A DNA stretch of 64,000 nt from an uncultured Microcaldota archaeon (GTDB lineage: Archaea > Micrarchaeota > Micrarchaeia > Micrarchaeales > Micrarchaeaceae). Under the pieces are notes generated by a model. That model was not told the DNA's origin, made no database searches, and saw only the letters and a program-made list of their open reading frames with translations. Of this stretch, positions 1 to 64,000 are shown piece after piece (positions within the stretch are counted from its first letter, which is position 1; every line of letters starts with the position of its first letter). The stretch is taken from positions 124,001 to 188,000 of the forward strand of contig CAISDH010000033.1 in NCBI GenBank assembly GCA_903884115.1, written 5' to 3'. The translations under genes and the position numbers were made by a program.

Positions 1-1
1 G

Positions 2-253
2 ATAGAGGACACGACCCACGTCGTGTACGGAGGCATAACCTCAAATGTCGCAGTTGACATAAGCGCCAGCAGAAGGCTGGACATCGCACTGAGAAACGTA
101 GCACATGCAACTATCATAGGAGCGTTTGGCAATAAGCGCACAATGGCAGAGGCGCTCGCCAATGAGCTCATGCTTGCATCCAACGGTGACATAAACAGCT
201 TCGCACTAAAGCGCAAGAACGAGATAGAGCGCATGGCGCGCAGCGCCAAGTAG
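2..253 (+). CDS. rps7: Ribosomal protein S7 (C-terminal part, truncated by window edge)
   Basis: Open frame from the window edge: IEDTTHVVYGGITSNVAVDISASRRLDIALRN...LANELMLAS...ALKRKNEIERMARSAK, an archaeal S7 C-terminus; followed by EF-2 as in the str operon. Confidence 0.9.
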   Translation: MEDTTHVVYGGITSNVAVDISASRRLDIALRNVAHATIIGAFGNKRTMAEALANELMLASNGDINSFALKRKNEIERMARSAK

Positions 254-261
254 CTGATCCT

Positions 262-2460
262 ATGGCAAGAAAGGAGTACATCGTAGAGGAGATAACCTCA
301 TTGATGAGCGACCTCGACGCGATACGCAACATAGCGATCATAGCGCACGTGCACCACGGCAAGACAACGCTCACAGACTCATTGCTTGTACGGGCAGGCC
401 TCATATCCAAGACGGTTGCCGGCGACGTGCTCTACACGAACTACGAAGCAATTGAAAAGGACCGCAGGTTGACTATAAAGTCAGCAAACATCTCATTGGG
501 ATTCAACTACAAGAACAAGGACTACATAATCAACCTCATAGACACGCCGGGCCACGTTGACTTCGGAGGCCACGTGACTAGGTCGATGCGCGCAGTAGAT
601 GGTGTGGTGCTCGTGGTCGATCCTGTCGAAGGCATCATGCCGCAGACAGAGACCGTCGTAAGGCAGGCAATGAAGGAGAAGGCAAAGCCGGTGCTGTTCG
701 TCAACAAGGTCGATCGCCTCCTAAACGAGCTCAGGCTCACACCGGAGCAGACCTTTGAACGTTTGCTCAATCTGATAAACGACGTCAACAAGCTCATAGA
801 CAGGTATGTCGCTGACGAGTTCGTAGGCAAATGGAACGTGAGCGTGGAGAACGGCAGCGTGTGCTTCGGCTCCGCGTACGACAAGTGGGCCATCTCCAAG
901 TACATCATGGAGAAATACAAGATAACGTTCAAGCAGATATTCGAGCTCACCATGCAGGGCGAGGAAGGTCTCAAAAAGCTGCAGGAGCTCGCGCCGATAG
1001 ACGATGCTGCGCTTGCGATGATCGTCGACCATCTGCCCTCTCCAAGGGAGGCGCAGAAGTACAGGATACCCCAGATATGGGCAGGGGACCTTGAGAGCAC
1101 AGAGGGCAAGTCGATGCTCGCATGCGATGCCAAGGCAAGCACGAACATAGTGATATTCCACATGATGTACGACCAGCACAGCGGAGAGGTCGCAGTTGGC
1201 AGGGTCTTCTCAGGAGTTGTGAAGAAGGGGGTTGAGTTCCACCTGTCAGGAAGGAGCGACACCCAGAAAGTGCAGCAGGTGGGCATCTACATGGGCCATG
1301 ACAAGGTCATGGTCGATTCCGTGCCTTGCGGCAACATCGCGGCTATAGTTGGTCTGAAGGATGTCTCCGTTGGCACAACTCTGAGCGAGACTCCGATAGA
1401 GCCGTTCACGCAGATAGTGCACTACTCCAAACCCGTCGTCACTAAGGCAATAGAGCCCAAGGACTCAAGGGATACTACAAAGCTTATAGAGGCACTGCGC
1501 ATGCTCTCGAAGCAGGATCCGACGATAAAGGTCGAGATAAACCAGGATACAGGAGAGCACCTTGTGAGCGGAATGGGCGAGCTGCACCTCGAGATAGTCG
1601 AGACGAAGCTCAGGGACGACTTCGGCGTGCAGATAACAACGAGCGAGCCGATTGTGGTGTACCTTGAGACCATAGAGAAGAAAATAGGTCCTGTAGAGGG
1701 AAAGTCACCGAACAGGCACTCAAAGTTCTATGTCACAGTCGAGCCCGCAAGCGACACAGTGTTCAAGGCAATGGACAGCGGTGCCATACGCGACGGCAAG
1801 CCCAAAGGCAAAACCGCTGTAGAGGCAATGGTCATAGCAGGCCTTGACCGCGTCACCGCGAAGGGCGTGATGTATGTTTCAAACAACTGCATGCTTGTGG
1901 ACCAGACCAAAGGCGTGCAGTACATGAACGAAGTCGAGGAGACGCTCGTTGACGGCTTTGTTGAGGCAGTTGCAACAGGCCCAATGGCAAGGGAGAAATG
2001 CAGCGGCGTAATCGCCACTATAACTGATGCTCAGATACACGAGGATCCGGTGCACAGGGGCCCCGCACAGGTAATGCCCGCAATAAGAAGGCCGATATGG
2101 GCCGGCATGCTTGCCGCAGGTGTCGTCCTGCTGGAGCCGATGCAGGTGTTCACGATCAGCATTCCTCAGGAATACCTGAGCGATGTCATCTCTTTCGTCC
2201 AGAACAAGCGCGGTCAGATGCAGGGCGTCGAGCAGGAGAGAGACTTGGCTTCAGTGACTGCGAAGCTGCCTGTGTCCGAGGTCATAAAGGGCTTCTCGCG
2301 CGAGCTCAGGAGCATGACGCAGGGAAGAGCCATCTGGTACTATGATTTCGCAGGCTATGAGAAGGTGCCCACGAACCTGCAGGCTAAGATAGTGCGCGAC
2401 ATCCGTGTGAGGAAAGGCCAGCCACCGGAAGTGCCGGCGCCGGAGCAGTACATGGACTGA
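262..2460 (+). CDS. fusA: Translation elongation factor aEF-2
   Basis: 732 aa GTPase: IIAHVHHGKTTLTDSLL, DTPGHVDFGGHVTRSMRAVDG, NKVDR; EF-2 C-terminal domains; located after S7. Confidence 0.97.
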   Translation: MARKEYIVEEITSLMSDLDAIRNIAIIAHVHHGKTTLTDSLLVRAGLISKTVAGDVLYTNYEAIEKDRRLTIKSANISLGFNYKNKDYIINLIDTPGHVDFGGHVTRSMRAVDGVVLVVDPVEGIMPQTETVVRQAMKEKAKPVLFVNKVDRLLNELRLTPEQTFERLLNLINDVNKLIDRYVADEFVGKWNVSVENGSVCFGSAYDKWAISKYIMEKYKITFKQIFELTMQGEEGLKKLQELAPIDDAALAMIVDHLPSPREAQKYRIPQIWAGDLESTEGKSMLACDAKASTNIVIFHMMYDQHSGEVAVGRVFSGVVKKGVEFHLSGRSDTQKVQQVGIYMGHDKVMVDSVPCGNIAAIVGLKDVSVGTTLSETPIEPFTQIVHYSKPVVTKAIEPKDSRDTTKLIEALRMLSKQDPTIKVEINQDTGEHLVSGMGELHLEIVETKLRDDFGVQITTSEPIVVYLETIEKKIGPVEGKSPNRHSKFYVTVEPASDTVFKAMDSGAIRDGKPKGKTAVEAMVIAGLDRVTAKGVMYVSNNCMLVDQTKGVQYMNEVEETLVDGFVEAVATGPMAREKCSGVIATITDAQIHEDPVHRGPAQVMPAIRRPIWAGMLAAGVVLLEPMQVFTISIPQEYLSDVISFVQNKRGQMQGVEQERDLASVTAKLPVSEVIKGFSRELRSMTQGRAIWYYDFAGYEKVPTNLQAKIVRDIRVRKGQPPEVPAPEQYMD

Positions 2461-2589
2461 TGGTCATTAATCTCGCCTCAATGCGGAAAGGCTTTATAGC
2501 TTTTGCACCTATACTATGCTGTATAATGCGAAGGAGAGTCAATTCTCGTTTTGCAATAATACTGGATGAAGCAATCCGACGGTGTTATT

Positions 2590-3075
2590 ATGGCAAAGTC
2601 TTATGTAAATTTCGAAGTATCTAGCGAAGTAGCGTCGATGACCTACGAAGCTTTGCAGCTAGCAAAGCAGTCAGGAACCCTCAGGAAGGGTGCCAACGAG
2701 GTAACAAAGAGCATAGAGCGCGGGCTCGCCTCTTTTGTCGTGATCGCCGCTGACGTGGATCCTGAGGAAGTCGTGGTTCACCTGCCAGTGCTATGCTCTC
2801 AGAAGAAGATCGCTTATTCGTATGTGCCAAGCAAGGTTGACCTAGGCAAGGCAATAGGCATGAACATCTCATGCGCCGCCATTGCCGTGGAGAACGCAGG
2901 CAAGGCCTCGCAGCAGATAAAGGACATAGTCTCAAGGATATCTGGCGTCGCCCAGAAGGAGCAGGCCCAGAAGCCAGCACCGAAGGAGGCTCCGAAGGCC
3001 GCACAGGCCCAGAAGCAGGCGCCAAAGGAGCAACCTAAGCAGGCTCAGGCTCCAAAGGCCGAGACAAAGCAGTGA
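2590..3075 (+). CDS. rpl7ae: Ribosomal protein L7Ae, with an A/K/P/Q-rich C-terminal tail
   Basis: L7Ae core (LRKGANEVTKSIERGLASFVVIAADVDPEEVVVHLPVLCSQKKIAYSYV) followed by S28e and L24e, a common archaeal order. Start taken at ATG 2590. Confidence 0.93.
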   Translation: MAKSYVNFEVSSEVASMTYEALQLAKQSGTLRKGANEVTKSIERGLASFVVIAADVDPEEVVVHLPVLCSQKKIAYSYVPSKVDLGKAIGMNISCAAIAVENAGKASQQIKDIVSRISGVAQKEQAQKPAPKEAPKAAQAQKQAPKEQPKQAQAPKAETKQ

Positions 3076-3081
3076 ATCTAA

Positions 3082-3351
3082 ATGCCTGAGCAGCAGCCTC
3101 AACAAAATCCGCAACCTCAGCAACAGCAGCAGAAGGCCGTGTTCGAAGGCTACATGGCTGAGATCATGGATGTTGTGCGGTCAGTGAAGACAGGCATATC
3201 TGGAGAGATCTATTCCGTTTCATGCAAGATACTCGAAGGCAATGACAGGGGCAGGATCATAAGAAGGAATGTGCTCGGGCCAATAAAGATCGGCGACGTC
3301 ATAAGGCTGCCTGACACGAGCAGGGAAGCGCGTGAGATAAAAGTCAAGTAG
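3082..3351 (+). CDS. rps28e: Ribosomal protein S28e with Q/P-rich N-terminal extension
   Basis: C-terminal GNDRGRIIRRNVLGPIKIGDVIRLPDTSREAREIKVK is typical of S28e. Confidence 0.92.
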   Translation: MPEQQPQQNPQPQQQQQKAVFEGYMAEIMDVVRSVKTGISGEIYSVSCKILEGNDRGRIIRRNVLGPIKIGDVIRLPDTSREAREIKVK

Positions 3352-3359
3352 GCATATCT

Positions 3360-3548
3360 ATGAAATGCAGCTATTGCTTGTCGGAAGTGAGGAAAGGCAC
3401 TGGCATAATGTTCGTTTCCAGGATAGGCAACGTCAGCTATTTCTGCTCAAGCCGCTGCTATAAGAACGGCGCGGTGATGCACAGGAAGAACCGCAGGCTT
3501 CATGCCAAGCAGCAGGAGACGCAGCCAAAGATGCAGAAGACCCAGTAG
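3360..3548 (+). CDS. rpl24e: Ribosomal protein L24e
   Basis: MKCSYCLSEVRKGTGIMFV...YFCSSRCYKN, zinc-binding L24e pattern; follows S28e. Confidence 0.92.
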   Translation: MKCSYCLSEVRKGTGIMFVSRIGNVSYFCSSRCYKNGAVMHRKNRRLHAKQQETQPKMQKTQ

Positions 3549-3764
3549 TTACTCCTTTATTTCTTCTACTACAACGTCCTTTGTTTCTACGTTTTCAAAG
3601 GCATCCTTCACTATGTTCTCTATCCCGAATTTCATGAGCTGCGCCTGGTATCTGGTCAGGAACACCTTCCTGCCTGCGCTGTCCTTTATTATATAAGCGC
3701 CACTGTCGTCTATGGTCACAAGGACATAGTCCTTTCCTTTGCTTATCTTGTAGGTTCTGGGCAT
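3549..3764 (-). CDS. Hypothetical protein (71 aa)
   Basis: Open frame abutting the next minus-strand gene (end 3764 / start 3764), acidic C-terminus. Confidence 0.5.
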   Translation of the reverse strand: MPRTYKISKGKDYVLVTIDDSGAYIIKDSAGRKVFLTRYQAQLMKFGIENIVKDAFENVETKDVVVEEIKE

Positions 3765-4141
3765 CAGCCCTCACACACGATGTTCTCTGTCTGCTCAAGC
3801 CTCTCTGCAATAGTCCCGTCATCATCATAGACATATGTCGTGATGTTCACTTTGTAGCTGTCTGGGAAGTTGATGGGCCTAGTATAGATCTTTACCTGCT
3901 TGCTTTTGCTCTCGTTAGGCCTCACAATACCTACCCTTGTGCGTCCCGCATCAAGCTCCCTGTCTCCGGCAAGCGACAGCGGTGACTTCATTGCGATCTC
4001 GCATTCACACCAGTACTGCTTAAGGCTGTCTACGCTCTCAAACACAAGATGCATGGTGGCTTCGTTTCTGCTGTATGCCTTAAGCGTCTGTGGATCAAAT
4101 TTCACAGCGACCTGCACCTTTGCCATAATGTACTTGTTCAC
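3764..4141 (-). CDS. Hypothetical protein (~120 aa)
   Basis: Intact ORF; the likely start is the internal MAKVQVAVKF, with a TATA-like element upstream (ATAAATATC on the minus strand). Confidence 0.5.
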   Translation of the reverse strand: MNKYIMAKVQVAVKFDPQTLKAYSRNEATMHLVFESVDSLKQYWCECEIAMKSPLSLAGDRELDAGRTRVGIVRPNESKSKQVKIYTRPINFPDSYKVNITTYVYDDDGTIAERLEQTENIVCEG

Positions 4142-4161
4142 AAAAGATATTTATAGATGAA

Positions 4162-4644
4162 TTGAGATTTGCGCATGTGCTTTTCATGAAGGTAAATGAA
4201 GCAAAGCTCATTGAGCGGGAGCTCACGCTCAGGAACCTTCAGATGACAAAGGAGGTCATGGAAACGAGGAGGTCAATCGTCAGGTGGCTTGCGCTTTCAC
4301 TGGGCGTGATAAGCCCCGGCGAGACGCGGCTGAGCGCAGTGTCCGTGCTTGATGCTATATTGTATTTCCAATTCACTGACAGGAAAGACCCTACCGTGCC
4401 AGAGCTCATAGAATACATAGGGAAGAGCTGGGGCGCGATAAACGAGAAAACCCTGAGGTACCACCTGCTCCAGCTGAAGAGAGCTACGATCATAGACAAC
4501 GAGAAGGGCACGTACTTTCTAGTAAGGCCTGATATCGGGGACAAGTACGATGCGGATTCGTGGATAAGGAACTATCTTGACCTGCAGATATGCCCGATAA
4601 GGGACAAGGTGACCATTGCGATGAAAGCGCTCAGGACGCGGTGA
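4162..4644 (+). CDS. Predicted winged-helix/HTH protein
   Basis: LSAVSVLDAILYFQFTDRKDPTVPELIEYIGKSWGAINEKTLRYHLLQLKRATIIDNEKGTYFL resembles a wHTH; overlaps (ATGA) the next gene. Confidence 0.55.
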   Translation: MRFAHVLFMKVNEAKLIERELTLRNLQMTKEVMETRRSIVRWLALSLGVISPGETRLSAVSVLDAILYFQFTDRKDPTVPELIEYIGKSWGAINEKTLRYHLLQLKRATIIDNEKGTYFLVRPDIGDKYDADSWIRNYLDLQICPIRDKVTIAMKALRTR

Positions 4645-6371
4645 TGACTATGAAAAACAATAAGGATTCTGCAAAAGATTCAAAGAAGGGCGAGGGGATT
4701 TCGCGCACGGGTCTTGTGTTCTACTGCGCGCTGGCCGTTGTGGTGATACTGTTGGCGGCGTTTGCCGTAAGCAGGACGTATTCGGCTAACTACCAGGTCT
4801 CGATCACGCTGCGGAACAACACAGCAGTCTCATACCCATACCAGACATCATACTTCACAGTCAACATCACAAACAATGGCAACTCAAGCATAAGCAACCT
4901 CAATGTCGGATTCTACCTGAACGGAACCGCTCTCCACTATAACACAATATACCTGCCCGCACACGCAAGCGCTGACGTATCAGAGAACTACACATATCCG
5001 GCAAGCGGCACCTACACATTTTTGGCTGTAGCGGACCCTGCGCACGTGCTCAATATAAAGAACAGGCTCGGCACACAGAGCTTTACCGCAGTTGAGATAA
5101 GCCAGCCAGAGAGCCCGGACATATACACGTCGCTGCCAAACAACAACATCATATACACACAGAGCTTCACGTTATCATCGACAGGCCTGCTTGCCGCAGC
5201 TGCCACCGCAAGCCAGTACAACGTGAGCGTCTTCACCAACATGTTCTCCCCTGCGCAAAGCGTTCTCACAAAGCTCTTCGAGAACCTGTATGTCGCTGTA
5301 GAGGCTGCCAACGGCGCATACATCAAGTACTCCAACAGCACCGCCGCTTATTCCATATGGGTGCAGGGCCGTGTGCAGCCGTCGTTTGTGGACTATGTTC
5401 TGTCATCTTTCTATCTCAAGCAGGGCAACACCAGCATAAACGGCACCAACGTGCATTACGCGATCGTCAACAACAAGACAAGCATATGCTACCTGTACAG
5501 CAAGGGCTGGACAAAGATATTCTCCTATTTCAACAACAGCAAAGCAGGTACATGCCTTGGCATAGCAGGCAATACATATGCGCCTGAAGAGAGCAACGTG
5601 ATCGTAGCGCAGATAAAGGCGAACAAGAACCTGACAAACTACCAGGAGCATTTCTTCTATACCAATTCGACCTCGATAGGATCCATACTCATATACAACA
5701 ACAGCCTTGCCGTTGCCGGATTATTCGAAAACCACTATGGCTTCTTCACAAACTTCGTACAGAACACAACGGCATTTAAGGGGTCAAAACTGCTGTGCAA
5801 GGGCCTCATCTACACAACCAACGCCACGAGCGTGTGCTCCGTCTATGTCAGCCCAACTGGCACCGCGAACGGATTCGGCATGGTGAACACGACCGAATTG
5901 ACTCCCTCCTACAGGCTCAGCCTCTACTCTCTTGTCAACCAGAGCGATATCACCCTGTCGCACGTGAACGGCGCCTCGCTGCTCAACGCCATGAACGTCA
6001 GCAACGTCATAACGTGGAAGTCATCGTTCAAGAACACGTGCTCGTTCAGCAACGCATCCATAGGCTGCAACGTTACAAGCTTCGACTACTCCACCAATAT
6101 AGCGCGCCTCACAATAAGCAACAAGCTTGCAAACACCCTGAGAATCAACACCTTGTCGTGCTTCGCCCCTGGTCTCAGGCGCAACGAGACCATGAACGCA
6201 ACAGTGGCAGGGTCAGGCGCTACCAATGTCTCTGCGCTGTGCATCAGCGTACCTGTAGGCGCAATCGCGAGCGTATACTCGAACTACGCGCTTGCTATGA
6301 ACTACACGTACATGAACTCCACAAGGTCAGTTGCAGGAGTGCTTAACGTGACCAACCAAGGGTTTGTCTAA
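4644..6371 (+). CDS. Secreted/membrane-anchored protein with N-terminal TM and a CARDB-like beta domain
   Basis: TM segment LVFYCALAVVVILLAAFAVS followed by a long N-x-S/T-rich ectodomain; start refined to ATG 4644. Confidence 0.7.
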   Translation: MTMKNNKDSAKDSKKGEGISRTGLVFYCALAVVVILLAAFAVSRTYSANYQVSITLRNNTAVSYPYQTSYFTVNITNNGNSSISNLNVGFYLNGTALHYNTIYLPAHASADVSENYTYPASGTYTFLAVADPAHVLNIKNRLGTQSFTAVEISQPESPDIYTSLPNNNIIYTQSFTLSSTGLLAAAATASQYNVSVFTNMFSPAQSVLTKLFENLYVAVEAANGAYIKYSNSTAAYSIWVQGRVQPSFVDYVLSSFYLKQGNTSINGTNVHYAIVNNKTSICYLYSKGWTKIFSYFNNSKAGTCLGIAGNTYAPEESNVIVAQIKANKNLTNYQEHFFYTNSTSIGSILIYNNSLAVAGLFENHYGFFTNFVQNTTAFKGSKLLCKGLIYTTNATSVCSVYVSPTGTANGFGMVNTTELTPSYRLSLYSLVNQSDITLSHVNGASLLNAMNVSNVITWKSSFKNTCSFSNASIGCNVTSFDYSTNIARLTISNKLANTLRINTLSCFAPGLRRNETMNATVAGSGATNVSALCISVPVGAIASVYSNYALAMNYTYMNSTRSVAGVLNVTNQGFV

Positions 6372-6634
6372 AGCCCTGCAAAGTCCTTGGCTCCCTTGCC
6401 TTCCGGGAACGCCCTCCTGTTCTCCGATTCTACGGGCAGGCCTGTCTCTTTTGCGACGCGCAGCATCTCGCTCATGTCAAGGAGCCTGTCAAGGAATAGT
6501 TCTACGAACGTATCGCTGCCGAGCTGCACCCTCTTGACCTTGAATATCTGGAACTGCAGCATCCCTGCCCTTTTTACCTTTATCCTGGCATAGCCCTGCC
6601 GCAGTATGCTCGCCGATTTCTCGTCTATCGCCAT
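6368..6634 (-). CDS. Hypothetical protein (88 aa)
   Basis: Intact ORF with ATG start; no recognised family. Confidence 0.45.
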   Translation of the reverse strand: MAIDEKSASILRQGYARIKVKRAGMLQFQIFKVKRVQLGSDTFVELFLDRLLDMSEMLRVAKETGLPVESENRRAFPEGKGAKDFAGL

Positions 6635-6695
6635 GCGCTCATCACACTCATATGGTAATCCATATAATTATAAAAGCAAGTTTCCATTTATTTTT

Positions 6696-7742
6696 ATGCC
6701 TCAGATCAGCTCTCCGTTGGTTGGCGCATACTACAACGCGGTGTACAACGCGCTTGCGCCCTCTATTGCCTCTCAAACAACTCTCGTTGCGCTGTCGCTG
6801 CTGCTGTCTCTCATCGCATTCGCAATCATCCTGGCTGTCACGTTCACGCTCTTCAGTTTCATCTTCGCATGGATAGAGCGCAAGGTCGTCGCACGTGCGC
6901 AGTCCAGGCGAGGCCCAACATACGTGGGCAAGTACGGCATACTGCAGAACGTCGCTGATTTCTTCAAGCTGATGTCCAAGGAAAGCATAATGCCCAACGG
7001 CGCAGACAAGCCGCTGTTCAAGACGGTGCTGCCTGTGCTTACTGCGCTGTTCATAGTGGTGCTGGCGTTCATTCCGATGAACGGCGCGTTCGTTGGCATA
7101 GACACCACGCTAGGCCTGCTGGCGATATTCGTCGTGCTCTCTTTCTCTCCGCTGATGCTGTTTCTTGCCGGCTGGACAAGCGGGAACAAGTACGCATCGA
7201 TGGGCGCACACCGGTCAATAGTCATGCTCACGAGCTACGAGATTCCTCTCGTGCTCGTAGTTGTCGCTGTCGCTGCGCTTGCTAACAGCTACAGCATGGG
7301 TGCGATAGTCGCCGCGCAGCAGCACCTTTGGTATGCGATTCTGATGCCCATAGGTTTCATCGTGTTCTTCATAGTGATGCTCGCGGAACTTGAGAGGCCT
7401 CCGTTCGATCTGGGATATGCCGACAGCGAACTGATAGCGGGCAGGCTCACAGATTCACCGGCTTCGTATTACGGAATCGCGGTGATGCTGGACTACACCC
7501 GGCTTTTTGTGGGCGCTCTCCTCATCTCCGAGCTTTTCCTCGGGGGATGGAACAGCATAGGCATAATACCGCAGTTCCTGGCGCTCATCGCCAAGGTTGC
7601 CGTGGTGGTCCTTCTTGTAATCGTGATAAGGGCCACGACCATGAGGATGAAAATAAACCGCGTGCTGAGGCTGGGCTGGCTGTACCTGACTCCGCTTGCA
7701 GTAGCCAATTTATTAATTACATTCATATTGTTCGTGAGGTAG
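6696..7742 (+). CDS. nuoH: NADH dehydrogenase-like complex subunit H
   Basis: FAWIERKVVARAQSRRGPTYVGKYGILQNVADFFKL..., ELERPPFDLGYADSELIAG; start refined to ATG 6696. Confidence 0.95.
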   Translation: MPQISSPLVGAYYNAVYNALAPSIASQTTLVALSLLLSLIAFAIILAVTFTLFSFIFAWIERKVVARAQSRRGPTYVGKYGILQNVADFFKLMSKESIMPNGADKPLFKTVLPVLTALFIVVLAFIPMNGAFVGIDTTLGLLAIFVVLSFSPLMLFLAGWTSGNKYASMGAHRSIVMLTSYEIPLVLVVVAVAALANSYSMGAIVAAQQHLWYAILMPIGFIVFFIVMLAELERPPFDLGYADSELIAGRLTDSPASYYGIAVMLDYTRLFVGALLISELFLGGWNSIGIIPQFLALIAKVAVVVLLVIVIRATTMRMKINRVLRLGWLYLTPLAVANLLITFILFVR

Positions 7743-7743
7743 C

Positions 7744-8106
7744 ATGGCGAAGAACCCTGTAGTTAAGGTCGCACGCGAGATTCTGCGCACACCGTCCACG
7801 TTGGAGTTTCCTGAACAGAAAGAGTCCACTACAGACAACTACCGCGGCATAGAGAAGCTTGACATGAAGACGTGCATAAGCTGCTCTTCATGCGCGCTCA
7901 TATGCCCTAACAGCACGATAACAATGGTAGATACGGAGACCGAGCGCGGCACCAAGAAGATGCCCGAGATAAACCTCGAGCGCTGCCTTTTCTGCGGGCT
8001 CTGCGAAGAGGTGTGCCCTACAGGATGCCTGACGCTTACCAAGAATTCAGATCTCGAGCGCTGCGACAGGCGCGAATTCATAAAGAGGCCAGAAGAGCTG
8101 GACTAG
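7744..8106 (+). CDS. nuoI: Complex I-type subunit I, 2x[4Fe-4S] ferredoxin-like
   Basis: CISCSSCALICP and CLFCGLCEEVCP cluster motifs; between nuoH and nuoJ. Confidence 0.93.
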   Translation: MAKNPVVKVAREILRTPSTLEFPEQKESTTDNYRGIEKLDMKTCISCSSCALICPNSTITMVDTETERGTKKMPEINLERCLFCGLCEEVCPTGCLTLTKNSDLERCDRREFIKRPEELD

Positions 8107-8110
8107 TGGT

Positions 8111-8584
8111 TTGATGATATCCTTTGACTTTGCACTGTTCGCAATGCTTTCGCTTCTGGAGCTCGCGTCACTGGCGCTGCTCTTTGTGCTGAAGGACACG
8201 ATGCACGCTGTGCTTGCGCTGACTGCCGCATTCTCTATAAGCGCATTGCTGTTTCTTGTGATGGAGCAGCCGTTCCTTGCCCTGCTTCAGCTGTTCATCA
8301 TGGTGGGTGGAATCGCCACCTATCTGTTTGTGGGCGTCGCTGCAGTGGAGATCCCGCGCTCCAGGCACACGAACTATGCAGTGCTTGCTGTGCTCGCACT
8401 CGCATTCTTCGCAGCTATATATTACGGGGCATCAAGCGCCAATTTCCTGAGCGCGCAGGGCAACGTGCTGTCAGGGCAGGCGATAGCGTCAAGCCTGTCA
8501 TCCAGCATTGCACTGCTCTACGTGATGGTGTTCGCGCTTTTCAGCATAGGCATAGGGACTATAGTGTTGCTGAGGAAGATTTGA
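8111..8584 (+). CDS. nuoJ: Complex I-type subunit J
   Basis: Multi-TM protein of NuoJ size in correct operon position. Confidence 0.85.
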   Translation: MMISFDFALFAMLSLLELASLALLFVLKDTMHAVLALTAAFSISALLFLVMEQPFLALLQLFIMVGGIATYLFVGVAAVEIPRSRHTNYAVLAVLALAFFAAIYYGASSANFLSAQGNVLSGQAIASSLSSSIALLYVMVFALFSIGIGTIVLLRKI

Positions 8585-8883
8585 TGTTTGCACTCTATTT
8601 CGTGGCGCTGAGCATGGCTATCTTCGCGATAGGCGCCGGAGGCATCGCATCAAGCCGGCACTTCCTGATCACTGCCCTCTCGATAGAGGTCATGCTTCTG
8701 GCAAGCACGCTGCTTGCGGTGACGCTGTTCTATTACGGTGCTGCAGGAAGCATAACCCTGCTGCTGCTCTCGTTGTGGTCAGTGGCGGCGACGGAGACCA
8801 TGGCCCTCATGGTGCTGTACCGCTACATGGCAGGGTGGAAGGTCAGCATGGACGTAACGAAGCTTTCGAAGCTTAGGCATTGA
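8584..8883 (+). CDS. nuoK: Complex I-type subunit K
   Basis: ~100 aa, 3 TM, SIEVMLLASTL motif; between J and L. Confidence 0.88.
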   Translation: MFALYFVALSMAIFAIGAGGIASSRHFLITALSIEVMLLASTLLAVTLFYYGAAGSITLLLLSLWSVAATETMALMVLYRYMAGWKVSMDVTKLSKLRH

Positions 8884-8884
8884 T

Positions 8885-10651
8885 ATGCTCGCTATACTCG
8901 TAATAACGCCGCTTGTTGTCGCAGCACTCATAGCGATGCTTCTGCACGATAGGCGCGCAGCCGGTTATGTGACTCTTGCAGCCAGCGTGCTCAGCCTGCT
9001 TCTTGTGCTGTACTTATTGGTGAACAACCCCGGCGCGCAGAGCGTCACATGGTTCAGCGTCTCCGGCTTCACGTTCAGCATCGATACCGCACTGCTGCAG
9101 CTGAATACGCTCATGCTTCTTCTTGTTGCGGTGATGGCTCCGATAGTGCTTCTGTACTCGATAGGATTCATGAGCGTGCCCAGCGAGCGGGGCAGGTACT
9201 ACTTCGAGATGTGCATCCTGGCGGCGTCGATGATGCTGTTCTCCATGTCGTCGAACTTCATAACGCTGCTCATAAGCTGGGAGCTCCTGAGCCTGGCGAG
9301 CTATCTGCTCATAGGCTTCTGGTACAGGAACGAAAGGGCGCAGGGCGCTGCAAGGAAGGCGATAGCTGCTGTGCTGATAGGGGACCTTCTCATATTCGCG
9401 TCAATGCTGCTGGTCTGGAACGCGTACGGCTCCCTGAGCTTTGCAACCATGCTCCAGCAGCCTGCAAATCCCGAGGTCGCGGTTGCCCTTGCGCTTGTGA
9501 TGATCGCAGCGTTAACAAAGTCTGCGCAGTTTCCGTTCCATGAATGGCTGCCTGACGCTATGGAGGGCCCGATGCCGTCGTCTGCATTCATCCTGTCCTC
9601 AACAATTGCAAAGGCGGGCGTCTTCCTGCTGGCGTTGATGCTTCCGCTTTTCGCAAGGTACGACCTGCTTGGCATCCTTGTCATAGTCGGTTCCATAACT
9701 GCATTGCTTGCCGTGTCGAACGCGCTTGCAGAGAATAGCATAAAACGCCTGCTTGCATACTCGACGATGGAGAATCTGGGACTCATGGTGATTGCGCTCG
9801 GATTCAATGCGCTCCTTGCAGCGATGCTGCTTTTCGTTGCGCAGACATTCTACACCGCGCTGCTCTTCCTGTGCGCTGGCGCAATAATGCGCGCGAACGA
9901 CCATGAGGACGACATATACCGGCTTCACGGCACTCCTATTCGCACGCCGCTCTTCATCGCCATGATCATAGGTGTGGTTTCCGTTGCAGGCATATTGCCC
10001 CTGGCTGGCTTCTTCGCAATATCCAGCATAGGTACTGCAGCATCGTTCAACATGCCCGTATACCTGCTCTTGGTCCTTATTGGTTTCGTGAGCAGCCTCT
10101 GCATGTTCAAGTGGATGTTTGTGCCTGTGCGCCATGGCGCGCGCAGCGAAATCAAGGGCGTCTACGGCGCACTGCCAAAATCCATCACGGTGCCGATCTA
10201 CGTGCTCGCCGCGCTCGCTGTGCTTTCGGTTCTGGCATACATGTACCTGCCGGCGTTTCTTGGCGCCCCGGGCATTGCTGTGCACGGCATTTCACTTGAA
10301 AGTGCAGTACTGGAAAGCATGGCTGCCATTGCAGGCCTTGGAGCGGCATATGTGCTCTACATGAATTCCAAACCGTACAACATGAAGCTGCACCTGCGCC
10401 TGTACGCGGTGCTGTACAACGGCGTGCTGGTCAACATCTTCTATCAGGGCGTCGCAAGGGCTGTGATGGCTCTGTCTCGTGCTGTGTGCGCTTTCGACCG
10501 TGCGTTGTACTCGTTCATGAGAGGCATGGCCGGCGCCGTGTCGCGCTTCGGCTCAATGCTGCGCGTAATGATCGACGGCAGAGAGGATGTTTACGTATCT
10601 GTGTTTGTGATAGCCGCAATCGCGGCCATAGTGCTGTTCGTGGTGTGGTAG
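8885..10651 (+). CDS. nuoL: Complex I-type subunit L (antiporter-like)
   Basis: SWELLSLASYLLIGFWY, TKSAQFPFHEWLPDAMEGPMPSSAFI, KRLLAYSTMENLG. Confidence 0.95.
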   Translation: MLAILVITPLVVAALIAMLLHDRRAAGYVTLAASVLSLLLVLYLLVNNPGAQSVTWFSVSGFTFSIDTALLQLNTLMLLLVAVMAPIVLLYSIGFMSVPSERGRYYFEMCILAASMMLFSMSSNFITLLISWELLSLASYLLIGFWYRNERAQGAARKAIAAVLIGDLLIFASMLLVWNAYGSLSFATMLQQPANPEVAVALALVMIAALTKSAQFPFHEWLPDAMEGPMPSSAFILSSTIAKAGVFLLALMLPLFARYDLLGILVIVGSITALLAVSNALAENSIKRLLAYSTMENLGLMVIALGFNALLAAMLLFVAQTFYTALLFLCAGAIMRANDHEDDIYRLHGTPIRTPLFIAMIIGVVSVAGILPLAGFFAISSIGTAASFNMPVYLLLVLIGFVSSLCMFKWMFVPVRHGARSEIKGVYGALPKSITVPIYVLAALAVLSVLAYMYLPAFLGAPGIAVHGISLESAVLESMAAIAGLGAAYVLYMNSKPYNMKLHLRLYAVLYNGVLVNIFYQGVARAVMALSRAVCAFDRALYSFMRGMAGAVSRFGSMLRVMIDGREDVYVSVFVIAAIAAIVLFVVW

Positions 10652-12061
10652 ATGCTCCCGTTCATATCTGCAATGCTGGCTTTCTCTGCCGTTGCGCTCA
10701 TGCTCACGCTCGTGCTAAGCAAGAAGCACAGCAGGGGCATCGCAGTAACAGCGGCATTTCTCATGCTGCTGACTACGATTGCGATGCTCTACATCTCCGT
10801 GCTTGCCGGCCATGTCGGCTTCACGGAGAGTTACGCCTACATAAGTTCGCTTATGATAACCTTCGGATTCAACGTCGGCGCAGTCTCTCTCATATTGCTG
10901 CTCATGTCATCGGCCGTTCTGCTTGTGGCATCACTGTCCGGCAATCCAGAACGCAGCAGGCCAAAGACCTCATGCCTGCTTATAGAGCTATTCCAGATCT
11001 CTGCGATAGGGCTTTTCTCTTCTGCAAACCTTTTCATGTTCTTCATCTTCTGGAGCATCGGCGTCGTATCGATGTTCCTGATGATTAACGTGCTCGGCTC
11101 CTCGAACAGGATGCGCGCCTCTATCAACTTCCTCATTTACGAGCTCTTTGCAGGCGCATTGATCCTCTTCGGCATAATGCTGATCTATTTCCATACCCCG
11201 CTGCGCTCGTTCGACATACAGTACATCATAAGCAATGCCAGCAGCATAAATCCCACCACCCAGGCCCTGATATTCCTTGCTTTGTTCGTCGGGTTCATGA
11301 TAGGCATGCCGATATTCCCCATGCACCTGTGGCTTCCTGACGCGCATGCGGAGGCGTCGACACAGGGATCCATGCTGCTTTCAGGAATCTTCACTCAATT
11401 CAGCGCATTCGGGATGCTGCTTCTGTTCACGATGCTGCCCGTATCCTCAAAGTATGCCGCATATGTCGCCGCGCTCGCCACGGTATCTGCGGTGTATTCT
11501 GCGCTAGTGCTGCTGCGTCAGAGCGACATCAAGCGCATTGTGGCATATTCCTCCATGGCAGGAATGGGGATAATACTTCTGGGATGTTCGGCCAGCAGCA
11601 TCAGCACTTCCGGCGCGCTCTTCGCGATATTCTCGCAGGGGCTTACAGCTGCACTGCTGTTCCTTGCGGCCGGCTCAATAAAGCACATTTTCGGCGAGCA
11701 CGACATACGGCTTCTCAAGGGCGCAGTTGTCGATGCGGGACCTACAGTGTATGCGTTCCTTGCCGGTGCCCTTGCGCTTGTCGGATTCCCGCTGACTACT
11801 GGCTTTGTAGGCTATCTTCTCATATTCCTTGAAGCCGTGCACGCATTCGGAGCTTACGGAGCAGTGGCCCTTCTCGCCCCGTTGCTCGTGGGCGCATACC
11901 TGTACTTCACGATCAGCAGTTCAATGCTTTCATCTAAGGGGCACTCCGACAGCGTAGGCCTCATAGGCAGCACGCAGTATCTGGGCTATGCCTTGCTGCT
12001 GCTGTCCATATTCTTATTTGGCATTCTACCATACATATTGCTCGGCCTGTTGAAAACGTGA
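10652..12061 (+). CDS. nuoM: Complex I-type subunit M (antiporter-like)
   Basis: FMIGMPIFPMHLWLPDAHAEASTQGSMLLSGI and IKRIVAYSSMAGMGI motifs. Confidence 0.95.
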   Translation: MLPFISAMLAFSAVALMLTLVLSKKHSRGIAVTAAFLMLLTTIAMLYISVLAGHVGFTESYAYISSLMITFGFNVGAVSLILLLMSSAVLLVASLSGNPERSRPKTSCLLIELFQISAIGLFSSANLFMFFIFWSIGVVSMFLMINVLGSSNRMRASINFLIYELFAGALILFGIMLIYFHTPLRSFDIQYIISNASSINPTTQALIFLALFVGFMIGMPIFPMHLWLPDAHAEASTQGSMLLSGIFTQFSAFGMLLLFTMLPVSSKYAAYVAALATVSAVYSALVLLRQSDIKRIVAYSSMAGMGIILLGCSASSISTSGALFAIFSQGLTAALLFLAAGSIKHIFGEHDIRLLKGAVVDAGPTVYAFLAGALALVGFPLTTGFVGYLLIFLEAVHAFGAYGAVALLAPLLVGAYLYFTISSSMLSSKGHSDSVGLIGSTQYLGYALLLLSIFLFGILPYILLGLLKT

Positions 12062-12065
12062 TCGA

Positions 12066-13466
12066 TTGGCAATTGAACTATTATTGTCGTACGCGCTCCT
12101 GTGCATGCTGCCGCTATTCGTGGCTCTTGCGCTAGCCGCAGTGCTCGCAAGGTCGAAGCTTGCGGCCTTCCTGCTGAGCAGCGTGCTGCTTGCGGCGGAG
12201 ACTGCGGTGTCCGCGTACCTTCTATATGCAAATGCCGACCTGTTACTGTTCAACGCGTTCCAGATATCCGGCTTCTCAATGCTGTTCGCATTGCTGTTCT
12301 CATTCATGCTTCTGCTTGTTAACCTTCTTGTTTACAAGTACTCAAAGGATTACGCAGAGCACCTGCTGATGCTCGGCTTTGTGCTTGCCGGAGCGGTGAT
12401 GGTTCCTGCAGCAACATCCATGCTCATGCTGTTCATCTGCCTTGAGCTCATCGCAGTGCCCACCGCCTTCATGATGCTGCTTGCAGGCGAGCACCACATA
12501 GAAGCGACTGTGAAGTTCTTCATAATGAGCGCGGTTGCAATCGCAGTGTTCTCGTTTGCGCTAGCTCTGATCTTCCCGTACAGCGCGCAGATGGGGATAA
12601 GCGCGCTGAGTGCAAACCCCAACATAGGCGGCAATGCCCTGATTGTTCTCGCGCTCATCCTGTTTGTGGCTGCCCTGGGCTTTGGCGCAGAGCTGTTCCC
12701 GTTCAATCTCTGGGTTCCTGACGTGTACGAGGGCGCGCACTCTTATGTGACTGCGATGCTTGCAGGAGTCAACAAAACAGTCGCGTTCGTGGCTTTGCTC
12801 GAGATCATATTCATTGTGTTTGCGGCATACAAGGCCACTTTCTCTTCCATTGCGCTGCTACTTTCAGTGGCAACAATGTTCTTCGGCAACCTTGTGGCGC
12901 TTGCCCAGAAGAGCATAAAGAGGCTTCTTGCATACTCGTCAATATCCCAGGCAGGATACCTGCTGATAGGCTTTGTGGTCGCATCGCCGTTCGGCATAGA
13001 GGCCAGCATTTTCCAGCTCATAGCGCACTCGTTCATGATCATAGGCGCGTTTGCAATAGTGCTGTGGCTCGAATCCAGAGGCTTGAGGACACTGGACGAC
13101 TACGGCGGCCTTAACAGCAGGAACCGGTTTGCAGCCGCGTCGCTCACGCTGTTGCTGCTCTCAATGGCAGGCATTCCTCCTTTGATGGGCTTTGTCGGCA
13201 AGTTCCTGCTCTTCTCGAGTGCGGTCGACTCCGGCATGCTGATACTTGCTGCGCTGGGAATACTTAACAGCTTCATATCCGTTTTCTATTATGCGAGAGT
13301 GATAAGCGCCATGTACTCAACAACAGAGCATTCACATCTGAAGACTGAGCCTTTCGTCGCCGCTGTTGTTGTGGTGACGCTTGCCGTGATATTGGTGTTC
13401 GGAATCTACCCGCAGCCCCTGATAGCTGTGGCGCAGCTTGCAAGCAAGGCGCTTCTGGGCGCATGA
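12066..13466 (+). CDS. nuoN: Complex I-type subunit N (antiporter-like)
   Basis: LFPFNLWVPDVYEGAHSYVTAML, IKRLLAYSSISQAGYLLIG; TTG start. Confidence 0.94.
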   Translation: MAIELLLSYALLCMLPLFVALALAAVLARSKLAAFLLSSVLLAAETAVSAYLLYANADLLLFNAFQISGFSMLFALLFSFMLLLVNLLVYKYSKDYAEHLLMLGFVLAGAVMVPAATSMLMLFICLELIAVPTAFMMLLAGEHHIEATVKFFIMSAVAIAVFSFALALIFPYSAQMGISALSANPNIGGNALIVLALILFVAALGFGAELFPFNLWVPDVYEGAHSYVTAMLAGVNKTVAFVALLEIIFIVFAAYKATFSSIALLLSVATMFFGNLVALAQKSIKRLLAYSSISQAGYLLIGFVVASPFGIEASIFQLIAHSFMIIGAFAIVLWLESRGLRTLDDYGGLNSRNRFAAASLTLLLLSMAGIPPLMGFVGKFLLFSSAVDSGMLILAALGILNSFISVFYYARVISAMYSTTEHSHLKTEPFVAAVVVVTLAVILVFGIYPQPLIAVAQLASKALLGA

Positions 13467-13510
13467 TATGCTGCTTTTAGATTTATACTTCAAAATATGA
13501 AGGTATTTTT

Positions 13511-14362
13511 ATGGCCGAAGACGCTGGTGACAAGGGCACTATGAAAGGAAGGAGCCACAAGAAATTATTCGCATCAGCAGCCGTGCTCATCGTACTCGGC
13601 ATACTGATATACTTGTATGAAACCTACGGCAGCCTTCCTAGCGCGTTGATCTCAACAGTATCCTCTGGCCAGCAGCTGAACTCGACAGTGCTGGAGGGTG
13701 TGCTCATGCAGAAGATTAATTCGACAAAGACATTCGCAGTTAATTACGCCGGCCAGATCATAATCACGAAGGATCCGCCTATCAGTTTCTCATTCATCAA
13801 ATATTATAACGTTACGAAAGTCACCCTTTCAATAAACGACCTGCCGCCGTTCGGTAACCTGAGCGTCATATTCTTGTCTAAAAATCTGGTATTGAACGAT
13901 CCGAGTGCAGATGGCGGCACGCTATGCATAAAGGCGGATCCCCACTCAATATTCAGCAATATTCAAAGCAGCAATGTGACAAATGGCTACAAGTGCATTC
14001 AGACATACAACAGCTCTGCAAAGGCGCAGCTGTTCAACATTGCCAACACATTCGTTAACGTTTCCAGCCTTAGCGGAATCACCACAACATCATACGGCAT
14101 AAGGTTCTACAATCTACAGCCGTGCTACTATGTGTCTGGTACGGGCACAATGAAAGTAAACAGCACTCTTGTAGACGTAAACTCCTCTGCACAAACGCCG
14201 GTTAGTGCTAACTTCGCCACCTGCGTCTCAGCGCAATACGATGTGCCTCTATATGTATCTGTCAACCTTACTGCTGCAAATGGTAGCAGCATCAGCATAC
14301 TTCTGAACGAATCATCAATAAGCCATGCCGCAAATCAGAGCCAGGTAAACTCTCTACCTTGA
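13511..14362 (+). CDS. Secreted/membrane-anchored hypothetical protein
   Basis: N-terminal TM KLFASAAVLIVLGILIYLYE and N-x-S/T-rich ectodomain. Confidence 0.6.
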   Translation: MAEDAGDKGTMKGRSHKKLFASAAVLIVLGILIYLYETYGSLPSALISTVSSGQQLNSTVLEGVLMQKINSTKTFAVNYAGQIIITKDPPISFSFIKYYNVTKVTLSINDLPPFGNLSVIFLSKNLVLNDPSADGGTLCIKADPHSIFSNIQSSNVTNGYKCIQTYNSSAKAQLFNIANTFVNVSSLSGITTTSYGIRFYNLQPCYYVSGTGTMKVNSTLVDVNSSAQTPVSANFATCVSAQYDVPLYVSVNLTAANGSSISILLNESSISHAANQSQVNSLP

Positions 14363-14440
14363 ATTTGACGTGCCGCTCCTGATTGCATTCTGGCACAACT
14401 TTGCCAAGCTAGGCTTCTTCGGCACCATCGGCACCGATAA

Positions 14441-15219
14441 GACTTAACTTATGCAGGTTCAGGCGGAGCAACTGCCTGGATTTCAAGCGCGAATCCCTTG
14501 ATGGTTACGATAACGGGCTACACGAGCAGCAGTGCGTCCTCCCCTCAGACGGCAACGGTGATGTTCACAAAGAATGTCTCAAGCGCCCTGACAACTCCGT
14601 TCTTCAACATAACGAGCATACAGCTCAGCAGAGCATTACCAGGAATAATAACGGTCAACGTTGTGGCAAACTCCATTATTAACCGCACTAATACGGTGCT
14701 TTTGGGCAGCTTGGTCAATGCATGGACGGCCGGAGGCATTCTGTATGCACAATCAAGCAAGCCATACCCGATGATGCTAGCGCCATCACCTGGCGTGACG
14801 TACAACCAGCAGAACGGCCAACCAACAAGCAGTTTCACGCTAGCATCGACATTCTCGCAGACGTCGGCAGCAGGCCCACAGCAGTACTTCATATACGACA
14901 TGGGCGAAACAGCATTCCAGACTAGCACATCTACCGTATATGATTATGTTGCATTTGGCATAGTCAACTCTACAGTCGGGGCAACTCCTGGATTCCAGCT
15001 GAACTACGCTGCGGACTATGGGGGTATGGCGGCTCTGGCTCTAACATCCCGGGCGCTAAAAACAACGTGACATACTTGTCGACCACATCGCAGATAAATG
15101 TACAGGCAGGCTTCAGGACAGAACGTGGCAGCAAGGTCGCAAGCATAACGCCGACCGGCGTGACTGTAGACATTGCAAAAGTGGCAGACTTGCTGCATTT
15201 CATAGTAGGGTCATCATAA
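14441..15219 (+). pseudogene. Frameshifted, N-terminally truncated surface-protein remnant
   Basis: Open frame from 14441 (DLTYAGSGGATAWISSANPLMVTITGYTSS...NYAADYGG) is followed after GGGGG (15020-15024) by a second frame continuing YGGSGSNIPGAKNNVTYLSTTSQINVQAGFRTERGSKVASITPTGVTVDIAKVADLLHFIVGSS* (stop 15217-15219). No signal peptide or clear start. Confidence 0.6.
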
Positions 15220-15223
15220 ACTT

Positions 15224-16321
15224 CTACGAAGTCAGGTCTCTTAGAAAGAACCGCTTTATCATGGCGCTGGGTCTGTCCATGTCTCCGTACTTGCTTAGGA
15301 AGCTCTCCGCTCCCAAGAGTTTTGAGAGCCTGAAGAGGAGCTCAAAGTTCCTGGTGCTCATGCCGGAGTAATAACTATGCAGCATGCTATGCAGTCTGAG
15401 ATCCATCGAATATCTCCTGCGCCAATCTCTTTCATAACGCAACAGCGGAGTGCCCTTCCTTATGTGGCTCTCTATCGTTGCGGCAAGTATCTTTGCGCAG
15501 GATACGCCAAATATTATTCCCCCTCCTGTGGTCGCCTTGACTTGCCCTGCTGCGTCGCCAACAAGTGCAATGTTGTCCTTTACAGTGACCTTTCTACTGC
15601 TCAACGGTATCATGCTTGCCCATCCCTTCGTGAACCGTGCGTTGCTTAGCATGCTGTTTGTCTTTTCAAAAGCTCTGAAGGCAGTGGCGCTGTTGCGCTT
15701 TGCAAAACCGCTCACACCTATTCCTGCTTCCACCTTTTCCTTGGAGTATGGTACCGTCCAGGCAAAGAATCCGCTTGCCGCATCAGAGAAAAACATCTCC
15801 ACGACGCGCATGTCATCTACACGTGCGCTATTGTATTCCGCCTTGTAAGTCAAGACATATTCCTTGATTGGCGGGAATGAGAACGTGCTTGCCACTGTGG
15901 ATACTGCTCCATCCGCCCCGACCAGCACCATATTTTTTCTTGCAATATCCCTAACTGCTTCCCTATCCAGTCTCTTTCCCAGAATTACACTTGCGCCTGC
16001 CTTTTCCGCCTCTATGAGAGTGGCTTCTGCAAGTTTGCCCCTGTCGATGACCAGCGCCATCGTGTGGTCTGCCTTGACCCGCAGCGTCTCATTTCCAGTA
16101 TGCAGCACGGCCCCGTTCAGCCTGTTCACCACTGCTTTCTGGTAAGGTATGCCTATCCTGTTCAGGCCGCTGACAGAGAGTATTCCTGATGCCTTTGACG
16201 CGCTGTCTGACACATGAAGCTTTGCATCGTAAACCGTAACGTCCATGCCTTTAGAGGCAAGGTCTCTCGCAAGCGAAAGCCCCGCGACGCCTGCACCGAC
16301 TATCACAACACTGCCGTTCAT
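15224..16321 (-). CDS. Geranylgeranyl reductase family FAD-dependent oxidoreductase
   Basis: GxGxxG FAD motif VVIVGAGVAGLSLARDLASKGMDVTVYDA; DNIALVGDAAGQVKATTGGGIIFG. Confidence 0.9.
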   Translation of the reverse strand: MNGSVVIVGAGVAGLSLARDLASKGMDVTVYDAKLHVSDSASKASGILSVSGLNRIGIPYQKAVVNRLNGAVLHTGNETLRVKADHTMALVIDRGKLAEATLIEAEKAGASVILGKRLDREAVRDIARKNMVLVGADGAVSTVASTFSFPPIKEYVLTYKAEYNSARVDDMRVVEMFFSDAASGFFAWTVPYSKEKVEAGIGVSGFAKRNSATAFRAFEKTNSMLSNARFTKGWASMIPLSSRKVTVKDNIALVGDAAGQVKATTGGGIIFGVSCAKILAATIESHIRKGTPLLRYERDWRRRYSMDLRLHSMLHSYYSGMSTRNFELLFRLSKLLGAESFLSKYGDMDRPSAMIKRFFLRDLTS

Positions 16322-16347
16322 GTACTAACCACATGCCATATCTTCAG

Positions 16348-16355
16348 TATATAAG
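16348..16355 (+). promoter_or_regulatory. TATA box of the TBP-like gene
   Basis: TATATAAG about 40 nt upstream of ATG 16393. Confidence 0.5.
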
Positions 16356-16392
16356 CCTTGCGCTCGAATCTATTAACAGTTGTGGTAATTAT

Positions 16393-16797
16393 ATGGCTGA
16401 AAAAGAACCTTCAAAAACTCCCGCTGTGCACGTACAGCCCAAGCGCGTTACAGTTCCGCAGATAAAGGTGCAGAACATTGTAGTTAGCGCTGACTTGCAT
16501 GCAATCATAGATCTCTATGCGCTTTCAAAGGAGGTCAAGGCTGTAGACTACGAACCGGAGCAATTCCCAGGCGCGATCTTCAGGGTGCTGGAGCCAAAGT
16601 CCAAGATCATACTATTCAAGAACGGCAAGCTGATATGCACGGGCACCAACACGGAAGCGAACATACGCCGCGTTCTGGATTATGTTGCGAAGGTTGTGTC
16701 GAAGTATGTCATAGAGCTCAATCCTATGTCCGAGGCGAAGAGACTCGAGGAAAAGAAGAGACTCGAGGAAAGGGACAGGGAACGAAACAAACCCTAA
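16393..16797 (+). CDS. Single-repeat TATA-binding-protein homolog
   Basis: One TBP repeat: VQNIVVSADLHAIIDLYALSKEVKAVDYEPEQFPGAIFRVLEPKSKIILFKNGKLICTGTNTEANIRRVLDYVAKVV, then a charged tail; no second repeat before the stop. Confidence 0.88.
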   Translation: MAEKEPSKTPAVHVQPKRVTVPQIKVQNIVVSADLHAIIDLYALSKEVKAVDYEPEQFPGAIFRVLEPKSKIILFKNGKLICTGTNTEANIRRVLDYVAKVVSKYVIELNPMSEAKRLEEKKRLEERDRERNKP

Positions 16798-17933
16798 CCC
16801 CTCTTGCTTACCTTCTTGAGATGCTTGTCGAATTCTCTGAAGAACACTTCCCACGAGTAGCGTTCCACGACATTCTTCCTGCCATTCCTGCCTAGCTCAT
16901 TCGCAAGCTGCGGGTCCTCTGCGACAGACGCCATCTTGTCGGCCATCTCCTGCTCGCTGTCAACGAGGAATCCTGTCTTCCCGTTCTCTACAGTTTCTTT
17001 CGGGCCCCCTTCATTCACTGCTATTATGGGCTTGGAGCTTGCCATAGCCTCGAGAGGCACAAGCCCGTAATCCTCATTCACCGGCGTGTAGAGCACTGCA
17101 GTGCAGCGGGAATACAAGTCCCTGAGTTTCTCATCATCAACGTCTCTCAATATCTTGATTGCGCTGCTCTTCTTCGCCTCTTCAGCAATGCGCAGGTAGT
17201 AGTCATAGTAGGCTTTGTCTTTAGACACAGGGCCCACCAGCAGGAGCTTGTAGCCTTGCATCTTCTTTTCAAAAAGCCTGAACGCATCTATCGTATATTC
17301 CTGCCTTTTGTTCGGTGAGAACCTTGCAGGGTACAGGAAGTATTTTTCAGAGCCATTGTCCGAGTACTTCTCATGCTCTATGCCGCCGTTGAGCACGGTC
17401 GAGTCTCTTCTGCCGTAATACTTCACTATTCTTGATCGCGTGTTCATGCTGTTCGAGAGTATGCCTTCTATGCTCTTCACCACTTTCTGGTCTATGCTTC
17501 TCACCGCCCTTATGCCTGCCCAGTGCACCGGTTTCTGGTAGAACTTCTTCAGCCGCATCCTGAATTCGTACAGGTCGTAGACGTCCCTGAACGGAGTGTG
17601 CACATACCACAGCACGCGTTCATTATTGTTCCTTATCCAGTGGCTTGGCACCATGTGCGCATTTATCACGTCGTAATCTTCCTTTAGCTTGAGGTTGTAG
17701 AATGAGATGCCATAGTTGAGCCCCTGTGATACCCGGCCGTACGGCAACAGCTTTGAGAGCACGCCCTTTCCCATGACGTTTATGTCAAGGTCCTTGAATT
17801 CCTCGAACGTCTTGTCCTTGTCGTACTCTATTGTGTAGATGCTTGCTTTGTAATGCTGCGCGATCTTCAGGACGACCCTTTCAGCACCGCCCTTAAGTGT
17901 CAGATTTGACTGCGCCATTATGAGTTTCAACAT
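16794..17933 (-). CDS. Glycosyltransferase family 4 (GT-B)
   Basis: FLYPARFSPNKRQEYTIDAFRLF and TPVNEDYGLVPLEAMASSKPIIAVNEGGPKETVENGKTGFLVD (E-x7-E type motif). Confidence 0.9.
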   Translation of the reverse strand: MLKLIMAQSNLTLKGGAERVVLKIAQHYKASIYTIEYDKDKTFEEFKDLDINVMGKGVLSKLLPYGRVSQGLNYGISFYNLKLKEDYDVINAHMVPSHWIRNNNERVLWYVHTPFRDVYDLYEFRMRLKKFYQKPVHWAGIRAVRSIDQKVVKSIEGILSNSMNTRSRIVKYYGRRDSTVLNGGIEHEKYSDNGSEKYFLYPARFSPNKRQEYTIDAFRLFEKKMQGYKLLLVGPVSKDKAYYDYYLRIAEEAKKSSAIKILRDVDDEKLRDLYSRCTAVLYTPVNEDYGLVPLEAMASSKPIIAVNEGGPKETVENGKTGFLVDSEQEMADKMASVAEDPQLANELGRNGRKNVVERYSWEVFFREFDKHLKKVSKRG

Positions 17934-17995
17934 ATCACGTAATTATGTGCCGGAAAGCTATTTATAGGTGGATTTGACTTATTTTATTGGTATCT

Positions 17996-19291
17996 ATGAA
18001 TCTAGGCGAAGGGCTGCGCCAGGCAATAGCAAAGCTGAGCAGATCCACAATAATAGATGCAAACACGATAAATGACTTCTGCAGCGAGCTGCAGGCTACG
18101 CTGCTCAGTGCAGACGTTGAAGTTAGCCTTGCACAGGATTTTGTAACGCACATAAAGGAGAAGGCGCTGAAAGGCAGCGTGCCGAAGGGCGTGACTCCTA
18201 AGGACTACATAACCAACATCGTGTACGATGAGCTGGTGTGCCTTGTCGGAAAGCCTTACGAGCCTGCGCTCAAGAGGCAGAGAATACTGCTGATGGGCCT
18301 GTACGGCTCAGGCAAGACTACCACTGCAGCGAAGCTTGCAAAGTTCTATCAGGATAGGGGACTGAGCGCGGCGCTCATCTGTTGCGACGTGTCAAGGCCT
18401 GCAGCATACGAGCAACTGGAGACTCTTGCTAAGCAGGTGAATGTGCCGTTCTTCGGCATTGCTGCGGAGAAGGACGCCGCGAGCATAGTCAGGAAGGCTC
18501 TCGACAAGTTCAAGGACAAGCAAGTGGTCATATGCGATACAAGCGGCAGGAGCGCATTCGACGCGCAGCTCGTGGACGAGCTCCACAGCGTCGCAGATGC
18601 GTTCGCGCCTGACGAGAAACTGCTCGTAGTAAGCGCAGACACTGGCCAGGTGGCAGGAAGACAGGCGAGGGAATTCGACAGCGCTGTCAAGCTTTCCGGA
18701 GTCATGATAACCAAGATGGACGGCTCAGCAAAGGGAGGTGGCGCACTCAGCGCAACGGCCGCATCAGGCACCTCGGTGATGTTCATAGGCACCGGGGAGA
18801 AGATGAACAACATAGAGCCGTTCGACTCCAACAAGTACATAGGCTCTCTGCTTGGAATACCCAATATCGGTGCGCTGATATCAAGCGTGCAGGAGGCCGT
18901 AAAGGAAGCGAAGATAAAGCCGGAAGAAGCCGATGTGAACGAACTGAACTTCGATTCGTTCTATATGCAGCTCAAGGCGATGAGCAAGCTGGGCCCGCTG
19001 AAGAACGTATTCGGCATGCTCGGTGCTCCAGATGTCTCAAAGGACATGCTGGCGCAGAGCGAAGGCAAGCTGAAGAAATACGAGGTAATAATCGCATCGA
19101 TGACAAAGGATGAGCGCACGAACGAGAGGCTTCTGCACGAGCAGGGCAGGATCCGGCGCATAGCAAACGGGAGCGGCACATCCGAAGGCGACGTCAACAC
19201 GCTGCTTGCCGATTTCAACAAGATGAAGAAGGTATTCAGCATGCTAAAGGGCGACAGGGGTCTCAGGAGAAGGTTTGCAGGCCTAGCATAA
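17996..19291 (+). CDS. srp54: Signal recognition particle 54 kDa protein
   Basis: GLYGSGKTTTAAKLAKFYQ, DTSGR, TKMDGSAKGGGALS; methionine-rich M domain. Confidence 0.96.
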   Translation: MNLGEGLRQAIAKLSRSTIIDANTINDFCSELQATLLSADVEVSLAQDFVTHIKEKALKGSVPKGVTPKDYITNIVYDELVCLVGKPYEPALKRQRILLMGLYGSGKTTTAAKLAKFYQDRGLSAALICCDVSRPAAYEQLETLAKQVNVPFFGIAAEKDAASIVRKALDKFKDKQVVICDTSGRSAFDAQLVDELHSVADAFAPDEKLLVVSADTGQVAGRQAREFDSAVKLSGVMITKMDGSAKGGGALSATAASGTSVMFIGTGEKMNNIEPFDSNKYIGSLLGIPNIGALISSVQEAVKEAKIKPEEADVNELNFDSFYMQLKAMSKLGPLKNVFGMLGAPDVSKDMLAQSEGKLKKYEVIIASMTKDERTNERLLHEQGRIRRIANGSGTSEGDVNTLLADFNKMKKVFSMLKGDRGLRRRFAGLA

Positions 19292-19363
19292 CACCAATTC
19301 AGGCCGCTTGTCATACAGCAATAATAAATAGATATTGAGCGCTAATACTTATCGGGTGCTCTG

Positions 19364-19810
19364 TTGTCGATCAAGTATTGGGAATTTGAGGATGCTCCTC
19401 TTAAGGAAAAGCTGAAGAACGTGAAGGTGCGGGAAGTCGCAAAGATATTCTTCGACAACGAGACCGAGGCCTACAGGTTCGCGCTCCTGCTTCTCGAGGC
19501 GAAGAAAAACAACGGGATACGGCTGAAGCAGGTGCCGCAGCAGATCCCAATAGCCACGGCAAAACGATACCTGGACTTCGGCGTGCAGGTAGGCCTGCTC
19601 AAGCACGAGGACAACGCGTACATCATGACCGACAGGTTCTCGAAGCCGCTGAAGAACATCGCAGCATACATAAAGGCGTGGACGGAAAGCAGCCAGGAAG
19701 AGGACATTGCAGTGCAGTTCGTCAACGTAAGGACCGAAAGGCAGGAAAAGCGCGGCGGCAAGCCGATGCAAGCCCCAAGCGAAAATCCTAACCCAGTGCA
19801 GCAGGTATAG
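19364..19810 (+). CDS. Hypothetical protein, possible HTH
   Basis: TTG-start ORF with GGTG motif upstream; helical N-terminal region, no firm family. Confidence 0.5.
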   Translation: MSIKYWEFEDAPLKEKLKNVKVREVAKIFFDNETEAYRFALLLLEAKKNNGIRLKQVPQQIPIATAKRYLDFGVQVGLLKHEDNAYIMTDRFSKPLKNIAAYIKAWTESSQEEDIAVQFVNVRTERQEKRGGKPMQAPSENPNPVQQV

Positions 19811-19835
19811 CTTGAGCAGATACAGCTAATTTCAC

Positions 19836-21071
19836 ATGAGGGAGACCATGCCGGACCATGTAGGTGCTGACAATGCCGCAGCGGAGAGACGCAAAAATCC
19901 TGTGCAAAGGATGTCCCTTGATGACGGGATCAAGCATCTTATTGATAGGATAGCGGAACTGGAATCTAAGAGCCCAAGTCCAATAATAGTGGAGATAGCT
20001 GGCGGGTCAGGTTCTGGGAAGACAACAAGAGTGCTTGCCAAATTAAAAGAGAAATTCCAGGACAGGGCGCTGCTGATCTCAATTGACGATTATTATCTAG
20101 GTGCCAGCCATTTCAAAGGACGGAAAATTAATTTCGACCATCCAGATTCGGTTGACCTTGATCTTCTAAGAGAACATCTCAGATTGCTGAAAACAGGAAA
20201 GCGGATAGAGAAGCCAATATACAGCTTCGAGACCGCAGAAACCATCGGAAATGAAAGAGTTGATCCAAAAAGGATAATAATAATCGAAGGAATTTTTACG
20301 CTCAACGAAAAAGTGACAAGAGAAGGCGATCTAAGGGTGTTCGTGGATGTCAGTGCGCACGGCAGGATAATACGGAGGCTTATCAGGGACGTCAAAAGGC
20401 CCTGCTTCTTTTCAAACCCGTCAACATCCATGCAGTACATGACTAACGTTGTGGAGCCCATGTACGTTGCGCACATCGCACCAACAAAACATAACGCAGA
20501 CTTTATAATAGAAAACGATTACGATCCGTACAAAGAAGCGGCGAATACTGATATTCTTGAAATGCAGAGGAAGTACCGTGCCGATATAGATTCAGAGACC
20601 TTGAGAACGGCTGGCGCTAACAGGCTCCTTGGTGCGCATCAGACAGATCATTATTATGCGCCGCAAGATGGCTCTTTTGAAGGCACCAAAGAGCTGCTCA
20701 GGATAAGGAAGGAGAACAATAAGACCATCCTCACATACAAGGGCCCTAGAAAACCAAACGGCAGCGCTATAGAGAGATACAAGTTCGAATTCGAGATAGA
20801 CGACAAGACGGAGCAGGGCGTGGCGTCCATCTACTCTTTGAAACCCAAGACGATCACAAAAAACAGAACACTGTACTGTTACAAAGGGATTGTTTTTAGC
20901 GTGGATACGGACGTGCACAAAACAGAGAAAGACAATGAGAAGGAACTGGGCAACTTCATAGAGGTGACGATCCCGCAAAGCAAAGATGATATCCAGGCGC
21001 TTTCCGAACTGTTGGACGCGCTGAAAATCAAACAGTCCGCCATGGTTCTGAAATCCTACGATGAGATGTGA
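19836..21071 (+). CDS. Uridine kinase-like P-loop kinase fused to CYTH domain
   Basis: VEIAGGSGSGKTTR Walker A, DDYYLGASHFKGRKINFDHPDSVDL (Udk-like); C-terminal LLRIRKENNKTILTYKGPR...RYKFEFEI...GNFIEVTI (CYTH E-x-E-x-K-type strands). Confidence 0.82.
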   Translation: MRETMPDHVGADNAAAERRKNPVQRMSLDDGIKHLIDRIAELESKSPSPIIVEIAGGSGSGKTTRVLAKLKEKFQDRALLISIDDYYLGASHFKGRKINFDHPDSVDLDLLREHLRLLKTGKRIEKPIYSFETAETIGNERVDPKRIIIIEGIFTLNEKVTREGDLRVFVDVSAHGRIIRRLIRDVKRPCFFSNPSTSMQYMTNVVEPMYVAHIAPTKHNADFIIENDYDPYKEAANTDILEMQRKYRADIDSETLRTAGANRLLGAHQTDHYYAPQDGSFEGTKELLRIRKENNKTILTYKGPRKPNGSAIERYKFEFEIDDKTEQGVASIYSLKPKTITKNRTLYCYKGIVFSVDTDVHKTEKDNEKELGNFIEVTIPQSKDDIQALSELLDALKIKQSAMVLKSYDEM

Positions 21072-21244
21072 ACTTGAGAGTGAGAGTACGGTCTGCTATT
21101 TTCACAGAATTTCAAGAACATAGGTTCAAAACAAAATATATCAGAGCAAAGGGAAAACATTTTTTGTATCAGCTAAACTCAGGAAGGTTTAAAGATTTTC
21201 AATGGTCTCAGCAATACTTGACATTGCAAGAGATAATTGATTAG

Positions 21245-22546
21245 ATGACGCAGAGCGAAGAGGAAAAAAAGAAATACAAGTTCTTGTTCGTCACCCAAGA
21301 AGCTCTCTCCTCAGATCTTGCATGGCAAATAACCAAGGAAGGGCACAGTGTCAAGTTCTTCTGCAAAGATAAACCAGAGAATGATGTAGGAGACGGATTC
21401 ATAGAGAAGATCGATAATTGGGAGCAGTATAAGGACTGGGCAGACATCATACTTTTTGATGACGTAGGTTTTGGCGTTGAAGCAGACCAGCTGAGGAAAG
21501 ATGGAAAGTTTGTAGTTGGAGGCTCCGTATATACGGACAAGCTGGAATTCGACAGGAAGTTCGGACAAGATGAATTGAAGGATGCAGGCGTAGCGATACT
21601 GCCCTTCCACAATTTCACCTCGTTCAATGAAGCAATCGCTTTCGTAAAGACCAATCCTGACAAGTATGTTATAAAACCCAGCGGCGAAATACAGGATGAA
21701 AAGGAACTTTTATTTGTGGGAAGGGAAGAGAACGGAACTGATGTCCTGCAGGTGCTGGAGCATTACAAGACCATGTGGTCAAAGAAAATAAAAGAATTTT
21801 TGATCCAGAAGGTGGCCGAGGGTGTGGAAGTTGCGGTTGGTGCATTCTTCAATGGTAAAAACTTCATAACGCCCATTAACATAAATTTTGAACACAAACG
21901 CCTATTTCCGGACGAGATCGGGCCAAGCACCGGTGAAATGGGCACATCAATGTACTGGACCAAAAGCAACCCGATATTCGAGAGCACCTTGTTAAGAACC
22001 AAGGATAAGCTGGTGGCAAGCGGCTATGTCGGCTACATAGACATAAATTGCATAGTGAACGGCAGAGGGATATATCCGCTTGAATGGACGTCACGTTTTG
22101 GGTATCCGACGATAAGCATCCAGATGGAGGGCATTGTCAGCGAGTGGGGGCAGTTCTTCTACGATATTGCGCATGGAAAAGACGTGCAACTGAAGGCAAA
22201 GAAAGGATACCAGATTGGGGTAGTCATCGCGATACCGCCTTTTCCGTTTGAGGACCAGAAAGCATTCAAGAAATACTCAGAGGGGGCTGCAATCTTCTTC
22301 AAGCACCAGAATCCGGATGGCATACACATATGCGAGACAAAGAGGATTGAAGGCGAGTGGTACATTGCGGGAGAATCAGGCTATGCGCTCGTGGTCACAG
22401 GCTCAGGCCAAACAATGGCAGAAGCAATACAGAAAGCGTATCAGAATGTCAAGAACGTCATGCTGCCCAACATGTTCTACCGTTCAGACATAGGACAGAG
22501 ATGGTTCCGGGATAGCGACATGCTGCTAAGCTGGGGCTACTTCTAA
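21245..22546 (+). CDS. ATP-grasp protein, PurD/GARS-like
   Basis: YVIKPSGE, FLIQKVAEGVEVAVGAFFNG, IYPLEWTSRFGYPT follow phosphoribosylamine-glycine ligase-like ATP-grasp spacing. Confidence 0.7.
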   Translation: MTQSEEEKKKYKFLFVTQEALSSDLAWQITKEGHSVKFFCKDKPENDVGDGFIEKIDNWEQYKDWADIILFDDVGFGVEADQLRKDGKFVVGGSVYTDKLEFDRKFGQDELKDAGVAILPFHNFTSFNEAIAFVKTNPDKYVIKPSGEIQDEKELLFVGREENGTDVLQVLEHYKTMWSKKIKEFLIQKVAEGVEVAVGAFFNGKNFITPININFEHKRLFPDEIGPSTGEMGTSMYWTKSNPIFESTLLRTKDKLVASGYVGYIDINCIVNGRGIYPLEWTSRFGYPTISIQMEGIVSEWGQFFYDIAHGKDVQLKAKKGYQIGVVIAIPPFPFEDQKAFKKYSEGAAIFFKHQNPDGIHICETKRIEGEWYIAGESGYALVVTGSGQTMAEAIQKAYQNVKNVMLPNMFYRSDIGQRWFRDSDMLLSWGYF

Positions 22547-22553
22547 CCTCTTC

Positions 22554-23006
22554 TCATCTTTTGAAGATCCACCAATGCCTGCCTTTTTGCTTGGGTTCGC
22601 TCTCCATGCCGTGCACAGCTTCGCAGTACTTCGTCCAATCTACGCCCATCTTCTTTGCCATGAGCCTTTCTAGCTTGGTCGCGAACATGTGTTCGTCCCT
22701 GTAAGGTGCCTTTGGATTGTTGCCCGGCTCTTCCATTGCAGAGTGCAATCCCTTTTTGCGGTCCTCCTCAAACTTCTTGTCGAACTCGACCACCATTTCG
22801 TCGGTAATGCCTTTTTTCTTACAAAGTTGGTACTCAATAAGCTCATGAAGCATAATAAGAAATTCGAAATCTTCATTTCCCAATTTCGAGCTGACGATTT
22901 TTGCAGGGGTTCCAGGTATCCAGTCTCCAGGGGTGTCATAGCGCTGCTTATTTGGAGAAATAACCTCAAGTATGTACTTGGTTTCATTGTCTTCCGTCCC
23001 GTCCAT
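22554..23006 (-). CDS. Hypothetical protein (150 aa)
   Basis: Intact ORF; LIMLHELIEYQLCKKKGI and PYRDEHMFATKLERLMAKKMGVDW; family not recognised. Confidence 0.55.
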   Translation of the reverse strand: MDGTEDNETKYILEVISPNKQRYDTPGDWIPGTPAKIVSSKLGNEDFEFLIMLHELIEYQLCKKKGITDEMVVEFDKKFEEDRKKGLHSAMEEPGNNPKAPYRDEHMFATKLERLMAKKMGVDWTKYCEAVHGMESEPKQKGRHWWIFKR

Positions 23007-23088
23007 GCTCTCTACCTAGTATATTGGTATTCGGGCTTTAAACCCCTATTCTACTATGGAAAACCTACATTGGAGGGCAATTGCCCTA

Positions 23089-23640
23089 TTAGTCTGTTTC
23101 GGATTCAAATGGTCTTAATGAGAGTCCAAGCTTAAAAAGCGCTACCGGCGCTCCTTCGAGTCTGATTCTGCCTTGGCAGTCATATTCTGCGTCCATGGCT
23201 TGGAATATGCTGGCAACCACCGCATCTGGTTTTTGAAATTCCAAATAATACCTTTCTTTTGCAGCATTCTGCCTCAATGAAATTTGGAATGGCTCATACC
23301 TCACGCCTCTATTATTTTCAGATATACCTTCTGCATCCGCTTCTATTTTGCTTGCTTTGTCTACTATGAGTATGTCAATCTCTTTGCTTTCTGAATTGCG
23401 GACATAGCACCAATCTCCCGGAGTAAATATACTTATGAATGCTCTATGGTCTCTCAGTTCCTCTACATCATCTGATTCAATAATGTGCATTCTGTTATTT
23501 TCCATATCTTCTATCTGTGTAGAAGTAATTCCCTTGTCATCAAATCTTTGCCTTTCTACAATCAGGCCATCTATTATGGATGTTTTCGTGTCAATTGCCA
23601 CTGGCTGCGACTTTTCTGGTTTTTGTACTGTTCCTGCCAT
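23089..23640 (-). CDS. Hypothetical protein, paralog A of a tandem pair
   Basis: Shares TVQKPE, IEDME, PGDWCYVRNSE, LIVD with the next gene. Confidence 0.6.
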   Translation of the reverse strand: MAGTVQKPEKSQPVAIDTKTSIIDGLIVERQRFDDKGITSTQIEDMENNRMHIIESDDVEELRDHRAFISIFTPGDWCYVRNSESKEIDILIVDKASKIEADAEGISENNRGVRYEPFQISLRQNAAKERYYLEFQKPDAVVASIFQAMDAEYDCQGRIRLEGAPVALFKLGLSLRPFESETD

Positions 23641-23657
23641 TCATGATCACATGCTTG

Positions 23658-24191
23658 TTACTGCCGCAATAAAGGTTCTGTGCGCTTCAAAAGCACAACA
23701 GGAACTTCTGAAAAGTCTCTTTCCTCTTGATTGGAGGATCCTCTGACATAAAGAAGGACTGCGACCATACATTTCTCACCGGATTTCTGGTTGTGGGCGT
23801 GGTTGATGGCACATTCTCTGATGTGCTTCTCCTCTCCAGGCTTCAGGTCCAGTCTAAACTTCACACTTGATTCTATCATCTGTCTTATCTGTTTTACTTC
23901 GTCAACAATGAGCAGCTCCAATGTTCCTTTTTCTGAATTGCGGACATAGCAACACTCTCCAGGACTAAACGCTCTTAAGAATTCTTCCTTGTGTCTTATT
24001 CTCTTTACATCGTTTGCTTCGATAATTTTCACTCCGTCATCTTCCATGTCTCTTGTCTGTGCAAAGGTCACTCCGCTGCTAAATAAACCTCCGAATCTTC
24101 GCTTGTCTATCACAAGGCCTTCTATCTTTAGCGTATCTGTGTAAATTGGTACTGGCGTTTGCGTTTCTGGCTTTTGTACCGTCTTTTTCAT
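23658..24191 (-). CDS. Hypothetical protein, paralog B of a tandem pair
   Basis: TVQKPE, TRDMED, PGECCYVRNSE, LIVDEVKQI shared with paralog A. Confidence 0.6.
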   Translation of the reverse strand: MKKTVQKPETQTPVPIYTDTLKIEGLVIDKRRFGGLFSSGVTFAQTRDMEDDGVKIIEANDVKRIRHKEEFLRAFSPGECCYVRNSEKGTLELLIVDEVKQIRQMIESSVKFRLDLKPGEEKHIRECAINHAHNQKSGEKCMVAVLLYVRGSSNQEERDFSEVPVVLLKRTEPLLRQ

Positions 24192-24273
24192 CTAATCCCA
24201 ACATTCTGCATTTTTCCTAATATTTATGCTTTACTTTGGATTTGAACCCTGCTTTGCTGTCTGTAAAAATCAG

Positions 24274-24370
24274 CGGGCCCGGTGGGATTTGAACCCACGG
24301 CCATCAACTTGCCTCTGAAGCCTTTGCTTCTTAGAAGGTTGCCGCTCTGTCCAAGCTGAGCTACGAGCCC
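24274..24370 (-). tRNA. tRNA-Arg(TCT) with a 22-nt intron after position 37
   Basis: Minus strand folds as GGGCTCG TA GCTC AGCTTGGACA GAGC G GCAAC CTTCTA[AGAAGCAAAGGCTTCAGAGGCA]A GTTGA TGGCC GTGGG TTCAAAT CCCAC CGGGCCC G. Acceptor, D and T stems intact; anticodon stem 4 of 5 pairs (G27.A43 mismatch); CCA not encoded. Confidence 0.9.
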
Positions 24371-24418
24371 TGAATCTTATGCGCGGATAAGCTATTTATG
24401 ATTGCGCATGCCCTCTCT

Positions 24419-24913
24419 TTAGAGTCTTGCGACTTCCTCCATCTTGAAACTTGCGAGCTCCTGGTCTTTGCCGAAAATGCCCACACCTTTCACCTTCTTT
24501 CCTTCAAGTAGCTCCGGCAGCCAAATTCCTGTGTCTTTCCACATGCTGCCATACGGCACCTTGTCGAATTTGAACCACTTCGGGCTCATTTCCTCGGTCT
24601 CCTTTGGCGTCCCGTCCCACGCGTCGACCATGAACACGTGCACCTGCTGGTCCCAGTCCTTATCAGGATCATCCGGAAAGTGGAAATCAAGCACCGCTGC
24701 CTTCCTCATGGATGTTGGCACGACCTCTATCTCCTCCTCAGTCTCTCTTATCGCCGTATCTTCAACACTCTCCCCTGCTTCCTGCTTGCCTCCGACGCCG
24801 TTCCATTTTCCGGCTCCGAATCCCCTCTTTTTCATCGCAAGCAGCACCCTGCCATCGCTGACCAGGAAGCACGATGTCGCCTTTCTAAGGTTTTCATCAG
24901 GCACGGGCATCAC
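24419..24913 (-). CDS. NUDIX hydrolase, MutT/MTH1-like
   Basis: Nudix box GGKQEAGESVEDTAIRETEEEIEV. Confidence 0.88.
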   Translation of the reverse strand: MMPVPDENLRKATSCFLVSDGRVLLAMKKRGFGAGKWNGVGGKQEAGESVEDTAIRETEEEIEVVPTSMRKAAVLDFHFPDDPDKDWDQQVHVFMVDAWDGTPKETEEMSPKWFKFDKVPYGSMWKDTGIWLPELLEGKKVKGVGIFGKDQELASFKMEEVARL

Positions 24914-24920
24914 GTCACTG

Positions 24921-25754
24921 TCAGAATCTCAATCCTATCCTGTTGATGTTGAAGAAGCTCTTCGTATTGCGCGTAAGCGCTTCGGCGGCCCTCTCAAAGC
25001 TTATGCCTTTCAAAGATGCAACGTTTCTTACTGCCTTCTCAACGTCGCGGGGCGTGGCCCCTGCCACAGGGGAATCGCTCTCTGCCATTATGCGCTCCAG
25101 TCCTATCTCCTTGATCGCCCTGCTCCTCTTGCCTGATTCAAAAGGAGGCACTGATATCATGCATCCTAGCGCTTCTATTTCCTTCACCTGCTTAACGTCG
25201 CCCTCGAAGAAGTGTATATGTGTCCTCTCCGGATTGTGCGCAGAGACCATCTTAATGACGTCGTCCAGTGCATCCCTCGAATGCACGCTCACCGGCAGGT
25301 GAAGCTCTTCCGCGACCCCTAGGAAGGTCTCGAACACGCGCTTCTGCCAGTCCTTTTCTGAATCGCTCTGCGCTTCCCTGTAGTCCAGACCTATCTCGCC
25401 TATGGCCATTATCTTGCTTGCGCTGCTCCTTATCATCCCGACGTTGAAGTTAAGCTCGTCTTCGCTCGCCAGCATAGCATGCTCCGGGTCTATTCCCAGT
25501 GCAGCGAATATGTGCTTGCCGTCCGCGAGCCCGACGCTCCTGATGTTCGATGCAGTATCGACGCCGTTCGTTATCATCGTGTTTACTCCGTATGCGATGG
25601 CATCCTCTATCAACGCGCTGTCATGGATCAGGTCAAGATGGCAGTGCGCATCCGCAAGCTCCACCTTGAGCAGGGTCTCAGAATCCCTTTCAAGCATCTT
25701 GGTCCGCAGCGCACCATCCCTGCTACCCTCGACCGTCTTGGTGCCCAAAGTCAT
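24921..25754 (-). CDS. TatD-family metal-dependent hydrolase
   Basis: ADAHCHLDLI, GEIGLDY, PVSVHSRDA, HFFEG, AESDSPV; TATA-like TTATAAAAA ~25 nt before ATG 25754 supports this start. Confidence 0.88.
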   Translation of the reverse strand: MTLGTKTVEGSRDGALRTKMLERDSETLLKVELADAHCHLDLIHDSALIEDAIAYGVNTMITNGVDTASNIRSVGLADGKHIFAALGIDPEHAMLASEDELNFNVGMIRSSASKIMAIGEIGLDYREAQSDSEKDWQKRVFETFLGVAEELHLPVSVHSRDALDDVIKMVSAHNPERTHIHFFEGDVKQVKEIEALGCMISVPPFESGKRSRAIKEIGLERIMAESDSPVAGATPRDVEKAVRNVASLKGISFERAAEALTRNTKSFFNINRIGLRF

Positions 25755-25810
25755 GATAATACTACACTGCAAAAGTTTTTATAACAAAGAAGGTATAATG
25801 TTGCGGTAAT

Positions 25811-26854
25811 ATGCCCAGAACCCCTTCTCAAAGCTCGAAGCGGCGCAGCTCCAAGCTGCACAAGCTGGAATCGAGGCTAAGGTTGTTTAAAATGACCACT
25901 GCTGCCTTCGCGGTAGTTGCAGTCATCCTTGCCCTTGCTGTGTCATATCCTTCCATAACCGTCCTGATCAGCGGGCCGCCGGCAGGCCAGAGGCTCACTG
26001 GAATAGACAAACCCCTGAGCAGCGCCGAACTTTCAACAATAAACAATGCCCCTGACGGCTATTTCGAGATCGCAGGCAACATGCTGCTCAACCTGTCGTT
26101 ATACGGAGAGTCAATGCACAACGGCACATACACTGGGACTGTGTTCGTGCAGCGCATGAACCACACCGCTCCTCTGATAGTGGGCGGCAAGCCGAGCGTC
26201 ATTTACATCGGCGCAACCTCGTGCGTGTACTGCGCGGAGAACAGGTGGGCCATGGCGCTCGCCCTATCCCGTTTTGGCAACTTTACCAATCTATACAAGG
26301 GGTACAGTGCTCTTGGCGACGCCGACGTGCCGACTCTTTACTGGACCATTGACAACTACACCTCTAACAAAGGGAGCGCAGATTACGGCAACCATTACGA
26401 CAGCAGCTACATAAACTTCTTCTCTGTGGAATATGCATCAAACATATCGAAGGGATTCTCCTTTGTCAATAGCGCAAATCCCATCAGCTATTTCATAAAC
26501 AGCGCCCCGAACCAAAGCTATCAGCAAGCTATGTATTTCATGAACGGCACAGGCGCGTTTGCCGGGACCCCGTTCATGTTATGGGGCACTACCGTAAATA
26601 GCGGAGCAGATGCGGTGGTGTTCGGCACTGCAGTAGCAAACCAGTCCACGGCGCTTCCGCCGCTGTCGTACATGACGCACCAGCAGATAATCAACCAGTT
26701 CAAGGGCTTTAACACGACCTTCGCTGTCGAAGAGTATGCTGCGGCTGACGTGTACATTGCGGAGACGTGCTCTGCGATAGGCAATTCTGCAACCGCGTGT
26801 TCGCTTCCAGCCATAAAGACATTAGAGTCTGTCATGGGCATCACATCCAAATAA
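25811..26854 (+). CDS. DUF929 family thioredoxin-like membrane protein
   Basis: N-terminal TM; VIYIGATSCVYCAENRWAMALALSRFGNF (CxxC) typical of DUF929. Confidence 0.8.
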   Translation: MPRTPSQSSKRRSSKLHKLESRLRLFKMTTAAFAVVAVILALAVSYPSITVLISGPPAGQRLTGIDKPLSSAELSTINNAPDGYFEIAGNMLLNLSLYGESMHNGTYTGTVFVQRMNHTAPLIVGGKPSVIYIGATSCVYCAENRWAMALALSRFGNFTNLYKGYSALGDADVPTLYWTIDNYTSNKGSADYGNHYDSSYINFFSVEYASNISKGFSFVNSANPISYFINSAPNQSYQQAMYFMNGTGAFAGTPFMLWGTTVNSGADAVVFGTAVANQSTALPPLSYMTHQQIINQFKGFNTTFAVEEYAAADVYIAETCSAIGNSATACSLPAIKTLESVMGITSK

Positions 26855-26870
26855 GGACGCAAGGATATCC

Positions 26871-27926
26871 ATGCGAAAAAAACCCAAGAAAATCAAGCGT
26901 GCAAGGCGGGCTCCTAGTGCAGCCCCAGCAAGGCACAGGCATGAACTTCTCTACACTCCGCCTGCGCACCATATGAGTTATGAGACTGCATTACTGAAAA
27001 GCATAGTTGCCGGTCGAGGCAGCGGCAGGGTCAGCAAGCACGCGCTCATGCTCTATTCTTTGATGGCAAACACCACCCAGAGCCTTCGCACCCTTAATTA
27101 CAGGCACGGCATAGCTGTCGGAAGGAGCCTGTACAGGCTGTACGCGCAGACAAGAAGGTACACGCTCTACGAGGAGAGTGTCAGCGATCTTGTTTCTTTC
27201 TTCGAGCTTGCCGGATTCGGGCGCATCACATACCGCGCGCTACCGAACAGGATAGGGATAGGCATGCACGACACGCTGCATCTGGATCTTGGCATGAGCA
27301 CCCACTCCTTCGAAGCAGGGATGATTGCTGGTTTCCTCACTGCGTCAAAAGGCCAGCTCCTGCATGTCACCGAGAGCACATGCTCGAGCAACTCGGCAGG
27401 CAGCTGCGAGTTCCACACCTCAAACAGCACTCAGGACACAGGCAATGTTGCAATAAAAGGCGCATTCGACGCTTTCGTGGAAGACGTATCGCGGCAAGTA
27501 CTGCGTGCGGAGGAGCAACAGGACAGCATAGCGAACGAGTACTACGCGCTCTCGTCGCTGGTGCTTCTCGACAGCAAGTATTTCCATGAGATACGGGTGA
27601 TCGCAGACTACCTTGGCAGCAGGCTGGCAACTGAGCTCAGTATCGAAAGCATGACCCCAACGCGCATGTTCAACACAGTCAAGAGATCAATGGCGCTGCT
27701 TGACATGGGCGTAGCCAAGATCAAGACGTCTGGAAAATTCGACATCACGCTTCAATTCGGCAGGCTCCACTCCAGAAAGGAGTTCGCAGACCTCTCGATC
27801 GCGTTCCTGCACGGCCTTCTTAGGAACGCTGCAAAGGGTGCGGGCATGAAAGCAAAAGGTTTAATTCACAATAACACATACAGCGTAAGGTTCAGCAAGA
27901 GCAAGCCAATAAAAAGGGTGCATTGA
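26871..27926 (+). CDS. V4R (4-vinyl reductase)-like domain protein
   Basis: HSFEAGMIAGFLTASKGQLLHVTESTCSSNSAGSCEFHTS matches the V4R C-x(n)-C-x-F pattern. Confidence 0.65.
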   Translation: MRKKPKKIKRARRAPSAAPARHRHELLYTPPAHHMSYETALLKSIVAGRGSGRVSKHALMLYSLMANTTQSLRTLNYRHGIAVGRSLYRLYAQTRRYTLYEESVSDLVSFFELAGFGRITYRALPNRIGIGMHDTLHLDLGMSTHSFEAGMIAGFLTASKGQLLHVTESTCSSNSAGSCEFHTSNSTQDTGNVAIKGAFDAFVEDVSRQVLRAEEQQDSIANEYYALSSLVLLDSKYFHEIRVIADYLGSRLATELSIESMTPTRMFNTVKRSMALLDMGVAKIKTSGKFDITLQFGRLHSRKEFADLSIAFLHGLLRNAAKGAGMKAKGLIHNNTYSVRFSKSKPIKRVH

Positions 27927-29395
27927 TGGCGCTAGAATTCATGGATGGCATATCCCAGTACATACCAAGCATACGCAGCCCGGGCTCGCCGCTCTCACTA
28001 AGGGAGAAGCTGAATTGGACTGCAGGAATACTCGCAGTCTATTTTGTGCTCTACAACACATATGCAGTCGGGGTTAACAGGCAGGCAGTGGCGCAGCCGT
28101 TCCTACAACTGATAAGCATCATATTCGCAGCAAAGATAGGTAGCCTGATAACTGTCGGAATAGGCCCCATAGTGCTTGCCAGTATGGTGCTGCAGCTCAT
28201 CCAAGGCTCAGGCATCATAGACATCGATCTCTCCGACCCTGCACAGGAAGCGAGATTCCAGAGCCTGCAGAAACTCTCCGCGCTGGTGCTGGCATGCATA
28301 GAATCTGTTGTCTTTGTTGCAACAGGCTACGTGCCAATAGCCAGCCCATCTGCCTTCGGGCTGGTTGCAATTCAGCTCATGCTGGGCGCAATATTCATCG
28401 TATACCTGGACGAGCTCATGAGCAAGTACGGCGTGACCTCTGGCATCAACCTATTCATAGCTAGCGGAGTCTCCTATGCCATAGTGGCAGGAACCTTCGA
28501 GATACTGGTTCCTGAAGCAATGCAGGCCATACAGGCTGGAGGCGCTGCAGCGGTGTCCAACGCAATCATAGCGTTTGGCCCATTGTTCTTCGCAATCATA
28601 GTGTTCCTTGTAAGCATCTACATATACGAGATGAAGGTTGAGCTGCCTCTTGCCTTCGAGCAATTGCGTGGCATAGGGGGCAGGCTGCCGATACCTTTCC
28701 TGTACGTGAGCGTGCTGCCCGTCATACTGGCGTCTTCCCTTGAGCTGAGCCTGACTGTGTGGTTCAGGTTCCTTAGTGGCGTGAAAGGTTCATTTGCAAA
28801 CTTTGCCAAATTCCTCGCGTTATACACTCCTGCAATGTCATCGACAGGAGCCACAAGCCTGCAGCTGAGCGGAGGCATCACCTATCTGATATCGCCCAGC
28901 TTCCCACTGCCCTATTCCGCTGCGTATGGCGGCATAGGCGGTTATGGTCCGTACATCACATACCTCCTGACAACTAAGACGCACCTATTCCTTCCTTTCG
29001 GCGGTTTTGTCCTAGTCCCGGAGTGGATGCACGTGATCATATACACTGTCGTTCTTGTCATCCTCTGCGTGGTGTTCGGCAAGTTCTGGGTGGGGCTGAC
29101 AGGCCAGAGCCCTAAGAACCTTGCAGAACAGATAGGCGATCAGGGCTGGCAGATACCTGGATTCAGGAGGGACCCGCGCATAGTGGAGAACATACTCAAC
29201 AAGTACGTGCCTTCGCTTACCGTGCTCGGCAGCATAGCCGTAGGGCTGATATCCGCGCTCGCAACGCTGACCGGAGCCATAGGATCAGGCATGGGCATAC
29301 TGCTGACTGTCGGGATAATCTACATGCTCTACCAGCAGCTTGAGCAGGAGAACCTCTACGAGACATATCCTGTACTGGAGAAGCTCGTGAAGTAG
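27926..29395 (+). CDS. secY: Preprotein translocase subunit SecY
   Basis: ~490 aa, ten predicted TMs; IGSLITVGIGPIVLASMVLQLIQGSGII, GGRLPIPFLYVSVLPVI. Confidence 0.94.
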   Translation: MALEFMDGISQYIPSIRSPGSPLSLREKLNWTAGILAVYFVLYNTYAVGVNRQAVAQPFLQLISIIFAAKIGSLITVGIGPIVLASMVLQLIQGSGIIDIDLSDPAQEARFQSLQKLSALVLACIESVVFVATGYVPIASPSAFGLVAIQLMLGAIFIVYLDELMSKYGVTSGINLFIASGVSYAIVAGTFEILVPEAMQAIQAGGAAAVSNAIIAFGPLFFAIIVFLVSIYIYEMKVELPLAFEQLRGIGGRLPIPFLYVSVLPVILASSLELSLTVWFRFLSGVKGSFANFAKFLALYTPAMSSTGATSLQLSGGITYLISPSFPLPYSAAYGGIGGYGPYITYLLTTKTHLFLPFGGFVLVPEWMHVIIYTVVLVILCVVFGKFWVGLTGQSPKNLAEQIGDQGWQIPGFRRDPRIVENILNKYVPSLTVLGSIAVGLISALATLTGAIGSGMGILLTVGIIYMLYQQLEQENLYETYPVLEKLVK

Positions 29396-29484
29396 CGCTC
29401 ACACAGCGCTCTGCCTGGAGCAACGATTACTAAACCAGGATAAAGCAAACCCAGGATAAAAGCAAGCAGATACGCTATACAGCG

Positions 29485-29598
29485 CTACAACTTGCCTACT
29501 CTGCGGTTCTGCGCCCTCTTCAGCCGCTTTCTTCGCTTCTTCTTCCACTTCCAGCGCATCCTTCCTTTCTTCTTCCATTTCCTTGGTATACTTCCCAA
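29485..29598 (-). CDS. rpl41e: Ribosomal protein L41e (37 aa; not in supplied ORF track)
   Basis: Minus-strand translation from TTG 29598: MGSIPRKWKKKGRMRWKWKKKRRKRLKRAQNRRVGKL*. PRKWKKKGRMRWKW matches archaeal L41e as I remember it. TATA box lies ~40 nt upstream. Confidence 0.85.
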   Translation of the reverse strand: MGSIPRKWKKKGRMRWKWKKKRRKRLKRAQNRRVGKL

Positions 29599-29634
29599 AT
29601 AAGCACCATTCAGTTGTATTTCTTCATGCATAAC

Positions 29635-29642
29635 TATTTATA
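29635..29642 (-). promoter_or_regulatory. TATA box for L41e gene
   Basis: TATAAATA on the minus strand, spaced so that an expected TSS (~26 nt downstream) falls after ATG 29631 and before TTG 29598. Confidence 0.55.
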
Positions 29643-29822
29643 CACTTGTAGAAGGCAAGCAGCAGCATGCAGCAGGAAATTCCTGATTTCGATCACGCAC
29701 AACGTTACTGTTAATGTGCTGGCCGCAAAAGATAGAACTGAGCGGAGTCGCATGCGATTGCGCTGATTGCGCTAGAGGAAAAGCTTTAATCTATCCTGTT
29801 CATATATAACCCGTGAGTCCGT

Positions 29823-30878
29823 ATGCAGAAAGGGATCATCGCCTTCGTTATAATGTTCCTCATAATGCTGATACTTGCGTATATCGCAACTCATTCGTAC
29901 TTTCAGCACGAAAGCACCACGACAATACCTGGATTCAGCAGCACCGTGACCGTGCCGCCACCGAACTCCTCCACTTCAACCACGATGAATTACTCGCAGC
30001 ATGCCAGTAACTGTACCAATTTCAGCATGTATTCTATTGCCGCAAATTCCATTGTGTCAGGTCAATGCACATGGTCCGGCGGTCTTATCGGTCTGTGGGT
30101 GGCCGCAGGAAATTCCGGCACAGAGCGTGTTACGATAACGGCGAACGGCATAGGGGCGAACAGCATAACGTATGTGAACCAGATCTCTGCCTACACATGC
30201 AAGGCATTCTACGAAAACGTCACCCTTCCGGCACAGACCTATAACGTAACGTTGCAAACTGGGTCCGGTGGCGGGAGCTGCGGCAGCGCATCCGTAACGC
30301 TCAACACAACTACAACGCCTCCGCCGACCATAAGGAACTTCGTCTACAACGGCGATTTCGGCACCGGCACGTACGGGGGCTGGGACGTCACTGGCGCAGG
30401 GTTCGGAAAAGGGCCTCTTAACGTGACTCTTGCCAACAGCGAGAGCTGCTATATGGGGCAGCCGTGGAGCGGCTACAACGGCACCTTCTTCGCGACAACA
30501 TACACCTGCGGTTCCGGATCGTATCAGGGCAACATCACCTCAAGCAGATTCCTAGTAAACCCGAGAAAGTCTTTCCTGAACTTCAAGGTAGTGAGTCAGG
30601 AAGACTCGTACCTGTATGTTGAATTGCTCGAGAACAACACGCCAGAGATAGTTGCACACTACAATACCTATAACCTGTCAATTGACTACGCTTCATCGTC
30701 CACATTCCGGAATGTTAGCATGGACTTGAGCCACGTTGCAGGCAAGGTGGTTCGCATCAGGGTCGTCTCAGGCGTAACAAGCGAGATGCATTTCATAGCC
30801 ATTGGGGATTTCGTGCTGGCAAGCAGGCCGGTACAGCAGTCCGGAATCATAGCGAACATAAGCTACAACTTCACTTGA
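29823..30878 (+). CDS. Secreted/membrane-anchored protein, galactose-binding-like C-terminal region
   Basis: N-terminal TM IIAFVIMFLIMLILAYIA; T/P-rich linkers; FVYNGDFGTGTYGGWDVTG...VVRIRVVSGV...IGDFVL resembles CBM/GBD folds. Confidence 0.6.
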   Translation: MQKGIIAFVIMFLIMLILAYIATHSYFQHESTTTIPGFSSTVTVPPPNSSTSTTMNYSQHASNCTNFSMYSIAANSIVSGQCTWSGGLIGLWVAAGNSGTERVTITANGIGANSITYVNQISAYTCKAFYENVTLPAQTYNVTLQTGSGGGSCGSASVTLNTTTTPPPTIRNFVYNGDFGTGTYGGWDVTGAGFGKGPLNVTLANSESCYMGQPWSGYNGTFFATTYTCGSGSYQGNITSSRFLVNPRKSFLNFKVVSQEDSYLYVELLENNTPEIVAHYNTYNLSIDYASSSTFRNVSMDLSHVAGKVVRIRVVSGVTSEMHFIAIGDFVLASRPVQQSGIIANISYNFT

Positions 30879-30968
30879 ACCGTGCATTCGCCTGCCAAGC
30901 GCGTCTAACCATTATTTTATATACTGTGGCGTTCATAATAACTGGCAGGTGCAAGTGATGTCCCGCCA

Positions 30969-31964
30969 ATGCAAATGCGTGATAGAGACAAGGAGACCGT
31001 AAGGGCAGCTATACAAAACGAAATCAACATTCCTTTTAGAGAACAGCGCAGCACTAAAATTCTAGAGAATATCTTGGGACTTATTGGGAACACTCCAATG
31101 GTAAGACTCAACAAGTTAACTCAACTAGAAGATGCGACTGTTTTGGCTAAACTTGAATGGTATAATATTGGAGGTTCAATTAAGGATAGGCCTGCATTGT
31201 ACCTAATCAAGAAGGCAGAAGATGAAGGAAGAATGGAAAAGGACAAAACAATACTAGAGGCTACTTCTGGAAATATGGGCATATCCCTGGCAATGATCTC
31301 CGCAATTAAAGGATATAAACTGGCAGTTGTGATGCCTGAATCTGCCAGTATGGAGCGACAAAAAATCATCAAAGCATACGGTGCAAAACTTATCCTTTCT
31401 CCTGCTGCAAAAGGTACTGGCGGTGCGATTGAACTGAAGTCCGCGATGCTCAAGCGAAATCCCAATAAATATATCGATATCAACCAGTTCGCAGACCGTG
31501 CAAATATCCTGGCGCATTATGAAACAACAGGAAAAGAAATTCTTGAGCAAACAGATGGAAAGTTAGATATGGTGGTTGTAGGGGTCGGCACTGCCGGCAC
31601 GGGAGTTGGTGTCTCTATGCGTATCAAAGAGTACAACCAGGACATAAGGGTAATAGGTGTGACGCCAGAAATAGGGACGCACATCCAAGGTCTGAGAAAT
31701 CCAAAAAGTCCATATCCTACTAAATTATTTGTAGAGAACTATTTTGATGAAGTGATAGAAATCGCAAATGACGAACTGCCTGCGCTTTTTGAGTTGGCCA
31801 AGAGGCTGGCAAGGGAAGAAGGGCTATTTGTCGGTATAAGCTCTGCCGCGGTAATGTATGTCTCGCTTAAGAAAGCAAAGGAATTAGGCAAAGATAAAAA
31901 GATAGTTGCCATATTGCCGGATAACGGAGATAAATATCTCAGTACAAATCTATTTAGTTTATGA
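30969..31964 (+). CDS. cysK: Cysteine synthase-type PLP enzyme
   Basis: GLIGNTPMVRLNKL, NIGGSIKDRPALYLI (PLP Lys), EATSGNMGISLAM, GVGTAGTGVGV, AILPDNGDKYLST. Confidence 0.9.
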   Translation: MQMRDRDKETVRAAIQNEINIPFREQRSTKILENILGLIGNTPMVRLNKLTQLEDATVLAKLEWYNIGGSIKDRPALYLIKKAEDEGRMEKDKTILEATSGNMGISLAMISAIKGYKLAVVMPESASMERQKIIKAYGAKLILSPAAKGTGGAIELKSAMLKRNPNKYIDINQFADRANILAHYETTGKEILEQTDGKLDMVVVGVGTAGTGVGVSMRIKEYNQDIRVIGVTPEIGTHIQGLRNPKSPYPTKLFVENYFDEVIEIANDELPALFELAKRLAREEGLFVGISSAAVMYVSLKKAKELGKDKKIVAILPDNGDKYLSTNLFSL

Positions 31965-32000
31965 CCAATCCAAAATCCTGTATAAACAAATGATGATTAT

Positions 32001-33440
32001 ATGGTGCTGGTAGTTTACAATACGCTTTCAAGGTCAAAAGAGGAATTCGTCCCGCTGCACGACAAGAAGGTGAGCATGTTCGTCTGCGGCCAGACCGTGT
32101 ATGACGACGCCCACCTCGGGCACGCAAAGAACTACATAACATTTGCGATCGTCTCAAGGTGGCTCAGGAAGCTCGGTTACCAGGTCAAGTACGTCCAGAA
32201 CATAACCGATGTAGAGGACAAGATAATTGCAAGGGCCAAGGAGCGGGGAATTAGCGCAAAGGAGCTCGCCGAGCTGTACGAGAAGCGGTTTCTGGAAGAC
32301 ATGACTGACCTTGGGATAAAGGGCGATGTGGACGTATACATGCGGTCGCACGATTATATAGAGGACATGCGCAAGCAGATGCAGCAGCTTCTTGACAAGG
32401 GTTATGCGTATGTCATAGAGGGCGACGTCTATTATGACGTTTCAAAGTTCAAGGACTACACAAAACTGTCCGGAATGAAATTGGATGAGCTGAGCAAGCA
32501 CAGGATAGAGTCCAGGGAAGGCAAGATAAACGTGTATGACTTCTCTCTCTGGAAGGCTGCGAAGGAAGGGGAGCCGAGCTGGGAGATAAAGGTAAAATAC
32601 AATGGCAATGAAGTCGCCTTGGTTGGAAGGCCAGGATGGCACATCGAAGACACTGCGATGACCTACAATGTATTCGGGCCACAATACGACCTTCACGGAG
32701 GCGCAGCCGAGCTAATATTTCCGCATCACACCAACGAAATCGCCCAAGCTGAGGCTGCATCAGGCAAAACACCACTGGTAAAGTACTGGATGCATGATGG
32801 AACCATGAACATGAAGGGCGTGAAGATGAGCAAGAGCCTCAGGAACTTCATAAAGATAAGGGAGTTTCTCAAGAATTATGAGGCAGAGGTCCTGAGTCTG
32901 CTGGTCGTCTCCACTCACTACAGAAAAGAGATAGAGTACACTGACGAGCTGGCAAAAGAGTCTGAAAAGAGGCTTCGCTACCTTTATGCGGCGTTCGGAA
33001 TATTCTACGGCATGCACGAGGCCGAACGGACAGACAGTGACGGCGAGGTGAACGCCGCCATAGACGCACTGGCTGAGAGATTCACCAGCGCGATGAACGC
33101 AGACTTCGACACGCCGCTTGCGCTGATGTCGCTCACGCAGACTATAAACATGCTCAGGGGCTTCGCTAGCGAGCACGAGAGCGTGGGCAAGGCTGCGAAA
33201 GGGAATGCTGTGAAGGTCATTCTTGAGCTTGCGCATGCCCTGAACCTGCTGGGGGGCGACAGGTACAAGGAGACAATATCTGAAGATGCAAGGAAGCTTG
33301 TGGCCAGAAGAGAGCAGCTTAGAAAGGGGAAGAAATTTGACGAAGCTGACGTCATAAGGGGCGAATTGAGGGACAAGCACGGCGTGGTTGTGGAGGACAC
33401 GGAGTACGGCACAGTCTGGTACACAGCGGACGGCAACTGA
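32001..33440 (+). CDS. cysS: Cysteinyl-tRNA synthetase
   Basis: FVCGQTVYDDAHLGHAKNYITFAIVSRWL, GWHIEDTAM, KMSKSLRNF. Confidence 0.96.
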   Translation: MVLVVYNTLSRSKEEFVPLHDKKVSMFVCGQTVYDDAHLGHAKNYITFAIVSRWLRKLGYQVKYVQNITDVEDKIIARAKERGISAKELAELYEKRFLEDMTDLGIKGDVDVYMRSHDYIEDMRKQMQQLLDKGYAYVIEGDVYYDVSKFKDYTKLSGMKLDELSKHRIESREGKINVYDFSLWKAAKEGEPSWEIKVKYNGNEVALVGRPGWHIEDTAMTYNVFGPQYDLHGGAAELIFPHHTNEIAQAEAASGKTPLVKYWMHDGTMNMKGVKMSKSLRNFIKIREFLKNYEAEVLSLLVVSTHYRKEIEYTDELAKESEKRLRYLYAAFGIFYGMHEAERTDSDGEVNAAIDALAERFTSAMNADFDTPLALMSLTQTINMLRGFASEHESVGKAAKGNAVKVILELAHALNLLGGDRYKETISEDARKLVARREQLRKGKKFDEADVIRGELRDKHGVVVEDTEYGTVWYTADGN

Positions 33441-33464
33441 TCCGATACGCTCTGCTCCTTGCCG

Positions 33465-33980
33465 CTATTGTTTCTCTTCCTTCTTTTCATCAGTCTTCTC
33501 CATGAGCTTCTTGCCGATAAGCTTCCTGTTCTCTAGCTGGGCCGTTATCTTCACCAGATCTTCCGGCTTTAGCACTTTTTCTAGCACGTATTTCGAATAA
33601 TTAAGGGAGATCTGCGATATGTCAAGAAGCATCGACTGCAGCTCCGCAGGCTTGAAATACACCTCTCTCTCAGGCTTAAGTATCTCAATGCCGGCTGGCG
33701 AGTAGTTGAACGCGATGTTCACCAGCGTGTTGAATGTCTCTACAAGCACAGTCGCTATTGCGCTGGTTATGAATACTCCTTCTTTCTCCAAAGGCTCATC
33801 CACCATGCCGTAGCAGTAGACCACTCCCTTCTCTTTCAGCAGGTGCTCGTTTATAAGTTCTACAAGCGCTGGCTGTATCTCCTCCCTATTCCTGCTCTGC
33901 ATGTCGAAATACAACCTTGCAAGCAGCCCTCCTTTTCCGACCTTCTCTTCTGTCAGTCTATCAACATCAGATTTAGCCAT
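33465..33980 (-). CDS. Conserved hypothetical protein
   Basis: Intact ORF abutting hisS; no firm family. Confidence 0.6.
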   Translation of the reverse strand: MAKSDVDRLTEEKVGKGGLLARLYFDMQSRNREEIQPALVELINEHLLKEKGVVYCYGMVDEPLEKEGVFITSAIATVLVETFNTLVNIAFNYSPAGIEILKPEREVYFKPAELQSMLLDISQISLNYSKYVLEKVLKPEDLVKITAQLENRKLIGKKLMEKTDEKKEEKQ

Positions 33981-35255
33981 TCAAACACCATTTATCACAA
34001 CTACTGCATCTTCAATACTAAGAATCTGCTCCTCGCCGCTGGTAAGGTTACGCAGCTTGAGCTCGCCTGCCTTTTCCTCCACATCTCCGATTATTATTAC
34101 GTATTTAATCTTTAAGCTGTTCGCGTGCGCGAGTTGGTTTGCAAGGTTTCTTGATGAAATGTTTATTTCTGTCGCTATCTTGTTGGACCTTAGCATGTTT
34201 GCCACTTTCAAGGCATAGCTGTAGTTCTTCTCCTTGACGTAGGCAACGAAAGCCTTGGCGTAGCTGCATTCAGTTGACTTGGAATACTCCAGCAGTTCAA
34301 GTATCCTGTCCACTCCAAGCGACACCCCTACAGCCGGCATAGGCTTGCCTGCAAAGATGCCGATAAGATTGTCATACCTGCCCCCTCCTCCCACTGAAGG
34401 CCCCTTCAGGTCGTTCTTTGCCTTGAATTCAAACACAATTCCAGTATAGTAGTCAAGGCCGCGCATAAGGGAGAAGTCGATGGCCGCATCGCCATGCATG
34501 CTGTACTGTGCCAGCGCGGCAAGCGTGTCCTTCAAGTCCTTGGTCGCGCTCGCTTCGCCGAGCAGCTTCTCCACATAAGAGATCTTCTCTGCGTTTGATC
34601 CGCCAAGCTTTTCCAGCTCTATCATGCCGTCAACCGCATCGGCGCTTATTCCAAGCTCTCTGAGCATTTCTGATACCTTGTCCTCGCCGATCTTCTCCAG
34701 CTTATCTATGGCTCTCGCAGCGCCAACGAAGAACTTGCCGTTCATTCCGAGCTTCTCGAACACCTTTTCCATGAGCTGTCTGTCGTTTATCTCTATAACG
34801 TAATCGACGCCTATGCTTTCCAGTGCGTACGCTCCGGTCGCTATCGCCTCGGCATCAGCAAGCGCCTTCACTCCGCCCACTATGTCCGCATCTGCCTGCG
34901 TGAACTCCCTGTACCTGAGCTTCTGTGGCTCCTCCCTGCGCCATACCTTGCCTATCTGGTAGCGCTTGAACGGCATCGGAAGCTCCTGGTGCATGGCCAT
35001 GTAGCGCGCCAGCGACACTGTCAGGTCGTAACGGAGGCCGAGGTTCTCCTCTTTGAGTTCGTATATGAGCTTGGTGTCCTCACCAATGGCATTCTTCGCC
35101 TTCAGTATCGCCAGTGGCTCGAATGTCGGCGTATCTATCGCAGAGAATCCGAAGAGCTGGAAAGTGCTCTCGACCCGCTTCAGCAGCTCGTTCCGGAAAA
35201 GTGCCTCGCTAGGCATCAGGTCCCTCACGCCTCTAGGAAATGGTATCTCTGGCAA
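33981..35255 (-). CDS. hisS: Histidyl-tRNA synthetase
   Basis: PRGVRDLMPSEA, DLTVSLARYMA, RREEPQKLRYREFTQADADIVG, GLDYYTGIVFE, GGGGRYDNLIG; TTG start. Confidence 0.96.
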   Translation of the reverse strand: MPEIPFPRGVRDLMPSEALFRNELLKRVESTFQLFGFSAIDTPTFEPLAILKAKNAIGEDTKLIYELKEENLGLRYDLTVSLARYMAMHQELPMPFKRYQIGKVWRREEPQKLRYREFTQADADIVGGVKALADAEAIATGAYALESIGVDYVIEINDRQLMEKVFEKLGMNGKFFVGAARAIDKLEKIGEDKVSEMLRELGISADAVDGMIELEKLGGSNAEKISYVEKLLGEASATKDLKDTLAALAQYSMHGDAAIDFSLMRGLDYYTGIVFEFKAKNDLKGPSVGGGGRYDNLIGIFAGKPMPAVGVSLGVDRILELLEYSKSTECSYAKAFVAYVKEKNYSYALKVANMLRSNKIATEINISSRNLANQLAHANSLKIKYVIIIGDVEEKAGELKLRNLTSGEEQILSIEDAVVVINGV

Positions 35256-35347
35256 GTGCTCACGTGAAATAGATTCTGTCTGCGAATCTTTTTATTATAG
35301 ATGGATGTGCAACGCCCTTAAATATATCTTCCATTTCCATCGTCTCA

Positions 35348-35998
35348 TCAGGTTCTCCACAAATATATCCGGGTCGGATATTCCGGATCCATCATCTCAC
35401 AGCCTTCAGCATCCTTCACCGGAGCGAACCCTTCCCTGCAAAACAGTTTCATAGACGCGACGTTGTTCACATCGGTTCTGAGAACCACGCCAAGCGCCAC
35501 TTCATCAATCCTAAGGGCCTTTCTCGCCTCATAACCCGGCTTCGAGCTTACCAACTGTGCATAGCCATCCACAAGCTTGCGCCCTACTCCTTTGTTCCTG
35601 AATGCAGAATCCACTGCTATCTCATCCATATAACTGCAGTTCAGGATTGAAGGAACCGCTGCGTTCAGGAATGGGAACTTCTCCATTGGGACGTCATACC
35701 CCCAAGCAAATCCCACAACACTCCCCTCTACCTTTGCCACTACCATTATGAAGTTGCTTTGTGACTGGGCCATCTCCAAATCGCCCAATATTGCTTCGGT
35801 GCTCCAGGACTCATTCCAAGGCGGCTCGGCAAATGCCGTCTTATAAAGCTCTATCACGGATTGGAGATCCTGTTTTGAAAATTCCTGTCCTGAGAAGTTC
35901 AGCACCTGCAGACTCTCTGGAACATCGATGACACTCTTCATGAGCTCAACGCTGGTGGTGTCCTTGCCCCGTTCTATATTCTTGGTCATTCGATGCAC
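35348..35998 (-). CDS. GNAT-family N-acetyltransferase
   Basis: YMDEIAVDSAFRNKGVGRKLVDGYAQLV acetyl-CoA motif. Confidence 0.82.
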   Translation of the reverse strand: MHRMTKNIERGKDTTSVELMKSVIDVPESLQVLNFSGQEFSKQDLQSVIELYKTAFAEPPWNESWSTEAILGDLEMAQSQSNFIMVVAKVEGSVVGFAWGYDVPMEKFPFLNAAVPSILNCSYMDEIAVDSAFRNKGVGRKLVDGYAQLVSSKPGYEARKALRIDEVALGVVLRTDVNNVASMKLFCREGFAPVKDAEGCEMMDPEYPTRIYLWRT

Positions 35999-36234
35999 CT
36001 GACATGCAGGCTGTCAAATAAACTGGTTATGTTGGATATGCTAGAGTAGTCATTGAAGCCCGAAAGGATCAGCATCAGGTTTTCTTCTAGAGCTTTGGCT
36101 GGAACCTGCTTTAGGCCCTGCACCTGGGCGCATGTGATATAAAGTCGCTTCCTGTTGAAACGACGTGGTTGTGTTGGACTTGCATCGCCCTCGCTCTCTC
36201 TGTTGCATGATTACCGTTCTAGAAATATATATAG

Positions 36235-36265
36235 TTTTCGGGCAGGTGCCGCTGCCTGCCGAAAA
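36235..36265. terminator. Hairpin immediately 3' of the thioredoxin gene
   Basis: TTTTCGGGCAGG-tgccgctg-CCTGCCGAAAA: 11 bp stem with one bulge, 8-nt loop. Confidence 0.4.
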
Positions 36266-36266
36266 T

Positions 36267-36587
36267 CTAAAGATTATTCTGTATCCATTTCTTTAGCGCC
36301 TCTTTCTGGACGGCGCCCACATTAACTGCCTTTATCTGGCCCTTATCAACAAGCAATGTCGTCGGTATGCTCATGATCTCATACTTCTGCGTTGTCTTGT
36401 CGTTCTCATCAGCATCAAGCTTCACGAATTTGATCTTGCCATCATACTCCTTCGCGACCTCCTCTACCACGGGCCCATAAGCCCTGCACGGCCCGCACCA
36501 GGTCGCCCACACGTCCACAACCACGGGCATCTTTGACTTCAACACTTCAGCATCGAAGTTCGTATCGGTTACGTTAGTTACCCCCAA
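36267..36587 (-). CDS. trx: Thioredoxin
   Basis: VDVWATWCGPCRAYGPVVEEVA, IPTTLLV; TTG start. Confidence 0.93.
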   Translation of the reverse strand: MGVTNVTDTNFDAEVLKSKMPVVVDVWATWCGPCRAYGPVVEEVAKEYDGKIKFVKLDADENDKTTQKYEIMSIPTTLLVDKGQIKAVNVGAVQKEALKKWIQNNL

Positions 36588-36741
36588 AAGAACACCGAAG
36601 AATTCCGCTTCTTAAAGTATAAATACCTATGCGGATTGCACCGCACAGTAAACTATTTATTCATTGCAACTAATCCAATTACAATGATGAGCATCGCACT
36701 GTAGCTGAGCTTACGCTGTGAAGACGATCTTGAGTGCTGAT

Positions 36742-36945
36742 ATGATATCAAAACAGACGATAAAGAGGATGGTGAACAGGAACGGCATTGCGATAAGCGA
36801 CTCCGCCGCAGACGCGCTCGCCCGCATGCTGGAGAAGAAGGCTAAGAAGATAGCTAGCTATGCCGTCAAGAGGGCAAAAGCGAGCGGCAGGAAGTCCGTT
36901 CTTGAAGACGATATCGATACCTACAGGATAAAGTTCGGTGACTGA
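36742..36945 (+). CDS. Archaeal histone
   Basis: ISDSAADALARMLEKKAKKIASYAVKRAKASGRKSVLEDDIDTYRIKF histone fold; start taken at ATG 36742 (GTG 36718 also possible). Confidence 0.88.
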   Translation: MISKQTIKRMVNRNGIAISDSAADALARMLEKKAKKIASYAVKRAKASGRKSVLEDDIDTYRIKFGD

Positions 36946-37485
36946 ACGCCAGAAACTCCATTCATCGCCAGAAGCTCCGGCAAGGTGCTGCTGGAATACG
37001 GCACGCAGGGCAGGAAGACCATCAAGCTGTGGGAGGAAAAGCAGGGCGGCACCCTGGAGACGACGTTCAACCACGAAGGCGCGATACTGGCGCAGCAGCT
37101 CCTCAACAACACAACTACAGAGCACCGCATAAAATCAACTCTTGGCGCAGCATCGGTGCATAGCGCAATGGAGAAAGCGTATGAAGAAGTAAAACTTAAC
37201 AGGCAGTGTCCGCACTGCGGCGAAACCAGTCTTGTAAGATTCGCTGATTCTGTAGTTGCAAGCAAAGACCTTCCCGTGATGCCCCTCTACTCCTGCAGCG
37301 TGTGCAAGAAGCGCAGCTACTACCTTACCGACGAGTATCTTGAGTTCCTGGTGAAGAACAACGCCTCTCTGTTTGAGGGCGCAGAACTGGCAGAGCTTGA
37401 GAAGGACTCGCAGGCATTCATGCACGAGATCAAGGAGTACATAATAAGAATCTTTGCAGCGAAACACATAGAGCGAATCAGGTGA
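36946..37485 (+). CDS. Zinc-ribbon protein; probable ACG start (GTG 36985 is the canonical alternative)
   Basis: CPHCG...CSVCKK zinc ribbon. The frame is open from ACG 36946, directly after the histone TGA, with GGTGA upstream. Confidence 0.65.
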   Translation, partial: TPETPFIARSSGKVLLEYGTQGRKTIKLWEEKQGGTLETTFNHEGAILAQQLLNNTTTEHRIKSTLGAASVHSAMEKAYEEVKLNRQCPHCGETSLVRFADSVVASKDLPVMPLYSCSVCKKRSYYLTDEYLEFLVKNNASLFEGAELAELEKDSQAFMHEIKEYIIRIFAAKHIERIR

Positions 37486-37489
37486 AACG

Positions 37490-37741
37490 ATGGCCATCCT
37501 ATTGTCGGAACTATACGGGAAGCAGATAATAAGCAACGCAGGAAAGAAGATCGGCTATGTCGAGGACATAGTGCTCAATTTCGAAAACGGTGCAGTCTCA
37601 AGCCTGCTCATTACAAAGATGGACGACCTCATGAGAAGCACGAACACGGCAAAGCTTCTTGCGAACAACAGCGTGCTCTACGAACGGGTAAAGAGCGTCT
37701 CAGAGACCATAATCGTCGGCAGCGACTCAGTCAAAAAATAG
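37490..37741 (+). CDS. PRC-barrel domain protein (CdpB-like candidate)
   Basis: 83 aa, LLSELYGKQIISNAGKKIGYVEDIVLNFENGAVSSLLI typical PRC-barrel. Confidence 0.82.
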   Translation: MAILLSELYGKQIISNAGKKIGYVEDIVLNFENGAVSSLLITKMDDLMRSTNTAKLLANNSVLYERVKSVSETIIVGSDSVKK

Positions 37742-37820
37742 GGCATAGCGGCGCTCTTAGGTTTCGGATTCAAATACTCCCTCGCATAAGTGCTAAATAT
37801 CTCTCACCAGAAATGCACTT

Positions 37821-38523
37821 ATGACAGACAAAGAGGAATCTGAGCAACTCTCAATATTTAGTGTTAGTTCTAGAAATGACGAATTTCTGGAAGAGCTATA
37901 TGAGAAAGCGATGAAAGAGCTTATCGATTTTTTTGGACTTAACTGGACAAGAAACCGTCCAAACTTATTCTTGGTCAATGACAGGAAGACCATAGACAAA
38001 CTGCGAAGAGCTAAAACGGAGAACTGGATTGTGGGCTGGTCCAGCAAAGGTGATATTTATGTTCTGGATAAGGACCATCATCGGTAGCAACCATAAATAC
38101 TCTGATGAAGAATACTTCCGCTTGATAAAACACGAATTGGCCCATGTCCTCTCCAGTAACCTTTCCGACGCTAATTCCGAACTTGACCGAAATTCAAGGT
38201 CTTTAGGACCGTGCTGGCTCTGGGAGGGCGTTTCTGTCTATCTTGCCGGGCAGATTTTTGATGAGAATATCAAACTACACAGTTTTCTAGAATATTATGA
38301 TAAGTTCGGCCCTGGCGTGTATGCAGAAGGGGGAATTGCTGTCAAGTACCTTGTTGAAAAGCATGGGAAGGCCAAGCTACTGGCGCTTATCAAATCTATG
38401 AAGGATGTCAAGTCTGAAGACGAGTTCAAAAAGTTATTCAAACGGATTTATGGATTTGAGTTGGAATACCGTAATTTTACAAATACCGATAGTGTCCAGC
38501 AAAAGGAGCGTAAGCCGAAATGA
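37821..38523 (+). pseudogene. Gluzincin-type metallopeptidase split by a frame change
   Basis: First frame ends ...GDIYVLDKDHHR* (38087); the +1 frame continues SNHKYSDEEYFRLIKHELAHVLSS...CWLWEGVSVYLAGQ. HELAH plus WEG are the zinc-binding motifs. Confidence 0.7.
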
Positions 38524-38535
38524 GTGCCGAATTAG

Positions 38536-38667
38536 CTAGTCCGTTGACACTTCCTTGGCTAGGTTTGACCTTTTCTTCACCAGTATCCTGTAGCCGCAGT
38601 ACGTGCACCTGACGAAGTTGTCAAGCTGTTTTATCTGTTTGCCGCAATGGGCGCATACGTAAGCCAT
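38536..38667 (-). CDS. rpoP: DNA-directed RNA polymerase subunit P (Rpb12-like; not in supplied ORF track)
   Basis: Minus-strand translation MAYVCAHCGKQIKQLDNFVRCTYCGYRILVKKRSNLAKEVSTD*; CxxC...RCxYCGYRILxKKR is the RpoP signature; GTGAT SD upstream; follows L37Ae. Confidence 0.93.
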   Translation of the reverse strand: MAYVCAHCGKQIKQLDNFVRCTYCGYRILVKKRSNLAKEVSTD

Positions 38668-38671
38668 TCAA

Positions 38672-38926
38672 TCACTGTTTAGCATCAATTACTGCTTTAT
38701 GCCCCTCTATGAGCCTCTTTGCAGCATCGCCTGCCGGAGTCCTCATCGTGTACGCTCCGCCGGCATACGTGGTGTTGCAGTGCTTGCATCTCCATATGGA
38801 GGTGCCTATCCTGCGCACAGCGGTCTTTCCGCATGCATCGCACTTGTAGAGCGTGCGCTTCTCCTGCATGATCTTGGCTGCACGCTTCCTTATGCTTGTG
38901 CCGTATCTTATGCTTGAATTTGCCGT
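38672..38926 (-). CDS. rpl37ae: Ribosomal protein L37Ae; probable ACG start
   Basis: KCDACGKTAVRRIGTSIWRCKHCNTTYAGGAYTMRTPAG. The in-frame upstream sequence [ACG]ANSSIRYGTSIRKRAAKI matches the conserved L37Ae N-terminus; ATG 38869 would remove it. Confidence 0.88.
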   Translation of the reverse strand, partial: TANSSIRYGTSIRKRAAKIMQEKRTLYKCDACGKTAVRRIGTSIWRCKHCNTTYAGGAYTMRTPAGDAAKRLIEGHKAVIDAKQ

Positions 38927-38930
38927 ACAA

Positions 38931-39722
38931 TCACACTCGTTTCTCTATGAGAGATTTTAGCTCTACATGCTTATTAAATGATATGCCGACGAGCTCCTCT
39001 ATCTCTTTCTGGTAGAAGCTGCCTCTGAGGCCCTTCTGCATCGACCTTATGCTGCTACCGTCGTTAGTCACGGTCAGCCTCGCATCAGAAGCGATCTCCT
39101 CATCAAGCGAGGGGTCAAGCAAGATGCTTCCGCCTATTTTCGCAAACGTCGTGGAGGTGACTATGTTGTCTATCTTGAGCCTGTTCTTCCTGTTCTCGTG
39201 TATCACCTTGCCGTCCTCATAGGTTGGCATAGTGGAGTTGAGCAGCGCGCTCATTGCCGCAATCTCGCACGCGTCGAATAGGTTTCCACCGTAGTTAAGC
39301 ACGTACACGTCTATGTAAACGCCCCATGCCTTCCCCTCCTCTATGAATAGGCTCTTCAGGTCTATGCAGCTGCCTGCGCGTATGCCCCTGTCTGTGACCC
39401 TTGAAAGCTCAATGGCCTCTGGGGTTGGCGGCCCGCTCTCATATTTTGAGTGTGCCAGCGGCAGAAGCTCAGCAGCAACTGTCATGTTGCCCTGGTCTGG
39501 AGTGTCAGTCATTGGCGCCTCAAGCGCTATCTTGACTCCTGCAAGGACCTTTGTGCGGCCCAGCTCCACCTGCGCGGATCCTTCTGCGTTGCCCATCGTG
39601 CCAGGGGTGATGCGCATGTTGCGGAAATCGAACATGCCCCTGCTGTCCTCGCGCATGTTCTTAGCGAGCATGCTCTTTATGTAATTGACTTTTATCATGT
39701 CTATGCTTTCCATTTTCATCAA
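38931..39722 (-). CDS. rrp42: Exosome complex subunit Rrp42
   Basis: RNase PH fold (GSAQVELGRTKVLAGVKIALEAP); downstream of Rrp41. Confidence 0.93.
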   Translation of the reverse strand: MMKMESIDMIKVNYIKSMLAKNMREDSRGMFDFRNMRITPGTMGNAEGSAQVELGRTKVLAGVKIALEAPMTDTPDQGNMTVAAELLPLAHSKYESGPPTPEAIELSRVTDRGIRAGSCIDLKSLFIEEGKAWGVYIDVYVLNYGGNLFDACEIAAMSALLNSTMPTYEDGKVIHENRKNRLKIDNIVTSTTFAKIGGSILLDPSLDEEIASDARLTVTNDGSSIRSMQKGLRGSFYQKEIEELVGISFNKHVELKSLIEKRV

Positions 39723-40456
39723 CTCTCGTATTTCTTTGATATGCTATCGTAATTCTCCTTAAGCGCATCTATCTGCTTCTTGGATATATCCTTGCCTGCG
39801 CTCAGCACCATGCTTATGCCTCTTGACAGCTGCTCCCTGCTAAGCCCGCCGTCCATCTGGAGCAGCAGTATCTCGCCGTCGCGCGGCGCTACAGCTATCG
39901 GCATGTCGCTGTCAGAGTAGTTGTCCTCTATCATGTTGAGGTCAAGGGCAAGCTTGTCGTCTATCCTGCCCACAGACACCGCATAGACAAGATCCCTCAT
40001 CGGTATGCCCGCGCTTGCCATGGCAACAGAGGCGGCAGTTATGCCAGCGGCGCGTGTTCCTCCATCGCCCTGCAGCACCTCTACGAATATGTCTATCTCG
40101 CTGCCTGGGAACTCATTGAGAAATACGACGTTCTCGAACACCTCCTTGATGACTTTTGATATCTCCGTGGATCTTCGTGAAGGGCCGCTTCTCCCGTGTT
40201 CAGAGAGGTTTGAGAACGGCGACATCGCGTACCGGCATTTTATTATCGCCTTGGAAGGGTCCATCATGTGCTTTGGCATCGCCTCCTTCGGTCCGTACAC
40301 TGCGGCAATTATCTTGTTGTTGCCCCATTCCACATACGCGGATCCGCTGGCATTGTCGATCACGCCTGCCTTTATGCTTAAAGGTCTAAGCTCGTCGAAG
40401 TTCCTGCCGTCCAACCTCTTGTTGTTCACTATCAATTCTGGCTTGTTGCTTTTCAT
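39719..40456 (-). CDS. rrp41: Exosome complex subunit Rrp41
   Basis: RLDGRNFDELRPLSIKAGVIDNASGSAYVEWGNNKIIAAVYGPKE; DIFVEVLQGDGGTRAAGITAAS. Confidence 0.95.
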   Translation of the reverse strand: MKSNKPELIVNNKRLDGRNFDELRPLSIKAGVIDNASGSAYVEWGNNKIIAAVYGPKEAMPKHMMDPSKAIIKCRYAMSPFSNLSEHGRSGPSRRSTEISKVIKEVFENVVFLNEFPGSEIDIFVEVLQGDGGTRAAGITAASVAMASAGIPMRDLVYAVSVGRIDDKLALDLNMIEDNYSDSDMPIAVAPRDGEILLLQMDGGLSREQLSRGISMVLSAGKDISKKQIDALKENYDSISKKYES

Positions 40457-41082
40457 ATAGTTCCCTTTTCAATATCATTTCCAATGATGCCTTTCTCTTT
40501 CTCGAGCATCTCTTTGATGCGCATTGTAAGTCCTGGCACGTGCGCCTCCTCGCATACGCGCTCAATCGCCGCGACCGCACGCGCGCTATTCTCCCCGCTG
40601 ATCCATACCAGTCCGTTCATGCCGACCACTATGCGCACGGCAGTGAGGTCTGCTATCTGGTTGATCATCGTGTTGCTCTTTCCTATCAGCCGCGGCACCT
40701 TCGAGGGCTTCACCTTCATCAGTATGCCACCGTGCAGCTCGCTTGACCCTTCCAATATGGCCGTCCTCCTGTTTTCAACATCCCTTATCACTGCGCTTAT
40801 GATGCTGCCCTTTTCCGGAGCAGTCTCGTACTTGCGCAGCACTATAAGGCCGCGCACAAAGGATGACAGGTCAACTATGCAAACGCTGCCCTTGGCTGAA
40901 GCAACCGTGCCCACAACAGAATCGCCAACATTCGCCTTCCACGTTCCTTCCAATGGTACAATCTCGCGTTCATCGTAGATGCCCAGCATCTTCGAGTAGG
41001 TGTTGCCGCCCTGAACGTATGAATTTTCCAGCCTGATGGGCCTTGATGCTATAAGTTCTCCAGGTACTACAATCTTTTTCGT
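40453..41082 (-). CDS. rrp4: Exosome RNA-binding subunit Rrp4; probable ACG start
   Basis: N-terminus [ACG]KKIVVPGELIASRPIRLENSYVQGGNTYSKMLGIYDEREIVPLEG, S1 and KH domains (KVPRLIGKSNTMINQI). ORF track begins at internal ATG 40989. Confidence 0.9.
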   Translation of the reverse strand, partial: TKKIVVPGELIASRPIRLENSYVQGGNTYSKMLGIYDEREIVPLEGTWKANVGDSVVGTVASAKGSVCIVDLSSFVRGLIVLRKYETAPEKGSIISAVIRDVENRRTAILEGSSELHGGILMKVKPSKVPRLIGKSNTMINQIADLTAVRIVVGMNGLVWISGENSARAVAAIERVCEEAHVPGLTMRIKEMLEKEKGIIGNDIEKGTI

Positions 41083-41086
41083 TTAA

Positions 41087-41770
41087 TCACTTCTCTATCT
41101 TTACGTCAGCCTGCCCCTGCGCAGCATTGTTTATGCGCTCCAAGAAATCACTCTGCATGCCTGCAGGGAATTCCAGCGACGCTTGCAGGCTGCCGTCGCC
41201 GAGCCAGCGCTCCGATTTCATGCCAAAACGCTTGAGCGTGCCGTATGCGCGGTTCGCAAAAGCGGCGGGCACTGTGACGGTCATCCTTATTGTTGTAAAC
41301 TTTATCGGCATTATGACGCTTAGCTTCTTGACGACATCATCGACCTGCTCGCTCGCGTTCTTGAACGGGTCTATGTTGACCTTGGCCTCTTTCATTGCGT
41401 TCTCTATTCGCATCGGCGGGTTGGGTGCGTTCGTCCTCGGGTCTATGGAATTCGTCGCTATGATGTCTATTATCTGCTTGCGCTTCTCCTCTGTCCGCAG
41501 GTTTCGCTGCTCTGCGGTCATCGGAACGTCGCCCTCCTTCAGTATGGCGTCAACAACCTTGTCGATGTCGTTTGTGCCGAACACCTTCTTTATCTTCTCG
41601 CTGTTCTGCCTCTCGTTCTTTCTTGCGTCCTTGAACACTTCCTCTGTCTGCAGGACGCTGAGCGGGTCGGTGCGCTTGCCTGTCACGTATTCGTATGCCA
41701 TGTCTGCATCGACAAGGATCTCGAACTCTTCACCGCCTTTACGCAGTTTAACGGTCACTATTTTCTGCAT
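41087..41770 (-). CDS. sdo1: SBDS/SDO1-family ribosome maturation protein
   Basis: [47 protein letters not shown]. Confidence 0.94.
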
Positions 41771-41794
41771 CAATACCACAAAGAATAGAAGAGT

Positions 41795-42490
41795 TTAGAC
41801 GTATTTTGCTATCTGTTCAGGTGTGAATGTGGCAAAGCCTGCACTCTTCGTAACTGTTGATATGTCCACGTTGTTCTCGTCGAGAGTGCCCTCCTGCACC
41901 TTCTTGATTATGCTGATGCCGAGGTTTATGGCATCGTCGATAGACATGCTTTCCTTGTAATTCTTTACAAGTATCTCCTCTGCTGTCTTCTTGCCCGCGC
42001 CTATCGCTTCGGCCTTGTAGCCCAGATAAGCGGCGCTGGGATCCACTTCGAACAGCTTCGGACTGCTGTCTATGCCTGCAACCAGCAGCGATATGGCATA
42101 GGGACGTATGCCCCCATACTGCGTTGCCACTTGCATCTCTTCCGAGATTTCCTTAGTGAGCATCTCAACCGATTCCGTCTCGTTGTATATCATCCTGTGC
42201 GACTGCGCCTTGTTCCTGAGCAGCGCTATGAGGTGCATGCCATCGGATATCATGCCGCTGTATGCAACACCTATGAACGAATCTACACGAAATATCTTCT
42301 GCACTGTGCTTGATACCGCAAGAGGCTCTGTGATGTTCTTGTGCGCCACTAGCACCACTCCGTTCTCTACCACTATGCCCATCGCTGTGGCTCCCTTTCT
42401 CACGTTCTCTCTTGCATAGTCGACCTGGAAGAGACGTCCGTCTGGACTGAACATGACTCCGCGGTCATATGCTTGTATGTTAGGATACAT
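41795..42490 (-). CDS. psmA: Proteasome subunit alpha
   Basis: YDRGVMFSPDGRLFQVDYARENVRKGATAMGI. Confidence 0.95.
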   Translation of the reverse strand: MYPNIQAYDRGVMFSPDGRLFQVDYARENVRKGATAMGIVVENGVVLVAHKNITEPLAVSSTVQKIFRVDSFIGVAYSGMISDGMHLIALLRNKAQSHRMIYNETESVEMLTKEISEEMQVATQYGGIRPYAISLLVAGIDSSPKLFEVDPSAAYLGYKAEAIGAGKKTAEEILVKNYKESMSIDDAINLGISIIKKVQEGTLDENNVDISTVTKSAGFATFTPEQIAKYV

Positions 42491-42588
42491 CAGTTCACCA
42501 TCTATCCGATTAAAAGCAAAGCATTAGCACATCATTTTCTGATATAAGATTTATAACTCTTTCTAATCTGGTGCCGGTGCACGTGCCT

Positions 42589-42912
42589 CTATGCCCTGCT
42601 GCCCTCTTTCAGCAGCGCCTTTATGGTTCCGGAGCTCTTCAGCGTGTAGAATGCGGTCTCTGTACTATCAAGCTTCTTTATCATCGCAAGCGCCAGCGCA
42701 AGCTCCTTGTGCCCTTCGAGGCTCGCGCGCATGACGAACCTGCGCTCGTTCACGAATCCAGTTATCTTTGGGTTGACGCTCGGGTAGTGCATAGTGCCTA
42801 TCTGCGCGAGCAGCGCGGCGCCCAGCCTGCGCTCGAAGAGTGTCCTGTCCCTCTCTCCTATCGCGGTGGAGCACTCCACCAGCAGATACCTGCGCTTAAT
42901 CTTCATCGCCAT
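42589..42912 (-). CDS. rnp2: RNase P protein component Pop5-like
   Basis: KIKRRYLLVEC...; adjacent to Rpp30 and the proteasome/exosome cluster. Confidence 0.8.
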   Translation of the reverse strand: MAMKIKRRYLLVECSTAIGERDRTLFERRLGAALLAQIGTMHYPSVNPKITGFVNERRFVMRASLEGHKELALALAMIKKLDSTETAFYTLKSSGTIKALLKEGSRA

Positions 42913-43423
42913 TCACAATCGCCTTGTTGACCGTGCTTATGCTGTACCTTGCATACTGCTCTTCAGCCCCAAGCAGCCTCGCGTATTCTATGAGCTGCAT
43001 GCTGGAGCAAAGCGCAGCCCCTGACGAAGCAAGGCTGACGAAACTCACGTGCACGCCCTTGCCCTTGACATAATCGAACAGCCCTTTCATCAGGAATATC
43101 GCCTTCGCGCGCTCCATGCCCTCTTTTGATGTTATCGCGTTCATTGGCATGCACAGCGCCGTGCCCTTTTTCACCATCGTGTCTATCAGGCTCCTGTCTA
43201 TGCGCATGTCCTCGATGATCAGCGCACGTGCGCCTGCCCTTGACGCCTCTGTGAGCGCCTCCTTGTTCGTCCCGGAGACTATCGCATTGGAGAAATTGCC
43301 CTTCTTGCCGGCACTAAGCATCGCAACATCCTTGCCTGTCAGGAATATGTGCCTGAAGCCAAGCGAGGATTCGATGCCTGCGCCAACACTGCAACCCTGC
43401 AGTGCTATATCGTAATAGCCCAC
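42896..43423 (-). CDS. rnp3: RNase P protein component Rpp30-like
   Basis: YYDIALQG start, TIM-barrel-like Rpp30 pattern, LIEYARLL; GTG start. Confidence 0.82.
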   Translation of the reverse strand: MGYYDIALQGCSVGAGIESSLGFRHIFLTGKDVAMLSAGKKGNFSNAIVSGTNKEALTEASRAGARALIIEDMRIDRSLIDTMVKKGTALCMPMNAITSKEGMERAKAIFLMKGLFDYVKGKGVHVSFVSLASSGAALCSSMQLIEYARLLGAEEQYARYSISTVNKAIVNGDED

Positions 43424-43431
43424 TGCAACAC

Positions 43432-44655
43432 CTAGCTCTGCTTCTCCGGCTCTTTCTGCTCTGCAGGCTCTGACCCGAAGAGATCCTTCTCGAGCACTTC
43501 CTGCGTCTTCTGCACCGGTGACATGAGCTTTATGAGCTTTGTGTGGCCGCGTATGCCCTTGCCGGATTCGAACGACACTATCAAGCCTTGCATGCTGAGC
43601 TCAGACAGGTATTTCCTGTACCAGCGCTCGCTCTTTGCCTCCTTGTGCAGGCTCTCCGCAATGCTCCTGTACCTGTTGTAGACTTCGCCGCTGAACAGAT
43701 ACGTGTCGACGCCGTCGGTGAGCTTCTTGTACGAACCTCCGCTAAGAGTCAGCTTGGTGAGCGCGTACAGCACCAGCTTGTAGTGTTCGGGCAGCGTGAC
43801 TATGAGGTCGTAGACGACCTCCCTTTCGGCTATCTTGGAAGCCTCTTCCGCCTCTTTCATCGTAACGCGGTCGGCCCCTCTTTCATCGGCAAGCTCCCCT
43901 GCCTCTGATAGTATCTTCAGCGAGAGCCTAGCATCTCCGCCTTCCTTGTAAGCCATCGAAGCGATGTAATGGAGCACGTCGTCGCCCACCGTGCCCTCCT
44001 TGAATGCCTGCGGTATCCTGTCCTTGAGTATGGCATAAAGCTCTGTAGCATAATACGACGGGAACACGAGCTCAGTCTCGTACAGCGATGACAGGCTTCT
44101 CGGGTCTAAGTCTTCCTTGAACGAGACCTTGTTTGATATGCCTATTATCGTGACTCCGCCTGCCTTTATATCAGCGTTTATCCTTGTCAGCGTGTACACG
44201 AGGTCGTCGAGGTCCCTGACCATGTCTATCTCGTCGAGCACCACGACCAGCGTCTTGCTGTCCTCCTCTATCCAGCTGGTTACCTTCTCGTACAGGTCCA
44301 CGGCGCTGTAGCCGCGCTTCGCATACGTCGGCAGGTGGTCGCTGACGATCTTGTTCAGCACCCTGTACCTGGAGTTGTAGATCCTGCAGTTCGCATAAGA
44401 GATCTTGGTTTTGGTGTTGGGTATGCTCTTTACCTCGTCTATCACATAGTGAGTGCACGAGGTCTTGCCTGTGCCCGTCCTGCCGTATATGAACAGGTTC
44501 CTGCCGCGCTCCCCCTTGAGCGCAGGCGCTATGGCCTTCTCGATGTTGCTGATCTCCTTTTCTCGGAATACAAGCTTCTTCGGAGTGTAATGGAGCGAGA
44601 GTATGCCCCTATCTGCGAATACCTTTGATTCAATGAGAAGTTCGTTAAGTGGCAT
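43432..44655 (-). CDS. cdc6: Orc1/Cdc6 replication initiator
   Basis: LFIYGRTGTGKTSCTHYVIDEV, VVVLDEIDMV, ATPase sensor and C-terminal wHTH. Confidence 0.95.
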   Translation of the reverse strand: MPLNELLIESKVFADRGILSLHYTPKKLVFREKEISNIEKAIAPALKGERGRNLFIYGRTGTGKTSCTHYVIDEVKSIPNTKTKISYANCRIYNSRYRVLNKIVSDHLPTYAKRGYSAVDLYEKVTSWIEEDSKTLVVVLDEIDMVRDLDDLVYTLTRINADIKAGGVTIIGISNKVSFKEDLDPRSLSSLYETELVFPSYYATELYAILKDRIPQAFKEGTVGDDVLHYIASMAYKEGGDARLSLKILSEAGELADERGADRVTMKEAEEASKIAEREVVYDLIVTLPEHYKLVLYALTKLTLSGGSYKKLTDGVDTYLFSGEVYNRYRSIAESLHKEAKSERWYRKYLSELSMQGLIVSFESGKGIRGHTKLIKLMSPVQKTQEVLEKDLFGSEPAEQKEPEKQS

Positions 44656-44726
44656 CTTACCCCCTCAGCTGTTGCTGTATGCGCTGCTGTGCTTTTCCGT
44701 ATCAAATATTGGTGCTGATTGATGTT

Positions 44727-45080
44727 TTATAGGTTCTGCAATGCTCCGCTCTCCCTCAGCCTGTTCATGTCAAGCACGCTGTACCTCCACACTATGTCTC
44801 CGCGCTCATCGCTCTGCACAATCCACGGCTTGACTATCACAATGTCATTCTCCTTTATCCAGAAGCGGCGCCTGAGCCTCCCTGGTATCGTGCAAAGCCT
44901 CTCTTTGTCGTCGTTGCACTTGACCATGAACTTCGTGGTTCCCGCGACCTTTATTACCCTGCCTATGTGTTCGTCCTGTGAGGGCACCTTGAGCGCCTGT
45001 ACCTCATCTTCAGAGCGCTGCCCGCCCCTTCCCTTCTTGTGGGCGCCCCCTCCAAACCTTTTTCTTCCAAATCCGGCCAT
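44727..45080 (-). CDS. eif1a: Translation initiation factor aIF1A
   Basis: VIKVAGTTKFMVKCNDDKERLCTIPGRLRRRFWIKENDIVIVKPW. Confidence 0.95.
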   Translation of the reverse strand: MAGFGRKRFGGGAHKKGRGGQRSEDEVQALKVPSQDEHIGRVIKVAGTTKFMVKCNDDKERLCTIPGRLRRRFWIKENDIVIVKPWIVQSDERGDIVWRYSVLDMNRLRESGALQNL

Positions 45081-45093
45081 TTCAACACTCGCT

Positions 45094-45507
45094 CTAGTAG
45101 TTCTTCACCCAGTACCTTGCGCCACACGCATCGCACACAAGATACATGCCTTTCTCCGCTGCCTCAAGGTGCGTATCCGGCTTGTGGCACTCCTTGCAAA
45201 TAACATAAACCTCAAAGTATTTCTTTACGCGCTTGTCCATGTCGTCGCTTGAGAACTTGCTGCTCAGGACAAGCCTCTGCTCCTCGATGCTGACCGGCAC
45301 CGCAAACTCCTTGCTCAGGTAGCGCGAGATATCATCTGGCTTTCTCCTGGCAACATCTGCTATGCCTGCAAGGTTCCTGACTATGGTCTTTGCGCCCTGT
45401 ACCAGCAAATCAACCTTAGGAATCACGAAATCCGAGCGCTCCTTTGTAAGTCCCGGAAGCTTTGCAAAAGCCCTGTCCAGCAGCGCATAGTATTCTTCTT
45501 CGCTCAT
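45094..45507 (-). CDS. eif2b: Translation initiation factor aIF2 beta
   Basis: YYALLDRAF...FEVYVICKECHKPDTHLEAAEKGMYLVCDACGARYWVKNY zinc ribbon. Confidence 0.95.
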   Translation of the reverse strand: MSEEEYYALLDRAFAKLPGLTKERSDFVIPKVDLLVQGAKTIVRNLAGIADVARRKPDDISRYLSKEFAVPVSIEEQRLVLSSKFSSDDMDKRVKKYFEVYVICKECHKPDTHLEAAEKGMYLVCDACGARYWVKNY

Positions 45508-45521
45508 GTACCCCCACATAA

Positions 45522-46223
45522 TTGGGCGCAAACCTATTTATATGGTACAGGGGACTCAAACCATCAATTATTATAATTTTCCAGCGAATGAGAAGCATGG
45601 AACTTTTGGGAAGGGTTGCGATAATAGCTGCTGTTGTCATAGTGATAGCGGCGGTTGCGTTCCTGCTCTCCAGCCACGTAATCTCCGGCGCGCTGACTTC
45701 GCAGCAGGCCGTGCAGTATGTTCTGAGCGACATGCGCGCGAGCAACCCGAGCGCAAACATAACGGTCATCAACGTTTCGGCATCCGCTCTCAAGGCAGGC
45801 AGCTGGAACATAGTATTGAGCGCGGTGTACAACGCTAGCAAGCCGTGCCCCACCTTGTTCATAGAGGACTTTGACTATCCTGCTACCGGCCTTGTGCCTA
45901 GCGTTGACAACCTTTACACTTCACACTGCGTGATCTACGGCATATCGACCGCTCCATCATATGTGATAAGCTCTCCCTACATAGCGATCGCAAGGAGCTA
46001 CAACCAGTCGTTCGCGCCGATAACTGCGTACGTGCGCGCCGCAGGCTACAACAACACATTCGTCCACGCAAGATTCTTCTCGACACTCAATTACTCTGCG
46101 ACACCTCTGAATGAGAACTTCACCAGCGTCTGGCTCATCAACTACACAGCGAAGAGCGCAAACCACTCCGAGTACGTTGTCATGAGCTCCTCGGGTGCCA
46201 TAATCGCAAACTATACCGCGTAG
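45522..46223 (+). CDS. Membrane-anchored secreted hypothetical protein
   Basis: N-terminal TM VAIIAAVVIVIAAVAFLLS, N-glycosylation-rich ectodomain; true start probably ATG near 45588. Confidence 0.55.
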   Translation: MGANLFIWYRGLKPSIIIIFQRMRSMELLGRVAIIAAVVIVIAAVAFLLSSHVISGALTSQQAVQYVLSDMRASNPSANITVINVSASALKAGSWNIVLSAVYNASKPCPTLFIEDFDYPATGLVPSVDNLYTSHCVIYGISTAPSYVISSPYIAIARSYNQSFAPITAYVRAAGYNNTFVHARFFSTLNYSATPLNENFTSVWLINYTAKSANHSEYVVMSSSGAIIANYTA

Positions 46224-46480
46224 ATTCCTGCTCAGCGATTGGCTCAGAACTTGGCTCAGAACTGAACGTGTAGCTCTGTTGCGTCTGCAGAGCCTCCATA
46301 CACCACTTTGTACCGCTCTACAAGTATCTCTTCATTTACGAGAGAACACTAAATTTACCTGACTACACTAGTGCGTATTTGCGGCAACGTGGAACCCCTT
46401 GTCTCCTCGGGAGTTCTTCTGTTACAGAAAAAAACATAAAGCTTTTAAGGCTTATCAGCCGAATACACCCAGGCGATCAG

Positions 46481-47533
46481 ATGGGAGACTACGTCAGTGA
46501 TGTCATAGGTCAGACAAAGGAAGCCGAACAGGAGTTCGGTTCAACGCAGATAAAGATTGTCACAGTTGGCATAGGAGGTGCTGGCTGCAACATCGTTAAT
46601 CGGCTGATTAAGGTCGGCGTAAAGGGCACGGAATTCATAGCCGTGAACACGGACGCGCAGCATTTTAAGATAATAGACGACCGAATAAAGAAAATCTTGA
46701 TAGGAAAGAGCCTGACAAGAGGGCTAGGCGCGGGCGGAGACCAGATGGTTGGCGCAAAGGCTGCCGAAGTTGACAGGCCTCTGCTGGAAAGCGCATTCTC
46801 TGGAGCGCAGCTCGTGTTCCTGTGCGCAGGTATGGGTGGCGGAACCGGAACAGGCGCAATGCCTGTGGCCGCACAGATCGCGAAGGAGCAGGGCGCGATA
46901 GTCATATCAATGGTTACTTATCCATTCGACCTTGAGCGCGTTAGGAAGGTCAAGGCAGAGGAAGGCATACAGGCGCTTAGGAAGTTCAGCGACACCGTAG
47001 TCATACTGGACAACAACAGGCTCGTCAAGCTCGTTCCGAACTTGCCGATGACCGAGGCGTTTGCGCTTGCCGACGACGTTGTGTCTAAGGCAATAGGCGG
47101 ACTTGTGTGGACCATTACACAGCCAAGCTTGATAAACATAGACTTTGCTGACGTGCGCAGCATACTGGGCCACGGCGACGTCGGATTCATTGCTGTAGGA
47201 AGCGGAAAGGGCACAGACAAGGTCAACAGCGCATCAGATTCAGTGCTGAAGAACAGGCTGCTCGATGTCGACTTCGAGGGTGCTTCTGGCGCACTGATAC
47301 ACATCTCTGGCGGCTCTTCGATGACAATCGGAGATGCGATAAAGGCCGGAGAGATCATATCGGAGCGCATGGACAGCAAGGCCAACATCAAATGGGGCGC
47401 GAGGCTCATACCGGGCTACGACGATCAGATAGAAATAGTCGCGATCGTCGCGGGCGCGAAGGGCTCGAGCATAACTGGAAGATTGGAGGAGAAGCGCAAG
47501 CAGCCGTACTCCGACCTGGAGCTTGTAGGTTGA
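46481..47533 (+). CDS. ftsZ: Cell division protein FtsZ, copy 1
   Basis: GIGGAGCNIVNRL, GMGGGTGTGAMPVAAQIAKEQG, NIDFADVRSIL; start refined to ATG 46481. Confidence 0.95.
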   Translation: MGDYVSDVIGQTKEAEQEFGSTQIKIVTVGIGGAGCNIVNRLIKVGVKGTEFIAVNTDAQHFKIIDDRIKKILIGKSLTRGLGAGGDQMVGAKAAEVDRPLLESAFSGAQLVFLCAGMGGGTGTGAMPVAAQIAKEQGAIVISMVTYPFDLERVRKVKAEEGIQALRKFSDTVVILDNNRLVKLVPNLPMTEAFALADDVVSKAIGGLVWTITQPSLINIDFADVRSILGHGDVGFIAVGSGKGTDKVNSASDSVLKNRLLDVDFEGASGALIHISGGSSMTIGDAIKAGEIISERMDSKANIKWGARLIPGYDDQIEIVAIVAGAKGSSITGRLEEKRKQPYSDLELVG

Positions 47534-47537
47534 TTTC

Positions 47538-48557
47538 ATGACAAACATGGAAGATAACGAATTCGTCGCAAAGCTTGCTGTCGTAGGCCTCGGAGGAATG
47601 GGCAGCAACCTAGTGAACAGGCTCTTCACGAACGGCATAAAGAGTGCCACAACCATCGCAATGAACACTGACGCCAACCACCTCAACATGATAAGGGCGC
47701 ACAAGCGCATCCTTATCGGCAAGGAGCTTACGCAGGGTTTGGGTGTCGGTGGCTATCCAGAGCTCGGAGCCAAGGCTGCAGAAGCGAGCAGCAGGGAAAT
47801 AATGAGCCTTATAGAGGGCTATGACATGGTCTTCCTCGCTGCAGGTCTTGGTGGCGGAACAGGCGGAGGCGCTGCACCAATAGTTGCAAAGCTCGCCAGG
47901 GAACAAGGATCGCTTGTAGTGGCGTTCGTTACATATCCGTTCTCATTGGAAAGGAGCAGGAAGACCAAAGCAGACTGGAGTCTCCAGCAGCTAAGCAAGA
48001 ACGCAGACACGACGATAGTGATAGAGAACGACAGACTGCTCAGCTATGCGCCTAACTTGCAGGTCGAAAAGGCATTCGAGCTTGTAGACAACGTTGCAGC
48101 CAACGCAGTGAAGGGCATCGCAGACACGATAACAATGCCGAGCCTGATAAACCTCGACTTTGCTGATGTAAGGGCAGTGCTGCGCGACGCTGGTACGGCA
48201 ACGATAAACATCGGCCATGGCTCTGGTCAGGACAAGGTGGAAAAGGTCATAAAGTCAACGCTTGCGCATCCGTTGCTGGATGTTGACAGGACCGGCGCAA
48301 AGAGCGCGCTTGTCCATGTTTCAGGCAGCGAATCCCTGACAATAGAGGATGCTACGAGAGTCGGTGCTGGCGTGACGGACGGCCTTGATCCAAGGGCTAA
48401 CGTGATATTCGGCGCAAGGCTCGTGCCTGAGCTCGGAGACCAGATAAACGTGATGTCTGTAATCACAGGAGTCACCCCGAGATTCAACACCGCGAAGCAC
48501 CTTTCGAGCACGGCGGAGATGGACACAAGCTTCATCGCAGGCATAGAAAGCATGTGA
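47538..48557 (+). CDS. Cell division protein FtsZ-like, copy 2
   Basis: GLGGMGSNLVNRL, GLGGGTGGGAAPIVAKLAREQG, NLDFADVRAVL. Confidence 0.92.
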   Translation: MTNMEDNEFVAKLAVVGLGGMGSNLVNRLFTNGIKSATTIAMNTDANHLNMIRAHKRILIGKELTQGLGVGGYPELGAKAAEASSREIMSLIEGYDMVFLAAGLGGGTGGGAAPIVAKLAREQGSLVVAFVTYPFSLERSRKTKADWSLQQLSKNADTTIVIENDRLLSYAPNLQVEKAFELVDNVAANAVKGIADTITMPSLINLDFADVRAVLRDAGTATINIGHGSGQDKVEKVIKSTLAHPLLDVDRTGAKSALVHVSGSESLTIEDATRVGAGVTDGLDPRANVIFGARLVPELGDQINVMSVITGVTPRFNTAKHLSSTAEMDTSFIAGIESM

Positions 48558-48671
48558 TGGGCGTCTGACATCCGCTGTCAGCGTAACTTTACCGGGCAGA
48601 GTGCAGGATCAAAGCACAAAGCCCGCATTTTTATATTTTCTTAATCATACATACTTGACAATGTGATTGCA

Positions 48672-49079
48672 ATGCCAGAAGGCGAAATCGAATACTTAGG
48701 TATGAAAGAGGTAAAAGTGGGCAGGTACGTGCTCATAGACGGCGTGCCGTGCAGAGTCGTAGAACTCGAGACGAGCGCTCCGGGCAAGCATGGCTCTGCG
48801 AAGGTGCGCGTGACTGCGATAGGCATATTTGACGGCCACAAGAAGATCATAATAAAGCCCAGCGAGGCAGACATAGAGGTGCCAATACTGAAGAAGAAGA
48901 AGGCACAGGTCGTTTCCATAACAGACACGAACGTGCAGCTCATGGATTCAGATACATACGAGGTGTTCGAGCTTCCTATACCTCCGGAATTCGCTGGCAA
49001 GATCGCTGCTGGCACCGAAGTAGAGACATTGGAGGCGATGGGCAGGCGTGCGATCTCAAGATTGCTGGGAGTGATCTAG
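48672..49079 (+). CDS. eif5a: Translation initiation factor aIF5A
   Basis: SAPGKHGSAKVRVTAIGIFDGHKK (hypusination-site Lys); start ATG 48672. Confidence 0.95.
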   Translation: MPEGEIEYLGMKEVKVGRYVLIDGVPCRVVELETSAPGKHGSAKVRVTAIGIFDGHKKIIIKPSEADIEVPILKKKKAQVVSITDTNVQLMDSDTYEVFELPIPPEFAGKIAAGTEVETLEAMGRRAISRLLGVI

Positions 49080-49430
49080 ATGGAATTGAAGATAATATCA
49101 AACACGGAGAACAAGGCGTTCGGCAGAAGGGAAATACAGTTCAACATAATGCAGGACGGCAGCACCTCGAAGAGGGCTGACGTGCATGCTGAGCTGTGCA
49201 AGACCCTGAACCTGAAGCCGGAGAGCACTATAGTCGTAAAGATGCAGCAGCGCTTCGGCACAAGGGAAAGCTCTGCAGTGGCCCACGCATATGAGACGAA
49301 GGAGCTCATGGTGCGCTATGAGCCCCACTATCTGCTTGATAGGATATCCGGCCAGAAGCGCAAGCCGAAAGCAGCGGGGGCAAAGCCAGCAAAGGGCGGG
49401 GCTGCCCCGAAGAAAGGGGAAGCAAAATGA
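49080..49430 (+). CDS. rps24e: Ribosomal protein S24e
   Basis: NKAFGRREIQFNI...KTLNLKPESTIVVKMQQRFGTRESSAVAHAYETKE. Confidence 0.93.
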   Translation: MELKIISNTENKAFGRREIQFNIMQDGSTSKRADVHAELCKTLNLKPESTIVVKMQQRFGTRESSAVAHAYETKELMVRYEPHYLLDRISGQKRKPKAAGAKPAKGGAAPKKGEAK

Positions 49431-49439
49431 GTGATTTGA

Positions 49440-49604
49440 ATGCCTGAACCAGCAGCAAAACCGGAGAAGAAAAAGGAGAAGAAGAGCTTCAAGGCGTACA
49501 AGGCGCGCAGGATGTGCCCCAAGTGCAACTCGCGCATGGCAGAGCACGCTGACCGTTTCACGTGCGGGAAGTGCTCCTACACAGAGTTCAAGCAGAAGAA
49601 GTGA
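49440..49604 (+). CDS. rps27ae: Ribosomal protein S27ae (54 aa; not in supplied ORF track)
   Basis: ATG 49440: [54 protein letters not shown]; two CxxC pairs and position after S24e; GTGATTTGA SD upstream. Confidence 0.92.
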
Positions 49605-50284
49605 ATGTCTTGGCTGCGAAACGCAAGCCTAGAAGAGCAGCAAGGGAATCCGCAGCAGTCAGGTATGCCTTCTACTTGGTTCTTGCCGTGCTTGTGGCCA
49701 GCATTCCTGCGCTGGCAGCGCTATATTTCAACAGCATAATATCTGCCAACACGTTCGATGCCTATTCCTCAATGGCCCTCTCTTTGATATTCTCGTTCGT
49801 GGTGGTATCATACCTGCTTGCCAAAGGCAAAAGGCTCGGTGCGATATTTGACGAGCTCGGCATGTCAAGAAAGTCCCTGAGCGCAAAGAACATCGCGATA
49901 GGCCTGGGCCTCTTCATGCTGGTTCTATTGATCAGCATGCTGCTGCAGGGATTTTCTCAGCTGACGGGCATACCCCTGCCCACCAACGTTGATGCACTTC
50001 TTGCAGGCATGCCCCTTTCCTTCCTCGTGTTCTCGTTCCTGATTGCTCCCGTTAATGAGGAGATGCTCTTCCGTGGATTCCTGGTGTCTAGGATCGGAAT
50101 AGTGGCAAGCGCTCTGCTGTTCGCCATACCGCACCTGCTCTCCTATTCGTCAATCTCGGAGCTTGTGGCGGCGTTCGCATTCGGGCTCGCAGCAGGCTAT
50201 GTTTTCAAGAAGACCGGCTCTCTGTACCCTGGCATTATCGCCCATGTGCTTGTGAACCTGATCGCAATACTGTCTCTGCTCTAG
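49601..50284 (+). CDS. CPBP/CAAX-type intramembrane protease
   Basis: [17 protein letters not shown] (EExxxR), later H-containing TMs ([16 protein letters not shown]). Confidence 0.82.
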
Positions 50285-50910
50285 ATTATCTTCGCGAACA
50301 TCAAGAACGCCGCCAGCATTGCTAACACTACAAAGATGATCCCGATTGTCACCACATAGAGCAAGTATGTGCCAAACGCCTTCAGCGGGCTCATGCCAAG
50401 CTGGTTTGACATTGCAACCAGCTCGACCCAGTATCCCCAAAGGCCAATGAATGCGAGGATGACAGAGCCTATGGCCCCTGCAGGATAGAGCCAATACATC
50501 AGCATGACTGGAAGCGACCCGTAGAAGAATGCCGTGAATGCCCTGGAGTAATCTTTATTGTAGATTTTGAACAGCTTGCTTATGACCACGTGGTAAAGCG
50601 CGCTGTTGACCAGTATGCCCAACGGAAGCGCTACAAGGACTACCGCCATCAGCAACCCTATGCCGGCAGCAATGGCAAGCACGCTTCCTTTTACCAAACC
50701 TGCAAATCCTGGCATCACGGGCGTCAAGGCTTGGCTCGATATATATATGCCTCCGAAAGCATACATCATGATGGCGCCAAGCACAATTGGTATTATCGCA
50801 AGAGAGTAGTATGCCTTGAGAGCTTCCTTTACGCTAAGCGCCTTCCTTGTTGCCTTGTCAGGATGCAGAAGTACATCAATCCATGATTTTAGTAAGTCAG
50901 TATAGGTCAT
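50281..50910 (-). CDS. Yip1-like multi-TM membrane protein
   Basis: WIDVLLHPDKATRKALS N-terminus plus about five TMs. Confidence 0.65.
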   Translation of the reverse strand: MTYTDLLKSWIDVLLHPDKATRKALSVKEALKAYYSLAIIPIVLGAIMMYAFGGIYISSQALTPVMPGFAGLVKGSVLAIAAGIGLLMAVVLVALPLGILVNSALYHVVISKLFKIYNKDYSRAFTAFFYGSLPVMLMYWLYPAGAIGSVILAFIGLWGYWVELVAMSNQLGMSPLKAFGTYLLYVVTIGIIFVVLAMLAAFLMFAKII

Positions 50911-50930
50911 AACAATCAAAAGGGATATCA

Positions 50931-51716
50931 ATGTCAAGGTATTTAACGCATACGAATCCTATGAATCCCATGCGCCTTGAAGTCGCTGTGATGGAGCCGC
51001 TGTACCAGATAAACCTCGGCTACATAGCCAGGACAATGAAGAACTTCGGCCTCAGCAAACTATACCTGATAAATCCAAGGTGCAACCACCTTGGCAAGCA
51101 GGCGATACAGTACTCGAAGCACGCGCGCGAGATCCTTGAGAGCGCAAAGATCTGCAAAGGCACCGGCCAGATCGGCGCCGATGCCCTGCTTATCGGCACA
51201 ACTGGCGTATGGCGCAAGGCAAGTTCATCGCTGCGCAATGTCTATTCGCTGAAAGCGGCTTCAAGGTTCGTCCAGAGGAACTCACGGGCGGGACGGCGCA
51301 TAGTGCTGCTGCTGGGCAGGGACGATACGGGCCTTAGCAAGGAGGAGCTGAGAAGCTGCGATGCGACAGTGTTCATAAACGCCGACAAGGCATATCCTAT
51401 TCTCAACATCTCGCATGCGCTTGCGATCGTGCTGTATGCGCTCTCGGAGGCTGCACTGGAAAAAGAGTACACGTTCATGAATACCTTTTATGCCGATGCG
51501 AAATATCAGGCGCGCGTCGTCACGCTTTTCAAGCGCATGATAGCCCGCGACGCAAATATAAAGGACAAGTCTACTGTTGCGATGGCGTTCAGGCATGTGC
51601 TGACGAGAGCTGTGCCCACTAGGAAAGAAATCAACGCGCTGGCCGTGGCTCTGTCGGATTCAGGAAGAGAAAAAGGAGAAGGAAAGCATCGGATTACTCC
51701 GAAGCCTTCTTCTTAG
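50931..51716 (+). CDS. SPOUT RNA methyltransferase, TrmJ/SpoU-like
   Basis: PLYQINLGYIARTMKNFGLSKLYLINP, LLGRDDTGLSKEELRSCD, AYPILNISHALAIVLY. Confidence 0.88.
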   Translation: MSRYLTHTNPMNPMRLEVAVMEPLYQINLGYIARTMKNFGLSKLYLINPRCNHLGKQAIQYSKHAREILESAKICKGTGQIGADALLIGTTGVWRKASSSLRNVYSLKAASRFVQRNSRAGRRIVLLLGRDDTGLSKEELRSCDATVFINADKAYPILNISHALAIVLYALSEAALEKEYTFMNTFYADAKYQARVVTLFKRMIARDANIKDKSTVAMAFRHVLTRAVPTRKEINALAVALSDSGREKGEGKHRITPKPSS

Positions 51717-52071
51717 TCTTTATTATCTTTATTTTCTTCGGAGTCAGGAGTATCTTCTCGTTGTCTATCCTTGCAATGTCGCCATTCATCTTCTCGACAC
51801 TATCCTTCAGGTCGTCAACGATGCTCTTCAAAGTGTTAGGCCTCTTCTCCATCTCCTTGATGTTCATTAGCACTATATTGCCCTGCGCGAGCTCATTCTT
51901 GATCTGCTCGACGTCCTCCTGCTGCTCAAGCGCAACAGGCTTCACATAGTGTTCCGCGGGCTCGTGCATTATGTCCACGTCGTCCATCTCCGCAGCGTTC
52001 ATGTACTCCTCTACATCGAGCTCCTTTGTAGAGAGACCCAAGCTTTTCCCAAGTTTATTGAAAATACTCAT
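51694..52071 (-). CDS. sepF: Archaeal SepF-like cell-division protein
   Basis: MSIFNKLGKSLGL amphipathic N-terminus; NELAQGNIVLMNIKEMEKRPNTLKSIVDDLKDSVEKMNGDIARIDNEKILLTP; start refined to ATG 52071. Confidence 0.88.
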   Translation of the reverse strand: MSIFNKLGKSLGLSTKELDVEEYMNAAEMDDVDIMHEPAEHYVKPVALEQQEDVEQIKNELAQGNIVLMNIKEMEKRPNTLKSIVDDLKDSVEKMNGDIARIDNEKILLTPKKIKIIKTKKKASE

Positions 52072-52203
52072 ATTCTCGCCGTCGCCATTGGTTCCTCTAT
52101 ACGATAAATGATTTTTTATACCTTTCTGTAATTCCAGAGCAAGCGCGCTCCTCGACACGCAAACAAATTTAAAGGGTCGCACTGAATACAATATAGCGAT
52201 CTG

Positions 52204-52560
52204 ATGGTAAAGATCATGCGGGTCTATGTGGGCTACAATGTTACCGACGGAGTTCGCGTGCTCATTGACCGGCTCTGGCCCCGTGGGTTGCGACGCAGCT
52301 CATCCAATGTTGAAATGTGGATCAAGGACGTCGCGCCCAGCGACGAACTGAGGAAATGGTTCTCAAACTCCCCTGGCAAATGGGCCACATTCAAGACGCG
52401 CTACAAGAAAGAGCTGGCGGAGAACGATAAGGCGGTGGGCAAGCTTATCATGGTGCTGAGGCTTAATTCCACTGTCACTCTCGTCTATGCGTCAAAAGAC
52501 GAGCAGCACAACAATGCGGTCGTATTGCAGGAATTCATGAAGGAGAAATTCGGGCTCTGA
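52204..52560 (+). CDS. DUF488 family protein
   Basis: VLIDRLWPRGLRR...WIKDVAPSDELRKWF typical DUF488. Confidence 0.88.
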   Translation: MVKIMRVYVGYNVTDGVRVLIDRLWPRGLRRSSSNVEMWIKDVAPSDELRKWFSNSPGKWATFKTRYKKELAENDKAVGKLIMVLRLNSTVTLVYASKDEQHNNAVVLQEFMKEKFGL

Positions 52561-52567
52561 TTGCCTG

Positions 52568-52969
52568 ATGCGTGGTGTACAAGTGAAGCTCGCGATAATA
52601 GATACAAGTTCGATACTGTTTGGATTCTCCCACAAAAGGAATGTTTTCGACGCTGTGCGCTATGCGCTACATGACCGCACTCCCTATCTTTCCGGAGCGG
52701 TAGTGAGGGAGCTGCACCAGCTTGCGAGAAACAAGGGCCGCCTTGGGGCGTCTGCAAGAGTTGCGCTTCAGGAGCTAAGGTATAAGAATATTAAAGGATC
52801 TAATAAATCACTAAGCAACGCAGACCTCGACATAATGCGCGTCGCCGGCGGGCACAAGGACTCCGCCGTGATAACCAACGATACTGCATTGGTGAAGAGG
52901 CTTCGAGGCTTAGGAGTCGAAGTCTTCAAACTCTCGATTAGTGGCCGGTTGATGAAAGTATTGCGGTGA
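52568..52969 (+). CDS. PIN-domain protein (Fcf1/Utp24-like class)
   Basis: IIDTSSILFGF, GHKDSAVITNDTALVKRL; upstream of RpoE1. Confidence 0.78.
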   Translation: MRGVQVKLAIIDTSSILFGFSHKRNVFDAVRYALHDRTPYLSGAVVRELHQLARNKGRLGASARVALQELRYKNIKGSNKSLSNADLDIMRVAGGHKDSAVITNDTALVKRLRGLGVEVFKLSISGRLMKVLR

Positions 52970-52973
52970 TTGT

Positions 52974-53576
52974 TTGTATACGATATATGCAGTAAAGGAC
53001 ACGTTTAGGCTGCCTCCAGAGCAGTTCAACAAGAACATAGAAGAGGTAGCTGCGGATATCCTGCAGAGAAAGTATGAGGGTACGATCGACAAGCAGCTGG
53101 GCGTGGTAGTGGCCATATATAACATAAGGGGCATAAGCGACGGGTCAATATACGCCGGCGACCCTGCAACGCACCACAATGTCGAGTTCGATCTGCTGGC
53201 TTACATGCCCTATCCAGAAGAGATAATTGCAGGAGAAGTGACCGAGCTAGTCGAATTCGGCGCATTCATAAGGATAGGTCCGATGGAAGGCCTCGTACAC
53301 GTATCGCAGGTGACAAACGAGTTCCTGACTTTCGACAAGAAGCTGCCAGCATTCGTATCAAGAAAGAGCGGCAGGAGCCTGAAGCGCGGCGACATCGTGT
53401 TCGCTAAGATTTCAACTGTCAGCATGAAAAACACGGTGAAGGATTCCAAGATTGCACTGACGATGAGGCCTGACGGCCTGGGCAAGGAAGAGTGGCAGCG
53501 CGAGAATGAAAGGATGAAGTCCAGACCGCAGGGTCAGCCAAGGAGAAGGTCAGAGAAGAAGGAAAAGAAAGCGTGA
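52974..53576 (+). CDS. rpoE1: RNA polymerase subunit E' (Rpb7-like)
   Basis: VKDTFRLPPEQFNK...GEVTELVEFGAFIRIGPMEGLVHVSQV S1 domain; TTG start. Confidence 0.93.
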   Translation: MYTIYAVKDTFRLPPEQFNKNIEEVAADILQRKYEGTIDKQLGVVVAIYNIRGISDGSIYAGDPATHHNVEFDLLAYMPYPEEIIAGEVTELVEFGAFIRIGPMEGLVHVSQVTNEFLTFDKKLPAFVSRKSGRSLKRGDIVFAKISTVSMKNTVKDSKIALTMRPDGLGKEEWQRENERMKSRPQGQPRRRSEKKEKKA

Positions 53577-53580
53577 TGCT

Positions 53581-53772
53581 ATGGAAGAAAAAGCGTGCAA
53601 GAACTGCAGATTGCTTATAACTCACGGCGACGTATGCCCTGCGTGCGGCTCGAAGGAGCTGACGACAAAATGGCGCAGCTATGCGATAATACTCAACGTG
53701 GACAAATCTGCGATAGCGAAAAAGCTCGACGCGAAGCTAAACAGCACCTACGCAATCAACATAAAGGGCTAG
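53581..53772 (+). CDS. spt4: Spt4/RpoE'' transcription elongation factor
   Basis: CKNCRLLITHGDVCPACGSKELTTKWRSYAIIL. Confidence 0.92.
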   Translation: MEEKACKNCRLLITHGDVCPACGSKELTTKWRSYAIILNVDKSAIAKKLDAKLNSTYAINIKG

Positions 53773-54476
53773 TCTGCACTTTCCCTGTTGTGCTCCGTCT
53801 CTTTCGGCCTGAGGTACTCCTCATGGACGAGCACCTTCTCTACTCCCTTCAGGTTTGAGAATACCAAAGCGAGCATTCTTGCCTTGTTTATGAAGTAGTC
53901 AGAGTCCTTCTTCACATTGCCGTCGAAGCTCACCTCTGCAGTGTCACCCTTCACCGCTGTGCTTGTCGGCTTCACTCCATATGCCTTGCCAAGCGCCTCG
54001 ATCTTCTCATTTTCGCTTGTTATGTTCTTTACTATCTTTACCTCGTATATGATGCTCCTTCCAGCATACGGATGGTTTCCGTCGACAACAACCCTGCCTG
54101 AGTTGACGCTCTTCACTGTTACGCTGGTGCCGTCAATGTTGACGTGCATTCCGACGTATGGCTCTATCTCGCGCGCCCTGAACGCAGACAGCGGCATCAC
54201 CTTCACAAGATCGTCATGCCTGTCGCCGAACGCATCCGCAGGGGTGAATGTGAACCTCTTCGTCTCCCCAATGCTCATGCCCCGTAGTTCTCTGTCAAGC
54301 CCGCCTATCGTGCCACCTGCGCCAAGAACGATAAGCGTAGGGCCGTAAGCCGCGTTGTCGTCGTAAATGTCTGCTTCCTTGGCCTTCTTCTCGTCTGTAG
54401 TGGATACGAGCCTGTTGTCCGAAGCATTCCACGCGCTGTACTCTACTTCTACAAAGTCTTCATCTTTGAAACTCAT
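53769..54476 (-). CDS. FKBP-type peptidyl-prolyl isomerase
   Basis: GPTLIVLGAGGTIGGLDRELRGMSIGETKRFTFTPADAFG, SlyD-like with IF domain. Confidence 0.88.
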   Translation of the reverse strand: MSFKDEDFVEVEYSAWNASDNRLVSTTDEKKAKEADIYDDNAAYGPTLIVLGAGGTIGGLDRELRGMSIGETKRFTFTPADAFGDRHDDLVKVMPLSAFRAREIEPYVGMHVNIDGTSVTVKSVNSGRVVVDGNHPYAGRSIIYEVKIVKNITSENEKIEALGKAYGVKPTSTAVKGDTAEVSFDGNVKKDSDYFINKARMLALVFSNLKGVEKVLVHEEYLRPKETEHNRESAD

Positions 54477-54528
54477 GCAATCAAAGATAGCTTTATTAAG
54501 CAACGATAAAAAGCCTTTTGGTGGTGCA

Positions 54529-55689
54529 ATGGCCTTATTTGCTTATAGGAGCGACATGATCAGGACTGCAGAAAGGATGCTGTCAATAAAGGCAATATCC
54601 CCAGAATCTGGCGGCGCGGGCGAGGAAAAGAGGGCAGACTATCTTGAACGCGTGCTGCTGAACTGGGGCCTAAAACCGAGAAGATACGATTACATTGACG
54701 AATACAAGGCAAAGAGGTCTAACCTCGTTATCAAATACGGAAGCAGGCAGAAAACGCTGTGGCTGCTTGCACACATAGACACCGTATCCGAGGGGGACAT
54801 CAACTTGTGGAAGACGGACCCGTTCAAGGCAGTGGTGAAAAACGGGAAAATCTATTGTAGAGGGGCACAGGATGACGGCCGGAGCGTGCTTTCAGGCATG
54901 TATGCGCTAAAGTCCTTGCTTGGCAAGGATCTGAAATACAACTTCGGGCTTGTCCTGGTCGCAGACGAAGAAGTCGGAAGCAAGTACGGGGTGCAGAAGC
55001 TTCTCGATGAGCACATCTTCAAGAAGGGCGACATGTTCATAGTTCCTGACCTCGCGTCTCCTGACGGCGCAGAGATAGAGATTGCAGAAAAGAGCATGCT
55101 GTGGCTAAAAGCAACCGTGACGGGCAAGCAGGTGCACGGAAGCACCCCTGAAGAGGGGCTGAACGCCTTCAAAGAGGCTGCAAAGTTCGCTCTGGAAGTG
55201 GATTCATACCTGCACAAGCACTACGTGAAGAAGAGCAAGCTGTTCCCAACCGGGTCAACGTTCGAGATGACAAAGCACGAGAAGAACACAGACAGCATCA
55301 ACATAATACCTGGCAAGGAAGTGCTATACTTCGATTTTAGGATACTTCCTAGCTACAAGCCATCTCAGGTGCTGGCCGATGTGAAGAGAATAGCGCGCAG
55401 GTATGCTGCAAAGATAGATGTGGAGGTGGTGCAGAGGCAAGAATCAAGGTCTACGGCACCGAACGCCGAGATTATACGGCTTCTTCAAAACTCAATAAAA
55501 AGAACCCTCAACGCTGATGCCAGGCTGGTCGGCATAGGCGGTGGCACGTTCGGCGCATATCTCAGGAACGCGGGCTTCGACGCCGCTGTATGGGGGATAG
55601 GCACTGAGATCGCGCACCAGCCCAACGAGTACACGTGCATAAGCGACATAGAAGGCGAGATAGCGGTCTTCTCAGACCTATTCTTATAA
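54529..55689 (+). CDS. M20-family metallopeptidase/deacylase
   Basis: LLAHIDTVSEGD, GRGAQDDGRSVLSG-type motif (CRGAQDDGRSVL), VADEEVGSKYGVQ. Confidence 0.9.
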   Translation: MALFAYRSDMIRTAERMLSIKAISPESGGAGEEKRADYLERVLLNWGLKPRRYDYIDEYKAKRSNLVIKYGSRQKTLWLLAHIDTVSEGDINLWKTDPFKAVVKNGKIYCRGAQDDGRSVLSGMYALKSLLGKDLKYNFGLVLVADEEVGSKYGVQKLLDEHIFKKGDMFIVPDLASPDGAEIEIAEKSMLWLKATVTGKQVHGSTPEEGLNAFKEAAKFALEVDSYLHKHYVKKSKLFPTGSTFEMTKHEKNTDSINIIPGKEVLYFDFRILPSYKPSQVLADVKRIARRYAAKIDVEVVQRQESRSTAPNAEIIRLLQNSIKRTLNADARLVGIGGGTFGAYLRNAGFDAAVWGIGTEIAHQPNEYTCISDIEGEIAVFSDLFL

Positions 55690-55725
55690 ATAGATTCTTG
55701 CACTTCTTATATACACAATATTACA

Positions 55726-56328
55726 GTGTGTCAAATGGAAAAAAGCAATAGTAAAAAGCTGCTCATGCTCGTGGGCTCGCTCTTCGTAGCATTGATTTTC
55801 CTTTCATCATATATGTCATCCTCAACCAGCAACATGGGCACCACCACCAGCATAAAGCCCCCAGCCACTTATCTTGCGATAGGCAAATCATCGGGAGCCA
55901 TAACAGGCTACGGCACCAACGCTTATGTCATGCTTTCCAACCAGAGCAACTACACGATGGAAAACGTTAACCGCACCCTGTCCGCGCTTGAGGCAAACGG
56001 CTCCATAAGCAATTATATCCATATAAGCAACGGCTACCAGGTGGCCCTCTCAAGCATGGATGCATACACATTGCAGCAGAGCATAAGGAACATCACCGCG
56101 CTTGAACATTCAAACGTCACAACGACCGCTTATCTGTTTTTGCCTGCGAATGCGACACTGTACGTGAACAGCTATCCTGTAAATGTGGCGTTCAGCAAGA
56201 GGAACTCCTCTATCAGCCTTACAGGGATCGGGCCTGTGGGCTCCCGTGTAAACGTATCTGTGTTCGCGCTCATCACTGCGAACGGCATCGTGTACAACAA
56301 CCAGATAAGGTTGAATTATACTAAGTAG
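55726..56328 (+). CDS. Membrane-anchored secreted hypothetical protein
   Basis: N-terminal TM LMLVGSLFVALIFLSSYM, N-glycosylation-rich. Confidence 0.55.
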   Translation: MCQMEKSNSKKLLMLVGSLFVALIFLSSYMSSSTSNMGTTTSIKPPATYLAIGKSSGAITGYGTNAYVMLSNQSNYTMENVNRTLSALEANGSISNYIHISNGYQVALSSMDAYTLQQSIRNITALEHSNVTTTAYLFLPANATLYVNSYPVNVAFSKRNSSISLTGIGPVGSRVNVSVFALITANGIVYNNQIRLNYTK

Positions 56329-56352
56329 TGCGCATGCAGTTCGTATCTGCGT

Positions 56353-57180
56353 TCAGATAAGCTCTGCGTTCTTCATCTCTCCAAGTAATGCGGGTATGCT
56401 GCTGTTGGCCGACATCGTGCTTATGGCATTGAGGAGTTTCTTCGCATCTGCGCGCCTTCCAAGCTTGAACATCGCCAGGCCTGCATAGAAGAACGCATTC
56501 ACAATTGCCTCATCACTGCGTATGATGGTGTCTGCATGCTCCATGGCCTTTGCGTAATTTCCTGTGTGCGCTTCGAAGAGCGCGGCGGCGTAGTTGTATA
56601 TGAGGGTGGGACCTAGTTTTCCTATCACATCCAGGCTGTCTTTTGCGCCTCTAATGTCTCCGAACTTGAGCTGCGCAAGCAGAAGCGCATACAAACTATT
56701 CGGAGAGCTGTTGCCCTCTGCCACCTCTCTTCTTGAGATATCTATGGCCTTCGCAAGCAATGCCTTGGCCTTCGATGCAAGATTGAGCGAGAGCTCAATC
56801 GCGGCAGCATTGTCCTCCATGAACCCTGGCTTATCGTAGCTTATCCTGTCGTTCTCATGATTAGAATGCTTTATGTACACCAGCGCCTCTGCATAGAGGA
56901 ATGAGGGGTCTTCCTTATACTGCTCAAGCGTTTCATATTCTGCTATCGCGCCCTCGTACTTGCCCTCTGCCATTGCCTCCTCTATCACGTCAAGGCTGCT
57001 TGTCAGTGTAGGGTCTCTTCTTGCAAGTGATGCATGGTCATAGTGCGCCATGCTCTCGCAGTTTGCGCACATGCACACGCTGCCCAGCGCAGCGGTCTTC
57101 ACTCCGCAGTAACTGCACACAAATTTGCGGTGCGCTTTAGACAAAACCTCCAGGCGTTTCATGTACTGGTTGAGCCTCAT
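56353..57180 (-). CDS. Zinc-ribbon plus TPR-like repeat protein
   Basis: CSYCGVKTAALGSVCMCANC and helical repeats. Confidence 0.65.
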   Translation of the reverse strand: MRLNQYMKRLEVLSKAHRKFVCSYCGVKTAALGSVCMCANCESMAHYDHASLARRDPTLTSSLDVIEEAMAEGKYEGAIAEYETLEQYKEDPSFLYAEALVYIKHSNHENDRISYDKPGFMEDNAAAIELSLNLASKAKALLAKAIDISRREVAEGNSSPNSLYALLLAQLKFGDIRGAKDSLDVIGKLGPTLIYNYAAALFEAHTGNYAKAMEHADTIIRSDEAIVNAFFYAGLAMFKLGRRADAKKLLNAISTMSANSSIPALLGEMKNAELI

Positions 57181-57231
57181 TTCATCCGTGTTTAGAGCTT
57201 AACAGCATCACTATAAATATCTCCCTTCAAT

Positions 57232-57711
57232 ATGCACACTCATAGCGGTAACTCTACAGTGTTTCTTATGAAAATGGACTTGACTGTCGGTGCAGGCATA
57301 CTCTATGACAACAAAATACTCCTCGTGCTGCACGCCAAATTGGGGAAGTGGTTGTTTCCAGGAGGTCATATCGAACAGAACGAATACCCCAACGAAGCCA
57401 TCATCAGAGAGGTCAAGGAGGAAACGGGCCTCAATCTGCGATTCTTAGACTACGGCCCAACAGGCAAGACTCCTGACATCATAAAAGAGCTCGCAATACC
57501 CTTTGATGCGAACCTGCACAGCGTCGGGGACCACAATCATTATTGCATGTACTATGCCTGCACTGTTGATACTCAAAACTTTATCAAAAGCGAAGAAAGC
57601 AGGGACATACGATGGGTTGGCAAGAGTGATGTGCAAACTCTTGAGAACCTGCCTGAGAACGTCAGAAGAATGGCGCTATTCCTTCTTGAAAAATACAAGA
57701 ATCTAGAATGA
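57232..57711 (+). CDS. NUDIX hydrolase
   Basis: GGHIEQNEYPNEAIIREVKEETGLNL Nudix box. Confidence 0.88.
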   Translation: MHTHSGNSTVFLMKMDLTVGAGILYDNKILLVLHAKLGKWLFPGGHIEQNEYPNEAIIREVKEETGLNLRFLDYGPTGKTPDIIKELAIPFDANLHSVGDHNHYCMYYACTVDTQNFIKSEESRDIRWVGKSDVQTLENLPENVRRMALFLLEKYKNLE

Positions 57712-57725
57712 GGGCTCAAACGCGT

Positions 57726-58385
57726 TCACAATTTCTTGAGCACCACGAAGAGGTGCATGCTGTCATAGGGCTCCAGGCCCATTGTCTCCATCACGGAGAA
57801 CGTGCCTTTCAGCTTGTCCAGCTCGTCTCTGTAGATGTCTTTAGGGTCTCTTGATATGTCTATGCTCTGCGACTTTATCGCGAAATAGGCATAGCCATTC
57901 TTCTTCAGGAATCTGCTGTTCTTCAGCAGAATCTCCGCCTGGTCCCTGACCGAAACGTCCTGGTACATGATGTCGCACTCATCCACTGCATCAGCATATC
58001 TCTCCACTTCTCTTGCATCCGCGAGTATGGGTATCATGTTCTCCCTAGTCTCGCAGACCTCGATGAGCGTGCGCATGCACCTCTCTGATATCTCCACGGC
58101 ATACACATGTCCATTCGTGCCCACTATGTCGCTGACGTGGCTTGCCGTGGTTCCTGTCGCAGCGCCAAGATACAGGACTTTGCTGCCTTTCTCGAATGCG
58201 AAATGTTCCAGCCCTATCATTATCGAGGCTGCAAGCTTGCTCCTGTATGGATTCCAGAGCCTGTACTCCTTGTCGTCTAGTATCACAAGCTCCTCTGTAT
58301 ATGCTTTCATGCCCGGCGTGAGATTCAGCGTTGCAAGCTTGCCGTCTATTGAGTAGACTCCCTCTAATATCTGCTTGACGGGCAT
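57726..58385 (-). CDS. flpA: Fibrillarin-like rRNA 2'-O-methyltransferase
   Basis: RLWNPYRSKLAASIMIGLEHFAFEKGSKVLYLGAATGTTASHVSDIVG. Confidence 0.94.
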   Translation of the reverse strand: MPVKQILEGVYSIDGKLATLNLTPGMKAYTEELVILDDKEYRLWNPYRSKLAASIMIGLEHFAFEKGSKVLYLGAATGTTASHVSDIVGTNGHVYAVEISERCMRTLIEVCETRENMIPILADAREVERYADAVDECDIMYQDVSVRDQAEILLKNSRFLKKNGYAYFAIKSQSIDISRDPKDIYRDELDKLKGTFSVMETMGLEPYDSMHLFVVLKKL

Positions 58386-58499
58386 TTCATCATAGCCTTA
58401 TGTGCGCATGGTATAAAAAACATAGAGGGCTCATGGCATTTCTGTTGCTTCAATACAATGGAGCAAAACGGCTACCTGCGCCAGTTCCGTGCTATTGGC

Positions 58500-58871
58500 T
58501 CAAGCTCTTACATAGGCCATGCCGTAGTCGAGAAGCCTTTTCACTGCGCCGTCCATGTACAGCGCGCGCTCTTCCACGCCCTCGCCCGCCTCTGCGCTCG
58601 TGCGCATCTGCTCTTCATTGCTGTCCACGTACTGCAGGGTCGTCTCGTCGAATACCTCCCTTGGCATTTTCAGTCTCGTTGCAAGGTAGTCTATCGAAGC
58701 TCCGCTGGGTGGTTCGTTTCCAGTCCTGCGTATGAAGAGGGCTTTGAAGACCTTCTCTATGGCCTCTGTATAGAGCAGCACGGCTATGGTGAATTCTCCC
58801 GCATGCCTGTAGCGCTTCGCAAGATCAAAATCCTTCGAGGCACCTACCAGCATCTCCTTGATGCGTCCCAT
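58500..58871 (-). CDS. HEPN-like domain protein
   Basis: ASKDFDLAKRYRHAGEFTIAVLLYTEAIEKVFKALFIRRTGNEPPSG helical HEPN-like pattern. Confidence 0.6.
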   Translation of the reverse strand: MGRIKEMLVGASKDFDLAKRYRHAGEFTIAVLLYTEAIEKVFKALFIRRTGNEPPSGASIDYLATRLKMPREVFDETTLQYVDSNEEQMRTSAEAGEGVEERALYMDGAVKRLLDYGMAYVRA

Positions 58872-58979
58872 GCCACTCCACCAAGCATACTATGCGAACG
58901 CCACTTTAAATATCTTGGTTGCTTATATTGTTAACGCAATCAACAGAGTTGTATTCTGAGTAACCTTTGGTGACTGTCC

Positions 58980-61196
58980 ATGGCAGACGATGCCTCTACA
59001 AAAAAACTGCTGTCCGAACTGATTCCAATACTGGGCAGCGCTGTCAGCGACGAGGAGCTCTCCAAGCATTTCTCAAGCGTGATAGCGGGCACGTTCGGCA
59101 TAGAGCAGGTGAGCATGGACGGCATGCATGACGAGAGCGCGCCGTCAGGCGCACTCGAAGGCTACCTCTTCAACACGCGCAAGCCCTACATAGACAACCA
59201 GTTGAGCGAGTTCTCATCCTTCCCTGAACTGATCAACTACAAGAACAGCGGATACAGGAGCTGCGCAATCATGCCAATCATAGTCAACAGCAGGCTCATA
59301 TCCGTGCTAAGGCTGCTCTCCAAATCAGAGAACAGGTTCACAGAGGATCTCATAGGCAGCATATCTTTCAGCGCATACCTAGTGGGCTTCGCGCTGATGT
59401 ACAAGCGCGAGAGCAGCAGGAACCTCAGCATTGCAAACTATTTCAACGGCGCGTTCAACTCCGCAGTGCCGCAGATGATCGTCTCGATCGACGGCAACGT
59501 GGTGAAGGCAAACAGCATGGCGATAAGGTTGCTTGAACTGCCTGCTCGCGCCACTGTGCGCGAGATCGGCCTCGACTTCGCCCAGCTAACCGCTCTTGCG
59601 GGCAAGAGCGCAAAGGTGCAGCGCAAGGCGCGCGTCTACAGCGTAACCACGAGCAAGATAAACGACAAGCTGCTGCACGTCTCCGTGCAGGACATAACAG
59701 ACCTTGAAATGCTCGGCGCCGAGACAACTGCAATGCAGGGCAGCGTGCAGATAGGCATGATTCTGCTCGACCGCAATCTCAACATCATAACTTCAACAAA
59801 CGCATTCTCGAGCATAACCGGTTATGACAACGACATGCTTCAGGGGAAGAATTTCATCAACCTGCTCAAGGAAAGCAGCAGAGATGCATTCAAGCAGGAC
59901 GCCGCTGCAAGCAGCGGCAAGCCCGTGCACGGAACTCTCGATGTGGCTGGCGTGAAAGCCGCATCTACAAGGCTCCGCTACTCCGTTGCAAGCTATATGC
60001 TCGGCCATGTGCTCGTGTTCACGAACGCCCAAGCAGAGAGCTACATCTCTGCCGTGAACTCCGCGCTTGCGGATTTCATCAGCAACACGTCAGAGCTCGT
60101 GATCGTCGCAGACACACTAGGCTACATAAAGGAGTGCAACCTGCCCGTAGAGGCGATGCTTCAATATTCCAGGAACGAACTGATAGGGCGCGACGTGAAG
60201 AGCATATATGTGGAGCCTGCGCTCTTCGAGCGCGACGTAAAGTACGTGATAGGCGGCACCAAGGTTGACAACTCCTATGTCGACTTCATAGCGAAGGACA
60301 ACGGCAGGGTCTCAACATCGTGCTCCATGCGCCTTGTGAAGGACATGAACGGCGACGCGAGCTATGTCATCTTCGCGAAGGAACTGGAAACCAAGAGGCT
60401 TCTCCAGGACCAGGGAAGCAAGATAAAGGAGATGGCGAACGAGGCAAACAGGCTCAGGGCGAACAGCGACCTGAAGTCGCAGTTCATATACAACATATCG
60501 CACGAGCTCAAGACGCCGCTCACGAACATAAAGGGCTTCTCATCGCTGCTATACGGAGGGGAGTTCGGAGCGCTCAACGAAGAGCAGCGCAACTACACCA
60601 ATACGATAACGCAGGAAGCTGACAGGCTGATGCTCATCATACAGCAGATTCTTGACGCTGCAAAGCTCGAGGCGAACAAGGTCAAGCTCGAGCCTAAGGA
60701 GCTGGACCTGCGCGACCTGGAGAACAGCCACAGCATAGGCGCGCTAAAGGAGATGTCGCGCAACAAAGGGCTCGACTTCTCATGGAACGTGAGCTTCGAC
60801 GTGCCCAAGATCACGGCAGACCCCAACAGGCTTATCCAGGTGTTCGTAAACCTCATAGGCAACTCTGTGAAGTTCACAGAGAAGGGGAGCATCACAGTGA
60901 AAGTGTTCAAGAAGAGCAAGAGGACTGTGGAGTGCGACGTGATCGATACGGGCATAGGCATAAGCGACGATGACAAGCACAAGATATTCAAGAAGTTCTA
61001 CGAAGCCCCGAAGAAAGATCTGGTGAAGCAGGACGGCGCAGGCACCGGTCTCGGCCTGTCAATAACAAGAGAGATAATCAAGCTGCACGGAGGCAGAATC
61101 GGCTTCGAATCGCAGCTCGGAAAGGGCAGCACCTTCTGGTTCAGCCTGCCAATAAAGCCGAAATCCAAGAAAAGGAGTGCAGATCAGATAACATAG
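58980..61196 (+). CDS. Soluble GAF-PAS-PAS sensor histidine kinase
   Basis: FIYNISHELKTPLTNIKGF (H box), NLIGNSVKFTEKG (N), DTGIGISDDD, GTGLGLSI (G boxes); no TM segment seen. Confidence 0.92.
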   Translation: MADDASTKKLLSELIPILGSAVSDEELSKHFSSVIAGTFGIEQVSMDGMHDESAPSGALEGYLFNTRKPYIDNQLSEFSSFPELINYKNSGYRSCAIMPIIVNSRLISVLRLLSKSENRFTEDLIGSISFSAYLVGFALMYKRESSRNLSIANYFNGAFNSAVPQMIVSIDGNVVKANSMAIRLLELPARATVREIGLDFAQLTALAGKSAKVQRKARVYSVTTSKINDKLLHVSVQDITDLEMLGAETTAMQGSVQIGMILLDRNLNIITSTNAFSSITGYDNDMLQGKNFINLLKESSRDAFKQDAAASSGKPVHGTLDVAGVKAASTRLRYSVASYMLGHVLVFTNAQAESYISAVNSALADFISNTSELVIVADTLGYIKECNLPVEAMLQYSRNELIGRDVKSIYVEPALFERDVKYVIGGTKVDNSYVDFIAKDNGRVSTSCSMRLVKDMNGDASYVIFAKELETKRLLQDQGSKIKEMANEANRLRANSDLKSQFIYNISHELKTPLTNIKGFSSLLYGGEFGALNEEQRNYTNTITQEADRLMLIIQQILDAAKLEANKVKLEPKELDLRDLENSHSIGALKEMSRNKGLDFSWNVSFDVPKITADPNRLIQVFVNLIGNSVKFTEKGSITVKVFKKSKRTVECDVIDTGIGISDDDKHKIFKKFYEAPKKDLVKQDGAGTGLGLSITREIIKLHGGRIGFESQLGKGSTFWFSLPIKPKSKKRSADQIT

Positions 61197-62239
61197 ATGC
61201 CGCACGCCCCTCCTGTGCTTGTTGCGGTCTTGTATCCTTTGGACAGCGTTATCTCGTTGGCGCCTTGGAAAAAGCCGCTCAGGTTTGCAGTCAGCAGGGT
61301 TCCTGCGCTCGCGTTGATTCCTATTGTCAGCGCGGCAACCTTGTTGTATTCCGTGCTTATCGTCTTTGTGTAGTAAACGACATCGTACGTGCCAGAGCCC
61401 TTGCTGGATATGTTGCTGTACAGCGCATACGGCACATACTGGCTAACGTTCTGGAACGTGCTGTATCCTGAAGGGGCAACGCCGCCATTTGCATTGCGGT
61501 ACGTTGTGTTGTACAAGGTGGGGGTGCAGTTCAAGGTGTTTGCATAGATGGTGCTGTAGTTGAGCATCAGCGGATAGTATACGCTCTTCTGGAGCGCTGC
61601 CAGCACTTTTGCCTTTGTCGTGTTGGTGCCTGCTATTGTCGTTGGCACAGTGCTTTGCACAGAGGTGGTCGTCACGCCTGTATTTGACGGGGGCGCAATG
61701 GTTGTAGACGGAGGCACAGTGGTGGATGAAGGCAAAGTGATGTTATTGCTGGTGCCAGAGCCTGATGCGGTGCCCTGCAAAGCCGTTTGAACAGTGGAGA
61801 TGAATGAGCTGTCAGGCGCTATGTCCAGGCTTGTGCTTATCGGCGTTATCATCATCGTCACGGCATTGCTGCCTACAGAAGTCAGCTGCAGCTCTACGTT
61901 GGCGAACGACGCGCCCGCATTAACCTTCGTTGCCTGCCCCTGGTAGAGCGTGACATTGAGCAACGGGTTCATGAACGCAGGTAGCTTGTTGAGATACACG
62001 TATGCAACGTTATGGCTCGGAGTTGTTCTTGCAAGCGCTATCGCATACGTGCCATCGCCTATTCTGAGCACGGTCGCAGACTTTGTGATGTTCAGCGTAG
62101 TGGCGGTGCTTATTGTGATGGCGTTGCCTGCATTCAGCAGCACATATGAAAGTGCAACCGCGATAACCGCTATAGCCGCTATTATAGGTACAGGCGATAT
62201 TGTCTTATGCCTGCGAACGAGAGGCGATGGAGAAGCCAT
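61184..62239 (-). CDS. Secreted/membrane-anchored hypothetical protein
   Basis: N-terminal TM ISPVPIIAAIAVIAVALSYVLL, T/P/S-rich linker. Confidence 0.6.
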   Translation of the reverse strand: MASPSPLVRRHKTISPVPIIAAIAVIAVALSYVLLNAGNAITISTATTLNITKSATVLRIGDGTYAIALARTTPSHNVAYVYLNKLPAFMNPLLNVTLYQGQATKVNAGASFANVELQLTSVGSNAVTMMITPISTSLDIAPDSSFISTVQTALQGTASGSGTSNNITLPSSTTVPPSTTIAPPSNTGVTTTSVQSTVPTTIAGTNTTKAKVLAALQKSVYYPLMLNYSTIYANTLNCTPTLYNTTYRNANGGVAPSGYSTFQNVSQYVPYALYSNISSKGSGTYDVVYYTKTISTEYNKVAALTIGINASAGTLLTANLSGFFQGANEITLSKGYKTATSTGGACGIYVI

Positions 62240-62367
62240 TCAACACAACCGATACTGTATTGTCAATAAGCTTTTTAATAAGTGCTTTCTCCCTTATTTT
62301 GCGCGCATCCTCGGCGCACACAGATAAGGTAATATTCCTTTTCATTCAAAGCTCAAAAGGTGACCCT

Positions 62368-63564
62368 ATGCAGGATGAGAATGAGCTCGGCAGCGTTCTT
62401 GCAATAATAAACGAGAGGCAGCAGGTTTCCTACGAGGAGCTGAACGACGCCATGAAGAGCACAGGGATGGGCGCAAAGGAGCTTGCGCAGGCGCTCTCAA
62501 CACTAGAGAGCAGGAAGCTTGTCGCATCAAGGAGCTCGGGTGGCATCATGATGTACTACATGCTGCAGCAGGAATCCCCGAGAAACGTGCTCATAGTCGA
62601 GGACGACAAGAACATAAACAAGCTGATGGCGCTATCTATAGGCAAGGACTTTGCGATAAAGCAGGTTTACGACGGCGCGGAAGCGATGCAGGAGATGAAG
62701 AAGGGCAAGCCGGACCTTGTTGTTCTTGACTTGATGCTTCCGAACAAGGACGGGCTCGAGATATGCCAGGAGATAAAGAGCAACAGCGCCATGGCCGGGA
62801 CCATAGTCATACTGGTCAGCGCAATGGACCCTACGAGCAACAGGTTCAAGGGCATCAAGTACGGCGCGGACTACTACATAAAGAAGCCGTTCGACCCACA
62901 GGAGCTGCGCGGTCTCGTGACGATATTCCTGAAGAAGAAGGGCAAGCGCTTCGACCCGCTCATAGACCTGCCCGACGAGGCGCGCATATCAGAAGAAGTG
63001 GAACGCTCTCTGAACGAGCGCACTTCCAACACGATAGGCACGCTTCACATAGAGCACCTCGATGATTATGCGAGAAGGCTCAGCACAGGCTCTGCCATGT
63101 TCATAATAAGGCTCGTCTCGCAGCTGATGCAGGACATAATAAAGGACAAGAAGAGCATGTTCGTGGGATTCCTGAACACCGATGCCTTCGTGGTGGCGGG
63201 GACAAGAGACGACGTCAACACCGCGATGGACGAGCTGCGCAGGGAATTCAGTGCGATAATGCCGTTTGTTTTGCAGGACGAAGGCTACAAGTCCATAAAC
63301 CTCGACCTTGAGGGCATGTTTGACGCCAACGAAATACCGAGACTTGCACTGGCCTATGAGGAATCAAGCATGGAGGCCATAAAGCAGCGCAGGGACGAGA
63401 TACTGAAGAGCAGGAGCACTTCATCGAAGGAGATAGGCTCGTACACGTATGACGAGCTGCGCAGGCTGTTCACAGGCGAGCGTCTTGACGTTAGGATAAC
63501 AAGGGATTCCAGCGGAGTAAAGCTCCAGGTAGGGAAGCAGAATTCAGAGGACGAGCAGCAGTGA
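62368..63564 (+). CDS. Response regulator: wHTH-like + REC + degenerate GGDEF-like domain
   Basis: VLIVEDDKNINKLM...DLVVLDLMLPNKDG...VSAMD...YIKKPFD (REC); start refined to ATG 62368. Confidence 0.85.
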   Translation: MQDENELGSVLAIINERQQVSYEELNDAMKSTGMGAKELAQALSTLESRKLVASRSSGGIMMYYMLQQESPRNVLIVEDDKNINKLMALSIGKDFAIKQVYDGAEAMQEMKKGKPDLVVLDLMLPNKDGLEICQEIKSNSAMAGTIVILVSAMDPTSNRFKGIKYGADYYIKKPFDPQELRGLVTIFLKKKGKRFDPLIDLPDEARISEEVERSLNERTSNTIGTLHIEHLDDYARRLSTGSAMFIIRLVSQLMQDIIKDKKSMFVGFLNTDAFVVAGTRDDVNTAMDELRREFSAIMPFVLQDEGYKSINLDLEGMFDANEIPRLALAYEESSMEAIKQRRDEILKSRSTSSKEIGSYTYDELRRLFTGERLDVRITRDSSGVKLQVGKQNSEDEQQ

Positions 63565-63568
63565 TGAT

Positions 63569-64000
63569 GTGGTAAAACCGCGCAAATCTCAAGCGGCGCT
63601 GGACTTCATGATTTCTTACGGCATGGCGCTGATTATAATATCCGTAGCTCTGCTCGCAGTGGCGCAGCTCGGCGTGTTCAACCCTCTGCTTACGCCGACG
63701 TTCTGCGACGCCACGCCGTCGTTTGCATGCGTAGCTGCCGCCATCAAAGCGAACGGCATGCTTACCATTCTGCTTTCACAGGCAACAGGGGCGACGATGA
63801 ACGTGATAGGCGCATCGTGCTCAAGACTCGCGAACACCGTCAGTGTGCCGGGCCCCATGTACGGCAACCTCAACGTCGGGTACAACTCAGTTACAGAATC
63901 GCAATACTATCCGAGCACTGCCCTGGCTAACGGGCTTCTGCTGTACACCGGCAACACCATGAACCTGACTGTCTTCTGCTATGGCGGCTCAGGGCTGGCA
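63569..64000 (+). CDS. Type IV pilin-like/class III signal-peptide protein (truncated by window end)
   Basis: GTG start: VVKPRKSQAALDFMISYGMALIIISVALLAVAQL... resembles the archaeal QAALEF-type pilin leader; the frame runs to the window end. Confidence 0.65.
   Translation, partial: MVKPRKSQAALDFMISYGMALIIISVALLAVAQLGVFNPLLTPTFCDATPSFACVAAAIKANGMLTILLSQATGATMNVIGASCSRLANTVSVPGPMYGNLNVGYNSVTESQYYPSTALANGLLLYTGNTMNLTVFCYGGSGLA

Follow-up and report, generated by a model that had tools for sequence, protein, structure and literature searches.

In prokaryotes, native initiation at a near-cognate codon is exemplified by the AUU start of infC in E. coli, and Hecht et al. (2017; cited in PMC11497404) reportedly measured initiation on all 64 codons in that species. 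For canonical archaeal initiation led by a Shine-Dalgarno (SD) sequence, AUG, GUG and UUG are the only start codons named in an overview of the process (review PMC7531240). In chloroplasts, start editing converts ACG to AUG (PMC9845219), and termination-reinitiation of coupled genes has been described in both archaea and bacteria (PMC6728339, PMC12548453). No description of native ACG starts at conserved archaeal housekeeping genes was found in the literature searched. Here we analysed a window of 64,000 nucleotides, i.e., the whole stretch of DNA under study, from an uncultured Microcaldota archaeon with a small genome, in which three neighbouring genes appear, from their sequence and that of their relatives, to start at ACG instead of ATG. 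They encode the exosome subunit Rrp4, ribosomal protein eL43 and a zinc-ribbon protein (Table 1).

Table 1 Genes, SD cores and putative ACG start codons in the window.
Feature	Coordinates	Strand	Evidence or remark
Archaeal histone, upstream of zinc-ribbon gene	36742..36945	+	NF043032, E=2e-11, 44 bits (cut-off of 50 not reached)
GTGA SD core of zinc-ribbon gene	36938..36941	+	Within 3' end of histone gene
Zinc-ribbon gene site	36938-36948	+	GTGACTGAACG
Putative ACG start codon of zinc-ribbon protein	36946..36948	+	Immediately past histone stop TGA
Zinc-ribbon protein (CPHC...CSVC), 179 codons	36946..37485	+	Found in 40/41 genomes searched
RpoP-like zinc-ribbon protein (comparison gene)	38536..38667	-	Canonical GTGATTGAATG start; name from the initial annotation
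Ribosomal protein eL43 (L37Ae)	38672..38926	-	PF01780, E=4.6e-24
Putative ACG start codon of eL43	38924..38926	-	Column homology
eL43/L37Ae gene site	38934-38924	-	GTGATTGTACG
GTGA SD core of eL43	38931..38934	-	TGA within GTGA is the rrp42 stop codon
Exosome subunit Rrp42 (open frame), upstream of eL43	38931..39743	-	Top match NF003282, just under cut-off
Exosome subunit Rrp41, ATG start	39719..40468	-	Top match TIGR02065, just under cut-off
Exosome subunit Rrp4	40453..41082	-	PF22625, PF15985; NF003181 below cut-off
Putative ACG start codon of rrp4	41080..41082	-	Directly past in-frame TAA; column homology
Rrp4 gene site	41090-41080	-	GTGATTAAACG
GTGA SD core of rrp4	41087..41090	-	TGA within GTGA is the SBDS stop codon
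SBDS ribosome assembly factor, upstream of rrp4	41087..41794	-	TIGR00291, E=1.2e-67

ACG at the starts of three conserved genes

At all three sites the gap between GTGA and ACG is exactly 4 nt. None of the three genes has an in-frame ATG, GTG or TTG upstream of the ACG, and the ACG codons of Rrp4 and the zinc-ribbon gene are each the first codon past a stop. Canonical starts were confirmed in the sequence of the comparison genes, i.e., RpoP (GTGATTGAATG), aIF5A (GTGATTGCAATG) and eS31/S27ae (GTGATTTGAATG).

Comparison with 29 relatives placed canonical start codons in the column of the ACG. For eL43 the column is canonical in all 29 (ATG, n = 25; TTG, n = 3; GTG, n = 1), and for Rrp4 it holds ATG or TTG in 27 (n = 26 and 1, respectively) and ATA in the other two; of these, L008 has an ATG one codon further in, and L016 lacks one nearby. 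The N-terminus of the zinc-ribbon protein is poorly conserved, with few conserved residues at the very start, and its start was placed by synteny only, the spot right after the histone stop being ATG, GTG or TTG in the relatives G005, G006 and G013. The protein had no match in Pfam or NCBIfam.

The window contains three copies of the pattern GTGAYNNNACG, versus 2.85 ± 1.88 in shuffles, a raw count not above chance that was dropped as evidence; only the placement is informative. All three matches are starts of conserved genes, and the chance of three random sites falling at gene starts is ~1.7e-10, a post hoc figure calculated with 71 homologous gene 5' ends and 128,000 strand positions. The placement at gene starts, the 4-nt gap, and homology or synteny bear out the claim of the initial annotation that three ACG starts with an SD sequence lie within ~4 kb.

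Non-canonical starts across the genome and its relatives

The genome is represented by a single assembly, fragmented into 57 contigs and apparently a MAG, in which single-site base errors are possible, and the survey covered 703 kb (~68% of ~1.02 Mb). Within these 703 kb, two more genes beyond the window, encoding an ABC ATPase and a DUF357 protein, have GTGA-N4-ACG without a canonical alternative, and three others may start at ACG (a peptidase, a ParA-like ATPase and a nucleotidyltransferase). A spacing of 4 is the commonest in the genome (82/113) and is shared by all five clear ACG sites. Three of these five cluster within 4 kb, which neither chance nor a model of direct decoding accounts for.

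Among the non-canonical codons at SD-placed starts, ACG ranked first, with 5 of 21 after GTGA versus 3 of 146 after permuted motifs (p = 0.0009; small numbers). Its share among GTGA-led matches in conserved ORFs that lack a canonical alternative was higher than in the relatives (5/77 vs 1/131, p = 0.03; small numbers), and the corresponding figures for all near-cognate codons were 9/77 and 8/131 (p = 0.19; small numbers). Scanning for SD plus codon without homology gave merely a 1.6-fold enrichment of ACG, lost among chance matches, and a scan of all positions for strong SD sequences was overwhelmed by internal sites. Several apparent non-canonical starts were discarded as chance SD matches beside a real ATG, as out-of-frame, or as antisense to rRNA.

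Other codons were found in the same setting. Non-canonical starts at spacing 4 lie at or near the homologous start of aRF1 (CTG), uS4 (ATC), PmbA/TldD (ATT) and a glycosyltransferase (GCG), and a coiled-coil protein has a CTG start in the same GTGA architecture; CTG, ATC and ATT, and perhaps GCG, seem to be used likewise besides ACG. Among the relatives, ATA starts were detected for uL29 (G008 and G009), a pyruvate-kinase-like gene (G019) and Rrp4 (G004), a CTG start for a MetRS-like gene (G003), and one possible ACG start in G008.

The initial annotation had suggested a real start-codon expansion. This is supported by ACG at homology-defined starts, correct SD spacing, recurrence outside the window and the excess of ACG over permuted motifs. 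The further suggestion of a genome-wide ACG pattern held in part: the starts do recur outside the window, but ACG makes up only 5 of the 77 matches and is not exclusive.

Initiation machinery and proposed mechanism

The 3' end of the 16S rRNA reads GATAGATCACCTCA, in which AUCAC pairs with GTGAT, and the anti-SD AUCACCUCA at this end complements the GTGA that lies 4 nt before the ACG in all three genes. The initiator tRNA is normal (anticodon CAU, A1-U72, GGG/CCC stem), and no altered initiator anticodon was found, the single initiator-type tRNA of an incomplete tRNA set having CAU. The unusual initiator tRNA that the initial annotation suggested looking for was therefore not detected, and aIF1, likewise named there, is encoded in the genome, so its loss was rejected as the cause. 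Two side observations were made: C takes the place of the usual T55 in the initiator tRNA and in another tRNA, and loop 1 of aIF1 differs between the two families, which we take as a lead only.

From these sequence features, we consider that the ACG codons are probably translated directly by SD-placed ribosomes with the ordinary initiator tRNA (probability of roughly 0.7). By base-pairing with the 16S 3' end, GTGA(T) would position the 30S subunit such that the codon exactly 4 nt downstream enters the P site. There the ordinary initiator Met-tRNA (CAU) would be accepted in spite of a C:A mismatch in the codon's middle position, and the N-terminal residue would presumably be a normal Met. Of the near-cognate codons that this archaeon would tolerate in this way (ACG, CTG, ATC, ATT and perhaps GCG), ACG would be the most frequent, and the family of the archaeon may tolerate other codons likewise (ATA and CTG).

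Coupling to the upstream gene may also play a role. The upstream stop adjoins the start (4 nt for rrp4 and eL43, 0 nt for the zinc-ribbon gene), and it is the TGA of GTGA at 5 of the 14 non-canonical starts listed. The trend towards coupling fell short of significance among the non-canonical starts (p = 0.13 to 0.5) and reached only a nominal level among TTG starts (p = 0.03), and the ACG starts of the ABC ATPase and DUF357 genes are uncoupled. Coupling as the full explanation was rejected, given 5 of 14 and the lack of significance.

Alternative explanations

Assembly or sequencing errors that read T as C, or strain variants, could have altered the three start codons, as the fragmented assembly and the proximity of the three cases within 4 kb might suggest. 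This is unlikely: each of the three start codons would need its own, independent error in a region whose open frames are otherwise intact and conserved, starts of this kind recur on further contigs and are seen with different codons in independent genomes, and residues restorable by C>T are in no general excess.

Translation might instead start elsewhere, i.e., at a downstream canonical codon, at another near-cognate codon such as the ATT at rrp4 codon 4, or by reading on from the upstream gene. The next canonical codons lie 31 (Rrp4), 19 (eL43) and 13 (zinc-ribbon) codons downstream of the ACG, and a later start is conceivable for the zinc-ribbon gene given its poorly conserved N-terminus. 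Conserved residues of Rrp4 and eL43 would, however, be lost; the match to the N-terminal domain of Rrp4 spans residues 3-45 and begins before the first canonical codon at residue 32. With the SD sequence 4 nt before the ACG and the start codons of relatives in the same column, we regard a start elsewhere as decidedly unlikely.

C-to-U editing of the mRNA, which the initial annotation had raised as the other possibility, would convert ACG to AUG ahead of translation, as happens in the chloroplasts of plants. All three sites are indeed ATG with C for T, and the C at T55 in two tRNAs would be another C for an expected U. At positions invariant in at least two relatives, however, 114 residues were restorable by C>T on the sense strand versus 458 by G>A, a ratio equal to that of the relatives (282 versus 1078, p = 0.71), a test that editing confined to start codons would escape. 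No deaminase of the PF00383 family, the only one searched for, was found in the genome (~92% complete), and editing could not produce AUG from the CTG, ATC, ATT and GCG at parallel sites. Editing is thus a very improbable source of these starts.

A dedicated initiator, i.e., a second tRNA with a CGU anticodon or a modified middle base, would account for ACG exceeding the other near-cognates but is hardly credible, since the sole tRNA-Thr(CGT) resembles a normal elongator, CAU is the anticodon of the single initiator-type tRNA detected (in a tRNA set that is incomplete and intron-rich, with modification invisible in DNA), and CTG, ATC and ATT would be left unexplained.

Implications and comparison with known systems

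If direct translation from ACG is correct, this archaeon has native ACG starts at core genes of the exosome and ribosome, and may be a natural example of SD position counting for more than the codon itself. Because codon use here seems to extend beyond ATG, GTG and TTG, standard gene callers restricted to these would clip or miss conserved genes of such genomes. The fidelity of archaeal start-codon selection (aIF1, initiator tRNA and SD strength) would become testable across close families. A wider and more tentative reading, possible though somewhat doubtful, is that start choice is relaxed across the lineage: the GTGA 4 nt upstream, often containing the upstream gene's stop, would largely define the start, the codon could be ACG, CTG, ATA, ATC, ATT or even GCG, and ACG would be an established start codon of the species.

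The ACG genes share with known near-cognate initiation in prokaryotes the SD placement, a codon one base from AUG and an ordinary initiator tRNA; unlike the known cases, they are native conserved archaeal housekeeping genes, several of them in one operon region. In known termination-reinitiation the common overlaps are ATGA or TGATG (PMC6728339, PMC12548453), whereas in this archaeon the non-canonical start follows the stop at a distance of 4 nt (0 nt in the zinc-ribbon gene), and coupling is putative. With chloroplast editing (PMC9845219) they have in common that the DNA carries ACG where homologues start with ATG, but the archaeon has no sign of editing and has other non-ATG codons at like sites. 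Canonical archaeal initiation (PMC7531240) is matched in the pairing of GTGAT with the 16S 3' end, the presence of aIF1 and the normal initiator tRNA, and the difference lies in the codon, which falls outside AUG, GUG and UUG.

ACG codons at three gene starts

The three ACG codons that the initial annotation had placed at gene starts were confirmed in the sequence, and each lies exactly 4 nt downstream of the Shine-Dalgarno (SD) core GTGA. The genome of the window (G000; apparently a metagenome-assembled genome) comprises 1.02 Mb in 57 contigs and is ~92% complete. GTGAYNNNACG matched three times in the window against 2.85 expected, a count that proves nothing by itself, and all three matches are gene starts (random placement probability ~2e-10, calculated post hoc). 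None of the ACGs has a canonical codon 5' in frame, the next one being 13 to 31 codons downstream, and for two of the genes the open frame begins with the ACG.

For Rrp4, the ACG column is occupied in 29 relatives by ATG (26), TTG (1) and ATA (2); of the relatives with ATA, one has ATG a single codon later and one lacks any ATG close to the column. Residues 3–45 match the Pfam N-terminal domain of Rrp4, most of which would be lost if translation began at the first canonical codon (residue 32). The eL43 column holds ATG (25), TTG (3) and GTG (1) in relatives. The start column of the zinc-ribbon protein is uninformative because its N-terminus varies; its ACG directly follows the histone stop, as do ATG, GTG and TTG in the relatives G005, G006 and G013, and ATC takes this position in G024.

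Non-canonical starts across the genome

Stretches totalling 703 kb of G000, and 357 to 400 kb per genome from four relatives, were read and their open frames compared all-against-all. A hit had to lie in a conserved frame, with GTGA at 4–5 nt and with canonical codons absent both upstream and from the next six codons. The 77 hits in G000 included ATG (44), TTG (8), ACG (5), GTG (4) and CTG (3), and eleven permuted motifs, pooled as a control, gave 214 hits, 4 with ACG (including rrp4 itself via AGTG). ACG was in excess over this control: it made up 5/21 of the non-canonical codons after GTGA versus 3/146 after permuted motifs (p = 0.0009), although counts are small. CTG showed 3/21 versus 2/146 (p = 0.015), with one hit seemingly due to chance, and GCG showed no excess over this control. 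ACG was modestly more frequent in G000 than in the four partially read relatives (5/77 versus 1/131, p = 0.03), whereas the excess of all near-cognate codons pooled was not significant.

Of the five clear ACG starts, three are clustered within 4 kb. In the DUF357 gene, residues 5' of the first canonical codon are conserved but the start column itself is not. ACG may also start the genes for a peptidase-like protein, a ParA-like ATPase and a nucleotidyltransferase, all of which have canonical alternatives close by. All non-ACG cases listed in G000 share the 4-nt spacing, with the codon at or adjoining the homologous start.

Non-canonical starts and features of the initiation machinery. Genes with non-ACG starts were named by reading the sequence where no Pfam match is cited; G numbers other than G000 are genomes of relatives, and C numbers are contigs.
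Feature	Start codon	Location	Remark
Window		G000:C33:124001-188000	
Zinc-ribbon protein	ACG	window 36946-36948 (+)	
eL43/L37Ae	ACG	window 38924-38926 (-)	
Rrp4	ACG	window 41080-41082 (-)	
ABC-transporter ATPase	ACG	G000, outside window	GTGA scan
DUF357 protein	ACG	G000, outside window	GTGA scan
uS4	ATC	G000	
aRF1	CTG	G000	
Coiled-coil protein	CTG	G000	
PmbA/TldD protein	ATT	G000	
Glycosyltransferase	GCG	G000	
SerRS	GCG	G000	ATG three codons further on
uL29	ATA	G008 and G009	
Pyruvate-kinase-like gene	ATA	G019	
Rrp4	ATA	G004	
MetRS-like gene	CTG	G003	
Possible start	ACG	G008	
Initiator tRNA		G000:C33:31150-31224	stretch L102
Second tRNA		C51:5169-5256	stretch L111
aIF1		G000:C33:76273-76479	
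16S rRNA		G000:C33:205962-207960	
tRNA, probably Arg(TCT) with intron		window 24274-24370 (-)	Rfam model match, missed by ARAGORN

The TGA of GTGA is the upstream stop for rrp4, eL43, uS4, PmbA/TldD and the glycosyltransferase. This arrangement is common in G000 anyway (28/95 GTGA-led canonical starts), and non-canonical starts were not significantly enriched in it. Across five genomes it was somewhat more common for TTG (16/46) than for ATG (47/248; p = 0.03).

Initiation machinery

The 16S rRNA 3' end reads AUCACCUCA, which makes GTGAT a true SD; the usual spacing is 4 (82/113). The simplest reading is that SD-anchored ribosomal subunits may accept near-cognate codons. aIF1 is present, and the initiator tRNA carries A1-U72, three G-C pairs and a CAU anticodon. 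A review lists AUG, GUG and UUG as archaeal start codons (PMC7531240). No description of ACG as a native archaeal start was found in the literature searched, which is weak evidence of novelty.

Position 55 is C in the initiator tRNA (T-loop TCCAAAT), in contrast to TTCAAAT in two relatives (stretches L060 and L181); the second tRNA also has TCC. Similar T-arm-like remnants (GTTACACGACGTAGAATTAGGGTTC...) lie just 3' of tRNA genes in stretches L092 and L111, and the L111 remnant and its tRNA have the TTC-to-TCC change in common. Loop 1 of aIF1 is KAKFDK, compared with KAKFNK (two members) and KAKYNK (another) in the same family and mostly KKKFRK in the sister family, a difference that offers a lead at most. 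The 16S rRNA model has 1478 positions but its match extends over 1999 nt, which suggests an insertion or intron of ~500 nt. Several other tRNAs of G000 look intron-bearing.

C-to-U editing

C-to-U editing, the other mechanism initially proposed, would make AUG from ACG; if it acted generally, sense-strand C>T changes should restore residues invariant in relatives more often than G>A changes. No such excess supports it: restorable residues numbered 114 versus 458 in G000 and 282 versus 1078 in relatives (p = 0.71), a comparison insensitive to editing confined to start codons. A PF00383 deaminase was not found in the ~92% complete genome, and a C-to-U change cannot turn CTG, ATC or ATT into AUG. 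Acceptance of near-cognate codons by SD-anchored subunits would accommodate these starts as well. Chloroplasts are known to edit ACG to AUG (PMC9845219), whereas G000 shows no general C>T excess and also has CTG, ATC and ATT at sites of this kind.

Follow-up and report, generated by a model that had tools for sequence, protein, structure and literature searches.

It was asked where and how translation of rpl37ae, which encodes ribosomal protein L37Ae (eL43), begins in this micrarchaeal genome. The gene lies on the minus strand of the window, which is the whole stretch of 64,000 nucleotides that was analysed and belongs to contig C33. The minus strand around its start reads ...AAACGAGTGTGATTGTACGGCAAATTCAAGCATAAGATACGGC..., and this start region occurs once in the genome. 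The earlier note had proposed that the start codon is ACG at 38926-38924. Comparison with orthologues supports this proposal, and the same comparison in other genes points to a wider use of non-canonical start codons.

The reading frame of rpl37ae

Read from the ACG (38924..38926, minus strand), the frame encodes 84 amino acids up to the stop codon (38672..38926, minus strand), with the translation T-ANSSIRYGTSIRKRAAKIM(38869)QEKRTLYKC.... An in-frame TAG was found six sense codons (AGA AAC GAG TGT GAT TGT) upstream of the ACG. The first canonical start codon in the frame is the ATG at 38869 (38867..38869, minus strand), 19 codons downstream of the ACG. Inspection of the sequence confirmed that no ATG, GTG or TTG occurs in this frame between the TAG and the ATG at 38869, as the earlier note had read it.

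A Shine-Dalgarno-like signal, GTGAT (38930..38934, minus strand), ends 3 nt before the ACG. The upstream gene rrp42 (38931..39722, minus strand), which encodes an RNase PH-like subunit of the exosome, was delimited from the open reading frame list and the gap analysis. Its stop codon TGA (38933-38931) sits within the GTGAT and ends 4 nt before the ACG, the distance given in the earlier note. The order of the minus-strand cluster is an SBDS-like gene, rrp4, rrp41, rrp42, rpl37ae and an rpoP-like gene. These names were given from protein content, supplemented for rrp42 by the cluster context and for rrp4 and L37Ae by Pfam. Elsewhere in the window, on the plus strand, an adjacent pair of genes (46379-47533 and 47538-48557) reads as FtsZ-like proteins.

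Orthologue starts and protein evidence

The orthologue set combined 30 relatives with 80 loci from named genomes and gave 109 micrarchaeal loci after removal of the gene's own locus; some of these loci share genomes, and 96 distinct sequences are represented. The codon aligned with the ACG was ATG in 94 loci, TTG in 13 and GTG in 2, and ACG was found at this position in this genome only. The starts of relatives thus fall exactly at the position of the ACG. Chance can be excluded as the origin of the rpl37ae ACG, because it stands exactly where all 109 loci have ATG, TTG or GTG.

After the start codon the orthologues continue with the conserved segment (M)AN.SIRYG..IRK. The homologues carry RYG-x-[ST]-[IL]-RK, in agreement with the conserved L37Ae N-terminus to which the note had appealed. 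In Pfam PF01780 (L37Ae/eL43, cut-off 21.9 bits), the protein read from the ACG scored 84.8 bits with a match from residue 7, and that read from the ATG at 38869 scored 64.7 bits. Solved archaeal and eukaryotic eL43 chains aligned from query residue 5 or 6. The invariant columns of L37Ae are R7, Y8, G9, R13 and K14, together with C29, C32, C47 and C50 of the zinc motif (CxxC...CxxC); those from R7 to K14 are included only if translation begins upstream of the ATG at 38869.

The arrangement of GTGA followed by 4 nt was the single commonest among the orthologues (28 of the 96 distinct sequences). The signal itself was rightly noticed in the earlier note; its spacing, which had been called short, is the usual one. 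GTGAT was called Shine-Dalgarno-like from its sequence and from the orthologue spacing; a pattern search of the sampled stretches for the 3′ end of the 16S rRNA gave nothing usable. The rpl37ae ACG is thus one base from ATG, stands at the orthologue start position, follows a signal at the usual distance and has no canonical start before it.

Other candidate non-canonical starts in the genome

The earlier note implied that another gene begins with ACG, and this was borne out by rrp4, in the same cluster, whose ACG (41080..41082, minus strand) lies 2.2 kb upstream of rpl37ae. The coding region from this ACG to the stop codon comprises 209 amino acids (40453..41082, minus strand; Pfam), and the start was assigned by the homology and Shine-Dalgarno test. 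GTGAT at 41090-41086 precedes it, and the TGA of the SBDS-like gene (41089-41087) lies four nt upstream of the ACG. The aligned start is ATG in 25 of 29 relatives, and three further relatives have ATA (two) or AGA (one) at the aligned position with an ATG 1-2 codons later. The Pfam ECR1_N_2 match covers residues 3-45 of the protein and begins upstream of the first ATG (residue 32). By codon-usage scoring, rrp4 and rpl37ae belong to those genes of the 232-kb contig that have the largest amounts of coding-like sequence before the first canonical start. In rrp4 of the relative G004 (L270), ATA was observed at the aligned start, with no canonical start within eight codons.

A third ACG (36946..36948, plus strand) appears to begin an unnamed gene with CxxC motifs (36946-37485) and is aligned with GTG in the orthologue of G006. 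This gene directly follows the stop codon of a histone-like gene, with GGTGA at 36937-36941, and its first canonical start lies 13 codons downstream. A DUF357 gene (C51:29259) has an ACG aligned with ATG in G006 and G011. On these comparisons, the ACG starts of rrp4, rpl37ae, the 36946 gene and the DUF357 gene are regarded as solid candidates. Those of a histidine phosphatase (C51:18866), where AGGAGAT precedes the ACG, and of an ABC ATPase (C33:192833) are probable; the N-termini of these two proteins are less informative. The ribosomal protein S4 gene rpsD (C33:202046, plus strand; window coordinate 78046, and so outside the window) has ATC as its start codon, preceded by GTGA at a distance of four nt, and the aligned start is ATG in G003 and TTG in G009.

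Further cases came from a scan in which near-cognate codons were sought after GTGA-type signals. A CTG at C33:56065 was not kept, since in G008 and G003, too, the homologues start close to the canonical codon downstream. The ACG codons before a rad50-like gene (C33:225903) and an L23-like gene (C33:35424) were judged spurious, with a canonical start at the expected N-terminus. Strong matches of shadow frames that overlie rRNA genes had no meaning and were left out.

Comparison with sister genera

The sample comprised 594 kb (58%) of this 1.02-Mb, 57-contig genome and, for each of five relatives belonging to other genera (G003, G006, G008, G009 and G011), about 400 kb. The best-matching named relatives of the genome are Candidatus Micrarchaeota metagenome-assembled genomes (MAGs). 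In the homology test, genes lacking a canonical start were sought where a relative has one. The presence of a Shine-Dalgarno signal was a criterion of the combined test, and a list built without it has the same leading cases.

Solid ACG starts were found in 4 of 461 testable genes here, versus 0 of 1544 in the five sister genomes (Fisher p=0.003), none of whose testable genes had a convincing ACG start. ACG was the most frequent near-cognate start in this genome, at roughly 1% of testable genes. When the search was led by the signal, ACG after a strong signal with no earlier canonical start in frame occurred 7 times here versus 0, 0, 0, 0 and 1 times in the sisters. Other codons after strong signals in upstream open frames were CTG (9 in G006), ATA and ATT (6 and 3 in G009) and ATT (6 in G008); these raw counts include chance matches.

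Among individual sister genes, named from a reading of the translated N-termini without family search, CTG starts were found in metG (G003), a PIN-domain gene (G008), a metG-beta-like gene (G006) and the aIF2-alpha gene (G011). An ATC start was found in fen1 (G006) and ATA starts in nmd3 and pheT (G009), and a further gene of G011 starts at ATT or CTG. The G011 gene that reads as aIF2-alpha, an initiation factor subunit (G011:C1:61526, minus strand), has its apparent CTG start 100 codons before the first canonical start.

These observations would fit a relaxed start-codon rule in the family with lineage-specific preferences (ACG in this genus; CTG, ATA, ATC or ATT in the sisters), touching about 1% of genes, including core genes of translation and RNA decay. 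We hold this generalization with about even confidence.

Alternative explanations

The ACG of rpl37ae might be an artefact of assembly, sequencing or strain mixture, the genome truly having ATG there. The assembly is a MAG in 57 contigs with an estimated contamination of 2.74%, and the ACG is known from this one assembly, the relatives compared being other genera. Nevertheless, the same change recurs at four or more homologous starts, which are spread over two contigs, and five similar MAGs gave none in 1544 genes. Furthermore, a candidate T-to-C change in a stop codon was found in only 1 of 219 strongly matched genes, a level like that of the sisters (0-1). We consider an artefact at rpl37ae improbable. 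Consensus error is an unlikely source of the ACG starts in general, and it is still conceivable for any single gene.

It is more improbable still that translation begins elsewhere. The ATG at 38869 has in its favour that it is the first canonical start in the frame, but it was rejected, because the protein would lose IRYGTSIRKR, which holds the invariant alignment columns R, Y, G, R and K. Another in-frame near-cognate codon inside the gene would likewise remove part of the conserved N-terminus. A TTG at 38930, in another frame, is canonical and lies shortly before the ACG; however, it abuts the GTGA directly with no spacer and would require an unexplained +1 frameshift, and no such TTG precedes the ACG of rrp4.

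In plant organelles, genes including those for ribosomal proteins have a genomic ACG at a conserved ATG position, and several of these ACG starts undergo C-to-U editing at the mRNA level. The genomic ACG is the same here, and editing to AUG would mend it, as it would turn CTG into TTG; yet this is the least credible account of all, since editing cannot mend the ATC of rpsD or the ATA, ATC and ATT starts of the sister genera, and C-to-U mRNA editing of the organelle kind is, to our knowledge, not established in archaea.

Proposed initiation on ACG and the initiation machinery

The reading that we prefer is that rpl37ae starts at the ACG at 38926-38924 by mispaired initiation with the initiator Met-tRNA, helped by a strong Shine-Dalgarno signal, as part of a wider habit of the family; we regard it as very likely on the sequence evidence. 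The only initiator tRNA found is present in a single copy, has the anticodon CAT, A1-U72 and the GGG/CCC anticodon stem, and matches that of G011 at all but one base (99% identical). An altered initiator tRNA was therefore rejected: the features are normal, and the anticodon does not pair with ACG. In G001 the initiator tRNA was matched in two halves (query 1-39 and 39-75; G001:C13:11398-11436 and 11081-11117, minus strand) about 280 nt apart, which suggests a gene with a long intron. Within the window, a tRNA gene (24274-24370, minus strand) whose anticodon region carries an intron-like insertion scored 51 bits with the Rfam tRNA model and was missed by ARAGORN; several other tRNAs of this genome resemble it.

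In archaea, aIF1 discriminates against non-canonical starts, as worked out in S. solfataricus and P. abyssi (PMC6237735, PMC8211752). The machinery there is the same as here, namely a Shine-Dalgarno-positioned 30S subunit, Met-tRNAi and aIF1. Of 30 relatives, 28 have the factor, and so does this genome, where its sequence is ordinary; its loss therefore does not explain the relaxed starts.

The signals of rrp4, rpl37ae and rpsD each contain a TGA stop, 4 nt before the start codon, and ribosomes that terminate at these stops, or at the stop directly before the 36946 gene, could help initiation. By gap analysis, a coupled stop and start was found in only 3 of the 6 ACG cases, and about a quarter (26%) of all genes are placed close after an upstream stop. 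Coupling as the sole cause of the ACG starts was rejected; it is a likely aid and not a requirement, because no stop lies close upstream in the DUF357, phosphatase and ABC cases.

With a normal initiator tRNA and an ordinary aIF1, mispaired initiation is the simplest account. The GTGAT would position the ACG in the P site, and ribosomes ending at the rrp42 TGA inside it may assist initiation. The ordinary initiator Met-tRNA (CAU) would then initiate on ACG with a single mismatch, C:A, at the middle position of the codon, so that the N-terminal residue would be Met. More widely in this archaeal family, near-cognate starts may be tolerated when the ribosome-binding signal is strong. In bacteria, ACG is as a rule a very weak start codon, which counts against this explanation. 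We infer initiation at the rpl37ae ACG, the insertion of Met and compensation by signal strength and coupling from sequence comparisons.

Relation to known systems

A search of the open literature, with incomplete coverage, found no archaeal ACG start, which is weak evidence of absence. In prokaryotes, ribosome-binding signals are stronger at GUG and UUG starts (PMC5622118), which fits mispaired initiation with a strong signal. As here, a weaker start codon is paired with a strong signal and decoded by the initiator Met-tRNA. That study covers AUG, GUG and UUG and never mentions ACG, whereas the mismatch here is at the middle position and recurs in one genome. Yeast ALA1 is reported to be translated from ACG (PMC2909995), so that ACG serves naturally as a start codon in a cellular gene, as here. 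It differs in that initiation involves eukaryotic scanning and the upstream start is an alternative one that yields a second isoform, whereas the ACG of rpl37ae is the only plausible start.

Implications

Near-cognate initiation is already known; what is notable here is that the codon is ACG, that core genes are included and that the starts recur. ACG is absent from the start-codon list of NCBI table 11, and near-cognates of the kind found in the sisters are seldom called by standard gene finders. Gene finders therefore truncate genes that begin with ACG, in this genome rpl37ae by 19 residues and rrp4 by 31, and annotated N-termini in DPANN archaea need checking against orthologues. If confirmed, ACG would serve an archaeon as a working chromosomal start codon in genes that are presumably essential, and would do so with an ordinary initiator tRNA. 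It could then be tested directly to what extent the stringency of start-codon choice in archaea, whose initiation core is shared with eukaryotes, depends on the strength of the signal, on stop/start coupling and on aIF1.

Follow-up and report, generated by a model that had tools for sequence, protein, structure and literature searches.

ACG as the likely translation start of Rrp4 in an archaeal draft genome

Where does translation of Rrp4 begin when its frame offers none of the usual start codons at the expected position? The question is raised by the window, i.e., the whole stretch of 64,000 nucleotides analyzed here, which belongs to an archaeal draft genome of 1.02 Mb (57 contigs, 92% complete) containing a single Rrp4 copy. 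The Rrp4 frame carries no ATG, GTG, or TTG from an in-frame TAA (41085-41083) down to codon 32 (ATG 40989), and is open from the ACG directly following this TAA (41082-41080) to the stop at 40453. On the minus strand, the junction with the preceding SBDS gene reads AAG-TGA-TTAA-ACG-AAA-AAG-ATT-GTA-GTA-CCT-GGA. An earlier note, made from the sequence alone, had described this frame, and its description held, with the coordinates confirmed. The likely answer, reached without reads, cDNA, or peptides, is that ACG is the true start of Rrp4, used by direct near-cognate initiation with the ordinary Met-tRNAi.

The protein meets the domain criteria for an archaeal Rrp4, namely an N-terminal ECR1 domain (residues 3-45, Pfam ECR1_N_2) and a C-terminal KH domain (residues 119-165, KH_6). 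The exosome operon context is also met, with an SBDS ORF immediately upstream and Rrp41-like, Rrp42-like, and eL43 ORFs downstream (the Rrp41, Rrp42, and SBDS identities were assigned by eye). In the alignment with the A. fulgidus Rrp4 structure 2BA0, which spans residues 2-201, residue 2 is aligned to residue 2, and ACG therefore sits on Met1 of the A. fulgidus protein. The ECR1_N_2 match and this alignment show that the residues preceding ATG 40989 are genuine Rrp4 coding sequence, as the earlier note had claimed for the conserved N-terminus. The coordinates are collected in Table 1.

Table 1. Positions in the window of the Rrp4 start region and of two further genes opened at ACG.
Feature	Position	Strand	Remark
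Rrp4 coding sequence from ACG	40453..41082	(-)	209 codons + stop
Rrp4 ACG on start column	41080..41082	(-)	placed by alignment with relatives and the A. fulgidus structure
Rrp4 Shine-Dalgarno (SD) core GTGAT	41086..41090	(-)	complementary to 16S 3' end ATCACCTC; ACG 3 nt downstream
SD-bearing leader GTGATTAA			directly before ACG
SBDS stop TGA	41087..41089	(-)	overlapped by GTGAT; ends 4 nt upstream of ACG
In-frame TAA immediately 5' of Rrp4 ACG	41083..41085	(-)	rules out an upstream start
First canonical Rrp4 start, ATG (codon 32)	40987..40989	(-)	its use would delete most of the conserved N-terminal domain
eL43 (L37Ae) coding sequence from ACG	38672..38926	(-)	84 codons + stop
eL43 ACG on start column	38924..38926	(-)	29 relatives compared: ATG, GTG, or TTG
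eL43 SD core GTGAT	38930..38934	(-)	ACG 3 nt downstream; overlaps Rrp42 stop TGA 38933-38931
Zinc-ribbon protein gene from ACG 36946-36948	36946..37485	(+)	alternative: GTG at codon 14
Zinc-ribbon SD core GTGAC	36938..36942	(+)	3 nt before ACG 36946; in the histone-like ORF upstream, at its end
Histone-like ORF stop TGA, upstream of zinc-ribbon gene	36943-36945	(+)	

The comparison of 102 Rrp4 start regions shows that ACG occupies the start column, where the earlier note expected a methionine. This column is ATG in 81 of the 102 loci, and the majority of the remainder have ATG, GTG, or TTG there or one codon off. The exceptions are the window genome, the only one with ACG, the three genomes of genus g5 and a genome of another genus (G012), all with ATA, and one distant locus (L031). 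In all three g5 genomes, the ATA has no nearby canonical start (GGTGTTTTT-ATA-AAR-AGC), and in G012, an ATG lies two codons downstream. At the g5 loci (L019, L023, L084), the roughly 150 nt upstream of the ATA are closely similar to each other and unlike an SBDS end. A scan of genome contigs for relatives yielded one distant relative only.

The spacing between the SD motif and the start is also shown to be normal: AGTGATTAA-ACG in the window genome can be compared with AGTGATAAG-ATG, CGTGATTTA-ATG, and CGTGATATT-ATG in three relatives (L005, L022, and L048, respectively). The 16S 3' end is complementary to GAGGTGAT, and the AAGTGAT that the earlier note took for an SD-like motif was confirmed, with its core GTGAT followed by 3 nt.

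The note had treated the oddity as specific to Rrp4, and this did not hold. A start screen covering 530 kb of the window genome (about half), with 313 orthologues, of which 253 had an informative start, and 800 kb from two relatives as a comparison set, gave homology-anchored starts at ATG (125), TTG (19), and GTG (19), the non-artefact rest being ACG and ATC. Five strong non-canonical starts were found in the genome, four with ACG (Rrp4, eL43, the zinc-ribbon gene, and one short gene of contig C51) and one with ATC (uS4). All have GTGAN and 3 nt ahead of the start codon, and two criteria for near-cognate initiation are met, i.e., the absence of an in-frame AUG, GUG, or UUG at the conserved start, and a ribosome-positioning signal at the usual distance. 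The majority of the other flagged genes had a canonical start a few codons within the alignment, and PheRS beta (C33 ~113482) was rejected as a missing-start gene, since a TTG is present.

Besides Rrp4, the second unambiguous ACG start is that of eL43, preceded by GTGATTGT. The zinc-ribbon ACG is preceded by GTGACTGA, and the same column is ATG, GTG, and TTG in three relatives (L274, L277, and L279, respectively); its GTG at codon 14 remains a feasible start. Rrp4, eL43, and the zinc-ribbon gene, the ACG genes of the window, each have their ACG 0-4 nt after the stop of the preceding gene, which their SD core overlaps or directly adjoins. The C51 gene (C51:29259) has ACG at SD spacing, preceded by GTGATTCG. 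Its sole canonical start (codon 17) falls within a conserved stretch, and its relatives all start upstream of that position, several precisely at the ACG column. A divergent neighbour and an A/T-rich stretch precede this gene, which has no coupled upstream gene, so ACG use is not limited to coupled genes. Outside the window, uS4 (C33:202046, L240) has ATC on its start column, preceded by GTGAGTTT; in the relatives, this column is ATG or TTG in 28 of 29, and ATA in G014 (L257).

At the zinc-ribbon start column, L289 (G024) and L298 (G023) carry ATC and ATA, respectively, and the gene appears to start there. Other observations are suggestive only. The zinc-ribbon gene of G020 (L290/L300) may start at ACG. 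In the window genome (G000), they include a 226-codon ORF on contig C44 (L340) in which a TATA-like stretch precedes GAGTGATGAA-ACG, an ABC ATPase with ACG at C33:192833, for which GTG at codon 12 is possible, an ATT at C3:47126, and possible CTG starts at SD spacing at C33:56065 (+), with the first canonical codon 38 codons downstream, and at C31:7413 (-), with the first canonical codon 8 codons downstream. Separately, an in-frame TAG (ATQK*ALREE) at C33:225258-225256 (-) (L111 17756-17758) interrupts a long conserved coiled-coil ORF, Rad50/SMC-like by eye; a nonsense mutation, readthrough, or a base error are options.

A count over GTGA + 4 nt sites considered ORFs that run for 60 codons or more and have no canonical start close by. 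ACG opens such an ORF at 6 of 19 sites, vs. 137 of 2920 for the other non-canonical triplets (Fisher p = 1.9e-4; 1.3e-3 after removing Rrp4, and 7e-3 after removing Rrp4 and eL43), and the same ACG count in two relatives gives 0 of 8. Since one or more of the six hits (C33:18958 at least) probably do not represent real genes, and most ORFs in the background are spurious too, this statistic constitutes support rather than proof.

The initiation machinery was also inspected. The window genome has one initiator-type anticodon stem-loop (GGGCTCATAACCC), with the normal anticodon CAT; an altered initiator tRNA with anticodon CGU was rejected on this basis, within a draft that is 92% complete. Several tRNA matches of this genome (e.g., L173, L180, L184) are ~95-124 nt long and look intron-containing. 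In Sulfolobus, aIF1 counteracts non-canonical (non-AUG) starts and discriminates against them (cited in PMC6237735). It is present in the window genome, where it aligns along its length with the solved archaeal aIF1 4mo0, and in 38 of 40 relatives. Loss of aIF1 as the cause of relaxed starts was thus rejected and, as the factor looks normal, nothing identified accounts for the relaxed start choice.

In the proposed mechanism, the SD core GTGAT would pair with the 16S 3' end and position ACG in the P site, where the CAU initiator tRNA would pair at codon positions 1 and 3, the C.A mismatch at position 2 being tolerated, and the protein would begin with Met. In the three window genes (Rrp4, eL43, and zinc-ribbon), ribosomes that finish the upstream gene 0-4 nt away could reinitiate and in this way perhaps compensate for the weak codon. 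Rrp4 would then be one case in an archaeal family with relaxed near-cognate starts (ACG and ATC in the window genome, ATA and ATC elsewhere). The start column, the SD spacing, the recurrence, the normal tRNAi anticodon, and the presence of aIF1 are observations; initiation at ACG, Met as the first residue, the presence of ACG in the mRNA, and the role of coupling are all inferred.

Of the four options listed in the earlier note, ACG initiation is the best supported, by the start column, the SD spacing, and the three more ACG starts and one ATC start. The closest rival, considered unlikely, is targeted C-to-U editing of the mRNA, which would turn ACG into AUG, as in plant organelles, before ordinary initiation. 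In its favour, ACG, the codon that editing could mend, makes up all but one of the five strong non-canonical starts, and chloroplasts are known to edit starts in this way (PMC9845219). Nevertheless, edited starts should all be convertible to AUG by C-to-U changes, and uS4, being ATC, is not, so that editing to AUG cannot account for it. Editing should further show itself as C in place of conserved U in the rest of the coding sequence, and this was not seen: among 255 internal columns with Met in both relatives, the window genome has ATG in 181 and ACG in none, and among 12879 agreed columns, its own-specific differences restorable by C-to-T (76) are not above those restorable by T-to-C (92). 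General C-to-U editing was rejected on these counts, and a heavy T-to-C error load is likewise probably excluded, as either would have shown in the internal columns; editing specific to starts could still escape them. Archaea are not known to have comparable C-to-U mRNA editing.

An ordinary ATG misread through a sequencing or assembly fault, or replaced in the consensus by a minority variant, is similarly unlikely. The source is a metagenome-assembled draft, incomplete and in many contigs, which leaves room for such errors. However, T-to-C errors would be required at the starts of four or more genes, spread over two contigs, and uS4 would need an error of another type. In addition, ACG is absent from the conserved internal Met columns, and Rrp4 ATA starts recur in three separately assembled genomes. 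A lone base error at Rrp4, as envisaged in the earlier note, is insufficient, because the genome independently yielded three further ACG starts and an ATC start.

The remaining rivals are very unlikely. Rrp4 could start at GTG 41090-41088, overlapping the SBDS stop, through a frameshift or slippage on the A-run, or because the assembly lacks a base (M-I-K-R-K-K-I-V-V-P-G); the sequence there is GTG ATT AAA CGA AAA followed by A5, and GTGA overlaps are common operon junctions, but the extra residues are absent from relatives, no relative uses this position, the GTG belongs to the SD core, and eL43, the zinc-ribbon gene, and the C51 gene would be left unexplained. Initiation at another nearby non-canonical codon (e.g., ATT, codon 4, also raised in the earlier note) or at ATG 40989 has in its favour that ATT initiation exists in bacteria, at ~0.3% of ATG efficiency (cited in PMC10666635), but this ATT lies 9 nt farther from the SD than the relatives' start column, and ATG 40989 would cost 31 residues.

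Direct initiation at ACG thus remains the preferred reading. A bolder one, rated more likely than not, is that of an archaeal lineage with ACG as a regular functional start, read by Met-tRNAi(CAU), on the sole starts of essential genes, in a family whose start rule is widened to ACG, AUA, and AUC. The evidence base is a draft genome with no second genome of its genus, and no reads, RNA, or peptides. If true, the basis of start-codon stringency in the aIF1/aIF1A/aIF2 system, which eukaryotes also have, would become directly testable, and SD pairing with coupling would be shown to be able to replace a cognate start codon. As prokaryotic gene finders accept ATG, GTG, and TTG, genes starting at ACG are truncated or missed.

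Nothing relevant on ACG starts in archaeal genes was found in the open-access literature searched. Across 36 prokaryotic genome groups, 61,358 ancestral AUG starts included only two that changed to CUG and one to AUU, and ACG was not reported (PMC5622118). Cases of ACG initiation have been described for eukaryotes and viruses (references in PMC9845219); yeast ALA1 is an example of a near-cognate ACG start. As in Sendai virus C' and mammalian reporters, an initiator tRNA would read ACG with one codon mismatch, but those systems rely on scanning, whereas the archaeon would rely on SD pairing and upstream-gene termination, at the sole starts of essential genes. Plant organelle ACG-to-AUG editing (PMC9845219) shares the genomic ACG on the start column and differs in that the window genome also has an ATC start and no sign of editing elsewhere. 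Rare bacterial near-cognate starts, such as the GTC of Streptomyces sigR (PMC5472188), share a conserved gene with a weak, possibly regulatory, sole start; the ATT starts of IF3 and pcnB are other bacterial examples. These concern other codons and isolated genes, whereas several unrelated genes are affected in the window genome. The leaderless GUC start of Halobacterium salinarum (cited in PMC4574771) is likewise a non-canonical start in an archaeon, but on a leaderless mRNA and with GUC rather than ACG. In archaea, termination-reinitiation is an established process where genes are tightly spaced (PMC10666635). It shares the start 0-4 nt past the upstream stop; it was, however, described with ordinary start codons, and the ACG gene on C51 is uncoupled.
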